Shown here piece by piece: positions 1-64,000 of a stretch of 64,000 nt of DNA. This stretch comes from Halostella pelagica (GTDB lineage: Archaea; Halobacteriota; Halobacteria; Halobacteriales; Natronoarchaeaceae). The notes under the pieces are model-generated. The model made no database searches. It was not told the origin of the DNA and was given only the letters and a program-made list of their open reading frames with translations. Each line of letters starts with the position of its first letter. The stretch's first letter is position 1. The stretch is taken from assembly GCA_005954745.1 (NCBI GenBank), contig CP040678.1:868001-932000 (forward strand), given 5' to 3'. Both the position numbers and the translations under genes were made by a program.

Positions 1-981
1 TGCGTTCACCAGGTAGTGTGCGACGACGACGGTGAACAGGCTTCCGGTGACGATGAACGCCGCCGCGAGCACGAACCCGAGCGTTCCCGTGACGGCGATA
101 CCGCCGGGGCCCTGCATACCGTGACCGATAGCGAACGCGACCGTCGAGACGACGGCCATCGTCCACGGCGAAACGGCGAAGCCCGTCGAGATAACGCCGA
201 TGAGCGCCGCCCGGAACAGCAGTTCCTCGAAGACGGCGATCACGGGAAGGACGGTCCCGAGCAGGACCACCCACCCCGTCAGCGAGTCCGGAGCGAGCAG
301 TTCCCGGAGGCCGTCGTCCGTGTCGATACCCAGTCGCTGGAACAGCATCGCGGTCCCCTCGTTCGCGGCGTAGAGCGTCAGACCGAGGCCAACTCCGATC
401 AACAACGCGGGCCATCCCGTATTCCCCGGTGCCGTCGTGACGCCTAGCGCCGACATCGGTATCTGCGTGTACCAGGCCGCCCCTACGAGCAACGCTCCCA
501 GTAACCCCTGCGAGAACGCGACGTTGACCAGCAACGCCCCGGTGGAGAATTCGATATCGTCCTCGTCAGTCCGGGTCGTCTCGTGGGACGGCGTGCCGGG
601 CGGAAACGGGTTCCGGCTCTCGCCGTCGGACTGACGGGCCCGTGGCTCGGTCGGTGCGTCCCCACCGAGCTCCGGATTCGTTCCCTGTCCGTCACCGTCT
701 ACGCTCGGTCTTGGAACGCGTTGGTCGTCCGGGGATTCGTCGGGTGCGGGTCCGGGAGACGGTTCGGACGGTGACTCTGAGGGGGGTTCCCGGGTGACAA
801 ACTCCGTGTCGTCGGTGGGGAGGCCGGCCGCATCGCTGTCGTCGGTCATCGCTGACTGCGTCGCTCGGGAGAGTAACAGCAAAAGCGAAAGAACGACGAG
901 CGAAAAACCCGCGAACGCCGTCGCATCGAACTGCGACGAGGTCGTGCTCGCTTCGCTCGCCAAGACCGCCCAGTCAGGCAC
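1..981 (-). CDS. CPBP-family intramembrane metalloprotease (C-terminus cut by window edge)
   Basis: This is a membrane protein of the CPBP (CaaX protease/Abi) family, presumed to cleave membrane-embedded substrates. The motif EELLFR followed by a helix ending FAIGH gives the EExxxR and H residues expected of the glutamic-type site. I start it at the GTG at 981-979, 132 bases and in frame upstream of the ATG at 849. The extra stretch encodes VPDWAV and then a hydrophobic helix (LVVLSLLLLL), a credible N-terminal membrane anchor. A long acidic Pro/Ser-rich linker follows before the family core. The GTG lies 8 bases after the lonB stop, so the two genes very likely form an operon. At least 327 codons are present and the C-terminal end is missing. 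Confidence 0.82.
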   Translation of the reverse strand, partial: MPDWAVLASEASTTSSQFDATAFAGFSLVVLSLLLLLSRATQSAMTDDSDAAGLPTDDTEFVTREPPSESPSEPSPGPAPDESPDDQRVPRPSVDGDGQGTNPELGGDAPTEPRARQSDGESRNPFPPGTPSHETTRTDEDDIEFSTGALLVNVAFSQGLLGALLVGAAWYTQIPMSALGVTTAPGNTGWPALLIGVGLGLTLYAANEGTAMLFQRLGIDTDDGLRELLAPDSLTGWVVLLGTVLPVIAVFEELLFRAALIGVISTGFAVSPWTMAVVSTVAFAIGHGMQGPGGIAVTGTLGFVLAAAFIVTGSLFTVVVAHYLVNA

Positions 982-989
982 GGTCGGGC

Positions 990-3107
990 CTACTGCGGAC
1001 TGGGGCTACCGCGGCCGACCTGCCGTTCGAGGGCCGAACCGGTGATGCTCTTGATACGCTCGACGAGACCGTCGTTTTCGGTTTCGCCGGCGAGTGCGAC
1101 CTCCAGCACTTCGCTGAGGTGCGAGACCGGGATGATCTCGATCTGCTCCTCGTACTCGTCTTCGATCATCACGTCCTGCTCGTTCGCGGCCGGGATGATA
1201 ACCGTATCGAGGCCGGACTTGGCGGCCGCCTCGATCTTGTGTGTGACGCCGCCGACCGGGAGTACGTCGCCCCGGACCGACAGCGACCCGGTCATCGCCA
1301 GGTCCTGTCTGACCGGCGCGTTCTCAAGCGCGGAGATGACGGCCGTCGCCACCGTGATAGAGGCGGAGTCGCCGTCGACGCCCTGCTGGCCCGCCTGAAC
1401 GAACTGGATGTGAACGTCCTTCTCCGAGATGTCCTCGTCGGAGAACTTCTTGATGATGGCGGAGACGTTCTGGACGGCCTCCTCGGCCATCTCCTGCAGT
1501 TTCCCGGTGGCGATCACCTGTCCGGGGCCCTGGCTGGGTGTGACCTCGGCCATCACGGGGAGGACAATACCGCTGTCCTCGCCCATGACCGCGAGGCCGT
1601 TGACGCGGCCGACCACGTCGCCTTCGGAGACGGTGAGTTCGTAGTCCTTGCGCCGCTCGATGTAGTCGTCGGCGAGTTGCTGTTCGATGGAGCGACTGCG
1701 GCGCTTCGCCTGAAGCACGTGGTCGCGAGTGGTGAACTCGGCGTCCTCGGCGCGGGCGATGTCGCCCGCGACCCGCACCAGGCCGCCGAGGTCGCGCAGT
1801 TTCAGCGTCAGGTGACCCTTGCGTCCCGCGCGGCGCTTGGCTTCGAGGATGACCTCCTCGATCGCTTCCTGCGTGTAATGCGGCAGGCGGCCGTCCTTCT
1901 TGACCTCCTGTGCGATGAAGCGCGCGTACTTGCGCCGCATCTCCGGCGTCTCCTCGATGGTGTCGTCCATGTACACCTCGTACCCGTACCCCTTGATGCG
2001 GGAACGGAGCGCGGGGTGCATGTTCTCCATCGCGTCGAGGTTCCCCGCCGCGATCATGATGAAGTCGCAGGGGACGGGCTCGGTCTGGACCATCGCACCC
2101 GAGGAGCGCTCGGACTGGCCGGTGATGCCGAACTCGCCCTCCTGGATCGCGGTCATCAGCTTCTGCTGGCTCCGGATGTCCAGCGTGTTCATCTCGTCGA
2201 TGTACAGCACGCCCTTGTTCGCCTTGTGGATCGCGCCGGGTTCGACGCGGTCGTGGCTGGGCGTCTCCATGCCGCCGGACTGGAACGGGTCGTGGCGGAC
2301 GTCGCCCAGCAGCGCGCCGGCGTGGGCACCGGTCGCGTCCTCGAACGGCGCGGTCTGCTCGTCGGCGGCGTTGACGATGAGGTTCGGGATCATCGCGTCG
2401 CTGCCGCGGTTGGAGTAGCGGAAGGCGAGGTAGACGACACCCGCTGCGAGGATGCCGAGCAGGATGCTAGCGGGGGAAAGGAGCGTGTAGCCGAGCACGA
2501 TCGCGATGATGATCCACATCAGGAACGACCGCATCCGGTTTTTCTTCCGGGCTTCGTCCTTGTGGGCCTCGACGATCTGCTCGCCTTTCCCGGCGGGAAC
2601 GGTTCGGACCTTCGGCTCGTTACCGTCGTCCGGGTTGTGGTAGACGAGAACGTCCTGCAGGTCCTCTTTCGGAAGGAGTTCGCTCATCGCCTTCGCGAGC
2701 ATCGACTTCCCCGTTCCGGGGGAGCCGATCATCATCACGTGGCGCCGCTGCTTGGCGGCTTTCTTGACGATGTCGCGGGCGTTATCCTGACCGATCACCT
2801 GGTCGACGAGTTGGTCCGGCACGTCGATGTCTTCGGTCGACTCTATCTGGAGGCCGCCGAGGAGGTCGTCCTCGTCGACGTCGTCAGCTATCTCCGCGTC
2901 GACCTCACTACCGAGTTCTGTCTGTGACTCCTCGTCACCCGTACCGATATCAGACACTTGCGAGTCTGTCTCGTCTCCGGGCGCCGAAGATTCGTCCGGG
3001 CTTGGATCGACGCCGCTTCCCTCGTTCCGGTGGTCCTCGTCCCCATCGCGGGGATCGCGGTTCACCGGTTCGGGAGAAACGTCGTCTGGGTCCGTGTCGT
3101 TACTCAT
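990..3107 (-). CDS. lonB: Membrane-anchored ATP-dependent protease LonB
   Basis: This is the archaeal LonB protease, which degrades damaged and regulatory proteins at the inner face of the membrane. It has an acidic N-terminal tail of about 90 residues. The AAA+ module has a Walker A GSPGTGKS at residues 128-135. Two transmembrane helices (about 194-229) are inserted in the ATPase domain, as is typical of archaeal LonB. Walker B is at LYIDEMN (301-307). The C-terminal Lon protease domain has the Ser-Lys dyad, Ser581 in GDSAS and Lys624 in VTHKIEA. The length (705 aa) is normal. A TATA-like GATATACTT lies at 3146-3154 on the opposite reading side. In Haloferax volcanii LonB is essential and affects carotenoid synthesis (family knowledge). 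Confidence 0.97.
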   Translation of the reverse strand: MSNDTDPDDVSPEPVNRDPRDGDEDHRNEGSGVDPSPDESSAPGDETDSQVSDIGTGDEESQTELGSEVDAEIADDVDEDDLLGGLQIESTEDIDVPDQLVDQVIGQDNARDIVKKAAKQRRHVMMIGSPGTGKSMLAKAMSELLPKEDLQDVLVYHNPDDGNEPKVRTVPAGKGEQIVEAHKDEARKKNRMRSFLMWIIIAIVLGYTLLSPASILLGILAAGVVYLAFRYSNRGSDAMIPNLIVNAADEQTAPFEDATGAHAGALLGDVRHDPFQSGGMETPSHDRVEPGAIHKANKGVLYIDEMNTLDIRSQQKLMTAIQEGEFGITGQSERSSGAMVQTEPVPCDFIMIAAGNLDAMENMHPALRSRIKGYGYEVYMDDTIEETPEMRRKYARFIAQEVKKDGRLPHYTQEAIEEVILEAKRRAGRKGHLTLKLRDLGGLVRVAGDIARAEDAEFTTRDHVLQAKRRSRSIEQQLADDYIERRKDYELTVSEGDVVGRVNGLAVMGEDSGIVLPVMAEVTPSQGPGQVIATGKLQEMAEEAVQNVSAIIKKFSDEDISEKDVHIQFVQAGQQGVDGDSASITVATAVISALENAPVRQDLAMTGSLSVRGDVLPVGGVTHKIEAAAKSGLDTVIIPAANEQDVMIEDEYEEQIEIIPVSHLSEVLEVALAGETENDGLVERIKSITGSALERQVGRGSPSPQ

Positions 3108-3246
3108 AGAATGTCTTTACTGGCTAAATCGAAGGGAGGAGAACTGATATACTTTCCCCCCTCTATCATTTGTTCATCGAATGGCGAAAACGACACACAG
3201 AGGCCTACAAACGACAGTATAGCACAAAAACCCGAACTCGCCACCC

Positions 3247-3253
3247 TTATAAA
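3247..3253 (+). promoter_or_regulatory. TATA box of nadM
   Basis: TTATAAA is centred about 27 bases before the nadM ATG. That places transcription start essentially at the start codon, the usual leaderless arrangement in haloarchaea. Confidence 0.65.
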
Positions 3254-3276
3254 CCGACAGGTCGCACCTACTGAGT

Positions 3277-3795
3277 ATGATACGGGGGTTCTACATCGGC
3301 CGATTCCAACCCTTCCACAACGGCCACTTCAACATGGTGCAGGAGATAGCCGAGGACGTAGACGAGTTAGTCCTCGGAATCGGGAGCGCCGGCGACTCCC
3401 ACAGCAAACACGACCCGTTCACCGCCGGCGAGCGGGTCATGATGGTGACGAAGTCGCTCGTCGACATCGACCTCGTGACCTACGCCGTCCCCATCGAGGA
3501 TCTGGAACGCAACTCGGTGTGGGTCAGCCACGTCCAGAGCATGAGTCCGGAGTTCGACGTCGCGTACTCGAACAACCCGCTGGTGATCCAACTGTTCGAG
3601 GAGGCGGGCGTCGAAGTGCGTCAGTCACCCATGTTCAACCGGGAGGTACTGGAAGGTCAGGAAGTCCGCGAGCGGATGATCAAGGGGAAAAACTGGAAAT
3701 CGCTACTTCCCGATCCCGTCGTCGAAGTCGTCGAGGAGATGAACGGCATCGAGCGCTTACAGCGCGTGAGTGAAACGGACAGCAACGGGAACTGA
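3277..3795 (+). CDS. nadM: Nicotinamide-nucleotide adenylyltransferase (archaeal NadM type)
   Basis: The enzyme joins NMN (or NaMN) to the AMP of ATP to make NAD, the last common step of NAD synthesis. The nucleotidyltransferase motif GRFQPFHNGH is at residues 8-17 (HxGH type). A second conserved stretch, VRERMIKGKNW near residue 130, matches the archaeal NadM C-terminal signature. The length of 172 aa fits the family. It is followed 19 bases later by the SAM hydroxide adenosyltransferase gene, so the two are probably co-transcribed. Confidence 0.95.
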   Translation: MIRGFYIGRFQPFHNGHFNMVQEIAEDVDELVLGIGSAGDSHSKHDPFTAGERVMMVTKSLVDIDLVTYAVPIEDLERNSVWVSHVQSMSPEFDVAYSNNPLVIQLFEEAGVEVRQSPMFNREVLEGQEVRERMIKGKNWKSLLPDPVVEVVEEMNGIERLQRVSETDSNGN

Positions 3796-3814
3796 GCATC
3801 CGAACCGACACAGC

Positions 3815-4576
3815 ATGATTACGCTCGCCTCCGACTTCGGGCCGCCGTATCCCGCCGCGATGAAAGGCGTGATACTCCGGCGGACGGAGGCCCGACTCGT
3901 CGACGTCGCCCACGACCTACCGCGTCAGGACGTTCGCGCGGCGGCGTTCTGGTTACGTGAGGTACTCCCGTGGTTCCCGCCGGCAGTCCACCTCGCCGTT
4001 ATCGACCCCGGCGTCGGCACGGAGCGCACAGCCATGGTCGCACGAGCGGGCGATCACGTGCTGGTCGGACCTGACAACGGCGTTCTGGTCCCGGCAGCGC
4101 GGGAACTACTCGGCGAGGATAGCCGGGTAGAGTACTTCGCGATCGACGACGAGGGCGCCGCCAGTAGCACGTTCCACGGCCGCGACGTGTTCGCGCCGGC
4201 CGCGGCAGAGGTCCACGAAGTCGGTGTCGACGACCTCGACTCTCTCGACCGACTGACCCCCGTCGACGAGTACGAGGACCTCTCTTTTCCAACGCCGACC
4301 GTCGCGGACGACGCGGTCGTCGGCGAGGTGATCGTCGTGGACGACTTCGGCAATGCGATCACCAACGTTCCGGGCGACGTGATCGAAGGCGTCGAACAGG
4401 TGCGCGTAAACGGCCAGTCGGTGCCCGTCGGCGAGACGTTCGCCGCCGTGCCGCCGGGGCAGTGGCTGGTCACGGTCGGCAGTCACGGTAACGTCGAGTT
4501 AGACGTGAATCGAGGCCGCGGCGACGAGGCGTTCGGTGTCGCCGCAGGCGACGAGGTGCGCCTGACGTTCGACTGA
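3815..4576 (+). CDS. SAM hydroxide adenosyltransferase (SAM hydrolase, DUF62 family)
   Basis: This family hydrolyses S-adenosylmethionine to adenosine and methionine and is related to bacterial fluorinase and chlorinase. The start MITLASDFG, the block DPGVGTER near residue 67, GPDNGVL, and the late DDFGNAITN motif are all characteristic. I use the ATG at 3815, 19 bases after the nadM stop. An in-frame start at 3770 would overlap nadM and add residues outside the family pattern. The encoded protein is 253 aa. It lies in an apparent operon with nadM; both handle adenosyl nucleotides, but a functional link is only inferred. Confidence 0.9.
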   Translation: MITLASDFGPPYPAAMKGVILRRTEARLVDVAHDLPRQDVRAAAFWLREVLPWFPPAVHLAVIDPGVGTERTAMVARAGDHVLVGPDNGVLVPAARELLGEDSRVEYFAIDDEGAASSTFHGRDVFAPAAAEVHEVGVDDLDSLDRLTPVDEYEDLSFPTPTVADDAVVGEVIVVDDFGNAITNVPGDVIEGVEQVRVNGQSVPVGETFAAVPPGQWLVTVGSHGNVELDVNRGRGDEAFGVAAGDEVRLTFD

Positions 4577-4707
4577 CCGTTTCCCTGGTAATCCAGTACC
4601 GGTGTGGCCAGGGCGATTCGGGGAATCTGACCGCCGACGGGAGTAGTCTTCTGTGTTTCTCGATTCTCGCGTCCGACTCTGTCCCAGCCTCTGTTCTCCG
4701 CGTTGAA

Positions 4708-4721
4708 TTAGGTCGGCCTAA
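4708..4721. promoter_or_regulatory. Iron-box-like operator 1 (DtxR/IdeR type)
   Basis: TTAGGTCGGCCTAA is a near-perfect dyad (one mismatch between arms) that closely resembles the binding site of DtxR/IdeR/SirR-type metal repressors. It lies 20 bases upstream of a second copy, in front of the copper-domain lipoprotein gene. The regulator is inferred from the motif only. Confidence 0.65.
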
Positions 4722-4741
4722 AGATCGGTGGATTTATTCTT

Positions 4742-4755
4742 TTAGGCTGGCCTAA
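4742..4755. promoter_or_regulatory. Iron-box-like operator 2 (DtxR/IdeR type)
   Basis: TTAGGCTGGCCTAA is a perfect 6+6 dyad with a 2-base centre, ending 7 bases before the ATG at 4763. It follows the AT-rich GATTTATTC (4731-4739), the probable TATA element, so a bound repressor would cover the transcription start. The box-to-box distance of 34 bases is close to three helical turns. Confidence 0.7.
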
Positions 4756-4762
4756 ATCAGAT

Positions 4763-7186
4763 ATGCGCCATCAGCGACGCGACCTGTTGCGATCGATCGG
4801 TGCGGTCGGCATCGGTCTCGGACTGGCCGGCTGCTCTAGTTCTGACGATGAAACCGAAAATGACGACGAAAACCCCACCGAAGACGACGGGTCCGACGAC
4901 TCGGATCGCGGCCCCGAAGCGGCCGTTGCGGCGGAGTGGAACGTGTACCGGGCGCGCCTGTACGATGCGGTGGCGCTCGGCGAGGCGGGTGACGCCGCCG
5001 CCGGCGCTCGCGTCGCGGGCGAGACGTTCGAGGACTTCGAGAACGCGGGCGGCGAGTACGGCGCTCACGAACTCCTCGAAAGAACTGACGAGGACGCCTA
5101 CGAGGGGTTCGAAGGCGGACTCGGCGCGCTCCGAACGGACGGCCTCGAAGACGGCGACGTGGCTCGGGCCCGGGACGCGGCCGACCGGGCGAGCGAGTCT
5201 CTCGCCGACGCACAGGAGGCGCTCACGGGGGAGGACGCGGCGACGGCGCTCGCTCTCCAGCAGTACGGCGCACGGGCGGCGGATGTCGCGGCGCTCACTA
5301 CCGCGGGACGAACCGATGCAGCGGCGTCCGTCGGACAGACCGCCCTGGACGACGCCGAGTCGTCCGGCGTGACTGACCGGGCAGAGGACTTCGCCGACGC
5401 GCTGTCTGGCGCAGTCGAAGCCGCGAACGGAGGCGACGCGGAGGCGGCGGCGGAGGAGGCGAACGCGGCGTTCTCGGCCGCGATGGCGGCTTCCTACGAC
5501 GCGACAGATGAGGAAGTAGCGAACGCCGGCCACCTCGCCGCGTTCGGCGCTCGCGGCCGCGACGCTGCGGCACTGTCGGCGCTCGGCGGACCCGGCAAGG
5601 CGTTCGGCCACGCCGCAGCGCTGACGGTGTACCGCGTTCTGGCGTCCGACGCCCGCTGGCTGGCGGCCCAAGGTGCGACGGACGCCGCCGCGACGACGGC
5701 CGAGGCCGCCTTCTCACACTTCGAGGCCGCCGACGCCCACGACGCGCTGGAAGCAGCCGACGACGATGCGTACGAGGGGTTCGAGGACGGTCTGGGCGAC
5801 CTCCAGTCCGCGCTCGCCGACGGTGACGGGAGCGCCGCCGACGAGGCGCTTGCGGCGGTCGACGAGAACCTCCGGGCCGGCGTCGACGCCCTCGTCGGCG
5901 GCGAGCCTGCGGCCGTGCTCCAGTCGGGGTTCTTCCGCGCGCGCTTCGCCGACGTGCTCGAACTGTACCGACTCGGCGCGGCCGACGCCGCCGTCGCGGT
6001 CGCCCGTGGACTGTTCGAGCGGTTCGAAGCGGACGAGGCGGGGTTCCACGAGGCGATGGAGGAGACAGACGAATCACTGTACGACCGGTTCGAACACGAC
6101 CACCTCGAAAAGTTGGTCGAGGCGATGGAGGAGGAGAACGATAACGGCGTAGAGTCGCACTACGACGGCGTCCAGTCCGCCCTATTGGAGTTCGAGGCGG
6201 CCGTCGGCGGCGACCGTCTCGTCGCCGGTGCCGAGACGTCCTTTTTCGCGGGACGGGCCTTCGACGCCGCCGCGCTGACCGCACTCGACGAGCACGACCG
6301 GGCGTCGGCGGTTGCCGAGGACGCTCTCGCCGTCTTCGAGGCCGGTGCCGGCGGGTACCACGAAGCGCTCGAAACCGCTGACCACGAGGCGTACGAGACG
6401 TTCGAGGAGGAACTGGCCGCAGTCGGCGAGTCGGCGTCGAGCGGCGGCGACGTACTGGCGGCGGCGGAGCGCTTTCACGAAGCCGCACTCGTCGCGCTCG
6501 ACGCCGTCCTCACGAACGGCGGAGGCGACGGGACGGACGCGGCCGCGCGGACGATGCAGGACGCGTTTTCGGCGTTCGAGGAGGCCCGCGTTCACGACGC
6601 CCTCGAATCAGCTGACGCCGAGGCGTACGAGACGTTCGAGGACGCTCTGGAGAACTACGCGGCCGCGCTAGAAGAGGGTGACGGCGCGTCGGAGGCGGCC
6701 GCTGCCTACGCCGACGCGACGCTCCGCGCGCAGTTCGCCGTCGTCGGCGCTCCGGACGACGCCCCTCTCGACGAATCCTCCGGCGAAAACGGGGACGACG
6801 GCGACGAACAGTCGCTCTCGGGCGGGCCGAACGTCGTCAACGGAGTCCCGGACGACGCTGACCACGTCGTGTCGATGCAGAGGGTCGCCTACGAACCGGA
6901 GGAACTGACGGTCGCCGCCGGCGACACCGTCGCCTTCGAACACGCAGCAGGCGAACCCCACAGCGTCACCGCGTACGGGGCAGACATTCCGGACGACGCC
7001 GCGTACTGGGCGTCCGGCGGGTTCGAGAGCGAGGACGCCGCGCGCGAGGGGTGGGAAAACGGCGAGGGTGCGGTGCAGTCCGGGCAGTCGTACGTCCGCA
7101 CCTTCGAGACGGCGGGCGAACACGACTACTTCTGCGTCCCGCACGAGAGGGCGGGGATGGAAGGGACGATTGTCGTCGAGGAGTAG
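4763..7186 (+). CDS. Tat lipoprotein with DUF5059-like helical repeats and C-terminal blue-copper (cupredoxin) domain
   Basis: This is a predicted extracytoplasmic, lipid-anchored copper protein. The N-terminus has a twin-arginine motif (RRDLL, residues 5-9) and a lipobox LAGC with Cys24. Five clear copies of an Ala/Asp/Glu-rich helical unit follow, each with an A/LYE(G/T)FE-like signature (Tyr at about 113, 337, 440, 544 and 622). A degenerate copy may lie between the first two. The last ~100 residues form a halocyanin/plastocyanin-like domain with type-1 copper ligands His733, Cys791, His794 and Met799. I believe the repeat corresponds to DUF5059. The cupredoxin-plus-helical layout behind iron boxes recalls EfeO-type iron uptake components, which is an inference. 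The gene is monocistronic; the next gene is convergent. Confidence 0.82.
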   Translation: MRHQRRDLLRSIGAVGIGLGLAGCSSSDDETENDDENPTEDDGSDDSDRGPEAAVAAEWNVYRARLYDAVALGEAGDAAAGARVAGETFEDFENAGGEYGAHELLERTDEDAYEGFEGGLGALRTDGLEDGDVARARDAADRASESLADAQEALTGEDAATALALQQYGARAADVAALTTAGRTDAAASVGQTALDDAESSGVTDRAEDFADALSGAVEAANGGDAEAAAEEANAAFSAAMAASYDATDEEVANAGHLAAFGARGRDAAALSALGGPGKAFGHAAALTVYRVLASDARWLAAQGATDAAATTAEAAFSHFEAADAHDALEAADDDAYEGFEDGLGDLQSALADGDGSAADEALAAVDENLRAGVDALVGGEPAAVLQSGFFRARFADVLELYRLGAADAAVAVARGLFERFEADEAGFHEAMEETDESLYDRFEHDHLEKLVEAMEEENDNGVESHYDGVQSALLEFEAAVGGDRLVAGAETSFFAGRAFDAAALTALDEHDRASAVAEDALAVFEAGAGGYHEALETADHEAYETFEEELAAVGESASSGGDVLAAAERFHEAALVALDAVLTNGGGDGTDAAARTMQDAFSAFEEARVHDALESADAEAYETFEDALENYAAALEEGDGASEAAAAYADATLRAQFAVVGAPDDAPLDESSGENGDDGDEQSLSGGPNVVNGVPDDADHVVSMQRVAYEPEELTVAAGDTVAFEHAAGEPHSVTAYGADIPDDAAYWASGGFESEDAAREGWENGEGAVQSGQSYVRTFETAGEHDYFCVPHERAGMEGTIVVEE

Positions 7187-7209
7187 TGTCGTCGCCGAAC
7201 CGTCGGCCG

Positions 7210-8793
7210 TCACTCCGCCGAGATGACGTCGTCGATGCGAGCGATCATCGTCGCCGCCTCCACAGCAGACTCGACCGCCTCTCTCTTGACCGCGGCGGGG
7301 TCGACGACGCCCGCCTCGACGGGGTCGCCGATCTCGCCGGTTCGCTCCGTCGCGATGATGCCCGCTCGTCCGTGAGCGTCGTACGTCGCCCGCAGGTCGA
7401 CGAGCGCGTCGATCGGGTCCATTCCGGTGTTTTCGGCGAGCGTTCGGGGGAGCACGTCGACCGCGTCGGCGAACGCTTCGATGGCGAGTTGTCTCCGGCC
7501 CTCGGTCCCCGTCGCAGCGTCGCGGACGGCGTCCGCGATAGCGATCTCCGTTGCGCCGGCACCGGGGACGACCCCGCCGGTCTCGACCGCGGCCGCGACG
7601 ACGTCGACCGCGTCCGTGATCGCGCGCTCCAGTTCGTCGGCGACGTGTTCGGTGCCGCCGCGCACGAAGAGGCTGACGGCCTCGGCCGCCGAACCGCCCT
7701 CGATGAACGCCAGTTCGTCCTCGCCGAACGTCTCCGTTCGGACGCGGTCAGCCGTACCGAAGTCCTCCTCACTGAGGTCGTCGAGCGCTCCGATCCGGCT
7801 CGCACCGGTTGCGCGGGCGATCCCCTGCGCATCGCCGTCAGAGAGGCTCTCGAACGCGAGAATGCCGCGTTTGCCGAGATAGCCTGCGACGCGGTCGTCG
7901 ATGTCGCCGGTTGAGAAGACCACGTCCACCCCGGCGTCGTCGAGCGTCTCCGCGTACTCGCGTAGTTCGCGCTCCTCGGACTCTCGGGCGGCGGTCAACT
8001 GGTCAACTGAATCCACCGAGAACTCCGCGCCGACGTTACCGGTTCGGACTTCGAGGTCGACATCGAGGACGGCGATAGTAGCGTTCTCGACTTCCGACGG
8101 CATCGCGTCGGTCGCCGGATCCTCTTCGAGAACGATCCCCTCGACGAGTTCGGTCGCCGTCGAACTCGCGCCGACGCGAGCGTAGACCGTGACGGCGTCC
8201 CGGTCGACGACGCCGTTTCGCTCCGCGTGACGGACCGCGTCGACGACGGACTCCGCGAGGCTGCTCGCGGCGACGCCGCCCGTTCCTTTGCCGGTCATGC
8301 TGCTCTGTGCGACCTGCGCCAGCAGGTCGTCGTCGACCTCGACGTCGAGCGCCGTCTCCTCGACGGTTTCGACCGCTATCTCGGCGGCCTCGTGGTACCC
8401 CTCGACTATCGTCGTCGGATGGATGTCGTCTTCGAGAAGGGTCTCGGCCTTCGCGAGCAACTGGCCGGCGAGGACGGCGGCGGTCGTCGTGCCGTCTCCG
8501 ACTTCGTCCTCCTGACTCTCGGCGACTTCGACTATCATCTCGGCGGCGGGATGCTCGATATCCATCTCCTGAAGGATGGTCGCGCCGTCGTTCGTGATGA
8601 CGACATCGCCGTCGCTGACGAGCATCTTGTCCATCCCTCGGGGGCCGAGCGTAGTGCGGACCGACTCGTTGACCGCTTTCCCGGCCGAAATGTTCGACTG
8701 CTGCGCGTCTTCACCGTGTGTTCGTTGGCTGTCCTCCGACAGCACGAACATGGGCCGTCCACCCATGCGCTGCTGTGGGTTCGAATCTGCCAT
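7210..8793 (-). CDS. Thermosome subunit (group II chaperonin)
   Basis: This cytosolic chaperonin subunit folds proteins in a double-ring complex using ATP. Family blocks are present: [12 protein letters not shown] near residue 48, the ATP-site GDGTTTAAV near 98, and [13 protein letters not shown] near 390 (most paralogues have GGGA there). The length of 527 aa is normal. The C-terminus lacks the Gly/Met-rich tail found on many haloarchaeal Cct1/Cct2 proteins. With the somewhat divergent sequence, this suggests a third, Cct3-like paralogue, but I cannot prove the subtype. It is convergent with the copper lipoprotein gene. Confidence 0.93.
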
Positions 8794-8823
8794 GGTGAAT
8801 CCTCGGAGAGGAATCGTTTGCGG

Positions 8824-8836
8824 TTCTATATAAAAT
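8824..8836 (-). promoter_or_regulatory. TATA region of the thermosome gene
   Basis: On the minus strand this reads ATTTTATATAGAA, about 31-43 bases before the ATG. That is consistent with a TATA box and a short leader. Haloarchaeal chaperonin genes commonly use such promoters for heat-shock induction (family knowledge). Confidence 0.5.
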
Positions 8837-8939
8837 TTCTGTTAGCGGAGCTGATGGGAACGGGACACTGAAGGGGGCTTTCCGCCGCTCTGGTCCGTCT
8901 GCGGTGGAGAGTGTCTCCGCGGCCGCGTCAGAAACCAAC

Positions 8940-8957
8940 CGGTATTCAAAAATACCG
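8940..8957. promoter_or_regulatory. Perfect inverted repeat overlapping the amidohydrolase promoter
   Basis: CGGTATT-CAAA-AATACCG has 7-bp perfect arms around a 4-bp centre. It ends 21 bases before the ATG at 8979. The AT-rich centre sits where the TATA box of a leaderless transcript would be, so the site may be an operator that blocks TBP. Confidence 0.45.
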
Positions 8958-8978
8958 TGGAACGGAAATGAAGAACAG

Positions 8979-9803
8979 ATGTTAGAGTTGGAACACCGAT
9001 TCCGCGTGGTCGACAGTCACGCGCGCCTGAACACGGACGACGAGTCGGCGGTTCGCGGCCGGGCGATCACGCCGGACAACCTGGAGCGGGAGATGCATCA
9101 GGCCGGCGTCGTCCGCTCGGTGGTGTTCCCGGACGTTCCGGACGACCAGCGATATCTGCAGGCAAACAACGCCGTCGCGAGGCTCTCAGTCGAACGGCCG
9201 TTCGTCGCGTTCGCACGCATTAACGGGCCGCGCAGTCCCGGCGATTCGACCGGAGCGCGTCTCCGTAATCTCGCGGCCTCACGCGAGGAGTGGCATATCT
9301 CCCCCGACGACGTCGAACAGTACGCTTACGACGACCGCTTCCACGGGTTCAAACTCGACCCCGCGACGGACGGCCTACCCGACGACGACGTGTTAGACGT
9401 ACTGGAGTCCGTTGACCTCCCCGTCCTCGTCCACGGCGGCGAGTCCTGTCCGCCAGACGTGATCGAGGACGCTCTGCTGGATCGCTCGTTCCCCGTCATC
9501 GTCTCGCACTTCGGCGGGCATCCGCTGAACCGCGACCTGATGGGCGAGGCCATCGACCTGCTGAAACGCTACGACGACTACTACCTCGACACGAGTTTCG
9601 TTCGCTATCGCGAGCAACTGGAGCGCGCCCTCCTCGAACATCCCGACCGCGTCCTGTTCGGCAGCGGCGCGCCCTCCACTCACCCCAACGTCGGCGTCAT
9701 GGAGATACTGACGCTCGACGTTTCCGAGGACAAGATGCGCCGAGCGTTCTCGAAGAACGCGGCGCGAGTAATCGACGCGCTCGGTGCCGAGAGCGAGCAG
9801 TAA
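8979..9803 (+). CDS. Amidohydrolase-family TIM-barrel protein
   Basis: This 274-aa protein resembles the Amidohydro_2 branch of metal-dependent hydrolases. It opens LEHRFRVVDSHARL (the usual metal HxH at the first strand is here SHA). It continues with an HGFKLDP block, VLVHGGESC, VIVSHFGGH and a late YLDTSF/FGSGAPSTHP region in the order expected for that barrel. The start at 8979 gives the MLELEHRF beginning that fits the fold; 25 additional in-frame codons upstream lie over the promoter dyad. The substrate is not identifiable. The incomplete first metal motif means the catalytic status is uncertain. Confidence 0.78.
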   Translation: MLELEHRFRVVDSHARLNTDDESAVRGRAITPDNLEREMHQAGVVRSVVFPDVPDDQRYLQANNAVARLSVERPFVAFARINGPRSPGDSTGARLRNLAASREEWHISPDDVEQYAYDDRFHGFKLDPATDGLPDDDVLDVLESVDLPVLVHGGESCPPDVIEDALLDRSFPVIVSHFGGHPLNRDLMGEAIDLLKRYDDYYLDTSFVRYREQLERALLEHPDRVLFGSGAPSTHPNVGVMEILTLDVSEDKMRRAFSKNAARVIDALGAESEQ

Positions 9804-9828
9804 CGCCCCCACAGCGGCCGTCCGTCTC

Positions 9829-10329
9829 TCACGTGATCTCCGTCCGATACACGTTCGCCGTCCAGGTCGTCCCGCCGATTTCGATCTCCTCTCGGCCGAC
9901 GCGGTCGAAATGCTTCTCGTAGAACGCGTTTCCGACCTCGTTCTCGTCGAGGACCTTCTCCTCGATGCGCTCGACGTCTTGCTCCGCCAGGCTCTCGGCC
10001 ACGCAGTCGAGGAGCCGCTTTCCGAGCCCCTGTCCCCACCAGTCCGGGTCGAGATAGATGCTGAGTTCTCCCTCCACGTCGATATCCGAGGGGCCGCCGG
10101 AGGCGTAGCCGACGATAGTTCCGTCGTCCTCGGCGACGAAGAGGCTCCGCTTCGAGGACGCTATCGTCCGGCCGAGAACCTCGTCTGAGTAGTGGACAGC
10201 TAACATCTCGTCCAGCGCGTCCTCCGGAAGCACTCCTCTGTACGCACCGCCCCATGCGCGTCGTGCGACCCGCTGGATACCGTCGATATCTCCGCGTTCA
10301 GCCGGTCGAATAGTGGCTTCGTCTGCCAT
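9829..10329 (-). CDS. GNAT-family N-acetyltransferase
   Basis: This acetyl-CoA-dependent transferase (166 aa) begins MADEATIRPAERGD, the normal opening of GNAT enzymes with the ATIRPA first strand. The acetyl-CoA loop appears as WWGQGLGKRLL (Q/R-x-x-G-x-G/A type), preceded by ELSIYLDP and followed by the typical NAFYEKHFDRVGR near the C-terminus. The acceptor cannot be inferred. A longer reading from 10407 would add residues that do not look like the fold. It is convergent with the amidohydrolase. Confidence 0.88.
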   Translation of the reverse strand: MADEATIRPAERGDIDGIQRVARRAWGGAYRGVLPEDALDEMLAVHYSDEVLGRTIASSKRSLFVAEDDGTIVGYASGGPSDIDVEGELSIYLDPDWWGQGLGKRLLDCVAESLAEQDVERIEEKVLDENEVGNAFYEKHFDRVGREEIEIGGTTWTANVYRTEIT

Positions 10330-10717
10330 GATCCTCTGTGGCACGTACTGGGCAAAAAATCGCGGGGCGAGTTCTCCGAGACGATCGGTTCCGTCAGTGC
10401 AAAACAACGCGGGGTTGAGACAGTGCAGTTGGAGACACAGCGGTTCGGACTCCGCGACGTAGAGTCGACCGACAACTCGCCGGAGTTCGGCGGGGTGTTC
10501 GTTCCGGGTTCCTGGCCGCCACGATTTGCCGGAAGACCCGTTTTTCTCGTCTTCCGAACCCTCGCTTGCGAGGGCAGAGAGCAGGCCGTCAGGCAGTTAC
10601 GCACGCAGAGCCACCGTGAGCGAACGAGAGAAACGAGTGAGCGAGCGGGATTTTTTGGCCGAGCTTTTTGCCGGGAGAGGTCGCACTTTGCGCGACCCGA
10701 CCGGGAAAACGGTCGCT
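10330..10717. other. 388-base intergenic region with hairpin and T-tracts, no convincing gene
   Basis: No ORF here shows protein-like composition. It contains a direct repeat GTGAGCGA around 10617-10643, two T-runs (TTTTTT near 10651 and CTTTTTG near 10664) and a hairpin GGTCGC-actttgc-GCGACC (10679-10697). The T-runs are on the plus strand, so they would suit termination of plus-strand RNA, not of the TRAM gene. From memory, similar stretches recur beside haloarchaeal TRAM genes; this needs a search to confirm. Confidence 0.4.
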
Positions 10718-11149
10718 TCAGAAGGTTTCTTCGATGATCTCGCCAACCGCGAAGTTGGATTTGACCTCCGTGATTTCGACCTTCACGCGCTCGCCGACGT
10801 CGGCACCGGGGACGATGATGACGTACCCCCGCTCGACGCGGGCGATGCCGTCGCCCTGCTTGCCGATGTCTTCGATCTCGACATAGCGCGTCTCGTTGAT
10901 CTCGACGGGCGGTTGCGGTTCCGGCGGCGCACCGGTCGATGCGTCATCGGAATCGTCCGCTTCCTCGCTAGAGATGAGTGCGACGCGATAAGTTTCGCCA
11001 GGTTTCACGGAACCGGTTTCGATTTCGCGACGCGGGACCTCCACGACGTAGCTGTCGTCTTGGACGGTCACGTCGGCGCTGAACAGACACAGGAGTTCAT
11101 CAGAGATTTCCAAGGTTAGACCTCCACGATAAATCTTGGAGCCATACAT
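10718..11149 (-). CDS. TRAM-domain RNA-binding protein
   Basis: This 143-aa protein ends in a TRAM domain (about residues 88-143: YVEIEDIGKQGDGIARVERGY and following), the small beta-barrel that binds RNA in tRNA-modifying enzymes and stand-alone archaeal chaperone-like proteins. The N-terminal half (MYGSKIYRGG, LLCLFSADV, YVVEVPRREIE) is a second small beta domain seen in haloarchaeal members, joined by an acidic Pro-rich linker. The ATG at 11149 gives this standard start. TRAM proteins are proposed to act as RNA chaperones in archaea; the role here is inferred. Confidence 0.9.
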   Translation of the reverse strand: MYGSKIYRGGLTLEISDELLCLFSADVTVQDDSYVVEVPRREIETGSVKPGETYRVALISSEEADDSDDASTGAPPEPQPPVEINETRYVEIEDIGKQGDGIARVERGYVIIVPGADVGERVKVEITEVKSNFAVGEIIEETF

Positions 11150-11178
11150 TAAAGAAGTATCGCCGGTCAGCGGGGTTT

Positions 11179-11856
11179 TTACCGCTTTCGCAGGGTTCCG
11201 TCGGGGGATTTCGCCCCTTCGGAGTCGTGTACTACTACCTCGCCCGAAGCTGAGTCCGCCGGTTCGTACTCGTCGCGGACGTCGATCGCCTCGTCCAGTT
11301 CGCGGACGGCCCGTTCTTTCAGCGCCGCGGCCAGGTCCTCGGCGTCCTCCCGCGAGATGTCTCGGCCGAGACCCTCGCACTCGTGAGCGCGGACGAGGCC
11401 GGACTCGTCGACGGCCTCGCCCATCGGCTGGCTCGTTCCGGCGAGTGCGACGCTGAACGGGTACGTCCGACAGATAAGCGGCCGGTCCTCGTGGACCGTA
11501 CACCCGCCGACGCCGTCCGCATCTTCGGTGTAAAAGGTGCAGTCGCCGCAGCCGTCGGTTTGGAGCGCCCACTCGAACGTCTCGCCTTCGGTCCCGTCCG
11601 CCGTCTCCGTCAGGCCGTACGGCATCGGTCGAGCGACGTCGCGCCAGTCCCGTTCGGTCGAGTCGCCCGGGGACTCGGCGTCCTGCAGTTCGCGTACCTC
11701 GTCCGGAAACACCGTCGCAGTGTGCGGGTCGGCCTCGTCGGCCTTGCAGCACGCCCCACAGCGGGTGCACTCGAAGCCGATCGACTCGATGGCGTCGGCG
11801 AGGTCGTCGACGTCGAGGTCGCGGGCGCGGTCGAGTTCGGCTTCGAGGCTCTCCAT
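11179..11856 (-). CDS. YkgJ-family cysteine-cluster protein (putative Zn/Fe-S binding)
   Basis: This 225-aa protein carries the YkgJ/Flagellin N-methylase-like cysteine signature: CTRCGACCK near residue 30, then CGDCTFY, CTVHEDRPLICRTYPF and a late CEGLG. These cysteines are thought to bind zinc or an iron-sulfur cluster, and the biochemical role is unknown for most members. The N-terminus is MESLEAELDRARDLDVDDLADAIESIGF. It is upstream of the TRAM gene on the same strand (29-base gap), so co-transcription is possible. Confidence 0.85.
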   Translation of the reverse strand: MESLEAELDRARDLDVDDLADAIESIGFECTRCGACCKADEADPHTATVFPDEVRELQDAESPGDSTERDWRDVARPMPYGLTETADGTEGETFEWALQTDGCGDCTFYTEDADGVGGCTVHEDRPLICRTYPFSVALAGTSQPMGEAVDESGLVRAHECEGLGRDISREDAEDLAAALKERAVRELDEAIDVRDEYEPADSASGEVVVHDSEGAKSPDGTLRKR

Positions 11857-11910
11857 GCTCGTCCGTACTCGCGGGTACTCAAAAGGAGTGCGGTCAGCGA
11901 ACGGGTCCCG

Positions 11911-12150
11911 TCACGTCGTGCGGTACCGTTCGTCCTCGCGCCGGACCAATCCCTTCTCGTCTAACGTGTCGAGTACGTCGTACAGGGTCATCCGCTTTAT
12001 GTCGAGTTCCGCGGAGAGGTCGCCGACCGTCTCGCAGTCCGTGACTCGAAGGTAGTAGTAGACGAGTTTCGTCTGCGACGACTGGAGGTCGTCCGGCATC
12101 CGTCGCTGGGCGACGGCCTCGGGATCGGTTGGGTACGACGTGAAGTCCAT
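11911..12150 (-). CDS. Small winged-helix (TrmB-like) DNA-binding protein
   Basis: This 79-aa protein has MPDDLQSSQTKLVYYYL followed by CETVGDLSAELDIKRMTLYDVLDTLDEKGLVRRE, a clear helix-turn-helix and wing of the TrmB/MarR kind. It has no room for an effector domain. The ATG at 12150 starts MDFTSYPTDPEA; an upstream in-frame start at 12180 is possible. It probably acts as a local transcription regulator, target unknown. Confidence 0.8.
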   Translation of the reverse strand: MDFTSYPTDPEAVAQRRMPDDLQSSQTKLVYYYLRVTDCETVGDLSAELDIKRMTLYDVLDTLDEKGLVRREDERYRTT

Positions 12151-12199
12151 ACCGTTTTGACTGACGCGTCCTCCCGCCAAGAACCTATTCGATTGTTTA

Positions 12200-12997
12200 T
12201 TATAAATTCCGCTCTGGAGGCTTACACCTCGTGGACGCCAGTTCCCCGTCCCACTCGACGCGACCCTCGACGGCCAGTTTCTCTAGGTGAGCCTCGACGG
12301 TCCGGACCGCCATTTCGCGGACGCCGGTGAGGTCCTTTTCGTACGCTGCGTCGACGATGTCGACCAGCGTTCGCGCGCCGCCGCGAACCGCCGTTTCGAT
12401 GCGGCGCTCGCGGTCGCGGCGGTGTGAAACGAGACGAGCTAACGTCTCACGAGGTGCCTTGATCGCCGGGCCGTGACCGGGAAGCAGTCGCTCGGGGTTC
12501 TGTGCGTGCAACCGCCGAAGGGCGATGAGATAGGCGCGCATGTCCCCGTCGGGCGCGGTGACGGCGACGCTCCCCTCGGCCACGGCGAGGTCGCCGACGA
12601 GCACCGTGTCGCCGACGCGAAACGCGACGTGGTCGGGCGCGTGCCCGGGGGTGTCGAGAGGGGTCGCGCCGTCCGTTCCGGGGAGCGATCTCCCCGGACG
12701 AAACGTCTTATCGGGGGCGACACCCGCCGTCCGCTCGAACCGGTCCTCGCGGCCGGCGCGACACCAGACAGTGGCATCGAGCGCGTCGGCGTAGTGCGCA
12801 ACGCCGCCGACGTGGTCCGGGTGTGCGTGCGTGACGGCGACGTGAGCCACGGACCGCTCGTCGACAGCCGCGTCTAACTCGTCGGTCCTGCCGGCCGGGT
12901 CAACGAGCAGCGCATCCTCGGATCCAACCACGTACGCGTTCGTGGCACCGCCGGGTGCGCGGTCGTACGGGACGGCTGTCCGCTCTATTCCAGTCAT
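12200..12997 (-). CDS. Metallo-beta-lactamase-fold hydrolase
   Basis: This 265-aa protein has the metal-binding HxHxDH motif (HAHPDHVGG, His57-His62), a second metal histidine in DTPGHAPDHVAF and a third in LLPGHGP. The C-terminal ~70 residues (AHLEKLAVEGRVEW) form a small winged helix, the arrangement found in LACTB2/glyoxalase-II-like RNA or thioester hydrolases. The exact substrate is unknown. It stands alone on the minus strand between two small regulator genes. Confidence 0.9.
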   Translation of the reverse strand: MTGIERTAVPYDRAPGGATNAYVVGSEDALLVDPAGRTDELDAAVDERSVAHVAVTHAHPDHVGGVAHYADALDATVWCRAGREDRFERTAGVAPDKTFRPGRSLPGTDGATPLDTPGHAPDHVAFRVGDTVLVGDLAVAEGSVAVTAPDGDMRAYLIALRRLHAQNPERLLPGHGPAIKAPRETLARLVSHRRDRERRIETAVRGGARTLVDIVDAAYEKDLTGVREMAVRTVEAHLEKLAVEGRVEWDGELASTRCKPPERNL

Positions 12998-13051
12998 GCT
13001 CCGGCGTTCGGTGGCGAAGACAAAAGGCTGGCCGGTCGATGGGTGAGAGAG

Positions 13052-13336
13052 TCAGTTGTTCAGGAAGTAGACCTGCTTTCGCGCGTCCTGAAACGAGTAC
13101 CGTGAGTTGACGAGTTCGTCGTCTTCGAGGCGGTTCAACGCGTACCGAACGGTACGGTCGGGCAGTAACGACTCCTCGGCGAGTTGTCCCTGGGAGAGGG
13201 GCGCGTCGGATTCGAGGACCTTCGCGACGAGTTTCGCACTCGGCGGGAGTTCGTAGAGACGGTCGCGGAATTCTGAATCTGATAAGGCTTCGTCATCAGT
13301 TTCTTTCGAGCGCTCCTCCTGCGTACTGGTGCTCAT
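13052..13336 (-). CDS. MarR-like winged-helix regulator
   Basis: This 94-aa protein has an acidic N-tail, then LPPSAKLVAKVLESDAPLSQGQLAEESLLPDRTVRYALNRLEDDELV, a clear winged helix with the recognition helix at PDRTVRYALNRL. It ends SFQDARKQVYFLNN. It is divergently oriented to the PPOX-fold oxidoreductase gene at 13474. The shared AT-rich intergenic region contains repeated AGGTG-like half-sites, so it may regulate itself and that neighbour. Confidence 0.83.
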   Translation of the reverse strand: MSTSTQEERSKETDDEALSDSEFRDRLYELPPSAKLVAKVLESDAPLSQGQLAEESLLPDRTVRYALNRLEDDELVNSRYSFQDARKQVYFLNN

Positions 13337-13384
13337 GGACTCTATTCGACAAAGGTGGTAAGTAAAGCTTGGCTATATGGGGGT

Positions 13385-13430
13385 CCTAACAATGCACAGA
13401 ATATTAGGTGTATTATTATCGTAATAGGTG
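13385..13430. promoter_or_regulatory. Tandem half-site cluster in divergent promoter region
   Basis: CCTAA (13385-13389) is inverted relative to ATTAGGTG (13403-13410), which is repeated as AATAGGTG at 13423-13430, exactly 20 bases downstream (about two helical turns). The stretch is markedly AT-rich against its surroundings. It is a plausible binding region for the adjacent winged-helix protein. Confidence 0.35.
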
Positions 13431-13473
13431 GGTTGTAGAAGACTTTTGTTCCGTCTGTCGAGAGACGATATGT

Positions 13474-13881
13474 ATGAGCGAGATTCCGGAGACGCACCGC
13501 GACCTGTTCGAGAAGAAGACGTTCGGGCATTTCGTGACGGACGACCCCGACGGGAGGCCGCAGGTTTCGCCAGTGTGGGTCGACTACGACGAAGAAGCAG
13601 GGTCAATGCTCGTCAACACGGCGCGAGGGCGACGAAAGGAACGGAACGTCGAGGAAGGGACGACAGTGGCGCTGTCGATGCTCGACCCCGACGACCCGTA
13701 CCGCTATCTCTCTGTTACCGGAACAGTCGATGCCGTCACTACTGATGGTGCGGTCGACCATATCGACGAACTCGCACGTCGGTACATGGGTGTCGATGAA
13801 TATCCGAACCACGGCGAGGAGTCGGGTGAACGAGTCCTCATACGGATACGACCCGAGACGGTCCGTTCCGGCGGGGATTAA
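13474..13881 (+). CDS. PPOX-class flavin/F420-dependent oxidoreductase
   Basis: This 135-aa split-barrel protein is of the pyridoxamine-5'-phosphate oxidase-like superfamily. The order ETHRDLFEKKTFGHFVTDDPDGRPQVSPVWVDYD, then LVNTARGRRKERNV, then ALSMLDPDDPYRYLSVTG matches the small F420- or FMN-binding members found in archaea and actinobacteria. The ATG at 13474 gives the normal N-terminus; upstream codons of the same frame are promoter sequence. Its TAA overlaps the stop of the convergent zinc protein gene. Confidence 0.88.
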   Translation: MSEIPETHRDLFEKKTFGHFVTDDPDGRPQVSPVWVDYDEEAGSMLVNTARGRRKERNVEEGTTVALSMLDPDDPYRYLSVTGTVDAVTTDGAVDHIDELARRYMGVDEYPNHGEESGERVLIRIRPETVRSGGD

Positions 13882-14015
13882 CGGCCGCTCGGGTTTCGGT
13901 ACTGGCCCATCGGCGATTCGCAATCGGGACAGTGGACGCGAAGCAGGTTCCCTCGCTCGTGCCTGACGAGACTGTCTACGTCGTGGGTCGTACCGCACGT
14001 GGTGCATTTCGGCAT
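13878..14015 (-). CDS. Small zinc-ribbon protein (45 aa)
   Basis: This tiny protein begins MPKCTTCG and contains a second pair, CPDCES, 25 residues later, giving a CxxC...CxxC zinc ribbon; it ends PMGQYRNPSGR. The stop TAA is read from the same TTAA tetranucleotide (13878-13881) that provides the stop of the convergent oxidoreductase gene. It belongs to the very small zinc-finger proteins abundant in haloarchaea; the function is unknown. Confidence 0.8.
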   Translation of the reverse strand: MPKCTTCGTTHDVDSLVRHERGNLLRVHCPDCESPMGQYRNPSGR

Positions 14016-14080
14016 ACACCGATCTACGGTACCGAATAACAAGGAATTTCGGTCAGTAAGTCGGAACGACTCCAGTACCG

Positions 14081-14087
14081 TTTTATC
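14081..14087 (+). promoter_or_regulatory. TATA box of the methyltransferase gene
   Basis: TTTTATC is centred about 29 bases before the GTG at 14113. It supports a leaderless message and the choice of that GTG. Confidence 0.55.
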
Positions 14088-14112
14088 CTATGGAACGAGA
14101 ACTCACTACAGC

Positions 14113-14820
14113 GTGAAGGGACAGGAGTGGTACCAGGAGTCCGATGTCGCCGAGGAGTACGAAGAAAAGCGTTTCTCGCGCGGGGGAAGACTCATCGACC
14201 GTCGCGAGAAGGAAGCTGTTCTCGACGCTATCGGACCTGTCGAGGGCAAGCGCGTTCTCGAAATCGCCTGTGGAACGGGCCGGTTCACCGTGATGCTCGC
14301 GGAGCGCGGTGCGGACGTAGTCGGACTCGATATCTCGGGGCCGATGCTCCAGCAGGGCCGGGAGAAAGCCAAGTCGGCAGGCGTCGAGGAGTCGCTGGAA
14401 TTCATGCGGGGCGACGCCGGGCGCCTTCCGTTCCCGGACGACCACTTCGATACGGTGTTCGCGATGCGGTTTTTCCACCTCGCAGACACCCCTGCGGCGT
14501 TTCTCAGCGAGATGCGTCGCGTCTCGAAGGAGCAGGTGTTTTTCGACACGTTCAACCGATTTAGCAGCCGCAGCGTCTACAACTGGCTGTTGCCGATGGG
14601 GTCGCGGCTCTACTCGCAAACGGAGGTGCTTTCGTTGCTCGACCGGGCCGGTCTAACGCTCGTTGGCGACGAACACGATTTCGTTCTCCCCTACGGCTTT
14701 TACAGGAAGATACCGAACAGCATGGCCAGCGCGTTTCGGTCGCTGGACACCGCAGTCCATCGATCGCCAGTCGGCGACAGCCTCGCTTCCGTTTCCTACT
14801 GGAACGCGTCGGTCGTGTGA
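14113..14820 (+). CDS. Class I SAM-dependent methyltransferase
   Basis: This 235-aa methyltransferase has motif I LEIACGTGRF near residue 52, VVGLDISGPML (motif II with the acidic ribose-binding residue), GDAGRLPFPDDHFD (motif III/IV) and a FFHLADTPAAFLSEM helix, all typical of the UbiE/COQ5-like fold. I start at GTG 14113 (VKGQEWYQESDVAEEY), since a TATA box lies 26-32 bases upstream and residues before it look unlike the family. The substrate is unknown. The next gene encodes a GT2 glycosyltransferase, so the pair may act on lipids or surface glycans (inference). Confidence 0.87.
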   Translation: MKGQEWYQESDVAEEYEEKRFSRGGRLIDRREKEAVLDAIGPVEGKRVLEIACGTGRFTVMLAERGADVVGLDISGPMLQQGREKAKSAGVEESLEFMRGDAGRLPFPDDHFDTVFAMRFFHLADTPAAFLSEMRRVSKEQVFFDTFNRFSSRSVYNWLLPMGSRLYSQTEVLSLLDRAGLTLVGDEHDFVLPYGFYRKIPNSMASAFRSLDTAVHRSPVGDSLASVSYWNASVV

Positions 14821-14875
14821 ACGCCTTGGCTGGTATCCAGTGATCTTTTAATCATTCACTCTCCTACAGGGTGGT

Positions 14876-15781
14876 ATGGAGCTCTCGGTAGTCGTCCCGA
14901 CACTGAACGGCCGAGAGCAACTGAAACGGAGCCTGGACGCGATAAACGACCACGTTCCGGCCGCGGAGACTATCGTGGTCAACGGCCCGTCCTCGGACGG
15001 GACGACCGGTATGATCCGCGAACGCGAAGACGTAGACGTCCTCCTCGAACTCTCGGACCGGAACGTCAACGTCGCCCGGAACGCCGGTATCGGCGTCGCG
15101 ACGGGTGACGCTGTCGGCCTGATAAGCTATCGGCTGGCGGTCGAACCGTCCTGGTACGAGGCTGCCGCCGACGCGCTCGTTGACGGCGCTGACGCCGTTA
15201 CCGGACCGACACACCGTACGCTGCGCGCCGGGATGACGACCGAGTCCGAGGAGACCCGCACGTACGCCGGTCGTTCGGTCTCTTTCTGTAACGGGGACAA
15301 CGTCGTGTTCGACCGGGACGCTATCGAGGCTATCGACGGATTCGACGAGTACCTCGAAACCGGCGGGGCCCGCGACGTATCCCATCGACTCGCGGCGGTC
15401 GACCGGTCAGTCACCTGGGCTCCCGAAATGAGCGTCCGCGGCGAGTACGGGGCTGACGGCGGCCGAACGCAGTACGACTGGGGGTGGCGGCATCAGTCGG
15501 TAGCCTATCAGCTCTGCAAGAACTACGGCGTCCACCACAGCACGATCCGCCGAATGACCGGGCTCGCGCTGAGAGACGCCGCGGGCGTCGCGAAGGACGT
15601 GTTCCGCGGCGATGTCGAACTGAGCGCCTGGCTCGGCAACGGTCGAACGGTGATGGGTGGTGTCCTCCGCGGCTGCAAGGACGGGTTCGCGGCCCGTTCG
15701 CGCGACGGCACCGCGGCGAAGAATCCAAACGGTCTCGCCGACCGCCATGACCGGGTCGTGGAACTGTACGACTGGCGTTAG
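14876..15781 (+). CDS. Family 2 glycosyltransferase
   Basis: This 301-aa GT-A fold enzyme has the opening LSVVVPTLNGREQLKRSL, the donor-site run VVNGPSSDGTTGM, and NVARNAGIGVATGDAVGLIS, where the usual DxD metal site is reduced. The block CNGDNVVFDRDAIEAIDGFDE is a typical acceptor-side GT2 signature. The C-terminal ~80 residues are amphipathic (LRDAAGVAKDVFRGDVELSAWL) and may associate with the membrane. Related haloarchaeal proteins act in protein or lipid glycosylation. The weak DxD should be noted. Confidence 0.85.
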   Translation: MELSVVVPTLNGREQLKRSLDAINDHVPAAETIVVNGPSSDGTTGMIREREDVDVLLELSDRNVNVARNAGIGVATGDAVGLISYRLAVEPSWYEAAADALVDGADAVTGPTHRTLRAGMTTESEETRTYAGRSVSFCNGDNVVFDRDAIEAIDGFDEYLETGGARDVSHRLAAVDRSVTWAPEMSVRGEYGADGGRTQYDWGWRHQSVAYQLCKNYGVHHSTIRRMTGLALRDAAGVAKDVFRGDVELSAWLGNGRTVMGGVLRGCKDGFAARSRDGTAAKNPNGLADRHDRVVELYDWR

Positions 15782-15849
15782 GGCCCCCCACGCTGCTCGC
15801 GGTAGTTCGGCTCAGTCACACTGTCCCCGTAGCTCCTCTGCCGTTCGCG

Positions 15850-16575
15850 CTATCTCTGTGACTGGGACTCGACTTCGAGCGCGCGCTGTTGGAGGTGGTC
15901 GACGACGGCAGGGTCGACGGTCCAGAGCCCGTAGTACGTGTTCGACCCGCGTTCCGTCGCGACGAGTGCGCCTTTCGCCGCATCGTTGCCAGCGCCGTCG
16001 AAGATGACGAGCCAGGTGCCCGTCAGGGCGTGTCTTCCCTCGGGACGGACGGTGAGGGCCTCTCGGCTTCCGGGCGTCCACTCCGGCTGGTCGAACACCG
16101 TCACGTCCACTCCGGCGTCGGCGATACTCTCGTACAGGTTCCACTGGTCGTCCATCATCGAGAGGCGCTGGTGGCCCGTCGCGTACAGTTTGCCGTCGCC
16201 GGCCCACCACGCCTTCTTCTCGATGCGCTGGGAGAGCGTTCGCATCCCCTCCCGGTCGTCGTAGTCCGCGATGAAGACGGTGTCCGCCGGTTGTGCACCC
16301 ATCACCGTCCCGTCTATGTCCGCGACCGACCGGTCGCCGTGGAGGATCGGCCCGTCGATCAACACGTCGTCGTGCATGACGGCGAACTCCGTTCCGGTGT
16401 CCCTGAGCGTCTCGCCCTGGGTCACCGATTCGACGTCGAAAAAGGCGGAGAGCTCTTCGCCCAGTGCCGCTACCACGTCGTCCGGACAGTCGGAGTTGAA
16501 GACGGCGAGCGTCAACCTCTCGGGGACGGTGTCGCTGTCTAGCCGTCGCTGTCTGAAGATATCTCCGTCAGTCAT
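15850..16575 (-). CDS. DICT-like sensory protein (tentative)
   Basis: This 241-aa soluble protein starts MTDGDIFRQRR. It contains LTLAVFNSDCPDDVVAAL, EFAVMHDDVLIDG, FIADYDDREGMRTLSQRIEKKAWWAGDGKLYATGHQRLS and TWLVIFDGAGNDAAKGALVATERG. The alternating strands and the phrase YATGHQRLS resemble the DICT sensory domain of haloarchaeal signalling proteins, but I make that link from memory of the family pattern only. It has no kinase, HTH or membrane segment. A light, redox or nucleotide sensory role would be speculation. Confidence 0.6.
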   Translation of the reverse strand: MTDGDIFRQRRLDSDTVPERLTLAVFNSDCPDDVVAALGEELSAFFDVESVTQGETLRDTGTEFAVMHDDVLIDGPILHGDRSVADIDGTVMGAQPADTVFIADYDDREGMRTLSQRIEKKAWWAGDGKLYATGHQRLSMMDDQWNLYESIADAGVDVTVFDQPEWTPGSREALTVRPEGRHALTGTWLVIFDGAGNDAAKGALVATERGSNTYYGLWTVDPAVVDHLQQRALEVESQSQR

Positions 16576-16645
16576 TCCCTTGGCGGAAGCACCACAGCGA
16601 CTCCAATAAGTTTCGTTGCGAGCGATCCCACCTGTCGAGACGGTG

Positions 16646-18370
16646 TTAGTCCGCGCGTTCCGGCGACCGCACCGTCGCGAACTTGCCCAGGTCGGCGTCT
16701 ACCCCGACCTCGGCCGTCGACTCGTACGGACGGTTAACGACGATGTCGCCCGCGCTGCTCCTGCCGACGCCCGGTATCGCCCTGAGTTCGTCCATCGACG
16801 CGCTGTTGACATCGAGCGGGTAGGGGACGCCGGTGACGGAACGGTAGCCGTGGCCGACGATGGAAACGTCGATGGTCCGGCCGAGTTCTCGCTCGCCGGG
16901 GATACCGACGAGCAGCGGGTAGGTGCCGAGTTGCCGGCCGAACGTCTTGCCGTCCTGATGGTACTCCAGCGTGACGTCCGGCAGGACGGTTCCCGGCGGG
17001 GCGACGCGCTGGAGCATCGGATTGTCTATCTCTTCACGGACCTCCTGTTTGTACTGCTTGAACTGCTGCTTGTGGTCCTGTGCGAGTTCCGCGCCCGTCT
17101 CGGCCATATCGGTGCCCTCGAACGCCATCACCTGACGGATGTTCACGCGGCGGAGCATCAGCCCCTCGTCGTAGACGCGCTGGAGGAACTGCCTGTTGTG
17201 CTCGAACGTCTCCTTCCGTTCGCCTTTCAGTCCGTGGACGAGGTTGATACCGGGCAGGAGTTTCGGAAGGCGGTTCGGAGCGTCGTCGCCGGTCGAGGGG
17301 CCCGTCGCGTCGCTCCCCTCTCCCGGCCGCCATCCGGCCTCTTCGTTGACGATCTTGACCGCTTCGAAGCACTCCTCGGCGGAGACGTTGAGATTGTTCT
17401 CCTCCTGTACGAGCGGGTCCGCGGATTCGAGACCGAACGCCGCCGTGTCCCCGGGCGTGTTGTGCTCCGCGATGACCCGGATACCCTCGCGGGCCTTCTC
17501 GGGCCACTTCACGACCGTGATGGGGTTCATATTGTCGAGGTGAAGCGTTTCGAGGTCGGGTGCCACCTCGCGGATGCCGCCGTAGAGGTCGCGGAGCGCG
17601 TCCGGGTTCGGCGCTTCGCCGTCGCCGCCGTAGGCAAGGATGTCTGCCTGGCGACCGAGGCGGAAATGCTGGACGCCGCGGTCGGAGAGCGCGTCCACCT
17701 CGTCGACGACGCTCTCGGGCGGACGGAAATCGGGGTCGCCGTACATCGGTTCCGTACAGAACGAACAGCGGTACGGACAGCCGCGAGACGTTTCCAGTTC
17801 CGCGATGAGGTAGTCGGGGTGGTTCGGATGCTGTTCCACGATAAACGCCCCCTTGCGCGCCCAGCGCGTCTCCTCGGGGACGCCGCGGTAGCGGTCCTCG
17901 AACCCTTCGAGCCCGTTCGAGACGATGTCGTACGCCGCGGCCTCGACGTCGGCCATGGCGAGGAAGTCGAAATCCAGGTCGTCGCGTTCGGTTTCGCTCG
18001 CGCCCTCGTTCGCGTCGCCGACGCCGAAGCGGACCGGACCGCCCATCAGCGAGGTGCCGTCGGCGGTCCACGCGAGTTCGCGCACCTCGTCGGGTTCGGC
18101 CGGTGTGCCGCCGACGTACTTCCCGGGGACGGTCATCCCCCCGGTGTAGCAGAGCAGGTCCGCTTCTTCGACGTCGCGCCACTTGTGGCGGTCGTCGCGG
18201 AGTTCGTCGATGGTGTGGTACGTGATGTTCTCCGACGGGACGCCCGCGTCGACGAGCGCGCCGGCTGTGTACCGGGGGTACGTCGAGACGTACGGCGGGA
18301 CCCCGAAATGCGCTGGCTCGTCGACGTAACCGTCGACGATGGTCACGGAGAGGTCGGCGGGGTCTGTCAT
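16646..18370 (-). CDS. Radical SAM protein with C-terminal helix-hairpin-helix
   Basis: This is a 574-aa radical SAM enzyme. An N-terminal ~180-residue region (LSVTIVDGYVDEP, GVPPYVSTYPRYTAGAL, LLCYTGGMTVPGKY) resembles the B12-binding-like Rossmann half of some radical SAM proteins. The 4Fe-4S motif is C198xxxC202xxC205 (GCPYRCSFC). The TIM barrel follows, and the C-terminus has a HhH element (MDELRAIPGVGRSSAGDIV). The ATG at 18370 (MTDPADLS) is chosen; the 37 upstream codons look non-coding. This family is conserved in archaea and its reaction is unknown to me. Confidence 0.88.
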   Translation of the reverse strand: MTDPADLSVTIVDGYVDEPAHFGVPPYVSTYPRYTAGALVDAGVPSENITYHTIDELRDDRHKWRDVEEADLLCYTGGMTVPGKYVGGTPAEPDEVRELAWTADGTSLMGGPVRFGVGDANEGASETERDDLDFDFLAMADVEAAAYDIVSNGLEGFEDRYRGVPEETRWARKGAFIVEQHPNHPDYLIAELETSRGCPYRCSFCTEPMYGDPDFRPPESVVDEVDALSDRGVQHFRLGRQADILAYGGDGEAPNPDALRDLYGGIREVAPDLETLHLDNMNPITVVKWPEKAREGIRVIAEHNTPGDTAAFGLESADPLVQEENNLNVSAEECFEAVKIVNEEAGWRPGEGSDATGPSTGDDAPNRLPKLLPGINLVHGLKGERKETFEHNRQFLQRVYDEGLMLRRVNIRQVMAFEGTDMAETGAELAQDHKQQFKQYKQEVREEIDNPMLQRVAPPGTVLPDVTLEYHQDGKTFGRQLGTYPLLVGIPGERELGRTIDVSIVGHGYRSVTGVPYPLDVNSASMDELRAIPGVGRSSAGDIVVNRPYESTAEVGVDADLGKFATVRSPERAD

Positions 18371-18430
18371 ACGTCTCCGTTGACGCTCGACGGGTAAAAC
18401 GGTGCGGAAACGGACGGTGTGGAATCCGGC

Positions 18431-18445
18431 AGAGTCCGAGACTCT
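18431..18445. promoter_or_regulatory. 15-base perfect dyad between divergent genes
   Basis: AGAGTC-CGA-GACTCT lies 60 bases upstream of the radical SAM start and 68 upstream of the small zinc protein start. It may be an operator shared by both promoters or a chance dyad in GC-rich DNA. Confidence 0.3.
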
Positions 18446-18513
18446 CGGTCCGGGCGTCGGCAACGCCATACCCTGCCGCAAACGGTTTCCCCGTACCGAG
18501 ATTACTCTGATCT

Positions 18514-18672
18514 ATGCCAAAGACCGAGGAGATCAAGTGCACGAACGAGAACTGCGAACTCGACATGTTCGAGAACCACTACACCTACGACGTGCCCGAC
18601 GACCTGAGCGTCGACGACCTCGTCTGTCCGTACTGCGCCGAGACGGAGAGCCTGCAGCTGATCGAACTGTGA
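18514..18672 (+). CDS. Small CxxC zinc protein (52 aa)
   Basis: This small protein opens MPKTEEIKCTNENCELDMF and closes VCPYCAETESLQLIEL. The paired cysteines (C-x4-C and CPYC) are spaced about 30 residues apart, consistent with one zinc ribbon. It is acidic, as expected for a haloarchaeal protein. Orthologues are widespread in haloarchaea but I know of no function. It is followed by the Hsp20-like gene on the same strand after a 75-base gap. Confidence 0.82.
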   Translation: MPKTEEIKCTNENCELDMFENHYTYDVPDDLSVDDLVCPYCAETESLQLIEL

Positions 18673-18747
18673 GCGGGGCGGCGACGGCCGCTCGCGTTCG
18701 GAGAACGCGTCAGACTTAGGCGTCTGCGGCCCGTCATTCGGAACAAG

Positions 18748-19182
18748 ATGACACTGCGTGAGATCGGCAAGTCGGTCAGCGACTCGGTCGTCAAGCGAGT
18801 CGGCCGGGCGGCCAGTCGCCTTCAGGAGTCGCGGTCGCTCACGGCGGACGTACTGGAAAGCGACGAGGCGTTTCTGGTCGTGTTCGACGCACCGGGTACC
18901 ACGAGCAGCGACGTTCAGGTGCGGTTCGTCGACGACGCCGTGATGGTTCGTATCGACCGGTTCCGGGAGTACCGCGAGGGGTACGAGATGCGGTTCCCCG
19001 GCCGCGGCCTCTCGCTGGACGGCCGTGCGGAACTGCCCGACGGAGCAGATGTCGTCCCCGGCGAGTCGACGGCGACGCTCACCGGTTCGGGAGAACTCCG
19101 CGTTCGCCTGCCGAAATCCGACCCCGTCGGCGGAGACGGCACCACTGGTTCCGAAACCGCCGACGCCGCGACTGACGCGTAA
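18748..19182 (+). CDS. Hsp20/alpha-crystallin-like small heat-shock protein
   Basis: This 144-aa protein has an alpha-crystallin-like beta sandwich. LTADVLESDEAFLVVFDAPGTTSSDVQVRFVDDAVMVRI is the first sheet, and REYREGYEMRFPGRGLSLDGRAELPDG leads to TATLTGSGELRVRLPKSD, in which the ACD end motif is reduced. The N-terminal helix contains VSDSVVKRVGRAASRLQES. Such proteins bind unfolding clients without ATP. The missing classical I-x-I tail suggests a divergent member that may not form large oligomers. Confidence 0.83.
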   Translation: MTLREIGKSVSDSVVKRVGRAASRLQESRSLTADVLESDEAFLVVFDAPGTTSSDVQVRFVDDAVMVRIDRFREYREGYEMRFPGRGLSLDGRAELPDGADVVPGESTATLTGSGELRVRLPKSDPVGGDGTTGSETADAATDA

Positions 19183-19205
19183 TTACTGCCGCGACTGACG
19201 CGCAA

Positions 19206-20390
19206 CTACTCGGAGACGGTCATTCCTTCGACGATGTCGAACTCCTCGTCGCCAGTAAAGCGAGTCGGATCGTAGTCGGGGATGCCCCCCTCGCCGAGTA
19301 TCGCTTCGGCGGCGACTTCGCCGAGCGCCGACGAGCGCATGAAGCCGTGGCCCTGGAACCCGGTGGCGACGTAGATCCCGTCGCGGAGTTCGCCGAGCAA
19401 CGGGTTTCGGTCCGGCGTCGCGGTACAGAGGCCGGCCCAGGCGTCCGTCACGTCGGCGTCGACGCCGACGCGATGTGCGAGGCCGTCCCGCATCGACGAC
19501 ACGAACGCGTCGTCGCCGTCCCGTTTCCAGTCGTCGGGGTCGCTTTCGACCTCTTCGGTCCCGTCGCCTGCGAGCAGACCGTCGCCGTACGGCCGAAGGT
19601 AGAACCCGCCTGTCGCGTCGTAGGTCATCGGCACCGCCGGACCGTCCTCGTTCGAGCGACCGCTCGGCCCGCCAGCCGTCGTTAGCGCCTGTACGCGGTA
19701 CGGTTTCAGCGCGACCGGGATCCCCGCTTTGGACAGAATCCGTTTCGTCTGCGCCCCGGCGGCGACGAGGACGGCGTCGAACGCGCGGTGCTCACCCTCG
19801 CCTTCGGCGGAACCGCCACCGTCTCGGGCCGTCTTCGACGACCTGGTAGTGACACCCGGCGGGTCGGCCGTGAGTGACACTTCGACGCCGGTTTCGATCC
19901 GCGCGCCGGCCTGGCGCGCTTTCTCGGCGAGCAGTGGCGGGTACGTCTCCGGGCGTACCCGCCCGGCGTTTCGTGCGACGGCGGCGACGGCGATGTCGTC
20001 AGTCCGCAGCGCCGGCCACTCGGCAGACAGCTCTTCCGGGTCGACCAGCGCCGCGTCCCGCCCGTGGGATCGCATTCTGGGGACCTGCTCACGGATAGCG
20101 TCCGCGCGGCGTTCGTCGCCCTCGCGCGCCAGCCAGACGTACGGCGTCACCTCGAAGGAGAAGTCGCCCTCCCCCGAGAATTCGCGGAAGCGCTCGACGG
20201 CGCGGTCGGCGACGCGAGCGTCGACGCTGTCGGCGAACGCGTCGTAAACGATCCCCGCCGCGCGACCCGTGCTGCCGGCGGCTATCTCCCCGCGTTCGAA
20301 CAGCGTGACGTCCGTTCCGCGCTCTGCGAGGTCGTAGGCGGCTGTCGTGCCGACGGCACCGCCGCCGACCACAGCAACGTGCTTGGCCAT
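19206..20390 (-). CDS. FAD-dependent oxidoreductase (DadA/SoxB-like)
   Basis: This 394-aa flavoprotein has the dinucleotide motif VVGGGAVGTTAAYDLAERG at the N-terminus and ERGEIAAGSTGRAAGIV, which is characteristic of D-amino-acid, sarcosine or glycine oxidase-type enzymes. Later motifs ATPDRNPLLGELRDGIYVATGFQGHGFMRSSALGE close the FAD site. The substrate is probably an amine or N-methyl amino acid. The ATG at 20390 (MAKHVAVVGGG) is used; an upstream start at 20414 adds 8 residues ahead of the Rossmann strand. Confidence 0.9.
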   Translation of the reverse strand: MAKHVAVVGGGAVGTTAAYDLAERGTDVTLFERGEIAAGSTGRAAGIVYDAFADSVDARVADRAVERFREFSGEGDFSFEVTPYVWLAREGDERRADAIREQVPRMRSHGRDAALVDPEELSAEWPALRTDDIAVAAVARNAGRVRPETYPPLLAEKARQAGARIETGVEVSLTADPPGVTTRSSKTARDGGGSAEGEGEHRAFDAVLVAAGAQTKRILSKAGIPVALKPYRVQALTTAGGPSGRSNEDGPAVPMTYDATGGFYLRPYGDGLLAGDGTEEVESDPDDWKRDGDDAFVSSMRDGLAHRVGVDADVTDAWAGLCTATPDRNPLLGELRDGIYVATGFQGHGFMRSSALGEVAAEAILGEGGIPDYDPTRFTGDEEFDIVEGMTVSE

Positions 20391-20448
20391 ACGTAGCGGT
20401 CGGACGGGGTCCACTTACGCGTACCGCCGGAGAGCGACACTGCGGGCG

Positions 20449-20613
20449 TTACGATGGATGTTGGTGCTTGATACGCTCGGCGACCGTTCCCGGGACCGGC
20501 GTCCCGCAGTCCTTGCATTTCCAGGTCGGGTAGACGCCGCCTTGCTCCTTCCGCATGTCCTGTCTGTACTGGAGGGTTGCACCGCAGGTACACCGGTGAG
20601 TGGCGGTGGACAT
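20449..20613 (-). CDS. Small zinc-ribbon protein (54 aa)
   Basis: This small protein begins MSTATHRCTCGATLQYRQDM and continues WKCKDCGTPVPGTVAERIKHQ. The CxC and CxxC pairs, 26 residues apart, suggest one zinc ion. The basic and aromatic middle (QYRQDMRKEQGG) is unusual for the acidic host proteome and could contact nucleic acid (inference). It is separated from the FAD oxidoreductase by 58 bases on the same strand. Confidence 0.75.
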   Translation of the reverse strand: MSTATHRCTCGATLQYRQDMRKEQGGVYPTWKCKDCGTPVPGTVAERIKHQHPS

Positions 20614-20852
20614 AGTCGACGGGAGTTCACGGAAGAAAATAAGTGTCGCGCCGCTCCCGACAACGGCAGGAAAACGAGCGGCGAACGCGCCTCCACAGCG
20701 GAAAAGGAACGCTCGGTTGGGGACCTGTTAACCGGAAGAGCGTAATTGCCGTCCCACCTAAAGCTGTCACTAGGCGGGTCGACGGACCCCGTGGGAATTG
20801 GTCGCTTTCGCCGCGCATTCCGGAGATTTGCGCCGCGCGCCCAAGCCTTATT

Positions 20853-20889
20853 ATTGTCTAGTCCAATCATCTTTCGAGAGAAGTAATTA

Positions 20890-20901
<12 letters not shown>
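20853..20901. promoter_or_regulatory. Inverted repeat flanking the katG-operon promoter
   Basis: ATTGTCTA (20853-20860) and its exact reverse complement TAGACAAT (20894-20901) bracket the likely transcription start. The TATA-like CTTATTATTG (20848-20857) overlaps the left arm and the right arm lies within the first codons of the ORF at 20890. This would suit a repressor that closes the promoter, such as a peroxide-responsive protein; the regulator is unknown. Confidence 0.4.
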
Positions 20902-23228
<2,327 letters not shown>

Positions 23229-23316
23229 ACGCGCGGTCTTTCGCCGCGCTATCGCTGTAACGAGCCGACTGCGTCGCCGTTCTTTCGTCTCGGCCTGTGA
23301 CTCTCGACCGGAGTCG

Positions 23317-24105
23317 CTACGCCCGTCTCTCGAACGCGTCGACCCCGCGGGCGGGATAGCCCACGACAGTCGTCGCACCGGCGTCTTTCAACTCGGCGAC
23401 GCGCTCACGAACCGTCTCGGGCGTCCCGACGAGCGCGTAATCGCGAGTCGCCCGCAGCAACACGTCCCGAGCGCGGCCCGTCGCCTCGCTGTCGGTAGCC
23501 GCGCCGTCGGGAAGCGCGCGGGCGACGGGTTTGCGTCGCGCCGAGTAGTCGCCGACAGCGTCGAGGACCGCGTCTTCGTCGTCGGTCAGTACGGTCGGCG
23601 CGTAGATGACGACGTCCGCGTCGAGTCCCGCTGCGCGGAGCGCCCGGAGGTCGCGGGTAGTCGACCGCGAGAGGAGTTCGTACTGGGGGCCGCCTGCCGC
23701 CAGTGCGATGCGTTCGACGCTCTCCGTCCCGACCCAGGCGTCGGTCGCGCGCTCTTTCGCCGTTCCGAGGCGAGGAGCGACGGCCCGACTCCGCTCCGCT
23801 TCCGAAAGGTAGGCCGGGTGGCCCGCGACGAGGACGCGACGAACGCCCTCGGGTATCCAGTCGGTCAGCGAGTCGTCGCCGAGCGGGTCGAAACCGTCCG
23901 CTCGTACCGGCGTCGTCAGAAACACCTCGTGGCCCTCGGCGAGCGACGCAAGGGTTTCGGCGTCCGGGAGGTGTTCGCGGCCCTCGTAGTCGACCGCGAC
24001 TGTTTCGAACGGGAGATCGCTCGCTCGCTCGACGGCGCACTCAGTCGGTTTGAGCGCAATGGCGTCGAGTCCCGTCGCAGTGGCTGACTCGGACCCAGTC
24101 AGCAT
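23317..24105 (-). CDS. Uncharacterised luciferase-like/TIM-barrel-like haloarchaeal protein
   Basis: This 262-aa protein contains GLDAIALKPTECAVERASDLPFETVAVDYEGREH, EGVRRVLVAGHPAYLSEAERSRAVAPRLGTAKERATDAWVGTESVERIALAAGG, and ends YALVGTPETVRERVAELKDAGATTVVGYPARG. That final block strongly resembles the C-terminus of F420- or flavin-dependent luciferase-like monooxygenases (LVGTPEEVAERLxELxDAG). The N-terminal part is too diverged to recognise the cofactor site. I therefore infer the fold only, not the reaction. Confidence 0.65.
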   Translation of the reverse strand: MLTGSESATATGLDAIALKPTECAVERASDLPFETVAVDYEGREHLPDAETLASLAEGHEVFLTTPVRADGFDPLGDDSLTDWIPEGVRRVLVAGHPAYLSEAERSRAVAPRLGTAKERATDAWVGTESVERIALAAGGPQYELLSRSTTRDLRALRAAGLDADVVIYAPTVLTDDEDAVLDAVGDYSARRKPVARALPDGAATDSEATGRARDVLLRATRDYALVGTPETVRERVAELKDAGATTVVGYPARGVDAFERRA

Positions 24106-24341
24106 CGTCGATCACCCGTAGAACGCCGGTTAGAAATACTATCGCCCGTGCGGAACGCGACCCATCGTCTGTGAGACCATGTAGCCACTTCTGAGAGGGA
24201 CTCGCAAAAGGGTATCGTTCCGTACGAAGATTGGCCGGCGACGGGAGCCGTCAGGTGTCAGCCAACGCGCCCGCGTTGTTGCACACTCCTCTTTTGTCGG
24301 AACTCGGACCGGATTGACCACGAGTCGGATCGGACACGAGA

Positions 24342-24929
24342 TCAGACCCGCGAACTCGGGTCGATCCGTTCCGGCGCACGCCAGTCGGTGGTCAGTTCGA
24401 AAAAGTCGACGACGATGCGGCCGGTCGCACCCCAGACGGTGTAGCCGTCGACGCGAAAGTAGTGGATGACGACCTCGCCGTAGTGGGGGTGTTCCCGGCG
24501 TTCGTAGTCGTAGTTGGCGTCGTCGAGCATGTCGGCGACGCTGAGGACCGCGATCTCCGCCACTTCGCCGTCGTCGGGTTCGTACTCGCGGTCCGGGACC
24601 CGGGCGACGAACGGTGTCACTGAGTATTCGGTGACAGTCCGTATGTCGTCGATCCTGCCGAGCACTTCGGTCTCCTCGGGGTCCAGTCCGATCTCCTCTC
24701 GGGCCTCCCGGAGCGCGGTCGCCTGCAGGTCCTCGTCCTCAGGTTCGCGGCCGCCGCCGGGGAAACTCATCTGGCCGGGATGCTCGCCGAGGTGTTCGGC
24801 CCGCTTCGTGAACAGGAGGTGTGCCTCGCCGTCGCGTTCGACGACGGGAATGAGGACCGCGGCGTCGTACTTCTCGCCGGTCACCGCCCGCGGCGTGTAC
24901 TCTGCGACACGGTCCAGGTCCAGTTGCAT
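24342..24929 (-). CDS. NUDIX hydrolase, CoA-pyrophosphatase-like
   Basis: This 195-aa enzyme has the complete Nudix box from Gly60 through REAREEIG (R74-E75 and E78-E79). It also has the NudL/CoAse-specific region LLFTKRAEHLGEHPGQMSFPGG (about 38-59) just before it, which marks the CoA diphosphatase subfamily. Expected products are 3',5'-ADP and 4'-phosphopantetheine. The start ATG at 24929 gives MQLDLDRVAEYTPR. It is downstream of the 24963-25412 gene on the same strand (33-base gap), so co-transcription is likely. Confidence 0.92.
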   Translation of the reverse strand: MQLDLDRVAEYTPRAVTGEKYDAAVLIPVVERDGEAHLLFTKRAEHLGEHPGQMSFPGGGREPEDEDLQATALREAREEIGLDPEETEVLGRIDDIRTVTEYSVTPFVARVPDREYEPDDGEVAEIAVLSVADMLDDANYDYERREHPHYGEVVIHYFRVDGYTVWGATGRIVVDFFELTTDWRAPERIDPSSRV

Positions 24930-24962
24930 AGCCGTTCGTCCGAAGTACGTGGCCGGTCCCTC

Positions 24963-25412
24963 TTATCCTCGCCGGTCGAGGTCCGCTCGCATCTCGTCGA
25001 GCGACACCGGCGACCACGCCTCGACGTCGTAACTGACGTCGATCAGCGTCTCCAGTCGGTCCCCGTCGCCGTCCTCGAGCGCGGCGTCCGCGTCCGCGCG
25101 GAGTCGCTCTCGCGTTCGTTCGCCCAGCGCCTCGCGGTCGACCGTCCGCTCCTCGACGTCCATGATGTGCGGCAGGTCTTCGGCGTTCGCGGGAAGCGTC
25201 GGAAACGCAGTCGGTCCGGCGACCAGTAGGTCGTCGTACTCGACGAGATGATAGCCGTCGACGGCCTCGTCGACCGCCGCTGCGCTCTCTGTCTCGTCGA
25301 ACTCCCTGCCCTCGCGGTAGGCGAGTTCCGAGAGCGCGTTCAGGAGTTCGTCCCGAGACAGCGCGCCGAAAAGATCGACGATACCGGCGAGTTCGTCGTG
25401 CGTCAGGTCCAT
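24963..25412 (-). CDS. Conserved haloarchaeal protein with N-terminal helical HTH-like region
   Basis: I do not recognise a biochemical function. The 149-aa product begins MDLTHDELAGIVDLFGALSRDELLNALSELAYREG, which looks like an HTH-type or winged-helix start. It continues DETESAAAVDEAVDGYHLVEYDDLLVAGPTAFPTLP and an acidic helical tail ending in SLDEMRADLDRRG. It is very acidic and soluble with no cysteines. The gene precedes the NUDIX hydrolase by 33 bases. It belongs to a haloarchaeal family (I think DUF7109). Confidence 0.72.
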   Translation of the reverse strand: MDLTHDELAGIVDLFGALSRDELLNALSELAYREGREFDETESAAAVDEAVDGYHLVEYDDLLVAGPTAFPTLPANAEDLPHIMDVEERTVDREALGERTRERLRADADAALEDGDGDRLETLIDVSYDVEAWSPVSLDEMRADLDRRG

Positions 25413-25501
25413 ACGCTGGGTATGCGGCTACCCCGGGATGAGCGTTCGGGCTTTACGTCGCGGTGAGTACGGACAGCACCCCACGTTGTCGAAGGTCCCT
25501 A

Positions 25502-26608
25502 TCAGCGGGTCTCAGCTCTAACTTGTTCTATCGCCTCAGCGGACGCGTTCGCCACGGTCTCGGGCTCTATCGCCGTTTCCGACCACGCCGGCAGGCGGTC
25601 GTCCAGGCTGGGTTCCCGGACGGCGTCGGCGTAGTCGGCGACCTGCTCGCGTTCGGCGGTTGGATCGTACGAGAGGCCGTTGAACGAGGCGTCCGCGGCG
25701 TACTGCCGGACGAACTCCGCCGCGACGTCGCGGTAGCGGTCGGCCAGCGTGTCGTAGTCGGGCGTTACGCCGTGGTCCTCGACGACGCGGAACAGCGCGT
25801 CCCCCACCTGTCGGGACATCTCGGCGAGGCCGGTCGGGCCCGAGACGGCCCGGTGGTCGTGTTCGTGGCGGCCCAGGTCGACCTGCGCGGTGCCCTCGAA
25901 GCCGGCGGCGTCGAACGCGTCGCCGAGCGTCCCGACCTCCAGCCCCCAGGCGCGCGGTGGGCGCAGGGACCGGGCGAGGTCGGCAGTCAGCGCGAACTCG
26001 CCGGCCAGCGCGTACCGGAACGCGCCGAGATAGTCGAGGACGGGGGCGTCGTGCGCGTCGGCGAGTGTCCGAACCAGCGGCGCGTAGAACAGGCGGAACA
26101 GCCGCCCGTAGAGTCGGTCGTTCTCCACCCGGGCGTAGTACCCCTTCGAGAACGCGTACCCGTCTGAGAGCGGCGCGAGCAGGCGCGGCACGTGCGACGC
26201 CGAGTAACTCTTCGCGTCGGCGTCGTGGACGGTGACGTACTCCGCGGACTGGGCCGCGACGCCGAGTGCCAGCCACACGTCTCGGCCTTTCCCGAACCCG
26301 TCGTTTAGCCCGGCGTCGTCTAGCACCGCCTCGACGGCGGGGGCGTTACACCACAGCAGGTCGACCGGCGCGTCGAACGACGACAGCCACGCGGCGAACT
26401 CCGGGACGCGTTCCGCGGGCGCTCGTAGCGCGACGACGATACGCTTGGGGTCGACCGTCGAGAGCGTCGACAGCACGCGCTCGGCGGCGAGGCCCGCGTA
26501 CTCCCGGTCGGTCATCGGTACGACGACCGCGGCCCTGTCGGTCGGTGCCGCCGGCGACGGGTCGTCGAACGCGTGCAGCGTCGTGACCCGCTCCTGAACG
26601 TACTCCAT
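25502..26608 (-). CDS. GT81-type glycosyltransferase (glucosyl/mannosyl-3-phosphoglycerate synthase-like)
   Basis: This 368-aa GT-A enzyme has the N-terminal DRAAVVVPMTDREY, the DxD metal site in VTVHDADAKSYS near residue 135, FSKGYYARVENDRLYGRLFRLFYAPLVR, and LGAFRYALAGEFALTADLARSLRPPRAWGLEVG. These match GpgS/MpgS-type synthases of glucosylglycerate or mannosylglycerate solutes. No partner phosphatase gene lies nearby, so the final product is uncertain. The ATG at 26608 is preferred over the adjoining GTG at 26611. The MFS gene ends 39 bases upstream of it on the same strand. Confidence 0.83.
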   Translation of the reverse strand: MEYVQERVTTLHAFDDPSPAAPTDRAAVVVPMTDREYAGLAAERVLSTLSTVDPKRIVVALRAPAERVPEFAAWLSSFDAPVDLLWCNAPAVEAVLDDAGLNDGFGKGRDVWLALGVAAQSAEYVTVHDADAKSYSASHVPRLLAPLSDGYAFSKGYYARVENDRLYGRLFRLFYAPLVRTLADAHDAPVLDYLGAFRYALAGEFALTADLARSLRPPRAWGLEVGTLGDAFDAAGFEGTAQVDLGRHEHDHRAVSGPTGLAEMSRQVGDALFRVVEDHGVTPDYDTLADRYRDVAAEFVRQYAADASFNGLSYDPTAEREQVADYADAVREPSLDDRLPAWSETAIEPETVANASAEAIEQVRAETR

Positions 26609-26647
26609 CACACGTGCCTTGGACTACGGAATGAAAACGCCGACGAC

Positions 26648-27859
26648 TCACACCGGCGACGCACCGCGGGGCAACCGTTCGGTCACGTACAGACCGAACA
26701 GGACGACGAGAATGGCCAACAGGCCGACGGAAAACAGGCGAAACAGCGCGTCGAAGGCGAATCCGGCGTCGGTCAGCGCGCCGAGGACGGCGCTCCCGGT
26801 CGCCTGTACGAGCATCATCGTCCCGCTGTACAGCGCGTAGGCGCTCGCCCTGTTCTCGTCCGGCAGTGAGTCGAGCAGGTAGATGTCGAGCGCGGGAAAG
26901 AGGCTGTGGACGACGTAGCCGAGAATCACGCTGACAGCGACGACCGTCCACAGCGACCCGACCGCTGTCAGCGCCAACAGACTGGCGATGAACCCCCCGA
27001 GGATCGTCAGCATCAGCGGCACGTACGGGACCCGCTCGGCGACGCGACCCGTGAGGACGAACGCCGGCACCCCGGCGGCGAACACGCCGGTCAGGACGTT
27101 CCGCGCCACCGCTTCGGACAGCCCTTTCACCTCGACGAGGTACGTCACGTAGAAATTGAACACGCCGTTCCAGACGAACCCCGTCGCGCCGATTATCGCG
27201 ACGCCGGTGAGGATTATCGGCCACTGCCGGGTGAGCGCGCCGACGAAGTCCTTATCGTCGCGGCCGGCCTCGGGCATCTCCGCACGGCGAGCGATCAGGA
27301 AGAAGACGACGGTCGTCGCCGCGGCGACGCCGCCGATGAGCCAGAACACGGCGCGCCAGTCGGTTACAAGGAGGACGCCGCCGACCACCAGCGGCGCGCT
27401 GACGGCGGCGAGTTGGCTCGACATCCCGTGAATACCGATGGCGCGGCCGACCCGGTCGGGGAACAGTTCGCTCACGAGCGGATTGGCGGCAATGAAGTAC
27501 GCGCCGCTCGTCAACCCCATCAGCAACGCGCCCGCGGCCAGCGTCGCGAACGAATCCGCGACGGCGGTCACTGCGGTGGCGACGGTGAGTAACGCGCCGG
27601 ATCCGAGGACGACCGTGTGGCGCGGCACCTTCGTGAGCAGGTATCCGGTGGGCATCCGCGGGACGGCGCTTCCCACCCAGGCCATCGTCACGACGAGGCC
27701 GATAGTTCCGCCGGAAAACCCGAACGCCGCTCGCAGCGGTTCGACGAGGGGTGCGAACACCACGCGGGCGATGTTGACGAGAAACACCATGGTACACAGC
27801 GACCCGAACAGCCGTCCGCGCCCCGAAAACGACCGGGCTTTCCCTTGGCTCGATAGCAC
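26648..27859 (-). CDS. Major facilitator superfamily transporter
   Basis: This 403-aa membrane protein shows about twelve hydrophobic helices. The helix 2-3 loop has GSAVPRMPTGYLLTKVPR, related to the MFS G-x3-D-R-x-G-R-R signature, and it has FPDRVGRAIGIHG in the later loop. The reading frame opens with GTG at 27859 (SSQGKARSFSGRGRLFG before the first helix); the next in-frame ATG lies inside helix 1, so GTG is likely. The substrate is unknown. Synteny with the GT81 gene downstream may be casual. Confidence 0.88.
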   Translation of the reverse strand: MLSSQGKARSFSGRGRLFGSLCTMVFLVNIARVVFAPLVEPLRAAFGFSGGTIGLVVTMAWVGSAVPRMPTGYLLTKVPRHTVVLGSGALLTVATAVTAVADSFATLAAGALLMGLTSGAYFIAANPLVSELFPDRVGRAIGIHGMSSQLAAVSAPLVVGGVLLVTDWRAVFWLIGGVAAATTVVFFLIARRAEMPEAGRDDKDFVGALTRQWPIILTGVAIIGATGFVWNGVFNFYVTYLVEVKGLSEAVARNVLTGVFAAGVPAFVLTGRVAERVPYVPLMLTILGGFIASLLALTAVGSLWTVVAVSVILGYVVHSLFPALDIYLLDSLPDENRASAYALYSGTMMLVQATGSAVLGALTDAGFAFDALFRLFSVGLLAILVVLFGLYVTERLPRGASPV

Positions 27860-27949
27860 GAGTGAGAGTACATCAGATGCCGCTTCAAGGCTTTCGAAAC
27901 GAATGGTTCAGGGGTGGTTTTTTGACAGGGTGTCACATACGTTCCGAAT

Positions 27950-28117
27950 ATGAAATCCGTTCGGAAGGCGCTTCGCGACGGTGACCTGGTCAAAGACACG
28001 TACGGACGGTTGAAGTGCCAGGCGTGTGAGCAGGACCTCACGACGAAAAACGACCCTTCCGAGATAGGGACCGTGCGGTCCTGTCCCGAGTGTGACGGGG
28101 AGTGGAAAGAACTGTAA
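27950..28117 (+). CDS. Small zinc-finger protein of HVO_0758 type (55 aa)
   Basis: This protein begins MKSVRKALRDGDLVKDTYGRLKCQACEQDL and ends CPECDGEWKEL. The two pairs CQAC and CPEC bind one zinc ion in the related Haloferax protein HVO_0758 (family knowledge from memory). The N-terminal helix is basic, unusual for a halophile, and suits RNA or DNA contact. It is transcribed divergently from the MFS gene, with a 90-base shared intergenic region. Confidence 0.85.
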   Translation: MKSVRKALRDGDLVKDTYGRLKCQACEQDLTTKNDPSEIGTVRSCPECDGEWKEL

Positions 28118-28216
28118 CGTCTTGATTCACCGTCGACGGACGGGACGTCCCGGTCCAACGAAACTCCGACCGTTTCTATCTAACTCTCACTGACGGACCT
28201 CCGGTCACCGCGACGG

Positions 28217-29305
28217 TCACTCGAAGACCGCGTCGAACGCGTCAGCACCGAGCGGGTCGAACGTACCGGCGTCGACGTTTTCCTCGACGTGTTCGGGCGA
28301 ACTCGCCCCGACGAGCGAACAGGTGACGCCCGGCGCGCTCCGCGCGAAGTTGATCGCGCGCTGGGCCGTCGTGTCTCCGGACAGTTGATCGGCTACCTCC
28401 TCAGGGATATCGCCAGCCAGTTGCCCCTGAGCGAGGCTCGCGCTCGTAAAGACGTTCAGGCCCGCTTCCCGGGCGAACTGGAGCGCGCTCTGCCGACCTT
28501 CTGGCGAATCGTGACTCTCGACGGTGAACGCATCGGCCATCACGACGTTGAACGGTAACTGGATCGCGCGCAGTCCCGTCGAGGCGTTGTCCGCGTCGTC
28601 CGCCGCGGCGCGCGCCCGGGACACTACTTCCGGCAGCGAGAGGTACTTCTCGTGGTCCGGCGGAACACGAAAGGCGTCCCACGTCGCGACGCCGTACGCG
28701 TGGATATCCCCCTCGTCGACCCGGTGTTCGAGGCAACGGAAGGCCGACTCCAACTGGTCGTACACTTCCTCCCTGGACCGCGTCCGCAGTTGCGTCTCGG
28801 GGTTGTGGACGTAGTACAGGTCGATCGTGTCCACGTCAAGATTCGCCAGCGAGCGGTCCACCTGGTCGTCGAGGTACACCGGTGCGATGCAGTGACTCCC
28901 CCGAACGAGTTCGTCCGGTTCGATCAGTCCGGTGTCGACGTACTCCTCCCGGACGTACGCACCCGGGTCCGCCGGTTTCTCGCCGTCGAACGGGACGAAC
29001 CCGCCCTTGGTGGCGACGAGCACGGCGTCGCGGTCGACGTCCGCGTCGTCGAGCGCTCGGCCGACGACGCGTTCGCTCCGCTGACAGCGGTAGTTGATCG
29101 CGGTGTCGATGACGTTGCTACCGCGCTCCAGTGCAGTGACGATCGATTCCCGGTAGCCGGCGTCGACATCGTCGGTCGGGTCGCCGAGATACGTCCCCAC
29201 GCCGATACTAGAGACGACGCCGTCACCGTACCGCCGGAAGTACGTCCGCCCGAACGAATCGCCGAACCTGTCCCGGTACTCCCAGGTCCCGTTTCCCGTG
29301 GCCAT
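28217..29305 (-). CDS. Aldo/keto reductase family protein
   Basis: This 362-aa (beta/alpha)8 oxidoreductase has VVSSIGVGTYLGD, the catalytic DTAINY with Tyr in INYRCQRSERVVGRAL, Lys in VLVATKGGF and His in LYYVHNPETQL, giving the AKR tetrad Asp-Tyr-Lys-His. The NADP-binding end is FARSAPGVTCSLVGASSPEHVEEN. The substrate is unknown. The ATG at 29305 (MATGNGTWEY) is used because the upstream in-frame segment overlaps and reads as the antisense of the DHH gene. Confidence 0.9.
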   Translation of the reverse strand: MATGNGTWEYRDRFGDSFGRTYFRRYGDGVVSSIGVGTYLGDPTDDVDAGYRESIVTALERGSNVIDTAINYRCQRSERVVGRALDDADVDRDAVLVATKGGFVPFDGEKPADPGAYVREEYVDTGLIEPDELVRGSHCIAPVYLDDQVDRSLANLDVDTIDLYYVHNPETQLRTRSREEVYDQLESAFRCLEHRVDEGDIHAYGVATWDAFRVPPDHEKYLSLPEVVSRARAAADDADNASTGLRAIQLPFNVVMADAFTVESHDSPEGRQSALQFAREAGLNVFTSASLAQGQLAGDIPEEVADQLSGDTTAQRAINFARSAPGVTCSLVGASSPEHVEENVDAGTFDPLGADAFDAVFE

Positions 29306-29360
29306 GTCACCTGGTACGGGCGGGCGAGGAAAAGGGTCACTGGTTTCGAAGGCTGAACGC

Positions 29361-30536
29361 CTACACTTCGCCGTCGAGGGCACCGAACAGACGGTCGACG
29401 AACTCGTCTCGCGAGATGCCCTCTGACGGACCGATCCCCGCCATGTGTTCGATCGACACCTGTCCGCCCCCCATTCTGGCGTGCCCGCCCGCGTCTGCCA
29501 TCGGGATGTCATCGACGACCGCTCGAAGCGCCTCACCCATGTGGACGCGGTCGTCCCGCGACCGGCCCGAGAGGTGGAGGGTCCCTTCGTGGTCGCCGAA
29601 GACGACGACAGCGGTCACCCCTTCCAGACTGGTTAGTTCGTCCGCCGCCTGCGGAATAGCGTCGACGACCGGGACCTCGCCCACGTCACAGACGGCGAAC
29701 GACCGGCGGACCTCGCGGTCGTAGATGGCGCGGGCTTTCGTCTCCAGCACGTCGGCACTGACCTGCGGGTTCGCGATACGGTCCAGAACCCCCTGGTCGA
29801 CGCCCGGGTAGAGGTACGCGCAGGCGTCGAATTCGGCCGCGGAACATCCCTTCGTCAGATGGTTCGTGTCGGACTGGATCCCGTAGAGAAGTCCAGTCGC
29901 TAACTGCTCGGAGACTTCTATGTCCGCGTCGCTCTCGCCGTTATCGGGGTTCGTCTCCGCTTCGAGCGTCTCGAAGTACTCGGCCAGTATCGTGGCACAG
30001 GCCCCGTAGTCGGTTCGGACGTCGGTGAACTCGTCCCCGGTGCCGTTCCCCGGGTGGTGGTCGATGACGGCGAACGGTTCGATCGCCGACGACCCGTCGA
30101 ACCCGCGCGGGGCGTTGTGGTCGACCAGAACGACGTCGTCGCTGGCGATGTCGCCGGCGCGTTCGACGCGTTCGAAGTCGAGTTCCAGAACGGTCTGGAA
30201 CGCGCGGTTCTCCTGATGGCGGATCTCGCCGGGATACTGTAGCGTCGCTTCGGTGTCGACCACGTCCGCGAGATCTGCCACTGCCATCGCGGACGACATC
30301 GCGTCCGGGTCCGGATTCGGATGCATCAGTACCGACACGTGGTCGCGGTCCGCCAGCGCGCGCTTGAACCGTTCCCCGGGCGTCCGTCGAAGCCACGAGA
30401 TAGCGAACCCGACAACGATCAGTGCAACGAGGACGCCCACCGCGATCAGGGCGAGTTCGACCGTGCTCAGCGAATCCACCCACCCCTGAACGGCTTCGAC
30501 CTGCAGAGCGGACGGCCTTCCTCTCAGCGACCTCAT
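29361..30536 (-). CDS. Membrane-anchored DHH/DHHA1 phosphoesterase
   Basis: This 391-aa protein has one N-terminal transmembrane helix (about residues 27-49). The DHH domain follows with HPNPDPDAMSSA (His72, Asp76, Asp78) and IDHHPGNG. The C-terminal DHHA1 substrate-binding part has GGHARMGGGQ (GGH/GGG motif). Soluble relatives cleave nanoRNA or pAp, and the membrane-bound GdpP relatives cleave c-di-AMP. This one has a single helix and no PAS or GGDEF domain. Haloarchaea make c-di-AMP, so a cyclic-dinucleotide role is possible but unproven. Confidence 0.88.
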   Translation of the reverse strand: MRSLRGRPSALQVEAVQGWVDSLSTVELALIAVGVLVALIVVGFAISWLRRTPGERFKRALADRDHVSVLMHPNPDPDAMSSAMAVADLADVVDTEATLQYPGEIRHQENRAFQTVLELDFERVERAGDIASDDVVLVDHNAPRGFDGSSAIEPFAVIDHHPGNGTGDEFTDVRTDYGACATILAEYFETLEAETNPDNGESDADIEVSEQLATGLLYGIQSDTNHLTKGCSAAEFDACAYLYPGVDQGVLDRIANPQVSADVLETKARAIYDREVRRSFAVCDVGEVPVVDAIPQAADELTSLEGVTAVVVFGDHEGTLHLSGRSRDDRVHMGEALRAVVDDIPMADAGGHARMGGGQVSIEHMAGIGPSEGISRDEFVDRLFGALDGEV

Positions 30537-30573
30537 ATCTTCTGGCTCTTTATGAATGACCAAGAACTTTCCC

Positions 30574-31470
30574 CTACAGTTGCTCCTTCCGGTAAGTTTC
30601 GACCGCGTTCCGGTACCCCTCCCTGAAGGTCGGATACGCGAACGTGTACCCGAGACCATGGAGCCTGTCGTTCGAACACCGTTTGCTCGTTTGCAGTCGC
30701 CGTCGAACGGTTTCGGAGAGGTCGTCCTCGGCCAATCGCTCCGCTTTGGTTCGCTTCGCCGGGCGGTCGACGCCGCATTCCGTCGCGAGCCAGTCCGCGA
30801 ACTCCCATTTCGAGACCGGTTCGTCGTCGACGACGACGACGGCATCGCCCCGCGCCAGGTCTTCCGTCAGGAGATGTCGAACCGCGCCCGCGGCGTCGTC
30901 GCGGTGGACCATGTTCAGAAACCCCTCCGTCACCGGCCCCTCGACGTAGCGGCGGAGTCGATACCGGTTCGGGCCGTACAGACCCGCGAACCGAGCGACA
31001 GATCCGTCGATCCCGTACTCGCCGGCGAACTCGCGGGCGATCCGCTCGGCCTCGACCAGCACTCTCGTCTTCTCCGTCGTCGGGTCGAGCGGCGTCGTTT
31101 CGTCGACCCAGTCGCCGCCGTGGTCGCCGTACACGCCGGTGGAGGAGGTGTACACTAGCCTTTCGGGCGACTGTCGTCGCTCGCCGAACGTCTTAATCGC
31201 CGTTCGGAGCCCGTCGACGTACACCCGGCGCGCCGCGTCCGCGCCGCGACCGCCGGAACTCGCCGCGAAGACGAGCGCGTCCACGTCGGGGACGCGTTCG
31301 AGCGATCCGGCGTCGGTGACGTCCGCCTGAACGGCGTCCAATTCCGCCGCGCGGACCGCGTCGATGCCGTCGTCCGACCGTCTGACGCCGAGGACGTCGT
31401 GGCCCGAGTCGCGCAACTGTCTACCGAGTTCGAGGCCGACGTATCCGCATCCGAGGATCGCGACCTTCAT
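30574..31470 (-). CDS. NAD-dependent epimerase/dehydratase-like protein (extended SDR)
   Basis: This 298-aa Rossmann protein starts MKVAILGCGYVGLELGRQL (GxGxxG-type, here GCGYVG). It has DVTDAGSLERVPDVDALVFAAS, a serine/tyrosine region LVYTSSTGVYGDHGGDWVDE and ARFAGLYGPNRY, the pattern of YeeZ-like and nucleoside-sugar epimerase relatives. The catalytic YxxxK is not clear after the TSSTGVYG segment, so the activity may be atypical. It lies upstream of the DHH gene on the same strand (37-base gap). Confidence 0.83.
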   Translation of the reverse strand: MKVAILGCGYVGLELGRQLRDSGHDVLGVRRSDDGIDAVRAAELDAVQADVTDAGSLERVPDVDALVFAASSGGRGADAARRVYVDGLRTAIKTFGERRQSPERLVYTSSTGVYGDHGGDWVDETTPLDPTTEKTRVLVEAERIAREFAGEYGIDGSVARFAGLYGPNRYRLRRYVEGPVTEGFLNMVHRDDAAGAVRHLLTEDLARGDAVVVVDDEPVSKWEFADWLATECGVDRPAKRTKAERLAEDDLSETVRRRLQTSKRCSNDRLHGLGYTFAYPTFREGYRNAVETYRKEQL

Positions 31471-31597
31471 AGGTGACAGTTCGCGCCCCGATACGTAGAA
31501 GCTACGACTGCTCGACCGCGGCGAACGGTCGAACTTGCAGAGCCGGTTCACGACAGCCTCATCGCTTTGCTGTGTGGATGGTTCGGCCGAACTGACG

Positions 31598-32026
31598 CTA
31601 TCGCTGGTTGCTCGCGATGACGTGCTGGATGTGGACGAACTCCTCGAAGCTCATCGGCGCTCTTCGCTCTATCTTCTGCTGGATCTCTTTCGGATCGAGC
31701 TCTAACGTCAGTCCCCGGGAGACAGCATCAACGTCCATCACGCCCGTCGTCATCCCCAGCAGGAGATGCTCGCAGGCTATTTCCCGGACGGTCTCGGCGT
31801 CAGGCGCGTCGTCCGCGAACGCCAGTATCGCTGATGCCTCCTCCAGCGACAGTGACGGTGACTCGCCGTCTGCGAGCGCCTGCAGGGTCGCGCGCTCGAC
31901 TGCGGTCTCCGCTTCGATGCTGTCGACGCCGGCCGTCTCGATGACGCCGGCGAGGTCAGACTCGTACTCCGCCCGGAGGTCCGCCGGCGTCAGTCCGTCG
32001 ACGTCCATCCGTTGCTCGTAGAACAT
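31598..32026 (-). CDS. Conserved helical haloarchaeal protein (DUF5791-like)
   Basis: This 142-aa soluble acidic protein has no membrane helix. It starts MFYEQRMDVDGLTPADLRAEYESDLAGVIETAG and ends DPKEIQQKIERRAPMSFEEFVHIQHVIASNQR. The central LSLEEASAILAFADDAPDAETVREIACEHLLLGM is helical. It matches, as far as I recall, the haloarchaeal DUF5791 family of unknown function. It sits 34 bases downstream of the large operon protein ending at 32061 and may be its last gene. Confidence 0.72.
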   Translation of the reverse strand: MFYEQRMDVDGLTPADLRAEYESDLAGVIETAGVDSIEAETAVERATLQALADGESPSLSLEEASAILAFADDAPDAETVREIACEHLLLGMTTGVMDVDAVSRGLTLELDPKEIQQKIERRAPMSFEEFVHIQHVIASNQR

Positions 32027-32060
32027 GCCCGATGATAGGCGATCACCGTACAAGTGGTTA

Positions 32061-35000
32061 TCACATCGCGGTGGCGTTGTGTCCGGCGTTCGGCCATCCC
32101 GGAGATTCTTCGACGCGCCCGCCGTCCACGTCGCCGACCCCGCTCCTGCCTGGAGGAACGACGACGAGAACAGTCGTCGCCGCGCTGAAACTCACTCTCG
32201 TCGACTGCCCGAGACGCTCGCGCCGCCCGTCGTTGTCGACATCGACTGAAACTTTCGACCCGTCTCGCGAGTACGCGACGGTGCCGCCGGGCGCGGTCGG
32301 TGCGTCGCGACCGGTCCGGACGGTAAAGCGAGCGTACCGTCCGGAGATGTCGACCTGCCAGGCGTTCGCTGTCGCGTACCAGAATCCCGGGATCGGCGTG
32401 ACCGGGACGCCCGACGGGACCGCTCCGCGTGCCCGCGAGAGACGGTCCGCGACGCGGTCGGATGCGGATTCGAGGCCGCGACTCGCGGCGTCGCTGATCC
32501 GGGTTCGGACTGTCTCACGGAGCGCATCGGCGGTGTCCCGAACCGGGCCTTCCGGTGGCCTTACGGCTGTTTCCGCTGTCGCGTCCGTCATCGTCACGTC
32601 GAGGCGCGTACGGATCCGGTCCACCCAGGCGGCGCTGTCAGGCGTCGCAGTCCGGTCAGCGGCGGCGTCGGCCACCGGTCTTGCGGCCGACCCGTTCGTC
32701 ACCGCCAGCGCAAGCGTCGCCGTCGAATTCCACTCGTCGTAGCCGCCCGTGACGACCTCACGACTCGCTTCCTCGTCCAGCGAGGTTGCCGCCGCCAGTT
32801 CCGCCACCGTTTCGTCCGTGACGTTCCCCAGTGCGGTTTCGACGGCGTCTCTGAGGTCGTCACGCTGGGCCCTCAGTTCCTCGTCGTCGACGGCGGCGAG
32901 GGCACGGTTCGTCTCGTGGAGCGTCCGTGCGGCGGTCCGAAGGCTGACGCGCGTCGTATCGTCGACGAACTGCTCGGCGATCCGGTCACCGATCTCGTCG
33001 TACGGGAGCGTCACCGCGTTCTTGTTCCGGACGGCCAATGCGTGGTAGGACCCGTCCTGTCGGATCGCCGGTATGCGTTCGTCGTCGATAGATTCGACCG
33101 TGAGATACGACGGCGCGCCGTCGACGCGCACCGTCATCGCCCCGCCGTCCGACGAAACGAGATGCCGACCGGGGCGTGTGACCGATTCTCGGGCAGCGAT
33201 CAGGTCGTCGAGGCGGTCGCCAGCCACGGAACCCAGTTTGTCCAGAACGTCGTTGAACTCGCCTTGCGTCTCGTCGATGGCGTCCGCCTGTCGGTCGAGC
33301 AGTTCTATTGTACGGTCGACGTACGCGGCGCGTGCCGCCACCCGCGCCCTGTCGGCGACCCCGTCGTACCGGTTCGGCGCGTCGACGAGGTCGGAACGCC
33401 GCGATCGGAGTTCCGCGGCGAGATCCCCGGAGGGGTTCGCTCGCGTGCCGAGCGCCCCTCGTTCGACAGTGACGGTGACGTTGCTGATCCGGTCGCGAAG
33501 GCTCCGCAGGTCGTCGTACACCCAGTCGCCCAGACTAGGCGGTTTATCGCCGACGACAGCGGTGCCCGTTTCGACGCCTTCGTTCTCGACAGCCGCTATC
33601 GCTAGGTCGTTCGCACCGCCGCTATCAGTTACGAGCTGCTCCACTCCCTGTCTCGCAACGGATCCCAGGTTGGGGCCGTTCAGTGCGCCGCCGCGTTCGT
33701 GGACGGCAGCGATCGGGCGGTCCGGCACCCGACCACCGGCAGCGTGTGTTCCGACGACCCGAAGTCCGACGCGATGACGCGTCGTCCACCGGTCGACGGT
33801 CGTTCTCGTCTCGTTGTCGCGCGTCCACTCGCGGTGAGCGACGTGGCGCTCGGCCACTACCTTCCGGTACGTCATCAGTTCGTGCCAACCGTCCGCCACG
33901 TTCGGCGCGTCGGCACGGCCGGTTTCGACGTCGTACGTCGTTTCGGTCGACGTACCGTTGAGCTGCCACCCCTCCCCGCGGGGCTCCGTCCGCGGCCGAA
34001 CATCCGCGTACGTGGTGTCGACCGTCGTCGTGAGGCGTGTCTCTGCCGTGTAACTCTCATCGAGTACAGTCCCGATATCCGGGCCGCTGGTGCCTGTTAG
34101 CAGGTCGTACATCGCTACGTCGGCCGTCCGGTTCACGCCGACGGTCATCGCCGTAGACGGGGACAGTCGGTTCGACGCGTTGTCGACTTGGGCGGCGATG
34201 GAACTGTTCGGCGGGTCCCCCTCTCCGAGAACGTAGTTCACCCACTCTTTGCCCTCCGTGTCGGTTCCAACCAGAGCGTCGGTGATTCCGACCCGCGCCG
34301 TACCGCGTGCGAGACCGACCCGTCCCATCGGATCCGTGCGTCCGAATACGTCCCGCTGGGTCTGCAGCGCCGCGCCGTTCGCCGCGAGTTCGACGTGTCG
34401 GTTTGCGAGGACGTTACCGATCGGACCGCCGCCGTACTGGGCGTACCCGCGGGCCCAGGTCATGGCGTAGAGCCTCGCGGTGACGCGCCGTCCGAACCCA
34501 GTTCCGTCGAGCGCCCCTCGATTCAGTTGGGTCTGATATCGCTCGACTCTGTCGTGAAGCAACAGCGCAGGCGTCGGCACCGTCACTCGGATCGAACGCC
34601 CCCTGCTCGATATCTCTTGGCCGTCGCGCTCGGCGACGAGCGTGACACCATCGATGACGACGTCGAGTCGCCCTTCCCCGTCGCGCTCGACTGAGACGCG
34701 CCGCTTGGCTTCCCTGAGCGTGCTTGCATCGGTCACTGGCGGGAGCGACGCCCGGACATCGACGCTTCGAACGCGTTCGTCGACGGTGTCGAGACGGGAG
34801 TTCACCGTCCGATAGATCCGTATTCTGAGGTAGTCGCGAAACGGCGTGGAGTCGTTCAGAACGCGGCCGTACGTCGTATTGGCTGGCGTTACGACGGGGT
34901 TAGCTGCCGCGCGTCTGCTCGCATCGGCAACTGAATCCCTGATAACGGTCTGGGTGGCGGCGTCTCCGCGGTCGAGTGCTGCGGCGGCGTCGATATCGGC

Positions 35001-35114
35001 GTGTCCCCGGTCCCGGTTCGTCATCGTTACGGCGAGTGTCGCACTGCTGACCAGCAACAGAACGCCGATCAGCGCGAACGGAACGCGGCCACGTCGGTCT
35101 TCGGCCAGTCTCAT
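32061..35114 (-). CDS. Large membrane-anchored exported protein of the TadA/TadC-like operon (DUF7286-like)
   Basis: This 1017-aa haloarchaeal protein has one N-terminal transmembrane helix (about residues 11-32, PFALIGVLLLVSSATLAVTM) and a long outside region. That region has many N-x-S/T sequons (NDST, NVTVT, NGTST, NRTADVAM) and repeated coiled-coil-like Asp/Arg helices. The start ATG overlaps the preceding stop as ATGA (35114-35111). It has no enzyme motif and may be the surface or filament-associated effector of the operon. The family assignment to DUF7286 is from memory of the conserved cluster. Confidence 0.8.
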   Translation of the reverse strand: MRLAEDRRGRVPFALIGVLLLVSSATLAVTMTNRDRGHADIDAAAALDRGDAATQTVIRDSVADASRRAAANPVVTPANTTYGRVLNDSTPFRDYLRIRIYRTVNSRLDTVDERVRSVDVRASLPPVTDASTLREAKRRVSVERDGEGRLDVVIDGVTLVAERDGQEISSRGRSIRVTVPTPALLLHDRVERYQTQLNRGALDGTGFGRRVTARLYAMTWARGYAQYGGGPIGNVLANRHVELAANGAALQTQRDVFGRTDPMGRVGLARGTARVGITDALVGTDTEGKEWVNYVLGEGDPPNSSIAAQVDNASNRLSPSTAMTVGVNRTADVAMYDLLTGTSGPDIGTVLDESYTAETRLTTTVDTTYADVRPRTEPRGEGWQLNGTSTETTYDVETGRADAPNVADGWHELMTYRKVVAERHVAHREWTRDNETRTTVDRWTTRHRVGLRVVGTHAAGGRVPDRPIAAVHERGGALNGPNLGSVARQGVEQLVTDSGGANDLAIAAVENEGVETGTAVVGDKPPSLGDWVYDDLRSLRDRISNVTVTVERGALGTRANPSGDLAAELRSRRSDLVDAPNRYDGVADRARVAARAAYVDRTIELLDRQADAIDETQGEFNDVLDKLGSVAGDRLDDLIAARESVTRPGRHLVSSDGGAMTVRVDGAPSYLTVESIDDERIPAIRQDGSYHALAVRNKNAVTLPYDEIGDRIAEQFVDDTTRVSLRTAARTLHETNRALAAVDDEELRAQRDDLRDAVETALGNVTDETVAELAAATSLDEEASREVVTGGYDEWNSTATLALAVTNGSAARPVADAAADRTATPDSAAWVDRIRTRLDVTMTDATAETAVRPPEGPVRDTADALRETVRTRISDAASRGLESASDRVADRLSRARGAVPSGVPVTPIPGFWYATANAWQVDISGRYARFTVRTGRDAPTAPGGTVAYSRDGSKVSVDVDNDGRRERLGQSTRVSFSAATTVLVVVPPGRSGVGDVDGGRVEESPGWPNAGHNATAM

Positions 35115-35950
35115 CGCTCCCACGTCCTGACGACGATTCGTACTTCACCCACCGAAACGGCCTCCGCGGCCGACTGCGGCGTGTCGAACTGATCGGTGAA
35201 ATCACCGACCGTCCGGTCGACCAGCGCAGCGGTGAGGCGCTCGTTCGTGCGCCGGACCCGTTCCGGGTCGTCATTGTCTACTCGTGAGTCGAACAGCGTC
35301 GCTGCGCGGCGGTACCGTTCCGCTGTCGCTCGCTTCGTCTGGGGGTCCTGTAACGACACCGACGCTTCCTCCGGCGGGAACAGCGCACCGACGACGCCGC
35401 GTGCCGTCACGCGAGCAACTCCTCGGAACCCGTCGCTCGCCGCTCTGACGGCATCGTTCCGGTTAGTAGATGAATCGGACGGAACCGTGAGCGTCGCGAC
35501 GTGGACGTCCGCGTTCGGCGGTGGCACGTCGCCGGCAGTCACCGTTCCCTTTACCGGCGAATTCGGGTACGGTTCCCACGTCGCCCGGACCGTGACTGAG
35601 ACGTTCGGGCGGGCGACTGCGCTTTCGACGACGGCGGTCACCTCTCGTTCGAACGCGTCGCTATCGTCCGAAAGTTGGTGACCATAGACGGTCATGTTCG
35701 CCACCGCCGCATCGGCGAGGAGTTCGGCGAGTGTTCCCTGTGTGGACCGTTCTACGTCTCCGTTCGGGGTCGCGAGCGTGTAGTCTACTCGTGCTGTGCT
35801 CGATCCGACAACGTCGGCCGTCTCGTCGGCGGTGTCCGGACGCGACGGGTCGGTGTCCGCCGGCACGTAGGCGAGCGTCGCGACAGCACCGCTGACGAGC
35901 AACAGGCAAAGCACCGCGTCGACGACCGTACTGACGCCGCGGTCGGTCAC
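35111..35950 (-). CDS. Pilin-like membrane protein in the TadA/TadC-like operon (DUF7284-like)
   Basis: This 279-aa protein begins TDRGVSTVVDAVLCLLLVSGAVATLAYVPADTD. A short charged leader followed by a single long hydrophobic helix resembles archaeal class III (pilin-type) signal sequences. I start it at the GTG 35950-35948, which overlaps the TGA of the preceding gene as GTGA. The outside part is Thr/Val-rich with N-glycosylation sequons (NMTVYG, NVSVTVRA) and ends in an acidic segment. It is likely a minor pilin-like component; the function is unproven. Confidence 0.78.
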   Translation of the reverse strand: MTDRGVSTVVDAVLCLLLVSGAVATLAYVPADTDPSRPDTADETADVVGSSTARVDYTLATPNGDVERSTQGTLAELLADAAVANMTVYGHQLSDDSDAFEREVTAVVESAVARPNVSVTVRATWEPYPNSPVKGTVTAGDVPPPNADVHVATLTVPSDSSTNRNDAVRAASDGFRGVARVTARGVVGALFPPEEASVSLQDPQTKRATAERYRRAATLFDSRVDNDDPERVRRTNERLTAALVDRTVGDFTDQFDTPQSAAEAVSVGEVRIVVRTWER

Positions 35951-36384
35951 GACCACACCTCCACGCGGAGGCGACCAGCCCGGATCCGACCCGGCCCGAC
36001 GCGAACGCTCGCGCTCCGCGACGCCGACACCGCGTCCGGCGGGGCTTCGGGGCCAGCAGTCCAGATCTCGCCTTCGTCTTCGCCGGCCGAGTCAGTTCTG
36101 TTCTGCGTCGACACTGATGCCCCGCCCGTCACGGTGATCCGGATCTCCCGACCGTCTGGGGCAGCGTCGAGGCCGTCCGAGAGGTTCGCCGGTGCGAGTA
36201 CGCCAGCCTCCGAGACGGCGTTCCACACTCGACGAAGCGTCGGATCGGCGCCACGGTCCTCTTCGACGCCCAACGTCGTGTCGACTGCACCGGCGTACAA
36301 AGCGAGACCGGTGCCGACGACGAACAACGCAGCGAGGACGGCCAGCGGTTCCGTCTGGGCCCTACGCGCCGACCAGTGTGACAT
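35947..36384 (-). CDS. Pilin-like small membrane protein in the TadA/TadC-like operon (DUF7285-like)
   Basis: This 145-aa protein starts MSHWSARRAQTEPLAVLAALFVVGTGLALYAGAVD. The RRAQTEPLAVL sequence resembles a prepilin-peptidase site: charged residues, Ala, then Gln, with Glu at +3 ahead of the hydrophobic helix. The remainder has a beta-strand-rich C-terminal half (EIRITVTGGASVSTQNRTDS). It overlaps the previous gene by 23 bases and the next gene by 4 (GTGA), typical of translational coupling. Confidence 0.77.
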   Translation of the reverse strand: MSHWSARRAQTEPLAVLAALFVVGTGLALYAGAVDTTLGVEEDRGADPTLRRVWNAVSEAGVLAPANLSDGLDAAPDGREIRITVTGGASVSTQNRTDSAGEDEGEIWTAGPEAPPDAVSASRSASVRVGPGRIRAGRLRVEVWS

Positions 36385-36832
36385 GGAGACCCCTCCAGGT
36401 GACGTTTCTGACGATGATTCGGTCGTCGGCGCTCTCCCACGTCGCCTCCCGACTCCTGCTCTCGGCGACCTCCCCTCTGAAGGCGGCCTGTGTGACGAAC
36501 ACCTGCGACGGGTCGGCCCCACGTAACACCTCCTGTAGTTTCGACCCGTCGGACACTGGAGCCACGGGCCCGTGCCTGAACGTCGCACGGGTGGTGCCAC
36601 CGTCTCCGCGTAAAGCGATCCTGAACGGCCCGAGGAGAACACGGTCGGCAGATATCGGGTGTTCGGCCGTTCCCGACGTGTCCGACGCGGCGAGGGCGTC
36701 GACGGTGTCGGCCGCTCCGGACGCGTCGGGCGGGGCGTGCGACGGGAGTTCAGTGGCGACGCCGAAAAACGCCAGACTTGCCAGCGCGACGCCGATAGTT
36801 AGGTACCACGTGTCGACAGGAGTGTCGAACAT
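36362..36832 (-). CDS. Small membrane-anchored protein in the TadA/TadC-like operon (DUF7283-like)
   Basis: This 156-aa protein has an N-terminal transmembrane helix, MFDTPVDTWYLTIGVALASLAFFGVAT, without the charged prepilin leader. An acidic exported domain follows, with RVLLGPFRIALRGDGGTTRATF and a C-terminal NVTWRGLHVTLVGA. The ATG at 36832 lies 34 bases after the stop of the TadC-like gene, the longest gap in the operon. No conserved active site is visible. It is likely an accessory subunit of the filament or secretion apparatus. Confidence 0.75.
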   Translation of the reverse strand: MFDTPVDTWYLTIGVALASLAFFGVATELPSHAPPDASGAADTVDALAASDTSGTAEHPISADRVLLGPFRIALRGDGGTTRATFRHGPVAPVSDGSKLQEVLRGADPSQVFVTQAAFRGEVAESRSREATWESADDRIIVRNVTWRGLHVTLVGA

Positions 36833-36866
36833 GGCCCGCCTTCGCCGCCCTATCCCTCTTAAACCC

Positions 36867-38564
36867 TCAGACCAGTTGTCCCCCGACAGCGAACGCGGCG
36901 AGATAGACGAGCGTAGCAGCACACAGCGATTTCCCCACGCGGTACCCGACAAGCGGTCGGTCTAACCCGCGTTCGAGACCTGTTCCGACTGCAGCGAGAA
37001 CGACAGCGAGGAAGAGAACGTAGACGCCGACAGCGAGGCCGAGGCCCGCCGGCGGAAGCGCCGTCCCTCCGAGGTCACTCCCGCCGATCCCGCCGGCCAG
37101 TGAGACGGTGACGCCCGCCACGAGCGGCCCGAAGACGCTCGCCGTCGTCTGGAGCGTACCGGTCACTCGGGCGAGTTCGTGTCGGGCCTCGCGTTCGACC
37201 GACTGGAGTTCCTCAACGTGGTCTGCCATCGCGACGACAGCCTGACCGGCCGGCCGCCCCTCGCTTGCCGCGAGCGACAGGAGCGCGGCGGTGCTTCGAG
37301 TCCGCGGGCTCGGCACGTCAGCGAGCGCTCCGTACTCACCGAGAAACGATTCGCGGACGCCCACGCCGACCTGTCGTTGCCTTCGAACGGCGGCGGTCAG
37401 CACCTCGCCCGTTTCGTCCGACAGTTCGTCGCCAGCCTGCTCGATGGCCGTCTCGACCGCAGCGCCCTCACCGACGCGCCGCCCGATCAGGTACAGCGCA
37501 TCGACGAGTCCTGATTCCACTGCCCGGACGTGCGCTCGAACCGAGGTGATCGGCCGGTACCAGGCGACAAGCGTCGCGCCGACGCCCACGCCGACGAGTG
37601 CTATCGGGGCGGTCCAGACCGAGAGAAACGCCGCGGCAGCAACCGCTGCGGCGACCCCTGTGAGTGTCCCGAACGCGAGTGGAGGCCACCGCCGGTCCGG
37701 CACGTCCGGGTGTGACCGCGTCACCGCCGGCGGCGGGAACGCGACGGGACGACGGAGGAGCAACCAACCGCTTGCGCCGACGAGTACCAGCGGAAGCGCA
37801 ACGTCGTACACGACCACGAACAACGGAAGAGAGACGGGCGCGCCGGCGACGCTCGCTGCGGGCACGACGGCGACGAGAGCGAGCGGTAACAGGACGCCGA
37901 ACGCGTACAGTCCGGTCGCCGGCGCGTGGATGTCGCTTGCGAACGCCGCCATCCGGTCTCTGGTCCCGTCAAGTACCGCAGTCAGGGCGCGGTTCAGCGT
38001 CCGCGACCGCTCCCCCGGCGGGGCGTTCGCCGCCGCCGTGAGCAGGTGCGTCGAGCGAACCAGTGCCGGGAACCACTCTTCCCACTCGTCGGCGAACCCG
38101 GCGAGGCCCGCTCGCGGCGTCCCCGCCGCACTCCGGACGTGCGCTCGGAGGCTCGTCGCGAGGGGGCCACGTCCGGTCCGCGCGGCGAACGCCGTCGCCG
38201 TCTCCGGGGCGGGCGTGATCCGCATCCGCAACACCGCTCGCCCGACGATCCCCGGCGCGTCTCCTAACGCGGCCGTTCGACGGGCGGCCGCGAGAACGAC
38301 CGGGCCGCGGTGGACCGCGTGGGCCACGCCCAACGCGACCGCCAGTCCGAACACGACCGTGGCCGGCCGAACGGAGGGTGGAACCAGAAGAACTACTGGC
38401 GCTGCGAGGACCGCAACGACGAGCGCCGCGCCGTATCCGGCGCTGACCACAGTGTCCGCGTCGACAGTCGCATCGAGGAACCCGAGCGACCGGCGCAGGT
38501 CGTCGCTCGCGGTCCCGCCGTACGGCGACCACCGAGCGAGCGTTCGGAGTAGCTCGCTCAGCAT
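36867..38564 (-). CDS. TadC/T2SSF-like membrane platform protein
   Basis: This 565-aa protein carries two GspF/TadC-type helical cytosolic domains (for example VRAVESGLVDALYLIGRRVGEGAAVETAIEQAGDELSDETGEVLTAA near the second half) interspersed with about eight to ten hydrophobic helices. It serves as the inner-membrane platform for a secretion or pilus ATPase. Archaeal TadC-like proteins of this double-domain size partner with PilB/FlaI-type ATPases. It overlaps the ATPase gene by 7 bases, so the two are translationally coupled. Confidence 0.88.
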   Translation of the reverse strand: MLSELLRTLARWSPYGGTASDDLRRSLGFLDATVDADTVVSAGYGAALVVAVLAAPVVLLVPPSVRPATVVFGLAVALGVAHAVHRGPVVLAAARRTAALGDAPGIVGRAVLRMRITPAPETATAFAARTGRGPLATSLRAHVRSAAGTPRAGLAGFADEWEEWFPALVRSTHLLTAAANAPPGERSRTLNRALTAVLDGTRDRMAAFASDIHAPATGLYAFGVLLPLALVAVVPAASVAGAPVSLPLFVVVYDVALPLVLVGASGWLLLRRPVAFPPPAVTRSHPDVPDRRWPPLAFGTLTGVAAAVAAAAFLSVWTAPIALVGVGVGATLVAWYRPITSVRAHVRAVESGLVDALYLIGRRVGEGAAVETAIEQAGDELSDETGEVLTAAVRRQRQVGVGVRESFLGEYGALADVPSPRTRSTAALLSLAASEGRPAGQAVVAMADHVEELQSVEREARHELARVTGTLQTTASVFGPLVAGVTVSLAGGIGGSDLGGTALPPAGLGLAVGVYVLFLAVVLAAVGTGLERGLDRPLVGYRVGKSLCAATLVYLAAFAVGGQLV

Positions 38565-40459
38565 GGTCCAGACGACCGATGACGGGCGTAAGCTCGGGTG
38601 ACGTCCGCCGGCCGGGTTCGCTCTTCTGCCGCGAGTCGAGCGAGGAGGCCCTCGCGGGTCGCGATCTGCTCCCGAACATCCGCGTACGTCTCGTCCGGTC
38701 GGGCGAGCGCAGAGACGAGATGGCTCTCTCCCCTGTCGATCCGCCCAGTCGCGGCAAGTTCATCGCCGTCGACGGCGTACAGCGGGGCGAACCGGACACC
38801 GTCGTCGCGGTTGATCACTTCTTCTATCGCTCGCACTCGCCTGGCGCGTCCGTCGCCCTCCCGGTACGCTTCGACCGTGACGACGAGGTCCGTCGTGGCG
38901 AACGACGAGGCAGGAACGCCGAGATCGGAGACGACGCGTTCTCTGACGCTCTCTCCGCCGCTTCCGTGGATGGTGCCGAGCACGGCGCTTTCGTTCGCGC
39001 CGACGCGCATCGCTTCGTAGAGCACCTGTGCTTCCTCGCCGCGTACCTCGCCGAGGACCAGCGCGCCTTCCCCCAGACGAAGGGCGGTTCGGAGCGCTGC
39101 GGTCGGCGTGATCCCCGGACCGTCGTCGACCGTGGTTCGAATCGCCTGCACGTCACGCCCGGCACGCCGGAGGGCGCGTGCTGGTAACTCCGGCGTGTCC
39201 TCGATGGCGACGACGCGCGTCTCTGCCGCTATCTCCCAGAGGAGCGCACCGAGCGTTGTCGTCTTTCCCGCACCTCTCGCGCCGGCGACTAGACCGGCCC
39301 CGCCACGCGCGACGGCGAGCGAGAGCAATCCGGCGGCTCCGGCCGTGAACGTTCCGTTCGCGACGAGCCCCGGGAGCGTCCAGATGTCCTCGCCGTGGTC
39401 GCGGAACGCGAACGCGACGCCGTCGCTGACCGGGTCGGTGACGCCGGCGACCCGGATCTGCTCCCCGTCTGTCGTCTCCGCCGCTGCGTCGAGGGTCGGA
39501 GCGGCTCGCGAGAACGCTCTGCCGCTGGTTCGACGGAACCGCGAGGCTAACGCGGCCGCACCGTCCGCTGTGAGGCGGACGTTCGACCGCATCGTTTCAC
39601 CGTCGACGACGACGCGGAGCGCGTTCTCGGTCACCGGCGCGGTCGCGTACACGTCCGAGAGGGCGGGGTCGGCGAACAGGTCTTCGAGGACGCCGAATCC
39701 GCGGGAGTGCTTCCGGAGGATCGCGGTCAGCGTCGCCGTCGGAGCGTCTTCCTCGGCGACGCGTCTGACGGCCCGACCCGGTGCGCGGTCGCCGCCGCGA
39801 ACGGTTCCAGTCGCCAGCGCCTCGTACGCGTCAGCGAGCGTCGCCGTCGCATCGGAAGACAGATCGGCCTCGACCGGCGTCAGATGGTACGTTCGGAGGG
39901 CATCGTCCTCCCGAGCGTACACCCTGACTTTCCCCTCGGTGTCTATCCCGTACCCATCGTCGAGCCGAGCGCCTCCCGGCGGTCGCGACCGGACCCGCGA
40001 CCCGGATACGACGACGCCCACGGACGGGCGAAGGGCGGCCTGGTAGCTCTCGACTCCGGTCGCCAGTTCGAGCAGACCGGTTTCGGCGGCGGCGTCGCTG
40101 ATCGGGTCCGTCCGGGCCTCGGCGTCTCGCGCCGCTCGCAACGGATCGGCCGTTGTACGGTCGGCAAGCGCGTCGTCTCGGAACGCGACCGTCTCCGCGA
40201 AGCGACCGGCTGCGACCAACAGGGCCGCGCTCTCGTCCTCGTAGGCCCGTTCGACGCCGTCGGATCTGGTCACGACTGTTTCCGCATCCCGGTCCGTCAG
40301 CGCGGTCACCGCCGTCTCGCGACAGTCCGTCTCGTCGGCGAGACGTCCGTCGCCGTCGCATTCGCCCGAATCGATGATCAGACGGTCGTCCTCGAACGAC
40401 GGTCGACACCCGCAGGGGCGTTCGTCGTCCGAGCGAAACCGGTCGAAGATCGCTTCCAT
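38558..40459 (-). CDS. TadA/CpaF-like type II/IV secretion ATPase
   Basis: This 633-aa ATPase powers filament or secretion assembly. The N-terminal ~100 residues are a haloarchaeal extension with Cys residues CGC...CDGD..C near 16-47. The ATPase core has Walker A GARGAGKTT (393-401), an Asp box AIEDTPEL (418-425), Walker B ALVLGEVRGEEA (466-477) and a His box GTIHGSG (495-501). That order is characteristic of the PilB/TadA family. The ATG at 40459 is chosen because 87 upstream codons look non-coding. It lies between DUF7311-like and TadC-like genes. Confidence 0.9.
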   Translation of the reverse strand: MEAIFDRFRSDDERPCGCRPSFEDDRLIIDSGECDGDGRLADETDCRETAVTALTDRDAETVVTRSDGVERAYEDESAALLVAAGRFAETVAFRDDALADRTTADPLRAARDAEARTDPISDAAAETGLLELATGVESYQAALRPSVGVVVSGSRVRSRPPGGARLDDGYGIDTEGKVRVYAREDDALRTYHLTPVEADLSSDATATLADAYEALATGTVRGGDRAPGRAVRRVAEEDAPTATLTAILRKHSRGFGVLEDLFADPALSDVYATAPVTENALRVVVDGETMRSNVRLTADGAAALASRFRRTSGRAFSRAAPTLDAAAETTDGEQIRVAGVTDPVSDGVAFAFRDHGEDIWTLPGLVANGTFTAGAAGLLSLAVARGGAGLVAGARGAGKTTTLGALLWEIAAETRVVAIEDTPELPARALRRAGRDVQAIRTTVDDGPGITPTAALRTALRLGEGALVLGEVRGEEAQVLYEAMRVGANESAVLGTIHGSGGESVRERVVSDLGVPASSFATTDLVVTVEAYREGDGRARRVRAIEEVINRDDGVRFAPLYAVDGDELAATGRIDRGESHLVSALARPDETYADVREQIATREGLLARLAAEERTRPADVTRAYARHRSSGPC

Positions 40460-40485
40460 GCGACACCGTCCCCGCGGTCTGGTAT

Positions 40486-40947
40486 CTAAACCCTCGGACG
40501 GTCGACGACCACGGTCCGGTTCCCGTCGTCCCGAACGAGGCGAAGGCGTAGGTCGTGTTCGCCCGCCCGTCGGATGTCTATCGGACCGTTGCGGGGACGC
40601 ATCGCGAGGTCTAGCGTGCAGACACGTTCCCGCCGGCCGTCGACCTCGTACGTGACTCTCCCGCGCGCCGAGCCGTCGGGCGGAGCGCGGATCGCGAGGA
40701 AGTCGACGCCCGCACGCCACCAGCCTCGTTCGGGGATCCGCACCGTGACGGTCCGTTGCGGCGCGTTCGACTCGGTCCAGGCCGTTTCCTCCGTTTCGAG
40801 CAACGCCGCGGCGCTCCGTTCGAGTTCGTCGACCTCGCCCTGGAGATGCGTGTCGCTCGCTCGCTCGCGACCGGCGTCAACCGCCGGCAGCGCCGCCGCG
40901 ACGAGCGCGGTAGCGAGGACGGCCGCGATAACGACTCGAACCGTCAC
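40486..40947 (-). CDS. Small exported protein in the TadA/TadC-like operon (DUF7311-like)
   Basis: This 153-aa protein has an N-terminal hydrophobic helix (TVRVVIAAVLATALVAAALPAVDAG) followed by a beta-rich soluble region with TVTVRIPERGWWRAGVDFLAIR, YEVDGRRERVCTLDLAMRP and a terminal NRTVVVDRPRV. It starts at GTG 40947, overlapping the DUF7310-like stop as GTGA. It may be an accessory membrane protein or pseudopilin. I know of no characterised homologue. Confidence 0.73.
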   Translation of the reverse strand: MTVRVVIAAVLATALVAAALPAVDAGRERASDTHLQGEVDELERSAAALLETEETAWTESNAPQRTVTVRIPERGWWRAGVDFLAIRAPPDGSARGRVTYEVDGRRERVCTLDLAMRPRNGPIDIRRAGEHDLRLRLVRDDGNRTVVVDRPRV

Positions 40948-41483
40948 AGTGCGTCTCGCAGGCGGGCAACGATGCCGCTGTCGCGTCCACGCCGCTCGCT
41001 GTTTCTGGCGACGCCGTCTTCGGCGGAACCCGCTGGAGCCGTGCCCGCCGGTTCCGACGATCGACTCCCGCCCTCACGCTCGTGGCGGGGCGGCGCTCTG
41101 TCGCCGCCAGCCGGCGAACTGTCACCGTCGATCAGTGGTCCGTCGCTGCGTGTTCGCCGTCGGTTCTCGCCGCCCGACTGATCGTTTTGGGTCGCCTTGA
41201 TGTCGTCGAGGCGGGCTTCCAGCGCGTCGACGCCGGCGACCGCGGCGTTCGCGCGCTGTTCGACGTTTTCGTTCACCGACCGGACGTTTCCGACGTAGCC
41301 GCGGACCGCCTGCACTGCGGCGTCTAGCTCCTCGATCCGGTCCTCGGCGGCGTCTAACCGCTCCGCGAGGTTGTCGACCTGTTCGACGACCTCGCCGTCG
41401 GCCGCGAGCGAGGTGAGGTCTGCATCTGTCTCCGTGAGCGCGCGTTCGACCGCATCCAGCCGTTCTTCCACTTCGTCGGGCAT
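40944..41483 (-). CDS. Coiled-coil protein at the head of the TadA/TadC-like operon (DUF7310-like)
   Basis: This 179-aa soluble protein has a heptad-rich first half (about residues 1-90: DEVEERLDAVERALTETDADLTSL, VVEQVDNLAERLDAAEDRIEELDAAVQAV, RANAAVAGVDALEARLDDI) and a low-complexity Gly/Ser/Arg-rich tail. It probably multimerises and could link the ATPase to the cell scaffold. Its start is 93 bases from the divergent cetZ start, so the two promoters share the intergenic region. Confidence 0.78.
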   Translation of the reverse strand: MPDEVEERLDAVERALTETDADLTSLAADGEVVEQVDNLAERLDAAEDRIEELDAAVQAVRGYVGNVRSVNENVEQRANAAVAGVDALEARLDDIKATQNDQSGGENRRRTRSDGPLIDGDSSPAGGDRAPPRHEREGGSRSSEPAGTAPAGSAEDGVARNSERRGRDSGIVARLRDAL

Positions 41484-41576
41484 GGATACGGGTGGTCTCC
41501 CCTTCCCGGATAAACCTGTAGCGGGACGCCGCCGAAGGGGGAACGTTCAACTATTGACCCTGCAAAAGGAAACCGT

Positions 41577-42656
41577 ATGAAAGTCGTCCTGATTGGCGTC
41601 GGCCAGGCCGGGGGAAAGCTCACCCAGGCACTGGTCGAGTTTGACCAACGGATGGGATTCGATGCGGTTCGCGGAGCGCTCGCAGTCAACTCCGCGAAGA
41701 CGGACCTCCAGTCTCTCGACCTCGACACCGTTCTCATCGGCCAGGACCGCGTGAAAGGCCACGGCGTCGGCGGAGACAACGAACTCGGCGCGGAGATCAT
41801 GCAGACCGACGTGACCGAAGTGATGGACAACATCGACGGCCGCATCACCGCGGAGGCCGATGCCGTCGTCATCGTCGCGGGCCTCGGCGGCGGCACCGGA
41901 AGCGGCGGTGCGCCGGTTCTCGCGAAAGAACTCAACCGCGTGTACAGTATGCCTATCTACGCGCTCGGCGTCCTCCCCGGGCGCGGTGAAGGCGCGATGT
42001 ACCAGGCTAACGCCGGCCGGTCGCTCAAGACGCTAGTCCGCGAAGCCGACGCGACGGTGCTCGTCGACAACGACGCCTGGCACGGCGCGGGCGAGAGCGT
42101 CGAGGAGGCGTTCGACGCCATCAACGACGCGATCGCACAGCGCGTCGGCCTCCTGTTCGCTTCCGGCGAAGCCGTCGACGGCGTCGCGGAGAGCGTCGTC
42201 GACTCCAGCGAGGTGATAAACACGCTCCGCGAGGGCGGTATCGCCGCCCTCGGCTACGCGAGCGCCGAGGCCAGCGAGGACAGCGGCGAGAACGTAAACA
42301 CCGTCACGAGCGTCACTCGCAAGGCGCTGTTGACGGGGACCAGTCTTCCCCAGGCGGTGACGGCGGACTCCGCACTGCTCGTGGTCGCCGGAAAGTCCGA
42401 ACGGATCCCCCGGAAAGGTGTCGAACGGGCGCGAAGTTGGGTCGAGGAGGAGACCGGAAGCATGCAGGTCCGCGGCGGCGACTTTCCCCTCGACAGCGAC
42501 CATCTCGCGTCGCTCGTCCTGCTTGGCGGCGTCGAGCGCGGTCAGCGCATCGAGGAGTTCATGGAACGGGCCCGCGAGGCCCAGGAGCGACAGCTACAGG
42601 AGACGGCCGACCACGCGGAGGCCTTCCAGAGCGACGAACTTGACGACCTGTTCTGA
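41577..42656 (+). CDS. cetZ: CetZ-type tubulin/FtsZ-superfamily protein
   Basis: This 359-aa GTPase forms cytoskeletal filaments. The GTP site has VVLIGVGQAGGKL at the start, the tubulin signature GGGTGSG at 104-110 and an NSAKTDLQSL-type loop. In CetZ1 of Haloferax volcanii this family controls cell shape and swimming motility rather than division (family knowledge). The C-terminal tail is short and acidic (SDELDDLF). The subtype (CetZ1 or another) is not certain from sequence alone. The divergent neighbour encodes the coiled-coil protein of the secretion operon. Confidence 0.9.
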   Translation: MKVVLIGVGQAGGKLTQALVEFDQRMGFDAVRGALAVNSAKTDLQSLDLDTVLIGQDRVKGHGVGGDNELGAEIMQTDVTEVMDNIDGRITAEADAVVIVAGLGGGTGSGGAPVLAKELNRVYSMPIYALGVLPGRGEGAMYQANAGRSLKTLVREADATVLVDNDAWHGAGESVEEAFDAINDAIAQRVGLLFASGEAVDGVAESVVDSSEVINTLREGGIAALGYASAEASEDSGENVNTVTSVTRKALLTGTSLPQAVTADSALLVVAGKSERIPRKGVERARSWVEEETGSMQVRGGDFPLDSDHLASLVLLGGVERGQRIEEFMERAREAQERQLQETADHAEAFQSDELDDLF

Positions 42657-42763
42657 ACGCACAAGATTCAAGCGGCGGGGGCTGTTGAGACACAGGAAAT
42701 ACACGGTCGAACGGAGAGGTGAGCGCTTCACTCTCCGCCGAGAGCGACCGAATGGACCGCCAC

Positions 42764-44170
42764 ATGTCGAGCAAACAGTTCAAGGACCCGGTACACGGGT
42801 ACGTCGAGGTTGCCGAACCGATAGTGAAGCGTCTCATCGACACACCCGCGTTCCAGCGGCAGCGACACGTCCGACAGCTGTCGGCGACGTATCTGGTGTA
42901 CCCCTCCGCGAACCACACTCGGTTCGAACACGCGCTTGGCGTGTTCCACCTCGCCAAGCAGGTGTTCCAGAGCCTCCGTTCCCAGCGCCGGTTCGCGGCG
43001 GGAGCCTCCGAGGCTCACCTCGACGCAGTCGAGGATACGCTCAAGTGCGCGGCCCTTCTTCACGACGTAGGGCATCCACCGCTGTCGCACCTGGGCGAAC
43101 ACCATCTGGACGCTGCCGACCTCCGGAGCCGTCTCGACGATGCCGGACTCGTCGGCGCGTTCGAGGCTGCCGGCATTGACGTGGGCAGGGCGGACGGGCC
43201 GTTTCGCCGCGCCAGCCCCCACGAACTGCTCGGGTGTCTCGTGATCCTGACGACGTATTCGGCGGACCTCCAGGAACTCGGTGTCGACCCGTTCGAAGTG
43301 TGTGCGTACATTCTCGGATACAGCCTCACTTACGAGCGGGAGGGCGACCGTCACTTCGGGGTCGCGGCGGAAGTGTTGCACTCGCCTATCGACGTCGACA
43401 GGTTAGATTACATCATTCGCGACAGTCGGATGACCGGCGCGGAGGTGTTGAGCGTCGACACGGCGCGGATGATCGATGCCTACACGGCCGTTCCGGACGC
43501 CGGACTCGCGCTTCGGGACAAGGCGCTGTCGACAGTCGGCAACTATCTCGAAGGGCGGGTGGCGCTGTACATGTGGGTGACCCAGCACCACAAGTCCGTG
43601 TACGCTAACGTCTTGCTTCGGGCGATGCTCGACGAGTTCGCCACGCTGGTCGACGAGCGACCTATCACCGCGGACAAGATACTCGACGACTACGTCGACG
43701 ACTACTATGCGATGGAGCGGATACGTGCGACGGCCCGCGAGCATCCGGACTCGGTGCTTTCCGCTCTCCACGAGCGGTTTCGCGCCAGGCGCTTTCCGGA
43801 GTCGTGCTGGAAACACGGCGTCGGATACGACGAATCAGTCGAGGTCACCGACGACATGGAGGCGTTCTCCGAGTGGTTGCTCCGCAACGCCGACGCGCTC
43901 GAAACCGACCTCGCGGCGGTGCTCGACCTGCCGGTTCACGAGGTGTGGATAGAGAAATCCTACGTGCCGGAGTACGAACCAGGGGCGCTGATGGACATCC
44001 CGATCGCACATCGAGAGTCGACTCGTTCGGTCGCCGGAACCGGACTGTACGGGAACCGGGAGTTCGAGGGAACGATCCCGTTCGTGTTCGTCCCAGAGGG
44101 ACACAAGTGGGCGGCGATCGACCACTTGAACGCCGAATTCGCCCGATCACGCGCGGCCGAACCCAGCTAA
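42764..44170 (+). CDS. HD-domain phosphohydrolase (dNTPase-like)
   Basis: This 468-aa protein has FKDPVHGYVEV at the start and the HD metal core ATYLVYPSANHTRFEHALGVFHLA, then CAALLHDVGHPPLSHLGEHHLD (HD at His-Asp), a pattern shared with dGTPases and related archaeal nucleotidases. Catalytic His and Asp appear intact. I start at the ATG 42764 (MSSKQFKD); an ATG at 42752 and a GTG at 42719 are in frame and cannot be excluded. The substrate may be dNTPs or another phosphoester. The stop overlaps the convergent neighbour. Confidence 0.87.
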   Translation: MSSKQFKDPVHGYVEVAEPIVKRLIDTPAFQRQRHVRQLSATYLVYPSANHTRFEHALGVFHLAKQVFQSLRSQRRFAAGASEAHLDAVEDTLKCAALLHDVGHPPLSHLGEHHLDAADLRSRLDDAGLVGAFEAAGIDVGRADGPFRRASPHELLGCLVILTTYSADLQELGVDPFEVCAYILGYSLTYEREGDRHFGVAAEVLHSPIDVDRLDYIIRDSRMTGAEVLSVDTARMIDAYTAVPDAGLALRDKALSTVGNYLEGRVALYMWVTQHHKSVYANVLLRAMLDEFATLVDERPITADKILDDYVDDYYAMERIRATAREHPDSVLSALHERFRARRFPESCWKHGVGYDESVEVTDDMEAFSEWLLRNADALETDLAAVLDLPVHEVWIEKSYVPEYEPGALMDIPIAHRESTRSVAGTGLYGNREFEGTIPFVFVPEGHKWAAIDHLNAEFARSRAAEPS

Positions 44171-45510
44171 ACCAGGCTCGCGCCGTCGAACTCGCTGCGC
44201 TCGTAGTCGACATCCATCAGGTCGAGGATAGTCGGCGTGATGTCGAAGAGGTCGACCTCGCTGATGGTGGCTTCGGGGTTGTCGACGAACAGCGTCGCGT
44301 TGTCGAAGCTATGCATCCCGTTGCGCGGACCCGTGTCGAATATCTCGTCGTGGCCTTTGAACCCGGCCTTCAGGTCGAAGCCGTAATTGGGGATCACGGT
44401 CAGGTCCGGGGCGATGTCGTCGTGGTCGCCGCGGAACGCGTGTTCCTTCTCGACGACGCGGTCACAGACGGGGTTCCCGTTCGGCCCTTCGAGCGATTCC
44501 AGTTTCTCCTTGAGTTCCTGGCGGACGTCCTCGTACTCCTCCTCGGGGACGCTTCCGCGCGGTTCGCGTCCTTCGAGATTGATGTAGAAGCGACCGGGGA
44601 TGAGCGAGTACGCCTTCGTCCCGTCGGCGATGTCGTCGAGTTCCTCGTGGTCGGTCTCCGCATACTCCAGCCAGCCTTCCTGTTCGAGCCACTCGTTGAA
44701 GTGGACCTCGTAGTCGAGGCTGGTGAACCCGTGGTCGCTGGCGACCATCATCGTCACGTCGTCGTCGAGCATCTCCCGGAGTCGGCCGAGATACTCGTCG
44801 AGTTTGCGGTAGAAGTCGAGGAACTCCTCTTTGTACTCGCCGTCTCGTTCGTAATGCTTGTAGAGGAAGTGGTTGACGCGGTCGGTCGTCATGAAGACGC
44901 CGAAAAACAGGTCCCAGTCGTCCTGTTCGATGTAGTTCTTGAACGCCTCGAAGCGCGCGTCGAGCGTCGCGTGTGCGTTTTCGATGAAGTCCGATTTGTC
45001 GTCTTTGTGGCCGAGTTTCGCGTTCGTGTCGATCTTGTAATCGATGCGCTGGAGGAACTCGGCCAGATCGTCGGGGTACGCCGCCTTGTCGATGCCGGGG
45101 GAGAGAAAGCCCGAAACCATGCGCTGGACGTTTCGCTGGGGCGGGAACGTGACGGGGACGTTCATCACTGTCGCGTCGCGGCCCGCCTCCTGAATTCGGT
45201 CCCAGACCCGGTCGGCCTGCACGTCGCGACCCATCGGGACGTAGGTGTCGTATGATCCGATCTCGCGGTCCTGGAAGCCGTATACCCCGGTTTCTCCGGG
45301 GTTCTTCCCGGTAGTCAGACTCGGCCAACAGGCGCTAGACTCGGGAGGGACGATACTATCGATGGGGCCGGCGCTCCCCTCGTCCGCTATCGCGGCCAGG
45401 TTCTCGAACTCGTCGAAATGGTCCGAAAGCATGCTGTACGGCACGCCGTCGATGCCGAAGAAGGCGACGCGCGGGTCGTCGTCACCGCGGATTCTATCGA
45501 AGAGGCCCAT
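44167..45510 (-). CDS. Alkaline-phosphatase-superfamily phosphodiesterase/phosphatase
   Basis: This 447-aa hydrolase has the metal-binding start VAFFGIDGVPYSML, the nucleophile region SSACWPSLTTGKNPGETGVYGF (Thr or Ser in the TTGKNP loop), VMNVPVTFPPQ, MMVASDHGFTSL (second metal cluster) and a final GMHSFDN. The set matches type I phosphodiesterase/nucleotide pyrophosphatase (AlkP superfamily) proteins. It is cytosolic, since no signal or helix is seen. Cyclic or sugar phosphoesters are possible substrates. It shares the stop CTAA with the HD gene. Confidence 0.88.
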   Translation of the reverse strand: MGLFDRIRGDDDPRVAFFGIDGVPYSMLSDHFDEFENLAAIADEGSAGPIDSIVPPESSACWPSLTTGKNPGETGVYGFQDREIGSYDTYVPMGRDVQADRVWDRIQEAGRDATVMNVPVTFPPQRNVQRMVSGFLSPGIDKAAYPDDLAEFLQRIDYKIDTNAKLGHKDDKSDFIENAHATLDARFEAFKNYIEQDDWDLFFGVFMTTDRVNHFLYKHYERDGEYKEEFLDFYRKLDEYLGRLREMLDDDVTMMVASDHGFTSLDYEVHFNEWLEQEGWLEYAETDHEELDDIADGTKAYSLIPGRFYINLEGREPRGSVPEEEYEDVRQELKEKLESLEGPNGNPVCDRVVEKEHAFRGDHDDIAPDLTVIPNYGFDLKAGFKGHDEIFDTGPRNGMHSFDNATLFVDNPEATISEVDLFDITPTILDLMDVDYERSEFDGASLV

Positions 45511-45666
45511 ATCTCTTCTACCAATGCACGGCCATAAGAACCTTCTTTTCAAGGGCGAATTCCGCCGTCGGTCGGCGGTACCGTCCAAATTTGCTGGCGC
45601 TACACGCCGTTCCGACGGTCGTCGACCGGAGAGTCGGCGTACAGCGTGGCCGTTGCCGGCCATGAA

Positions 45667-45673
45667 TTTTATC
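45667..45673 (+). promoter_or_regulatory. TATA box of the sensor kinase gene
   Basis: TTTTATC is centred 27 bases before the ATG at 45697 and supports that start rather than an upstream in-frame one at 45646. Confidence 0.55.
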
Positions 45674-45696
45674 AGAACGGGTATGTATACCTGATT

Positions 45697-47409
45697 ATGG
45701 TACCGGACGCGGCGTACGTGAAGGTGCTCTACGCTGTTTCGACGTCGTTAACCGTGGTTTTGGGATGGGTCGTCTGGCAGCATCGCGAGAAGCCGGGGGC
45801 GATCCCGCTGTTCGGCAGTATTGCCGGCGCGGCGTGGTGGTCCGCGGGGCTCTTCCTCTCGTCCGTGGTTTCGGACCCCGACCTCTCGATCCTGTTGGGT
45901 CGGTTCTATTTCGTCGGGGTCGTCACCATGGTCGCCTCTATCGCCCTGTTCGCGCTGGAGTATACGGGACGCGAGCATCTCGTCACGCGCCGAACCGTCG
46001 CCCTGCTCTCGATCCATCCGGTCGCCGTGGTGTTCCTCGCGTTCGTAAACCCCGGAAACGTGTTCTACGCGTCGATAGTCGCCGACCCGTCCGCGGTGAC
46101 TGGCTTCTCGGTAGAGCGGGCGATCGGCTTCTGGATCCACGTCGCGTACTCCTACGGGGTCACGCTGTTCGTGGCCGTCCTCGTGTTCGAAATGCTCTAC
46201 CGGTCCCGCGCGCTTTACCGGGGACAGATCGTGGTGCTTGCCGCCGCGGTTCTCTCGCCCGCCGCGGCCAACCTCCCCACACTGCTAAACGTCGTCTCGT
46301 TCGATACCACGCCGATCGGATTCGTCGCGTCGAACGCGCTGTTCACGCTGGCGATAACGCGCTACCGACTGATCGACCTCGCGCCGATCGCGCGGGACCG
46401 CGTCCTCGACACCGTCGAAGACGCGGTGTACGTCGTCGACCGGGACCACCGCATCGTCGACGTGAATCCGGCCGCAAGGGAACTCGCCGAGGGGACGTCT
46501 GGCGCGGACGAACTCGTCGGACGTGACATCAGCGATCTCCTTAGCCCGTTACCCGAAGCGTACGAACTGTACCGCGACATCGTCGAGACCGGCGAGGAAC
46601 AGACCACCGAGTTCCCGTTAGACGGCCGCCACTACGACATCGAGGCGACGACGATAGACGACAGCCGAGGTAGCCACGTCGGCTGGCTGTTTCTCGTCCG
46701 TGATATCACGGTCCGCAAGCGACGCGAGCAGGAACTGAAGCGGCGCAACGAGCAGCTAAACGAGTTCGCGAGCGTCGTCTCTCACGACCTTCGCAACCCG
46801 TTGAACGTCGCCGACGGCTACGTCGACCTCGCCCGAACAACGGGGGACGTTTCCCATTTAGAAGAGGTCGACGCCACGCTCGACCGGATGGAGGCGATCA
46901 TCGACGACGTGCTCGCCCTCGCTCGGGAAGGAGAGGGCGTTACTGACCCGACCCCAGTCGGCCTGCAGTCCGTTGCAGAGGCGGCGTGGGGGAACGTCGA
47001 TACGGCGGACGGAACGCTTCGCATCGTCGACGACGTGACGATCAGCGCGGACCGAGACCGCCTCGCCCGCCTTCTGGAGAACCTCTTTCGCAATTCCATC
47101 GAACACGGACTCTCGGACCTCAGTGACGAGAAACAGTTCGTCGGAATCGAGGTCGGAACACTGGGTGAGAGTAGCAAAACGACCGGATTCTACGTCGCCG
47201 ATGACGGCCCCGGGATCCCCGAGTCGAAACTCGATCAGGTGTTCGAGAGCGGCTACACGACCGCGGAGGACGGCACCGGATTCGGCCTGGCGATCGTAAA
47301 ACAGATCGCCGACGCGCACGGCTGGAACTGCAGCGCCACTGAGAGCGACCGAGGCGGAGCGCGGATCGAAATACGGGGCGTTACAGCCCGTCTAGACGAA
47401 CAAAACTGA
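45697..47409 (+). CDS. Sensor histidine kinase with 7TM and PAS domains
   Basis: This 570-aa kinase has seven hydrophobic helices in the first ~220 residues (7TMR-type N-terminal sensor, His_kinase_N-like). A PAS domain follows (RVLDTVEDAVYVVDRDHRIVDVNPAARELAEG). The HisKA helix has the H-box FASVVSHDLRNPL and is joined to an HATPase_c with N-box LFRNSIEHGL and GPG..TGFGL motifs. It likely phosphorylates a response regulator elsewhere; no regulator gene is adjacent. The input signal is unknown. Confidence 0.9.
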   Translation: MVPDAAYVKVLYAVSTSLTVVLGWVVWQHREKPGAIPLFGSIAGAAWWSAGLFLSSVVSDPDLSILLGRFYFVGVVTMVASIALFALEYTGREHLVTRRTVALLSIHPVAVVFLAFVNPGNVFYASIVADPSAVTGFSVERAIGFWIHVAYSYGVTLFVAVLVFEMLYRSRALYRGQIVVLAAAVLSPAAANLPTLLNVVSFDTTPIGFVASNALFTLAITRYRLIDLAPIARDRVLDTVEDAVYVVDRDHRIVDVNPAARELAEGTSGADELVGRDISDLLSPLPEAYELYRDIVETGEEQTTEFPLDGRHYDIEATTIDDSRGSHVGWLFLVRDITVRKRREQELKRRNEQLNEFASVVSHDLRNPLNVADGYVDLARTTGDVSHLEEVDATLDRMEAIIDDVLALAREGEGVTDPTPVGLQSVAEAAWGNVDTADGTLRIVDDVTISADRDRLARLLENLFRNSIEHGLSDLSDEKQFVGIEVGTLGESSKTTGFYVADDGPGIPESKLDQVFESGYTTAEDGTGFGLAIVKQIADAHGWNCSATESDRGGARIEIRGVTARLDEQN

Positions 47410-47434
47410 TCCCGGACGACAACGGCTATCGCAC

Positions 47435-47599
47435 TCACTCGTGGTCAGCGAGCGGCCGACCGCAGCGGGGACAGTCCGTCGTCTCCAGGTCGAAGTTTTC
47501 GGGAACGACGGTAGGGTGATTCATGCCGACGTTATCGCCGCTCCGGGCGTCTGATTCGTCCGGAGCGCCGTGAGCATCGACGTCGCTAGTAGTGGCCAT
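47435..47599 (-). CDS. Small CxxC-type protein (54 aa)
   Basis: This short acidic protein has one cysteine pair near its end, CPRCGRPLADHE, and an acidic N-terminal tail (MATTSDVDAHGAPDESDARS). With one pair of cysteines it could bind zinc as a dimer or with the nearby His residues. It is only 54 aa and was judged real by start context and composition. The function is unknown. Confidence 0.62.
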   Translation of the reverse strand: MATTSDVDAHGAPDESDARSGDNVGMNHPTVVPENFDLETTDCPRCGRPLADHE

Positions 47600-47712
47600 C
47601 GTGTTCGATATCAGTGGTCCCACCCTCAAAAAATTACTCATAATCATAACACATCCCGGATCGCGAGGCGATAACTCGAACGTATTTTGTTGCGGCGGAG
47701 CGAAGGGACGGT

Positions 47713-47922
47713 ATGCTCGAACGAAACGTCGGGGGTAACGACCGCCTCGCGCGGATCGGGTTCGGATCGGTGTTCGCGTTCGTCGGCGTCGTCGCGGCGG
47801 TCGCGCTCCGGGAGCCGCTCGTCGGCGCGCTGGTTGCGCTCTTCGGCGGTGGTCTGCTCGCCTCAGGCGTCGCCTGTCGCTGTATGGTGAACGAACTCCT
47901 CGACATCGACACGGCCGAATAA
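47713..47922 (+). CDS. DUF2892 (YgaP-like) small membrane protein
   Basis: This 69-aa protein has MLERNVGGNDRLARIGFGSVFAFVGVVAAVALREPLVGALVALFGGGLLASGVACRCMVN, two hydrophobic helices with the N-terminal ERNVG(G)-DR(L)AR signature of DUF2892 inner-membrane proteins. These are widespread, sometimes fused to rhodanese domains. The CRC pair near its end is unusual for the small form. Confidence 0.8.
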   Translation: MLERNVGGNDRLARIGFGSVFAFVGVVAAVALREPLVGALVALFGGGLLASGVACRCMVNELLDIDTAE

Positions 47923-47989
47923 CGGGTCGGGTGTGTTCGCGGTCGTCAGAAACGTCCCCGAGAATCGCCGGTCGGTTCCGGCAGTGAGT

Positions 47990-48520
47990 TTAGAAGTTCT
48001 CCTCGTAGAGTTCCATCGCGTGCTCGATCGCGTCTTTCGCCGCGGCCTTGTCCTCCCAGCCCAGCGTCTCGACTTCCTTGCCCTCCTCGAGGTTTTTGTA
48101 CGTCGAGAAGAACTCGTCTATCTCGTCGAGTCGCTGTTGCGGGATGTCCTCGATATCTTCGATGTGGTCCCAGCGCGGGTCCTCCGTGGGGACGGCGATG
48201 ACCTTGTCGTCTTGCTCGCCGTCGTCGTCCATCTTCATCAGAGCGACGGGGCGGGCCTCGATTATACAACCGGGGAACGTCTGGTCCTCCACGAGGACGA
48301 GAACGTCGAACGGGTCCTCGTCGTCGTAGTACGACTGCGGGATGAACCCGTAATCCGACGGGTAGTGAACGTTGCTGTGGAGGACGCGGTCCAGAACGAC
48401 GCCGGGTACGTCCTTGTCGTACTCGTACTTGTTCCGTTCGCCCTTGAGGCACTCGACGACGGCGTAGATCTCTTCCGGCGGGTTCGGTCCGGTTTCCATG
48501 TCTTCCCAGAGATTCGTCAT
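47990..48520 (-). CDS. ppa: Inorganic pyrophosphatase (soluble family I)
   Basis: This enzyme hydrolyses pyrophosphate from biosynthetic reactions. The 176-aa protein has the family I motif DYGFIPQSYYDDEDPFDVLVLVED (the essential Asp residues within D-x-D-P-x-D), EIYAVVECLKGERNKYEYDKDVPGV and PRWDHIEDIEDIPQQRLDEIDEFFSTYKNLE. The start ATG at 48520 (MTNLWEDMETGPNPPEEIYAVVE) gives the standard N-terminus. The acidic composition is typical for the host. Confidence 0.96.
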   Translation of the reverse strand: MTNLWEDMETGPNPPEEIYAVVECLKGERNKYEYDKDVPGVVLDRVLHSNVHYPSDYGFIPQSYYDDEDPFDVLVLVEDQTFPGCIIEARPVALMKMDDDGEQDDKVIAVPTEDPRWDHIEDIEDIPQQRLDEIDEFFSTYKNLEEGKEVETLGWEDKAAAKDAIEHAMELYEENF

Positions 48521-48659
48521 ACGGAGGCGAATCGAACCGGTGGCCAAAAAGTACTTTCGACACTCCCTCGGAGTTCCGACGACCCGACGGAGATCCACGG
48601 GAAGCGTTCACAATCTGTTTGAGTGACCTGAGAGATACCCAGAGACACAATACCCAGTA

Positions 48660-48671
48660 ATCAGTACTGAT
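48660..48671. promoter_or_regulatory. 12-base perfect palindrome between ppa and padR-like genes
   Basis: ATCAGTACTGAT lies in the 244-base divergent region, about 65 bases upstream of the PadR TATA box (TTAAATA, 48736-48742). It may be a regulator binding site; 12-base perfect dyads are uncommon but can occur by chance. Confidence 0.3.
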
Positions 48672-48735
48672 GCGTGTCGTTTTACTGTGCGGTGGGTCCG
48701 TCCTAAATGATAACAAAGGTGATAGTTAAGAAGTG

Positions 48736-48742
48736 TTAAATA
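48736..48742 (+). promoter_or_regulatory. TATA box of the PadR-family gene
   Basis: TTAAATA is centred 26 bases before the ATG at 48765, supporting that start and a leaderless transcript. Confidence 0.6.
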
Positions 48743-48764
48743 GTTGTGTGACATTTACCGACCT

Positions 48765-49124
48765 ATGTCAGAGGCACAGACAATCACTGACGATTCGGGC
48801 ATCGTTCGCGACCTAACCGCATTCCAACAGAACATTCTCGTAATACTGGCAGAGGAGCCACGGTACGGTCTCGCTATAAAACGGGAACTCGAGGATTACT
48901 ACGGGTCGGAAGTGAACCACGGGCGTCTGTACCCCAACCTCGACGAACTAGTCGAGATCGGGCTGGTCGAAAAGAGCGAACTCGACAAACGTACCAACGA
49001 GTACGGTCTGACAGACGTCGGACATGAGGCGGTCCTCGACCAGCTAAATTGGACGCTGTCGAAGGTCGTCACGGACGACGAGACCGCAAACGAGATTCAG
49101 GATCTCGTCGACGAAAAGCGCTAG
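48765..49124 (+). CDS. PadR-family transcription regulator
   Basis: This 119-aa winged-helix protein has the PadR core FQQNILVILAEEPRYGLAIKRELEDYYGSEVNHGRLYPNLDELVEIGLVEKSELDKRTNEYGLTDVGHEAVL, with the YG.AIK and GRLYPxLxxL signatures. The C-terminus is short, so it is a small single-domain member that dimerises through its tail helix. The target is unknown. Its stop TAG is shared with the convergent gene via CTAG (49121-49124). Confidence 0.88.
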   Translation: MSEAQTITDDSGIVRDLTAFQQNILVILAEEPRYGLAIKRELEDYYGSEVNHGRLYPNLDELVEIGLVEKSELDKRTNEYGLTDVGHEAVLDQLNWTLSKVVTDDETANEIQDLVDEKR

Positions 49125-49681
49125 AAATCGGTTCCGGGCATCCGTTTTTCTTCGACGTCGAACGCGATCTGTAGCGACTGCTCTACGACCGCCGCCTGTG
49201 CCTCAGTCGGCCACACGTTTCGCGGATAGTAGTCGTTGAGGAACTCCCGGATCTCTTCGTCCGTCGCCGACTCCAGCGGACGCGCGTAGTAGTTCCCCAT
49301 AAAATCCGCAAACGCACGAACGTTCGCCGCGTGATCGTCCCCGTGTGCTTCACGGACCCGTTCGACGACCTCCGCGTTGTGTTCCTCCACGGCGTCCCAA
49401 TCGTCCGGATGGTCCGCGCCGTCGAGTTGGATCTCCACTGCGCGGTCGGTGTCTTCGATCCGGTCCGGATGGATCTTCCCGTCCGAAACCCACTCGTCGG
49501 GGTGGAGAACGAGGACGTCTCGCGCGTCCTCGTTACGGATACGCGCGTTGAAGTCATGCTCCGCGAGTCGTTCGTCGCGGTCCTCGCGGTAGGCGTCAGC
49601 CTCGCTCTCGTCGATAGATTCGCGCGCACGGCGAGTCAACCGCGTTGCGTTCTCGATGACGCTATCCGGTAGTTCAGGCAT
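49121..49681 (-). CDS. Conserved protein of the rnhA operon
   Basis: This 186-aa soluble protein starts MPELPDSVIENATRLTRRARESIDESEADAYREDRDERLAEHDFNARIRNED and ends QSLQIAFDVEEKRMPGTDF. It has no enzyme motif that I recognise. It is downstream of rnhA with an 8-base overlap (49674-49681), so the two are co-translated. Haloarchaeal genomes keep this pair together, which suggests a shared role in RNA-DNA hybrid removal, though this is an inference from gene order. Confidence 0.78.
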   Translation of the reverse strand: MPELPDSVIENATRLTRRARESIDESEADAYREDRDERLAEHDFNARIRNEDARDVLVLHPDEWVSDGKIHPDRIEDTDRAVEIQLDGADHPDDWDAVEEHNAEVVERVREAHGDDHAANVRAFADFMGNYYARPLESATDEEIREFLNDYYPRNVWPTEAQAAVVEQSLQIAFDVEEKRMPGTDF

Positions 49682-50267
49682 CGTCGAGCGCCTCGTTTGC
49701 GAGTTGGTCCGCTCGCTCATTTACCTCTCTCGGAACGTGCTGGAGCGACCAGTCTTCGAACCTGTCCAGCAGTTCGCGGACCGTAACGCGTCGCTCGCGC
49801 AGGTCAGGGTCGTTCGTATCCCACTCGCCGCGAACCTGTTTGACGGCCAACTGGGAGTCGACGCGCACGTCGACGGTGTCGAACCCGTACTCCCGCGCCG
49901 CTTCGAGCGCTCGGATCAGTGCCTCGTACTCCGCGCGGTTGTTCGTCGTCTCGCCGATCCGGTCGTTCCCCTCGGCGACGATACCGTCGCTCGTAACGAT
50001 CACCCATCCGACCGCCGCCGGACCGGGGTTCCCACGGCTCGCACCGTCCGAGTACACGTGCGCGCGGCCCCCTTCGTCGCGCAGGACCGCTTCGATGTCC
50101 TGTGGGTCGGACCCCTGTATGACTATCTTGTCCTCGTACGCGATCGCCGTTGCGCCCCCGTGTGACGCACGCCACCGTTCGTGATCGGTGTTTCCCTCTT
50201 CGACTTTTGCACCCGCGTCGAGCAGTTTTTCCCGCGCGGCCGCTACGTCACACTCGATAACCGGCAT
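49674..50267 (-). CDS. rnhA: Ribonuclease HI
   Basis: This enzyme degrades RNA in RNA-DNA hybrids. The 197-aa protein has a ~65-residue N-terminal domain (MPVIECDVAAAREKLLDAGAKVEEGNTDHERWRASHGGATAIAYEDKIVIQGSDPQDIE), found in archaeal type 1 RNases H. The catalytic core has Asp74 (VYSDGASRGNPGPA), Glu113 (TNNRAEYEAL), Asp137 (RVDSQLAVKQ) and Asp187 (NERADQLANEAL). The ATG at 50267 excludes a 36-codon N-terminal extension. It is divergent from tfb. Confidence 0.95.
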   Translation of the reverse strand: MPVIECDVAAAREKLLDAGAKVEEGNTDHERWRASHGGATAIAYEDKIVIQGSDPQDIEAVLRDEGGRAHVYSDGASRGNPGPAAVGWVIVTSDGIVAEGNDRIGETTNNRAEYEALIRALEAAREYGFDTVDVRVDSQLAVKQVRGEWDTNDPDLRERRVTVRELLDRFEDWSLQHVPREVNERADQLANEALDDA

Positions 50268-50367
50268 TGACCGAAGGTGAAGCGATCCCGAATTTAACGG
50301 TTCCGGTATCGAGAGATGACGGCGAATACACCCCGTCGTATTCCCGCGATTCCCGTTATACATCGAT

Positions 50368-50389
50368 CTAGACATTTCATGAAATCTAG
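50368..50389. promoter_or_regulatory. Palindromic element upstream of tfb
   Basis: ATTTCATGAAAT (50374-50385) is a perfect 12-base dyad and is flanked on each side by CTAG (50368-50371 and 50386-50389). It lies 15 bases upstream of TTTAAG (50405-50410), the probable TATA element of tfb. This suits an operator acting on tfb or the divergent rnhA. Confidence 0.4.
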
Positions 50390-50439
50390 GGGACTAACCG
50401 AGGGTTTAAGTCCGTTGGTCATACTACTATAAAAGTGCG

Positions 50440-51402
50440 ATGACACGGTCCACCCGCCAGCGGGAGCGCGAGCTTGAGACGGAGGAATCTGAGGAGCAAG
50501 AGGGTGTACGAGAGTGCCCCGAATGCGAGTCCGAAAACCTCGTCAAGAGCTCTGATAGGGGAGAACTCGTCTGCGAGGACTGCGGTCTGGTCGTCGAGGA
50601 GGAGAAGATCGATCCGGGTCCGGAGTGGCGGGCGTTCAACCACCAGGAGCGTCAGGAGAAGTCCCGCGTGGGAGCACCCACGACACAAACGATGCACGAC
50701 AAGGGACTGACGACGACTATCGACTGGAAGGACAAGGACGCCTACGGACGCTCTATTTCCTCGAAGAAACGCAGTCAGATGCACCGCCTGCGCAAGTGGC
50801 AGGAACGCATCCGGACCAAAGACGCCGGCGAACGCAATCTGCAGTTCGCACTGAGCGAGATCGACCGCATGGCGAGCGCACTCGGTGTGCCGCGCTCGGT
50901 TCGGGAGGTCGCAAGCGTCATCTACCGACGCGCGCTCAAGGAGGACCTCATCCGCGGCCGCTCCATCGAGGGCGTCGCGACGAGTGCCCTCTACGCGGCG
51001 TGCCGCAAGGAAGGCATTCCCCGAAGCCTCGAAGAGATATCGGAGGTATCCCGCGTCGAACGAAAAGAGATCGGCCGTACGTATCGTTACATCTCCCAGG
51101 AACTCGGTCTGGAGATGAAACCCGTCGACCCCAAGAAGTACGTTCCCCGTTTCTGTTCCGAACTCGAACTCAGCGAGGAAGTACAGACCAAGGCAAACGA
51201 GATAATCGAGACGACAGCCGAGGAAGGCCTGCTCTCGGGTAAGTCGCCCACCGGTTACGCGGCCGCCGCCATCTACGCGGCGTCGCTTCTGTGTAACGAG
51301 AAAAAGACCCAGCGCGAGGTCGCCGACGTCGCACAGGTAACTGAGGTCACTATCCGGAACCGGTATCAAGAGCAGATCGAAGCGATGGGTATCCACAGCT
51401 AA
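50440..51402 (+). CDS. tfb: Transcription initiation factor TFB
   Basis: TFB recruits archaeal RNA polymerase to TBP-bound promoters. The 320-aa protein has the zinc ribbon C26xxC29...C45xxC48 (CPECES and CEDCGL), a B-finger/reader segment with [26 protein letters not shown], and two cyclin folds. The second contains [16 protein letters not shown] and the terminal HTH region [15 protein letters not shown]. The length is standard. Haloarchaea encode several TFBs with different promoter preferences, and which paralogue this is remains open. Confidence 0.97.
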
Positions 51403-51717
51403 CTTCGCCCATCGTCGTCGCTTCCAGTTCTCAAGGACTTGCTACCGGCCGGTCAGTGCTCGCTGATTCCCGCTGTCGGTCGGCGTAGACCACAGGTTTA
51501 TCTTCGAAGGCGGGACCAGACGGCCCGTGACGTGACCGTCGTCGCGAGGCGATCAGCGGTCGTGCGGTGCCGTCGCCTCGCGGAGCGTGGCACCGCCTGT
51601 TCGCCACCTCAGTACTATCGACTGTAACTGCGCGCTCGTCGTCACCGTCCAGACTACGGTCAGGGACTGACGGCAGACGGTAAAGATTCATGGTCGTCAG
51701 TCGCTAAGGACCGGTGA
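51403..51717. other. 315-base intergenic region between tfb and nreA
   Basis: No protein-like ORF is visible. A TATA-like GGTTTATCTT (51496-51505) is followed after about 40 bases by two long complementary stems (see the ncRNA candidate). The nreA ATG at 51718 has the AT-rich GTAAAGATTCATGG about 30-40 bases upstream. Confidence 0.55.
51541..51598 (+). ncRNA. Candidate structured RNA with interleaved stems (H-type pseudoknot-like)
   Basis: Stem A pairs CGCGAGGCGA (51543-51552) with TCGCCTCGCG (51573-51582), 10 perfect pairs. Stem B pairs GCGGTGCC (51564-51571) with GGCACCGC (51589-51596), 8 perfect pairs. The order A5-B5-A3-B3 makes the stems mutually threaded; the intervening loops are 11, 1 and 6 nucleotides. 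Either a pseudoknot or two competing hairpins is implied. A TATA-like element about 36-45 bases upstream supports plus-strand transcription. Transcription itself is not shown, and the palindromic arms would fold from either strand. Confidence 0.4.
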
Positions 51718-52974
51718 ATGCGGCTTGACGATTTCATCGAGGATCTGGAACCTGACGCGGCCGCCCGAAAGCGTCAGCTCGCCGAGGAGAAGTCCTACGA
51801 GATCACGGACTATCTGGAGGGGTTCGAATCTCGGTTCGAGGAGACGATTCAGGGCGACGCGATGTTCGGTAGCACTTCGCCGTCCATCTTCGTCGGCCGC
51901 TCGAACTATCCGAGCGTCTCGACTGGGCTACTCTCGCCCGTGGACCACGAGACGGACGCCGAGGAGTTCGTCACCGACGCCAACTGGTACGAGCAACGCT
52001 ACGGTATCGATGACGTGTTCCAGCGCCGCACCAACCTGCTCAACTCCCGTCGACAGTCGAAGGTCGACGTCGAGGACGTCTGGGACGGGTTCGTCGGAAC
52101 TCAACGCGAGGTCGCTATCGCGGACCGACCGGTCGACGTGGAAATCGGGCTCGACGACCGTCCCGAGATAGATTTCGACCTCGGCGAGGGCGTCGCCACG
52201 CCGACCGGGCCGAACGCCAGCGCCGAATCCGTCGACCTTGCGGAGAACCCGCACGTCCCGCGCGCCGTCGAGAAGACTCTCGAAGACGACGACTGGCAGG
52301 CCCAGGGCGCGATGACCTATCTCTATCGCCGAGGGTTCGACGTGTACGAGATAAACACGATCCTCTCGGCCGGCGCGCTCGGCCGCGGCGAGAACCGCCG
52401 TCTCGTCCCGACCCGATGGTCGATCACGGCCGTCGACGACACCGTCGGGCAGTATCTCCGGGGCCGGATCCGGGACGCGCCGAGCATCGACAAGCCGCAG
52501 GTCTGGGAGAACGAGTACATGGGCAACCGGTACTGGGTGCTCCTCGCGCCCGGTCAGTGGGAGTTCGAACTCGTCGAGATGAAGGCACCGGGAAGCATCT
52601 GGAACCCGGATCCCGAAGGAGACACCTGGATGGCCAGCGCGTCGGAGGGGTACGAGGGCCGCTCGGGATACGTCGACGAGACGGCGGGGGCGTACTACGC
52701 TTCCCGTCTCGGCGTCCTCGAACACCTAGAGTCTATCGGCAGACAGGCGAAATGCCTCGTCCTCCGCGAGGTGTCCGACGACTACTGGGCGCCCGTCGGC
52801 GTCTGGCAGATACGTGAGAGCATACGAAACGCCTTCGACACCGAACACGGCGAGGCCCAGACTTTCCACGAGGCTGTCACCGCCGTCGCGTCGCAACTCC
52901 CGGTGTCACTCGGTGCACTCCGCCGCAAGTCGGAGATGGTTGCGGGCCTGCAGGCGACGCTGTCGGACTTCTGA
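51718..52974 (+). CDS. nreA: NreA DNA-repair protein with C-terminal PIP motif
   Basis: This 418-aa protein has the Nre core: AMFGSTSPSIFVGRSNYPSVSTGLLSP, YRRGFDVYEINTILSAGALGRGENRRLVPTRWSITAVDDT and NRYWVLLAPGQWEFELVEMKAPGS. The C-terminus ends QATLSDF, matching the QxxLxxF PCNA-interacting motif of archaeal NreA. No N-terminal zinc-finger cysteines are present, unlike some Nre proteins. In Haloferax volcanii NreA takes part in DNA repair with PCNA (family knowledge). Confidence 0.92.
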   Translation: MRLDDFIEDLEPDAAARKRQLAEEKSYEITDYLEGFESRFEETIQGDAMFGSTSPSIFVGRSNYPSVSTGLLSPVDHETDAEEFVTDANWYEQRYGIDDVFQRRTNLLNSRRQSKVDVEDVWDGFVGTQREVAIADRPVDVEIGLDDRPEIDFDLGEGVATPTGPNASAESVDLAENPHVPRAVEKTLEDDDWQAQGAMTYLYRRGFDVYEINTILSAGALGRGENRRLVPTRWSITAVDDTVGQYLRGRIRDAPSIDKPQVWENEYMGNRYWVLLAPGQWEFELVEMKAPGSIWNPDPEGDTWMASASEGYEGRSGYVDETAGAYYASRLGVLEHLESIGRQAKCLVLREVSDDYWAPVGVWQIRESIRNAFDTEHGEAQTFHEAVTAVASQLPVSLGALRRKSEMVAGLQATLSDF

Positions 52975-53023
52975 AACCGGTCTTTATCGGTTCACGTGGA
53001 CTATCTTGTGTTCGGGGGATTCA

Positions 53024-54568
53024 ATGGGTGCTACCGACGAAGAGAACGGACTCGAATCGCTACCCGGGGAACCGCTGTCGCTATGGCTAGATACCACGCC
53101 GGAGACCGACTTCGATCCGCTCGACAGCGACGTGCGCGTGGACACGGCGGTCGTAGGTGGCGGCATTGCAGGGATCACCACAGCGACGCATCTGCAGGAA
53201 GCAGGACAGTCGGTCGCGGTCCTCGAAGCTGACCGTGTCGTGGAGGCGGTAACTGGCCACACGACAGCGAAGGTGACGTCCCAGCACGGCCTGATCTACG
53301 ACCATCTCGTCTCGGACGTCGGCGTGGACGCGGCGCGCACCTACGCGGAGGCGAACGAGGCCGCCGTCGAGGACATCGCGTCACGCGTCGACGAACGAGA
53401 CATCGACTGCGACTTCCGGCGACAGTCGGCCTACACCTACGTCACCTCGCCGGAGAAGCGCAGATCAGTGCGAGAGGAAGTTTCGGCCGCGAGGCGAGCC
53501 GGGATCGACGCCGAGTTCGTGGAGGACACTCCCCTTCCCTACGATGTCGAGTGTGCGGTTCGCTTCGACGACCAGGCGCAGTTCCATCCGCGGAAGTACC
53601 TCCTCGATCTCGTCGAGGACGTTCCAGGCGACGGAAGCCACGTCTTCGAAGAGACGCGCGTCACCGACGTGAACGACGGAGACCCCTGTACGGTCGAGAC
53701 GGAACGCGGAACCGTGCGCGCCGAGTCGGTCGTCGTCGCCACGCATTTCCCGGTCTTCGACCACAACTTCTACTTCGCTCGGCAGTTCCCAAAGCGGTCG
53801 TACGTCCTCGCTGCGCGCCTGAATGAATCGCCACCGGAAGGGATGCACTACCGCGACGAGGAGCCGTATTTTTCCGTCCGGACTCAACCCGACGGCGACG
53901 AGGCGTTCGTGTTCGTCGGCGGACAGAATCACAAAACCGGCCAGGGCGGCAGTACGGAGAAGCGATACCGGGAGCTCGCTAGCGAGGCGCGCGAGCGGTT
54001 CGACGTTCGCACGTTCGAGTACCGGTGGTCGACACAGGACTACCGAACCGCGGACCGGATCCCGTACATCGGCCCGCTCGGACCGAACACCGACGGCCTC
54101 TACGTTGCGACAGGGTTCGGCGGGTGGGGGATGACAGGGAGCACGGTCGCCGCGATGATCCTCTCGGACCTGATCACCGGCGAGCCGAACCCGTGGGCCA
54201 ACGTTTTCGATCCCTCGCGGGTCGACGTGCGCTCGCAGGCGAAAGAACTCGTGACAGAAAACGCGGATGTCGCGAGGGAGTTCGTCGGCGACTGGGCGAC
54301 GAAACCGCTGACGAGCGTCGTCTCGCTTTCGCCGGGCGACGCGACGGTCACGCGAGAGGGCGGCAAGGTGGTCGGCACGTACCGCGACGGAGACGGAGAT
54401 GAGTACAAAGTGTCCGCAGTCTGTCCGCACATGGGCTGTCTACTGGAGTGGAACGACGGCGAACGGTCCTGGGACTGCCCGTGTCACGGTTCTCGGTTTA
54501 CCTACGACGGAGCGGTGATGGAGGGGCCGGCCAACAGCGACCTGCCGCGCCCCGACCGGAACGAGTAG
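53024..54568 (+). CDS. FAD-dependent oxidoreductase fused to a Rieske iron-sulfur domain
   Basis: This 514-aa fusion has an N-terminal GGGIAG dinucleotide fold (residues 45-50), a D-amino-acid-oxidase-like FAD domain with VEAVTGHTTAKVTSQHGLIYDHLV, and a C-terminal Rieske domain with C467-x-H469 (CPHMGC) and C485-x-x-H488 (CPCHGS). This pattern matches FAD/Rieske oxidoreductases seen in bacteria and haloarchaea that may transfer electrons to or from an internal [2Fe-2S] centre. The substrate is unknown. The start ATG at 53024 (MGATDEENGLE) is preferred. Confidence 0.9.
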   Translation: MGATDEENGLESLPGEPLSLWLDTTPETDFDPLDSDVRVDTAVVGGGIAGITTATHLQEAGQSVAVLEADRVVEAVTGHTTAKVTSQHGLIYDHLVSDVGVDAARTYAEANEAAVEDIASRVDERDIDCDFRRQSAYTYVTSPEKRRSVREEVSAARRAGIDAEFVEDTPLPYDVECAVRFDDQAQFHPRKYLLDLVEDVPGDGSHVFEETRVTDVNDGDPCTVETERGTVRAESVVVATHFPVFDHNFYFARQFPKRSYVLAARLNESPPEGMHYRDEEPYFSVRTQPDGDEAFVFVGGQNHKTGQGGSTEKRYRELASEARERFDVRTFEYRWSTQDYRTADRIPYIGPLGPNTDGLYVATGFGGWGMTGSTVAAMILSDLITGEPNPWANVFDPSRVDVRSQAKELVTENADVAREFVGDWATKPLTSVVSLSPGDATVTREGGKVVGTYRDGDGDEYKVSAVCPHMGCLLEWNDGERSWDCPCHGSRFTYDGAVMEGPANSDLPRPDRNE

Positions 54569-54663
54569 CGGTCCGCCCGGAACCCGCGGGGACTGTTGGA
54601 AGTCAGTTCGATAGTTCGCGGGTCACGTCGGCGAATCCCGGTCTACGGTTACACCAATCCCTA

Positions 54664-55101
54664 TCAGAGGTTCGCGAACGCTTCGTCGACCATCTCGCCC
54701 GTCTCCGCGACGATGTCGGCCCAGGCTTCGTCGTCGGGAGCCATCCCGACGAGACGTGCTATCTTCATGATGCTGACGTGGTACACCTGCTGGACGCCCG
54801 AATCCCGTTCCCAGACGATCACGTTACAGGGGAACAGCCCGCCTATCTCCAGCGTCTCGTCTAGCGCGCGGTCGGCCATCTCCGGATTGCACGCACCGAG
54901 GACGTAGTAGGGGTCGCGGTCCGCATCGACTTTCTCGTTCAGTAGCTCAGACGGCGAGAACTCCGCGGGGATCCCGAACCCGGCGTCGGTGAACGTCTCG
55001 CGGACGTATTCGACCGCCTTCTCGTGGTCCATCTCCAGTGTCGCGCGTTTGCGGCCGATGTCCTCGTCGGTCAGCGTCTCTGGGTCGTACGGAAGCGTCA
55101 T
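54664..55101 (-). CDS. DUF302-family protein
   Basis: This 145-aa protein matches DUF302: EKAVEYVRETFTDAGFGIPAEFSPSELLNEKV, YYVLGACNPEMADRALDETLEIGGLFPCNVIVWERDSGVQQVYHVSIMKIARLVG. The conserved ACNP and PCNV cysteines suggest metal or thiol chemistry. DUF302 proteins are often linked with sulfur or metal stress. It is convergent with the FAD/Rieske gene, but that relation is not evidence of a shared pathway. Start ATG 55101 (MTLPYDPETLT). Confidence 0.87.
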   Translation of the reverse strand: MTLPYDPETLTDEDIGRKRATLEMDHEKAVEYVRETFTDAGFGIPAEFSPSELLNEKVDADRDPYYVLGACNPEMADRALDETLEIGGLFPCNVIVWERDSGVQQVYHVSIMKIARLVGMAPDDEAWADIVAETGEMVDEAFANL

Positions 55102-55157
55102 AGACGACCGTTGGCGGGCCACCGTCAAAACGACGGCGGGAGCGACGCGGTGCCCGG

Positions 55158-55835
55158 CTACAGCGGCAGCGGTATCCATCGAAGCCACCGCACTACCGTC
55201 TCAGGCGGGAGCAGCGGCGGATGAAGCACCAGCCAGTCGAGCAAGACGAGGCCGGCACCGTGGGCCACCACCGACGGGAGAATGGAGTTGCTCTTGTAGT
55301 CGACCGCACCGAACAGCACGTCCGTCGGTCCGGAGAGGAGGAACTCGATCGGCGGCTTGTGAAAGTGATGGATCATGTACACGACGGGGCTGATGAACAC
55401 GCTCGCAAATCCGATGTCGCGCACGCCGACACAGAGCAGACCGCGGTAGTACGTCTCGGTGGCCAGCGCCAGGACGAACAGTTTGATAGCGTGCGGGAGG
55501 AACTCCCCCGGTGCGGTCGTCGTCTCCCACATCGGGTAGAACCCGCGTATCGATGGGAGCGAGGACCCGACGAGGTAAAACGGGAGCACGAACGCCGCGA
55601 GCAGCGCTGTGTTTCGAAGTGCGGTTCGGTCGACGCGCCAGCCGATCTGCCGGCCGTGACTCAGTCCCAGAGCAAGGGGGCCGACGATGAAAAGCAGCGT
55701 GTCCAGCACGACGCGCCTGTTTATTCCGGGCTCGACCGTCTGCATCCACGCGACGGTCAGTACGGCACCGAACAGCAACGACTTCTGCACCCAGGAAAGC
55801 GAAACGGCGAAGCGGCGGACGGCGTCGACGCTCAC
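55158..55835 (-). CDS. CPBP-like membrane protein with altered EExxxR motif
   Basis: This 225-aa membrane protein has five to seven hydrophobic helices. The CPBP core is visible as ATETYYRGLL, where the first Glu of EExxxR is replaced by Thr, then VVYMIHHFHKPPIEF (His-rich helix) and VVAHGAGLVLLDW. It starts at GTG 55835, 1 base after the stop of the DUF5789-like gene. The loss of one motif glutamate may mean a non-proteolytic or altered activity. Confidence 0.78.
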   Translation of the reverse strand: MSVDAVRRFAVSLSWVQKSLLFGAVLTVAWMQTVEPGINRRVVLDTLLFIVGPLALGLSHGRQIGWRVDRTALRNTALLAAFVLPFYLVGSSLPSIRGFYPMWETTTAPGEFLPHAIKLFVLALATETYYRGLLCVGVRDIGFASVFISPVVYMIHHFHKPPIEFLLSGPTDVLFGAVDYKSNSILPSVVAHGAGLVLLDWLVLHPPLLPPETVVRWLRWIPLPL

Positions 55836-55836
55836 G

Positions 55837-56130
55837 TTACTCGTCGGCGGTTGGAACGGGGCCGGTACCGACGACGCTCTCTATCTCGTCGACGAACCCC
55901 TGCCGTCGGTCGTAGTACGTCGTCGACGTCTCTGGAAGGACGTCGGAAAGCGTCTGCGGCCCGTCCGGCGTCCGGATGGTGGTTTCGCCCTCCAGGCGGT
56001 CTATCTCGCTACGCTCTTTCGGCCAGGTCAGTCGCGAGGCGACGCGGGCTATCGGAGCGCCTTCCACGGGTTCGCCGTCACCGAGTTCGACGGCGGGCGC
56101 TTCCTCTTTTTCCTCGTCGTCGTCAGCCAT
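55837..56130 (-). CDS. Small acidic protein (DUF5789-like)
   Basis: This 97-aa protein has an acidic N-tail and a core PIARVASRLTWPKERSEIDRLEGETTIRTPDGPQTLSDVLPETSTTYYDRRQGFVDEIESVVG. The RLTWPKERSEI...G....RTPDGP.TL.DVL pattern is that of the haloarchaeal DUF5789 family. It may form a small alpha/beta fold and is unlikely to be an enzyme. It directly precedes the CPBP-like gene. Confidence 0.82.
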   Translation of the reverse strand: MADDDEEKEEAPAVELGDGEPVEGAPIARVASRLTWPKERSEIDRLEGETTIRTPDGPQTLSDVLPETSTTYYDRRQGFVDEIESVVGTGPVPTADE

Positions 56131-56224
56131 GTTCCTGCGTTCGAAAGCGCAGCGATTAGTCCTTTCGCTTCCGTCGACAGATGTCTGACGTAGTGTTTTG
56201 TGTGAGGCGTGTAAATAGGGTGAT

Positions 56225-57181
56225 ATGGCTAGCCTCGAAGATGTCTACGAGGGGCACGTAGGGGAGGTACAGAGCGTTCGTCGCCTGTATCTGGGGACGG
56301 GACTCTTTCTCGTGGGGGCGGTACTCGCTGTCGTCGGCATGGTCGTCGGTGCGGCGAACCCGCTCTCCGGGGTCGGCGTCTCGCAGTTCCAGAGCAGACT
56401 CATCGCCGGCGTCCTCGGCGGTGTCGGCTTTCCGACCGTCGTGTTGGGCGTGTTCACCGTCCTTCCGGCGGAGACGCGCATCCGCGCCGCGGCGGCCATC
56501 GGTGCGAGCGTCACCGCCCTCGGCGTTGCCCTGTTCTGGTACGCGTATCCGGACCACTGGGCCGGGTACGGCGACGACCTCACCCTGCACGTCACTACCG
56601 TCTACTTCCTGGGCGTGATCACCCTGATCGGCTGTCTGTTTGCGGGTATCGCGACGCTCAAACGGCGGAACGACCCCGGCGGAACGGTACAACTGGAAGT
56701 GACGAAACAGGGCGAGACGAAAGTCGTCGAGGTCGACCGTTCGGAACTCGACGGCGGACTCGGCGGCGTCGGGATGCTCGGCGGGACACCGGACGGCGAC
56801 GTGGAGACGCAGACGAACCGGACCGCCTCGACGCGCACGGGTGGCGAGACGACCCGATCTCGGGGGTCCGGAACTCGAAATAGCACCGGTGCCGGCGCGA
56901 CCCCCACGAGCGACGGCGGGTCGGCCGCCAGTGATATCACGTCACCGCTCGACGGCGGGTCGACTACCGCCGGTTCCGGACGCCCCGGCGGTCCCGCAGG
57001 CGACGACGGCGAAGTGATGGACGACGGGCCGTCGCCGACGGAACTGACGGACACCTACTGCGGCAACTGCGAGCACTTCGAGTACGTCCGCACGGGGCAG
57101 GGGATGCAGCCGTACTGCCAGTATTACGGGGAGCGGATGGACGACATGGAAGCCTGCGACCAGTGGGAACCGAACAACTAG
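56225..57181 (+). CDS. Membrane protein with C-terminal cysteine domain (DUF7139-like)
   Basis: This 318-aa protein has about four transmembrane helices in residues 22-145 (LYLGTGLFLVGAVLAVVGMVVG, LIAGVLGGVGFPTVVLGVFTVL, AAAIGASVTALGVALFWYAY, TTVYFLGVITLIGCLFAGIATL). A long Gly/Thr/Ser-rich linker follows. The cytosolic C-terminal ~45 residues are YCGNCEHFEYVRTGQGMQPYCQYYGERMDDMEACDQWEPN, a four-cysteine zinc-like domain. I do not know the role. The unusual tail could sense metal or redox. Confidence 0.83.
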   Translation: MASLEDVYEGHVGEVQSVRRLYLGTGLFLVGAVLAVVGMVVGAANPLSGVGVSQFQSRLIAGVLGGVGFPTVVLGVFTVLPAETRIRAAAAIGASVTALGVALFWYAYPDHWAGYGDDLTLHVTTVYFLGVITLIGCLFAGIATLKRRNDPGGTVQLEVTKQGETKVVEVDRSELDGGLGGVGMLGGTPDGDVETQTNRTASTRTGGETTRSRGSGTRNSTGAGATPTSDGGSAASDITSPLDGGSTTAGSGRPGGPAGDDGEVMDDGPSPTELTDTYCGNCEHFEYVRTGQGMQPYCQYYGERMDDMEACDQWEPNN

Positions 57182-57191
57182 CTCCCGTCCC

Positions 57192-57629
57192 CTACAGCGA
57201 CGCCAGCGTGTTCTCGACTCGATCCCAGTGGCTCCCTTTCCAGAAGCACTGGCTACAGACCGTACACTGCCAGACGCGCTCTTCGTCCGGGGGCGGCGCG
57301 TACTCGGGAGTGTCGTCCTCGACTCGTTCGAGACGACCGTTACACCGGCCGCACCGCTCCGGCACGTCCGTGAGCGCGAGGTCGACGCCCGCCGCGTCGA
57401 GTTCGCGCAACTGTTTCTCGACGGCCGTCTCGCGAAGCAGGAGGGAGTCGCCGGCGCGTTCCGCAAGCGTTACATCGCGAGTGACGAGCGTTCGCTCCTC
57501 CGCCCGGGCAAGCGCGAGTAACCGGTCGTCGCACTCGATACCGCGGTCGAGTGCGTAGGCCATATCGTGTCCGCACATCCGGAGATAGGACCTGAGACCG
57601 CCACACATCACGTCGAGAGCGAGTCGCAT
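57192..57629 (-). CDS. Mut7-C/PIN-fold nuclease-like protein with zinc ribbon
   Basis: This 145-aa protein has the Mut7-C (DUF82) start MRLALDVMCGGLRSYLRMCGHDMAYALDRGIECDDRLLALARAEERTLVTRDVTLAER, with PIN-like acidic residues (Asp6, Asp43/44, Asp66). The C-terminal zinc ribbon is CGRCNGRL and CTVCSQCFW. PIN-fold RNase activity is plausible. The start ATG at 57629 is chosen. It lies next to polX on the same strand, separated by 23 bases, so it could be co-transcribed. Confidence 0.87.
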   Translation of the reverse strand: MRLALDVMCGGLRSYLRMCGHDMAYALDRGIECDDRLLALARAEERTLVTRDVTLAERAGDSLLLRETAVEKQLRELDAAGVDLALTDVPERCGRCNGRLERVEDDTPEYAPPPDEERVWQCTVCSQCFWKGSHWDRVENTLASL

Positions 57630-57652
57630 AGTTGATCGGATCCGGCGTCGCG

Positions 57653-59395
57653 TCAGTCCAGGAACTCGCGCAGACCGTCCGCATCGCGTGCGTTGAGCAC
57701 GTCCCCAGGTTCGGCCCATCCGCGACGGGCGGTGTGGACGCCGTAGCGGACCAGGCCGAACTCGCCGGGACTGTGGGCGTCCGTGCTGACGGCGACAGTC
57801 GCGCCGGCGTCGACAGCCTGCTTGACCGCGGCGTCCCACAGGTCGAGGCGCGCGGGGTTGCTGTTCACTTCGAGCGCAACGCCGTTCTCAGCGGCCGCTT
57901 CGACGACGGCGGGCACGTCGAACTCGATGCCGCTTCTGCGGTTTATCATCCGTCCGCTGGGGTGCCCGATCACATCGACGGAGGGGTGTTCGATCGCGGC
58001 CACGATCCGGTCCGTCGCGTCCGGTTTCGCCTGGTCGAGTGCACTGTGGGGCGACGCGACGACGAGGTCTAGGTCCGCGAGCACGTCGTCCGCGACGCTG
58101 ATCCGGCCGTCCGCGTCGATGTTCGCTTCGACGCCTGCTAGCACGTCTATCTCTGCGTCCGCCGCGACGTCCCGGATCTCGGCCATCTGCTCGCGCAGTT
58201 CCTCGTCTGAGAGGCCGACGCCACCGACCATCCCCGCGCCGGTGGCGTGGTCGGTGACGCAGTGGTACTCGTAGCCGCGCGCGGCGGCCGCCTCGACCAT
58301 CTCGTCGACGGTGTTTGCCCCGTCGGACCAGTTCGTATGCGTGTGCAGGTCACCGCGAACGTCGCCGACGGTGACGAGGTCCGGGAGGTCACCTGCCGCC
58401 GCAACCTCTATCTCGCCGCGGTCTTCGCGGAGTTCCGGCGGTATCCAAGGGAGGCCGAGCGACTCGTACATCCCCTCCTCCGTCTCGCCGGCGACGCGTT
58501 CGCCCGCTCGCTGGTCGGAGTCGTCCTCGGTCTGGGAGATATCGAACGCCCCGTACTCGTTGAGTTTCAGGCCGCGGTCGATCGCGTAGTTCCGCAGGCG
58601 GACGTTGTGTTCCTTGCTCCCGGTAAAATACTGGAGTGCGCTTCCGAACTCCGCCGGGTCGACGACACGGAGGTCGATCCGAACGCCCTCGGCGCGGACG
58701 CTCGCCTTGATCGACCCGGCCTCGATGACCTCGCTGGCGCGGGGCCAGTCGACGAACGCGTCGACCACGCGCTGGTCGTCCTCGCTTGCGACCAACACGT
58801 CCACGTCACCGATCGTTTCCTTCCAGCGCCGGATCGACCCGGCGACCTCGCACCGGCCGGTCGCCTCGTGGTCTCTGAGAAGTTCGAGCACCTCGTCGGC
58901 GAGCGGTCGCGCGTCGCCGACCCGCTGGCGCTCGGTCGCCGACCGGGCGAAGTCGATGCCGTTCAGGATGTTCTGTTCGGTCTTCTCGCCGAACCCGCTC
59001 ACCTCGCGTATCTCGCCCTCGCTCGCTGCGCGTTCGAGGTCGTCGAGCGTCTGTACGCCAAGGGCCTCGTAGAGCGTTCCGACGGTTTTCGGCCCGACTC
59101 CCTCGACGCGCGTCAGTGCGTTCATCTCGACGGGGAGTTCGTCGCGTAGTTCGTCTAGTTCCTCGATGCTGCCTGTCTCCCCGTACTCGACGACCTTGTC
59201 GGCGAGGGCTTCGCCGACGCCCTCGATCTCCTGTACCGCGTCGGACCCCTCGGCGGCCAGTTCCGCGACGGGTCGCGGATGGTTTCGGATGTTCTCCGCG
59301 CCTCGCCGGTAGGCGCGGGGCTTGTACTCCACGTCTCTGGCTTCGAGCAGGTCCGCCATCTCCTCGAAGCGGGCGGCTATCTCGTCGTTTCTCAT
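57653..59395 (-). CDS. polX: PolX-type DNA polymerase with PHP exonuclease domain
   Basis: This 580-aa repair polymerase has N-terminal helical and HhH regions (residues ~1-150 with EIEGVGEALADKVVEYG and VEGVGPKTVGTLYEALG). The polymerase palm has GSIRRWKETIGDVDVLV (Gly186, Asp197 and Asp199). The C-terminal PHP domain starts GDLHTHTNWSDG (His351 and His353) and includes VEANIDADGRISV and DAHSPGEFG. PolX fills short gaps and the PHP domain edits 3' ends. It overlaps the DUF5788-like gene by an ATGA. Confidence 0.96.
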   Translation of the reverse strand: MRNDEIAARFEEMADLLEARDVEYKPRAYRRGAENIRNHPRPVAELAAEGSDAVQEIEGVGEALADKVVEYGETGSIEELDELRDELPVEMNALTRVEGVGPKTVGTLYEALGVQTLDDLERAASEGEIREVSGFGEKTEQNILNGIDFARSATERQRVGDARPLADEVLELLRDHEATGRCEVAGSIRRWKETIGDVDVLVASEDDQRVVDAFVDWPRASEVIEAGSIKASVRAEGVRIDLRVVDPAEFGSALQYFTGSKEHNVRLRNYAIDRGLKLNEYGAFDISQTEDDSDQRAGERVAGETEEGMYESLGLPWIPPELREDRGEIEVAAAGDLPDLVTVGDVRGDLHTHTNWSDGANTVDEMVEAAAARGYEYHCVTDHATGAGMVGGVGLSDEELREQMAEIRDVAADAEIDVLAGVEANIDADGRISVADDVLADLDLVVASPHSALDQAKPDATDRIVAAIEHPSVDVIGHPSGRMINRRSGIEFDVPAVVEAAAENGVALEVNSNPARLDLWDAAVKQAVDAGATVAVSTDAHSPGEFGLVRYGVHTARRGWAEPGDVLNARDADGLREFLD

Positions 59396-59832
59396 AGGTT
59401 ACTCCGTCGCGTGTTGGGATCTTTCTGCCCTAACGCCTGCTTGAGGAAGTTCATCCAGCGTTTCCGGTCGGCCATCTCCTTCGTCTCCTCTTCCTGTTCG
59501 AGGTCGGTCGGCGAGAGGCTTTCGAGGGCGTTCAGCGCCCGGTCGATGCCGATGATGCTCTCGACGAGTCGCTCTCCCTCTTCGTAGGATATATCCTCGT
59601 CTTCGAGGCGCTGCTTTCGCTGCAGTCGCTCGCGCCGGAGGTTCTTCTTCGCGCGGTCGACACGCTCGCGCTCGCCCGCCGGGATCGTCTCGCGGCGTTT
59701 GATCTCGAAGACGAACTCGCGGAGGTCTATCTCCTCGCCCTGGACCGCGATGCGGTCCGGAATGTCCGCGCCGACGGTCGCTCCCTCGCGGTCGACCGTC
59801 GCGAGGAGTTGTTTGCGCTCGAACTCTTTCAC
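59392..59832 (-). CDS. Conserved protein upstream of polX (DUF5788-like)
   Basis: This 146-aa soluble helical protein starts KEFERKQLLATVDREGATVGADIPDRIAVQGEEIDLREFVFEIKRRETIPAGERERVDRAKKNLRRERLQRKQRLEDEDISYEEGERLV. I start at GTG 59832, since residues upstream do not look coding. It has a basic helix run (RAKKNLRRERLQRKQRLE) that could contact nucleic acid. Coupled by ATGA to polX, it may assist DNA repair; this is inference from gene order. Confidence 0.78.
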   Translation of the reverse strand: MKEFERKQLLATVDREGATVGADIPDRIAVQGEEIDLREFVFEIKRRETIPAGERERVDRAKKNLRRERLQRKQRLEDEDISYEEGERLVESIIGIDRALNALESLSPTDLEQEEETKEMADRKRWMNFLKQALGQKDPNTRRSNL

Positions 59833-59919
59833 ACGTTGGCGTAGGGGCCGCGACCGGCAAAAACCTACGTTTCGGCCGTACCCAAACCCCTTTTGTCGGC
59901 CCGAACTAACCCCTCCACA

Positions 59920-60870
59920 ATGGCGACGTGTGATCAGTGTGGTAAAGACGAAAACATGCCGTATAACTGCCGGCACTGCGGTGGGACGTACTGCGCCGAC
60001 CACCGCCTGCCGGAGAATCACGGCTGTCCGGGCCTAAACGACTGGGGCGATCCGGACGGCGTCTTCGACAGCGGTTTCGACGACAGCGTGCAGGGCCAGA
60101 GCGGTGGCTCGAAAAGTATCACCGACCGGCTCGGTCTGAACACCGGTGTCGGCGGCCCGATGAGCTACTTCCGGGGCAACATGACGTTCGTCTTCCTGGG
60201 GCTGATGTGGATAATGTTCGCTGTCCAGAAGGTCACGGAGGCGATGCTCGGGCCGGCAGTCTGGATCCAGGGGACCGAAGAGTTCGAACTCTATCGGTCG
60301 ATATTCACGCTCACCTCCCAACACCCCGAGTACGTCTGGACCTGGTTCACCTCGATCCTCTCTCACGGCGGCCTCTACCACATCGCGGTCAACAGCATCG
60401 TGATCTACTTCTTCGGCCAGCACGTGGAGCGATACGTCGGTTCCAGGGATTTCACCCTGCTGTTCATCGTGAGCGGCATCGCCGCCGGCATGGCTCAGGT
60501 CGGACTCGGGATCGTACAGAGCACGCCGACGGCGGTTCTCGGCGCGAGCGGTGCCGGTCTCGCCATCATGGGCGTGTTGACCATCCTGAACCCGGACATG
60601 CGCGTCTACCTCTACTTCCTTATCCCCGTCCCGATCTGGGTGATCACGGGCGGCTACGCGCTCATCAGCGTTCTCGGCATCGTCGGACCGAGTCTCGCCG
60701 GCGCGAACGTGGCGAACGCAGCGCACCTCGTCGGCCTGGCGATCGGCCTGACGTACGGCCAGCACGTCAAGGGCAAAGGCGTGACACAGCCGAGTCGGAT
60801 GCGGTTCGGCGGCGGCGGGCCGGGGGGTCCGGGCGGTCCCGGCCGCGGCGGCGGTCGCGGCCCGTTCTGA
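59920..60870 (+). CDS. Rhomboid intramembrane serine protease with AN1-like zinc finger
   Basis: This 316-aa protease has an N-terminal AN1-like zinc finger (Cys4, Cys7, Cys17, Cys20, Cys25, His28, His34, Cys36; CDQCGKDENMPYNCRHCGG...). About six membrane helices follow. The rhomboid catalytic Ser210 is in GASGAG, His269 in ANAAHLVG, and the loop HxxxN is at His154/Asn158. A Gly-rich tail closes the protein. The zinc finger suggests substrate or partner recruitment at the cytosolic face. The archaeal RhoII of Haloferax volcanii is similar (family knowledge). Confidence 0.93.
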   Translation: MATCDQCGKDENMPYNCRHCGGTYCADHRLPENHGCPGLNDWGDPDGVFDSGFDDSVQGQSGGSKSITDRLGLNTGVGGPMSYFRGNMTFVFLGLMWIMFAVQKVTEAMLGPAVWIQGTEEFELYRSIFTLTSQHPEYVWTWFTSILSHGGLYHIAVNSIVIYFFGQHVERYVGSRDFTLLFIVSGIAAGMAQVGLGIVQSTPTAVLGASGAGLAIMGVLTILNPDMRVYLYFLIPVPIWVITGGYALISVLGIVGPSLAGANVANAAHLVGLAIGLTYGQHVKGKGVTQPSRMRFGGGGPGGPGGPGRGGGRGPF

Positions 60871-60876
60871 CCCACG

Positions 60877-61644
60877 ATGACTCCAGTTCGCCCCGAGTTC
60901 GTCCCCGACGCATCGCTCTCCCGTGAGGAGATGGAAGCCCTCCAGCGCGACATCGCTGACGCCGCCGTCTTCGCGGACGACCTGCCGTTCGACCCGGCGA
61001 CTATCACCGAGGGGCCGCTAGCGACCGCCGGACAGGAGCCACCCGTCGTCGTCGGCGTCGACCAGGCGTTCCTCGACGAGCGCGCGGTCAGCGCCGTCGT
61101 CGCCCTCCGCGGCGGCGAGGTCATAGAGCGCGCGTACGCCGCGACGCCGCTTGAAATCCCGTACATCCCCGGTCTGCTCTCCTTCCGCGAAGGCCGGTCG
61201 ATCCTCGCCGCCTTCGAGGAACTGTCCGTCACTCCCGACCTCGCGCTGTTCGACGGTAGCGGCCGGATCCACTTCCGGCAGGCCGGCCTCGCCACGCACA
61301 TCGGGGTGACGCTCGACCTGCCGAGCGTCGGCGTCGCAAAGAGTCTGCTCTGTGGCACGCCGCGCGGACCAGTCGACGGCCTTCCGGAGGGGACCCGCGT
61401 CGCCGTCGAGGCCGACGGGAACGTCGATGCGCCCGACGGTACGGTCGTCGGCTACGCCGTCCAGTCCCGCCAGTACGAGTCCGGCAACGCGTCGATCAAT
61501 CCGCTGTACGTCAGCCCGGGACACCGGGTCAGCGCCGAAACGGCCGCCGACTTCGTCGAAGGGGTTGGCGGCGAGTACAAACTGCCGGAACCGACGCGAC
61601 TGGCCGACAAGTACGCCGACGAGGTCAAAGACGAGGTTCGGTGA
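60877..61644 (+). CDS. nfi: Endonuclease V
   Basis: This enzyme nicks DNA next to deaminated adenine (inosine). The 255-aa protein has the metal residues Asp62 (VGVDQAFLDE), Glu105 (LLSFREG) and Asp126 (ALFDGSGRIH), the wedge PYIP (94-98), and His132 and His141. The order PYIPGLLSFRE, DGSGRIHFRQAGLATHIG, SVGVAKSLL is diagnostic. HFRQAG replaces the common HPRxxG. It begins 6 bases after the rhomboid stop, so the two are co-transcribed. Confidence 0.93.
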   Translation: MTPVRPEFVPDASLSREEMEALQRDIADAAVFADDLPFDPATITEGPLATAGQEPPVVVGVDQAFLDERAVSAVVALRGGEVIERAYAATPLEIPYIPGLLSFREGRSILAAFEELSVTPDLALFDGSGRIHFRQAGLATHIGVTLDLPSVGVAKSLLCGTPRGPVDGLPEGTRVAVEADGNVDAPDGTVVGYAVQSRQYESGNASINPLYVSPGHRVSAETAADFVEGVGGEYKLPEPTRLADKYADEVKDEVR

Positions 61645-61780
61645 GCGGTCAGCGATGTGCCGCGTCGAAGGGGACGGAACGGGACCGGGAGCGGCCACGC
61701 GAACGGCACTGTCGCGAACAACCGGGCCGAGCGCCACAGAAACCGCCTAGTTTTACTGTTTTCCGATAGACACTCCGTCC

Positions 61781-62668
61781 ATGGCAAGCGAGGACGTAGA
61801 CGAGTCCGACGCGGTCGTCGACGAGTCCATCACGCGGGAGGAAACCGTGCTCATCACCGGTTGTTCGTCCGGAATCGGACGGGCAACGGCGAAGATCTTT
61901 CTGGACGAGGGTTGGCGAGTGTACGCCACGTCGCGAGACATCACGGACGTGACGGATCTGGCCGAGGCCGGGTGCCAGACGGCCGCCCTCGACGTGACCG
62001 ACGACGACCAGATAGCGGCCGTCGTCGAGGAGATAATAGACGACTGGGGTCGCATCGACTGTCTGGTGAACAACGCCGGATACGCACAGATGGGGCCAGT
62101 CGAGGACGTCTCGGTCGAGGACGTTCACAGCCAGTTCGACGTGAACGTGTACGGCCCGCACCGGCTTGCCCGGCAGGTGCTCCCCCACATGCGAGAGCAA
62201 GGCGACGGCACCATCGTCAACCTCTCTAGCCTCGCCGGCCGCGTCTCGTACCCCGGAAACGGCGTCTACTGCGGGTCGAAGTTCGCACTGGAGGCGATGA
62301 GCGACGCGCTCCGAGCCGAGGTATCGTCGTTCGATGTCGACGTAGTGCTCGTCGAACCCGGTCCGGTCGAGACGAACTTCTCCAAACGCGTCGAGGACGA
62401 AGTGGACACGCTGGAGCGAACCAGCGCGTACGACTCCCTCTATCGGATCCTCGACGACACGGCGGCGATCGGTGGCGGCGGCCCGGCAGCGGTACCGCCG
62501 CGGCGCGTCGCGGAAGTGATCCTCAACGCCGCGAGTTCGACCGAACCGGCGGCGCGGTACCCCGTCGGGCCGTTCGCGAACTTCTTCGCGTACGCCGGCG
62601 TCTTGCCGGCCAAGTGGCGCGACGCCGCGTACCGCCTCGTTTCGAAACTGGCCGGAGTGCGGTCGTGA
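61781..62668 (+). CDS. Short-chain dehydrogenase/reductase (SDR)
   Basis: This 295-aa oxidoreductase has the Rossmann motif TGCSSGIG (26-33), NNAG (97-100), the catalytic Ser150 in NLSSLAGR, and YxxxK at Tyr163/Lys167 (YCGSKFAL). The acidic N-terminal ~18 residues (ASEDVDESDAVVDESITRE) are typical of the host. The C-terminal extension may bind membrane or substrate (FFAYAGVLPAKWRDAAYRLV). The substrate is unknown. It is coupled to the glycerate kinase gene by a GTGA overlap. Confidence 0.92.
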   Translation: MASEDVDESDAVVDESITREETVLITGCSSGIGRATAKIFLDEGWRVYATSRDITDVTDLAEAGCQTAALDVTDDDQIAAVVEEIIDDWGRIDCLVNNAGYAQMGPVEDVSVEDVHSQFDVNVYGPHRLARQVLPHMREQGDGTIVNLSSLAGRVSYPGNGVYCGSKFALEAMSDALRAEVSSFDVDVVLVEPGPVETNFSKRVEDEVDTLERTSAYDSLYRILDDTAAIGGGGPAAVPPRRVAEVILNAASSTEPAARYPVGPFANFFAYAGVLPAKWRDAAYRLVSKLAGVRS

Positions 62669-64000
62669 GCGGGGGCGGCGGCCGACCCGCGATCCGCGGA
62701 CGCGACGGTCTGGCGACGACGGAGGCTCGCGACCTCGCTCTCGACTGCGTCGAGGCGGGAATCGAGGCGGGCCATCCCGCCACCGTCGTCAGCGACGCGG
62801 TTTCGCTGGACGGCGACGCGCTACGGGTCGCCGACGAAACGTACGACATCGGCGAGTACGACGAAGTGGTCGTTCTCGGCGGCGGCAACGCCGCTGCGCA
62901 CGTCGCGGCGGCGCTCGAAACGACACTCGGCGACCGCATCGACCGCGGCGTCGTCGTGACAGACGACCCGACTGGGACCGAGTCCGTGACGGTCCGCGAG
63001 GGCGACCATCCCGTCCCGAGCGAACGCGGCGTGGAGGCCGCACGAGAAGTGCGTGCGCTAGCCGACGAGGCCGACGAGGCGACGTTCGTTCTGGTCGCCG
63101 TCACCGGCGGCGGCAGTGCGCTCCTGCCCGCGCCCGCCGAAGCCGTCTCGCTGGCGGACCTCCGGTCCGTCACCGACGCGTTGCTCGACAGCGGCGCGAC
63201 GATCAGCGAGATAAACGCCGTCCGCAAGCACATCTCGCAGATCAAGGGCGGCCGGTTGGCCCGCCGCGCCGCCCCGGCGACCGTCGTGTCGCTGATCTTG
63301 AGCGACGTGGTCGGCGACGACCCGAGCGTCGTCGCGAGCGGCCCGACCTCGCCCGACGGATCCACGTTCGAGGAGGCGCTGTCCGTGCTGGAGCGTTACG
63401 ACGTCGACGCTCCGACGGCGGTCACCTCCCGCCTGGAACGCGGAGCGGCGGGCGACACCGCCGAGACGCCCGGCCCTGACGACCCGCTGTTCGCCCGCGT
63501 GACGAACCACGGTATCGCGGACGGGACGACGGTGCTCGACGCGGCCCGCGACGCCGCGAGAGAGCGCGGCTACGGGGCGCTCGTTCTCTCCTCCCGGGTC
63601 CGCGGCGAGGCCAGAGAGGCGGCAAAGACCCACGTCGCTATCGCGGAGGAGGCGCTGGCGACCGGCGATCCCGTCGAACCGCCGGCCGCGATCCTCTCTG
63701 GCGGCGAAACCACGGTGACGGTCCGGGGTGACGGCGAGGGCGGTCCGAACCAGGAGTTCGCCGTCAGCGCGGCGCTGGAACTCGACAGTGTCGCGACTGC
63801 CCAAAGCGAGAGCGGAATCGCTGTCGCCGCAGTCGACACCGACGGGAGCGACGGGGCGACGGATGCGGCCGGCGCGCTCGTCGACGAGGCGACGGTTGAG
63901 GACGCGGCGTCCGCGCGGGCGGCCCTCGCCGGGAACGACGCGTATCCGTATCTCGATGCCCGCGATGCGCTTCTCGTGACAGGGCCGACCGGGACGAACC
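62665..64000 (+). CDS. Glycerate 2-kinase, MOFRL/DUF4147 family (3' end beyond the window)
   Basis: This kinase phosphorylates glycerate to 2-phosphoglycerate. It starts at GTG 62665, overlapping the SDR stop as GTGA. The N-terminal DUF4147 domain has EVVVLGGGNAAAHVA, DHPVPSERGVEAAREV, VTGGGSALLPAPAE and the KHISQIKGGRLA helix. The C-terminal MOFRL part has ILSGGETTVTVRGDGEGGPNQEFA, SGIAVAAVDTDGSDG and VTGPTGTN, where it is cut by the window end. At least 445 codons are present, so only the last few residues are missing. Confidence 0.93.
   Translation, partial: MSGGGGRPAIRGRDGLATTEARDLALDCVEAGIEAGHPATVVSDAVSLDGDALRVADETYDIGEYDEVVVLGGGNAAAHVAAALETTLGDRIDRGVVVTDDPTGTESVTVREGDHPVPSERGVEAAREVRALADEADEATFVLVAVTGGGSALLPAPAEAVSLADLRSVTDALLDSGATISEINAVRKHISQIKGGRLARRAAPATVVSLILSDVVGDDPSVVASGPTSPDGSTFEEALSVLERYDVDAPTAVTSRLERGAAGDTAETPGPDDPLFARVTNHGIADGTTVLDAARDAARERGYGALVLSSRVRGEAREAAKTHVAIAEEALATGDPVEPPAAILSGGETTVTVRGDGEGGPNQEFAVSAALELDSVATAQSESGIAVAAVDTDGSDGATDAAGALVDEATVEDAASARAALAGNDAYPYLDARDALLVTGPTGTN

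Follow-up and report, generated by a model that had tools for sequence, protein, structure and literature searches.

A multicopy haloarchaeal pseudoknot RNA family with a conserved two-codon reading frame at its predicted 5' end

Background

The 64,000-nucleotide stretch of Halostella pelagica DNA analysed here (the window) contains, between the genes tfb and nreA, two GC-rich stems with interleaved arms, which the original prediction saw as a possible H-type pseudoknot or two-state switch, belonging perhaps to a small RNA or to the 5' leader of nreA. The locus raises the question of whether the stems are part of an RNA structure maintained by evolution, whether such an RNA serves nreA or stands alone, and what it might do.

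Structure of the intergenic element

The predicted geometry was found as described. Stem A pairs positions 51543-51552 (CGCGAGGCGA) with 51573-51582 (TCGCCTCGCG) in 10 perfect base pairs, and stem B pairs 51564-51571 (GCGGTGCC) with 51589-51596 (GGCACCGC) in 8, the arms following the order A-B-A'-B' with loops of 11, 1 and 6 nucleotides; the TATA-like sequence noted upstream is TTTAT at 51497-51501, and the element lies outside any plausible gene. Interleaved perfect stems of at least 10 and at least 8 bp within 60 nucleotides arose in none of 1000 dinucleotide shuffles of the 315-nucleotide intergenic region, and stems of at least 8 and at least 8 bp likewise in 0 of 1000. The nested minimum-energy fold of a 221-nucleotide region is a modest gain over shuffles (z = -2.1) and does not contain the pseudoknot, so that the case for a pseudoknot rests on covariation in relatives. 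The parts of the element are as follows.

51497..51501, plus strand: TATA box TTTAT, assigned as the RNA gene's own promoter from its in-register conservation in the family and from a distance to the start codon equal to that of leaderless protein genes
51511..51518, plus strand: promoter box CGNGRCCA, here CGGGACCA, spanning roughly -16 to -9 relative to the predicted transcription start
51527..51535, plus strand: two-codon micro-ORF GTG-ACG-TGA at nucleotide 1 of the predicted transcript, with RTG and a stop codon family-wide
51536..51542, plus strand: 7-nucleotide spacer from stop codon to pseudoknot
51543..51552, plus strand: 5' arm of stem A, covarying
51553..51563, plus strand: loop 1 with the conserved motif GCGR..G.G (pattern CGR..GNGYG in 184 of 257 members)
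51564..51571, plus strand: 5' arm of stem B, covarying, though stem B lies outside the search models
51573..51582, plus strand: 3' arm of stem A, covarying
51583..51588, plus strand: loop 3, which crosses stem A and has 6 nucleotides here
51589..51596, plus strand: 3' arm of stem B, covarying
51597..51605, plus strand: 3' tail CTGTTCGCC, nearly invariant and single-stranded (exact CTGTTCGCC in 105 of 257 members)

Distribution of the RNA family

A DNA search with the intergenic region identified a second copy, 73% identical, elsewhere on the same chromosome, and several more in the genus. A first covariance model, built from seven aligned copies with stem A only, gave 10 to 16 matches in each of nine genomes of the window's taxonomic family; a second, built from 41 copies and also carrying stem A only, matched sequences in 73 of the 117 genomes searched within the order and, in a draw across the class, in 117 of 145, where single weak matches, chiefly those of family f7, are doubtful. 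Copies were present in most of the haloarchaeal genera sampled with the model. When 197 genomes were drawn from the phylum, all 20 that had a match came from the window's own order, and no family member was found outside the Halobacteria in any of the covariance-model draws, this one included.

Copy numbers obtained by deeper scoring were 58 in Halomarina halobia, 33, 31 and 26 in the genomes G084, G114 and G103, 24 in Halorarius halobius and 3 in Haloferax sulfurifontis. H. pelagica itself has nine full copies, all on its main chromosome (a 3.2-Mb contig). Two weaker model matches in this genome were excluded as members, the one at C1:1206636 because it opens a long ORF and the one at C1:779062 because it is without the micro-ORF and most of the knot. 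In family f7 most genomes, among them G030, G051 and G058, have no more than one or two matches, all weak (E about 1e-5 to 1e-3); these could be degenerate orthologues, or protein genes that carry the RNA's promoter box. An exception within f7 is G189, with six matches and a best E of 6e-18.

A pattern scan that fixed only the TATA box, part of the promoter box and the tail (TTTAT, GRCCA and CGCCTGTTCGC), leaving stems and micro-ORF unconstrained, had matches in Haloferax, Haloarcula, Natronomonas, Halorubrum, Halolamina, Halosimplex, Halobellus and other genera. About 100 of these loci were fetched and part of them confirmed, and the conservation of TTTAT, GRCCA and CGCCTGTTCGC among members is thus biased upward. 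Bacterial matches of the scan, unconfirmed by the covariance model, were attributed to chance. Viral carriage was also rejected: the sole pattern match of this kind (L211) was unconfirmed by the model, and a second scan of viral contigs gave none.

The covariance models of Rfam 15 matched the element neither in the window nor in any of six relatives. The pseudoknot RNA, with a predicted length of about 80 nucleotides, is a widespread, strongly covarying, multicopy family of a well-studied archaeal class, so far undescribed in Rfam and in the open-licence literature searched. The original prediction, which was right in its pseudoknot RNA, had missed the multicopy family, the micro-ORF of start, one codon and stop, the box between TATA and start, and the 3' tail.

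Conservation of the pseudoknot

Covariation in relatives had been proposed as the check on the structure, and compensatory changes keep both stems in every set examined. Cells with double changes numbered 13, 114, 286 and 277 in sets of 7, 41, 91 and 87 distinct sequences, compared with shuffled means of 4.8, 24, 66 and 73, in counts that kinship among the sequences inflates; the observed number was reached in 0 of 500 shuffles, and sliding the partner by 1 to 3 columns destroyed the signal. Since the models contain stem A only, the alignments are unfitted to stem B, the pairs of which are kept in 94-99% of cells with frequent exchange of GC and AU. In view of the controls with slid partners and of the range of families represented, a chance origin of the covariation is untenable on this comparison, and because both stems covary strongly, the H-type pseudoknot is judged to be evolutionarily real.

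Taken singly, 171 of 173 members can form both stems; with the stems conserved together in this way, the two-state switch of the original prediction is unsupported. The medians over members are 10 bp for stem A, 7 bp for stem B, 12 nucleotides for loop 1, 2 for the junction and 8 for loop 3. The concern that a 6-nucleotide loop is short for crossing a stem of 10 bp is thus a mild one, stem A being about one helical turn and the crossing loop usually longer than in the window. In G084 and G103 the copies that precede nreA are longer and divergent; together with that of G004, these nreA-linked copies (L250, L252 and L253) have low scores, and their loop 3 appears enlarged.

The conserved unpaired parts of the RNA are loop 1 and the 3' tail. 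Sequence conservation stops about one base past CUGUUCGCC, and no run of T follows the tail. Pairing of the CUGUUCGCC tail with 23S rRNA was considered and rejected, its Watson-Crick complement being absent from the 23S rRNA of this genome; the closest candidates depend on G-U pairs and are unconvincing.

Promoter and predicted transcription start

A BRE-like CGAA stands ahead of TTTAT, and the box CGNGRCCA, 14 to 21 nucleotides past the first T of the TATA box, is conserved at 83-98% at its single positions (257 members, part of the loci having been selected with GRCCA). Counted from that T, an ATG or GTG lies 30-31 nucleotides downstream in 244 of 252 members. For ordinary protein genes at these loci the distance from TTTAW to ATG likewise has its peak at 30, and a TATA-to-start spacing of about 30 nucleotides is that of leaderless transcripts. 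From this agreement with leaderless protein genes we infer the transcription start: the RNA should begin with its RUG. In Haloferax volcanii, leaderless transcripts make up 72% of the coding ones (PMC4983044).

Genomic context of the copies

The genes beside each copy were called with a simple codon-usage script. In 169 (70%) of the 241 copies flanked by a called gene on either side, the downstream gene is convergent, its end lying at a median distance of 29 nucleotides, and in 72 it is on the same strand; the copies adjoin many different genes. The predominance of convergent neighbours indicates that the element is an independent small RNA gene and not a leader of nreA. The original prediction had left both open, and it is the small RNA that is upheld, by gene orientation and by the diversity of neighbours, while the 5' leader of nreA is rejected by orientation over the 241 copies. 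In the window nreA does lie on the same strand, 113 nucleotides downstream, and the distance from stop codon to knot is that of recoding signals, so a cis-acting role, as leader or attenuator of the downstream gene or as a signal for readthrough or frameshifting, has something to recommend it at this one locus; it is nevertheless very improbable for a family of which most copies face a convergent gene and in which the downstream frame is not conserved.

The window's copy has orthologues between tfb and nreA in four congeners and in Halomarina halobia. Such conservation of position across genera, seen also beside other neighbours such as uvrC, bears on whether the family might be mobile or repetitive DNA with no function as RNA. 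The many dispersed copies would fit this explanation, as would the Halomarina copies sampled, whose nearest relative was always in the same genome. The compensatory changes in both stems already contradict it, the spacing from promoter to start is fixed, the copies of H. pelagica are chromosomal in nine cases out of nine, and no viral copy was confirmed, which leaves it a negligible likelihood.

The two-codon micro-ORF

An RTG followed by a stop codon after zero to two codons is present in 252 of 257 distinct members, and in 249 exactly one codon intervenes; in one member the stop comes a codon later, still in frame, and in two the start abuts the stop. GTG is the start in 204 cases (81%) and ATG in 48, while the stop is TGA in 224, TAA in 18 and TAG in 10, and never replaced by TGG. 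Comparison of the members thus indicates that it is codon logic that is conserved, rather than a fixed sequence motif. In L286, L288 and L334 ATC stands in place of ATG or GTG, with the codon, the stop and the pseudoknot otherwise intact, and two further members of the 257 have no micro-ORF. A guide RNA of the H/ACA or C/D type, an idea suggested by the succession GUGA...UGA, was set aside by argument alone: the intervening bases are variable, the switching is like that of start and stop codons, and the pseudoknot is foreign to both families.

Codon 2 (51530-51532 in the window) varies among copies and among orthologues, encoding Thr, Arg, Ile, Leu, Ser, Pro and others with a bias towards the first four. 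It begins with G in only 6 of 249 members, unlike the second codons of genes: of the predicted genes, about 40% encode Ala, Asp, Glu, Gly or Val at this position. GUG is rare (6-9%) among the leaderless mRNAs of H. volcanii and weakly expressed there (PMC4983044), so that, by analogy, initiation at these mostly GTG-led micro-ORFs may be inefficient.

The strictness of this layout weighs on another explanation, a structured regulatory RNA that acts in trans and contacts its partner, a protein or an mRNA, by way of loop 1 and the tail, with the micro-ORF serving only to let a terminating ribosome protect the 5' end or to guard against unfolding of the knot by ribosomes. That loop 1 and the tail are the conserved unpaired parts, and that the copies are independent genes, would suit such an RNA, for which, however, omission of the RUG would suffice to avoid translation; RUG is kept in 98% of members, and we consider this explanation unlikely.

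Phage lambda bar minigenes are bacterial two-codon minigenes. Like them, mg2 of axe-txe (PMC8708949) resembles the archaeal family in that a start codon, a single sense codon and a stop form a conserved functional unit, and that layout, with codon-like exchange of GTG with ATG and of TGA with TAA and TAG, is the one found in the 249 members. The resemblance (PMC8708949), together with the biased codon 2, could mean that the RNA is a toxic or regulatory minigene in which drop-off of dipeptidyl-tRNA or slow termination sequesters particular tRNAs, release factor or ribosomes and the knot does no more than enhance the pause. Codon 2 is not the same across copies and orthologues, so that the RNA would target no one tRNA, and this account would not explain why knot and 3' tail are so strongly conserved; we regard this as a decidedly unlikely account. 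Whereas mg2 lies within the leader of a longer mRNA (PMC8708949), the archaeal family has a predicted leaderless 5' end, is an independent RNA with a pseudoknot and has many copies per genome.

The distance from the stop codon to stem A is 6 to 8 nucleotides in 148 of 169 members, within the range of 5-9 nucleotides past the A-site codon that characterizes recoding signals. This spacing places the pseudoknot at the mRNA entrance of a ribosome that has the codon in its A site. In the frameshift signal of IBV and the readthrough signal of MuLV, H-type pseudoknots whose first stem spans roughly one helical turn lie 6-8 nucleotides past the A-site codon, and the family is like them in all three respects. 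Unlike them, its upstream frame has only two codons, and no stop position downstream is held in common by the members in any of the three frames. A readthrough or frameshift product was accordingly rejected as the purpose of the arrangement.

Proposed function

The reading that we hold to be somewhat better than an even bet is that each copy specifies a mimic of a leaderless mRNA, with its own promoter, micro-ORF, pseudoknot and tail, which meets the ribosome at the stop codon. From the conserved layout we infer translation of the micro-ORF, docking of the ribosome and a regulatory effect, in the following way. The BRE and TATA elements would direct synthesis of a leaderless RNA of about 80 nucleotides consisting of RUG-NNN-stop, a spacer of 6-8 nucleotides, the H-type pseudoknot (about 10 and about 7 bp) and the conserved 3' tail. 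Its 5' end, mimicking a minimal leaderless mRNA, would recruit a ribosome at nucleotide 1; after formation of one peptide bond, giving a dipeptide, the ribosome would arrive at the stop codon with the pseudoknot lying at its mRNA entry site. If termination were slow there, or the ribosome dropped off, the RNA could hold, tune or report on ribosomes or, alternatively, shield its own 5' end. The RNAs of this family probably catch ribosomes, to judge from their conserved parts, and such a trap, if real, would tune translation or the supply of ribosomes.

A pseudoknot at recoding distance and a conserved frame of two codons that starts on the predicted first nucleotide are not known to occur together elsewhere. 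Bacterial tmRNA is a small RNA that acts on ribosomes and carries both pseudoknots and a very short frame. The family shares with it the combination of pseudoknot and very short frame in a small RNA; unlike tmRNA, it is far smaller, multicopy and archaeal, and neither a tRNA-like domain nor a tag frame was noticed in it. It is a tentative proposal, to which we give a little less than even chances, that these RNAs constitute a new archaeal class of self-contained ribosome traps, mimicking leaderless mRNAs from their own promoters in up to about 58 copies.

Small RNAs associated with ribosomes have been described in H. volcanii, among them rancRNA_s194, IG1.7 and Hts4 (PMC6104027) and sRNA_61 and others (PMC12482152). 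They are like the present family in being small, intergenic and haloarchaeal, and some occur with ribosomes while their protein product went undetected; RNAs of comparable size with ribosome occupancy thus exist in that species (PMC6104027, PMC12482152). The published text consulted describes no family, pseudoknot or micro-ORF for them, and the comparison with the present family is one of descriptions only. The layout proposed here offers a testable answer as to why haloarchaeal small RNAs with ribosome occupancy have no protein product, and the family provides a natural system for the study of leaderless initiation and of termination in archaea.

Neighbouring genes and shared promoters

Some copies lie beside genes of replication and repair, including nreA and the genes for the small subunit of DNA polymerase D and for an RFC subunit (L047, L070, L071 and L039; the numbers are small), and in the H. 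pelagica genome one copy is one gene away from rfcL. A recurrent neighbour in several families, identified by eye, is uvrC (L043, L044, L064, L164, L171, L184, L314, L334 and L339). A gene for a CPxCG-like small protein with no Pfam match adjoins copies in the window's genus (L041, L049 and L069) and also in Haloferax (e.g. L128, L139 and L181), where the RNA has the opposite orientation. In Haloferax relatives one copy is flanked by such a gene on one side and by a HAD hydrolase gene on the other.

The succession of TATA box, SGRCCA and RTG at +1 also precedes a few leaderless protein genes, at C1:301818, C1:1206683 and C1:2880308 of the H. pelagica genome (L354, L358 and L363) and at L269. 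The product of one protein gene with the RNA-type promoter resembles, by eye, a Cas4-type nuclease, and another such gene is conserved in G006. The promoter arrangement common to the RNA genes and these few protein genes may represent a shared regulon.
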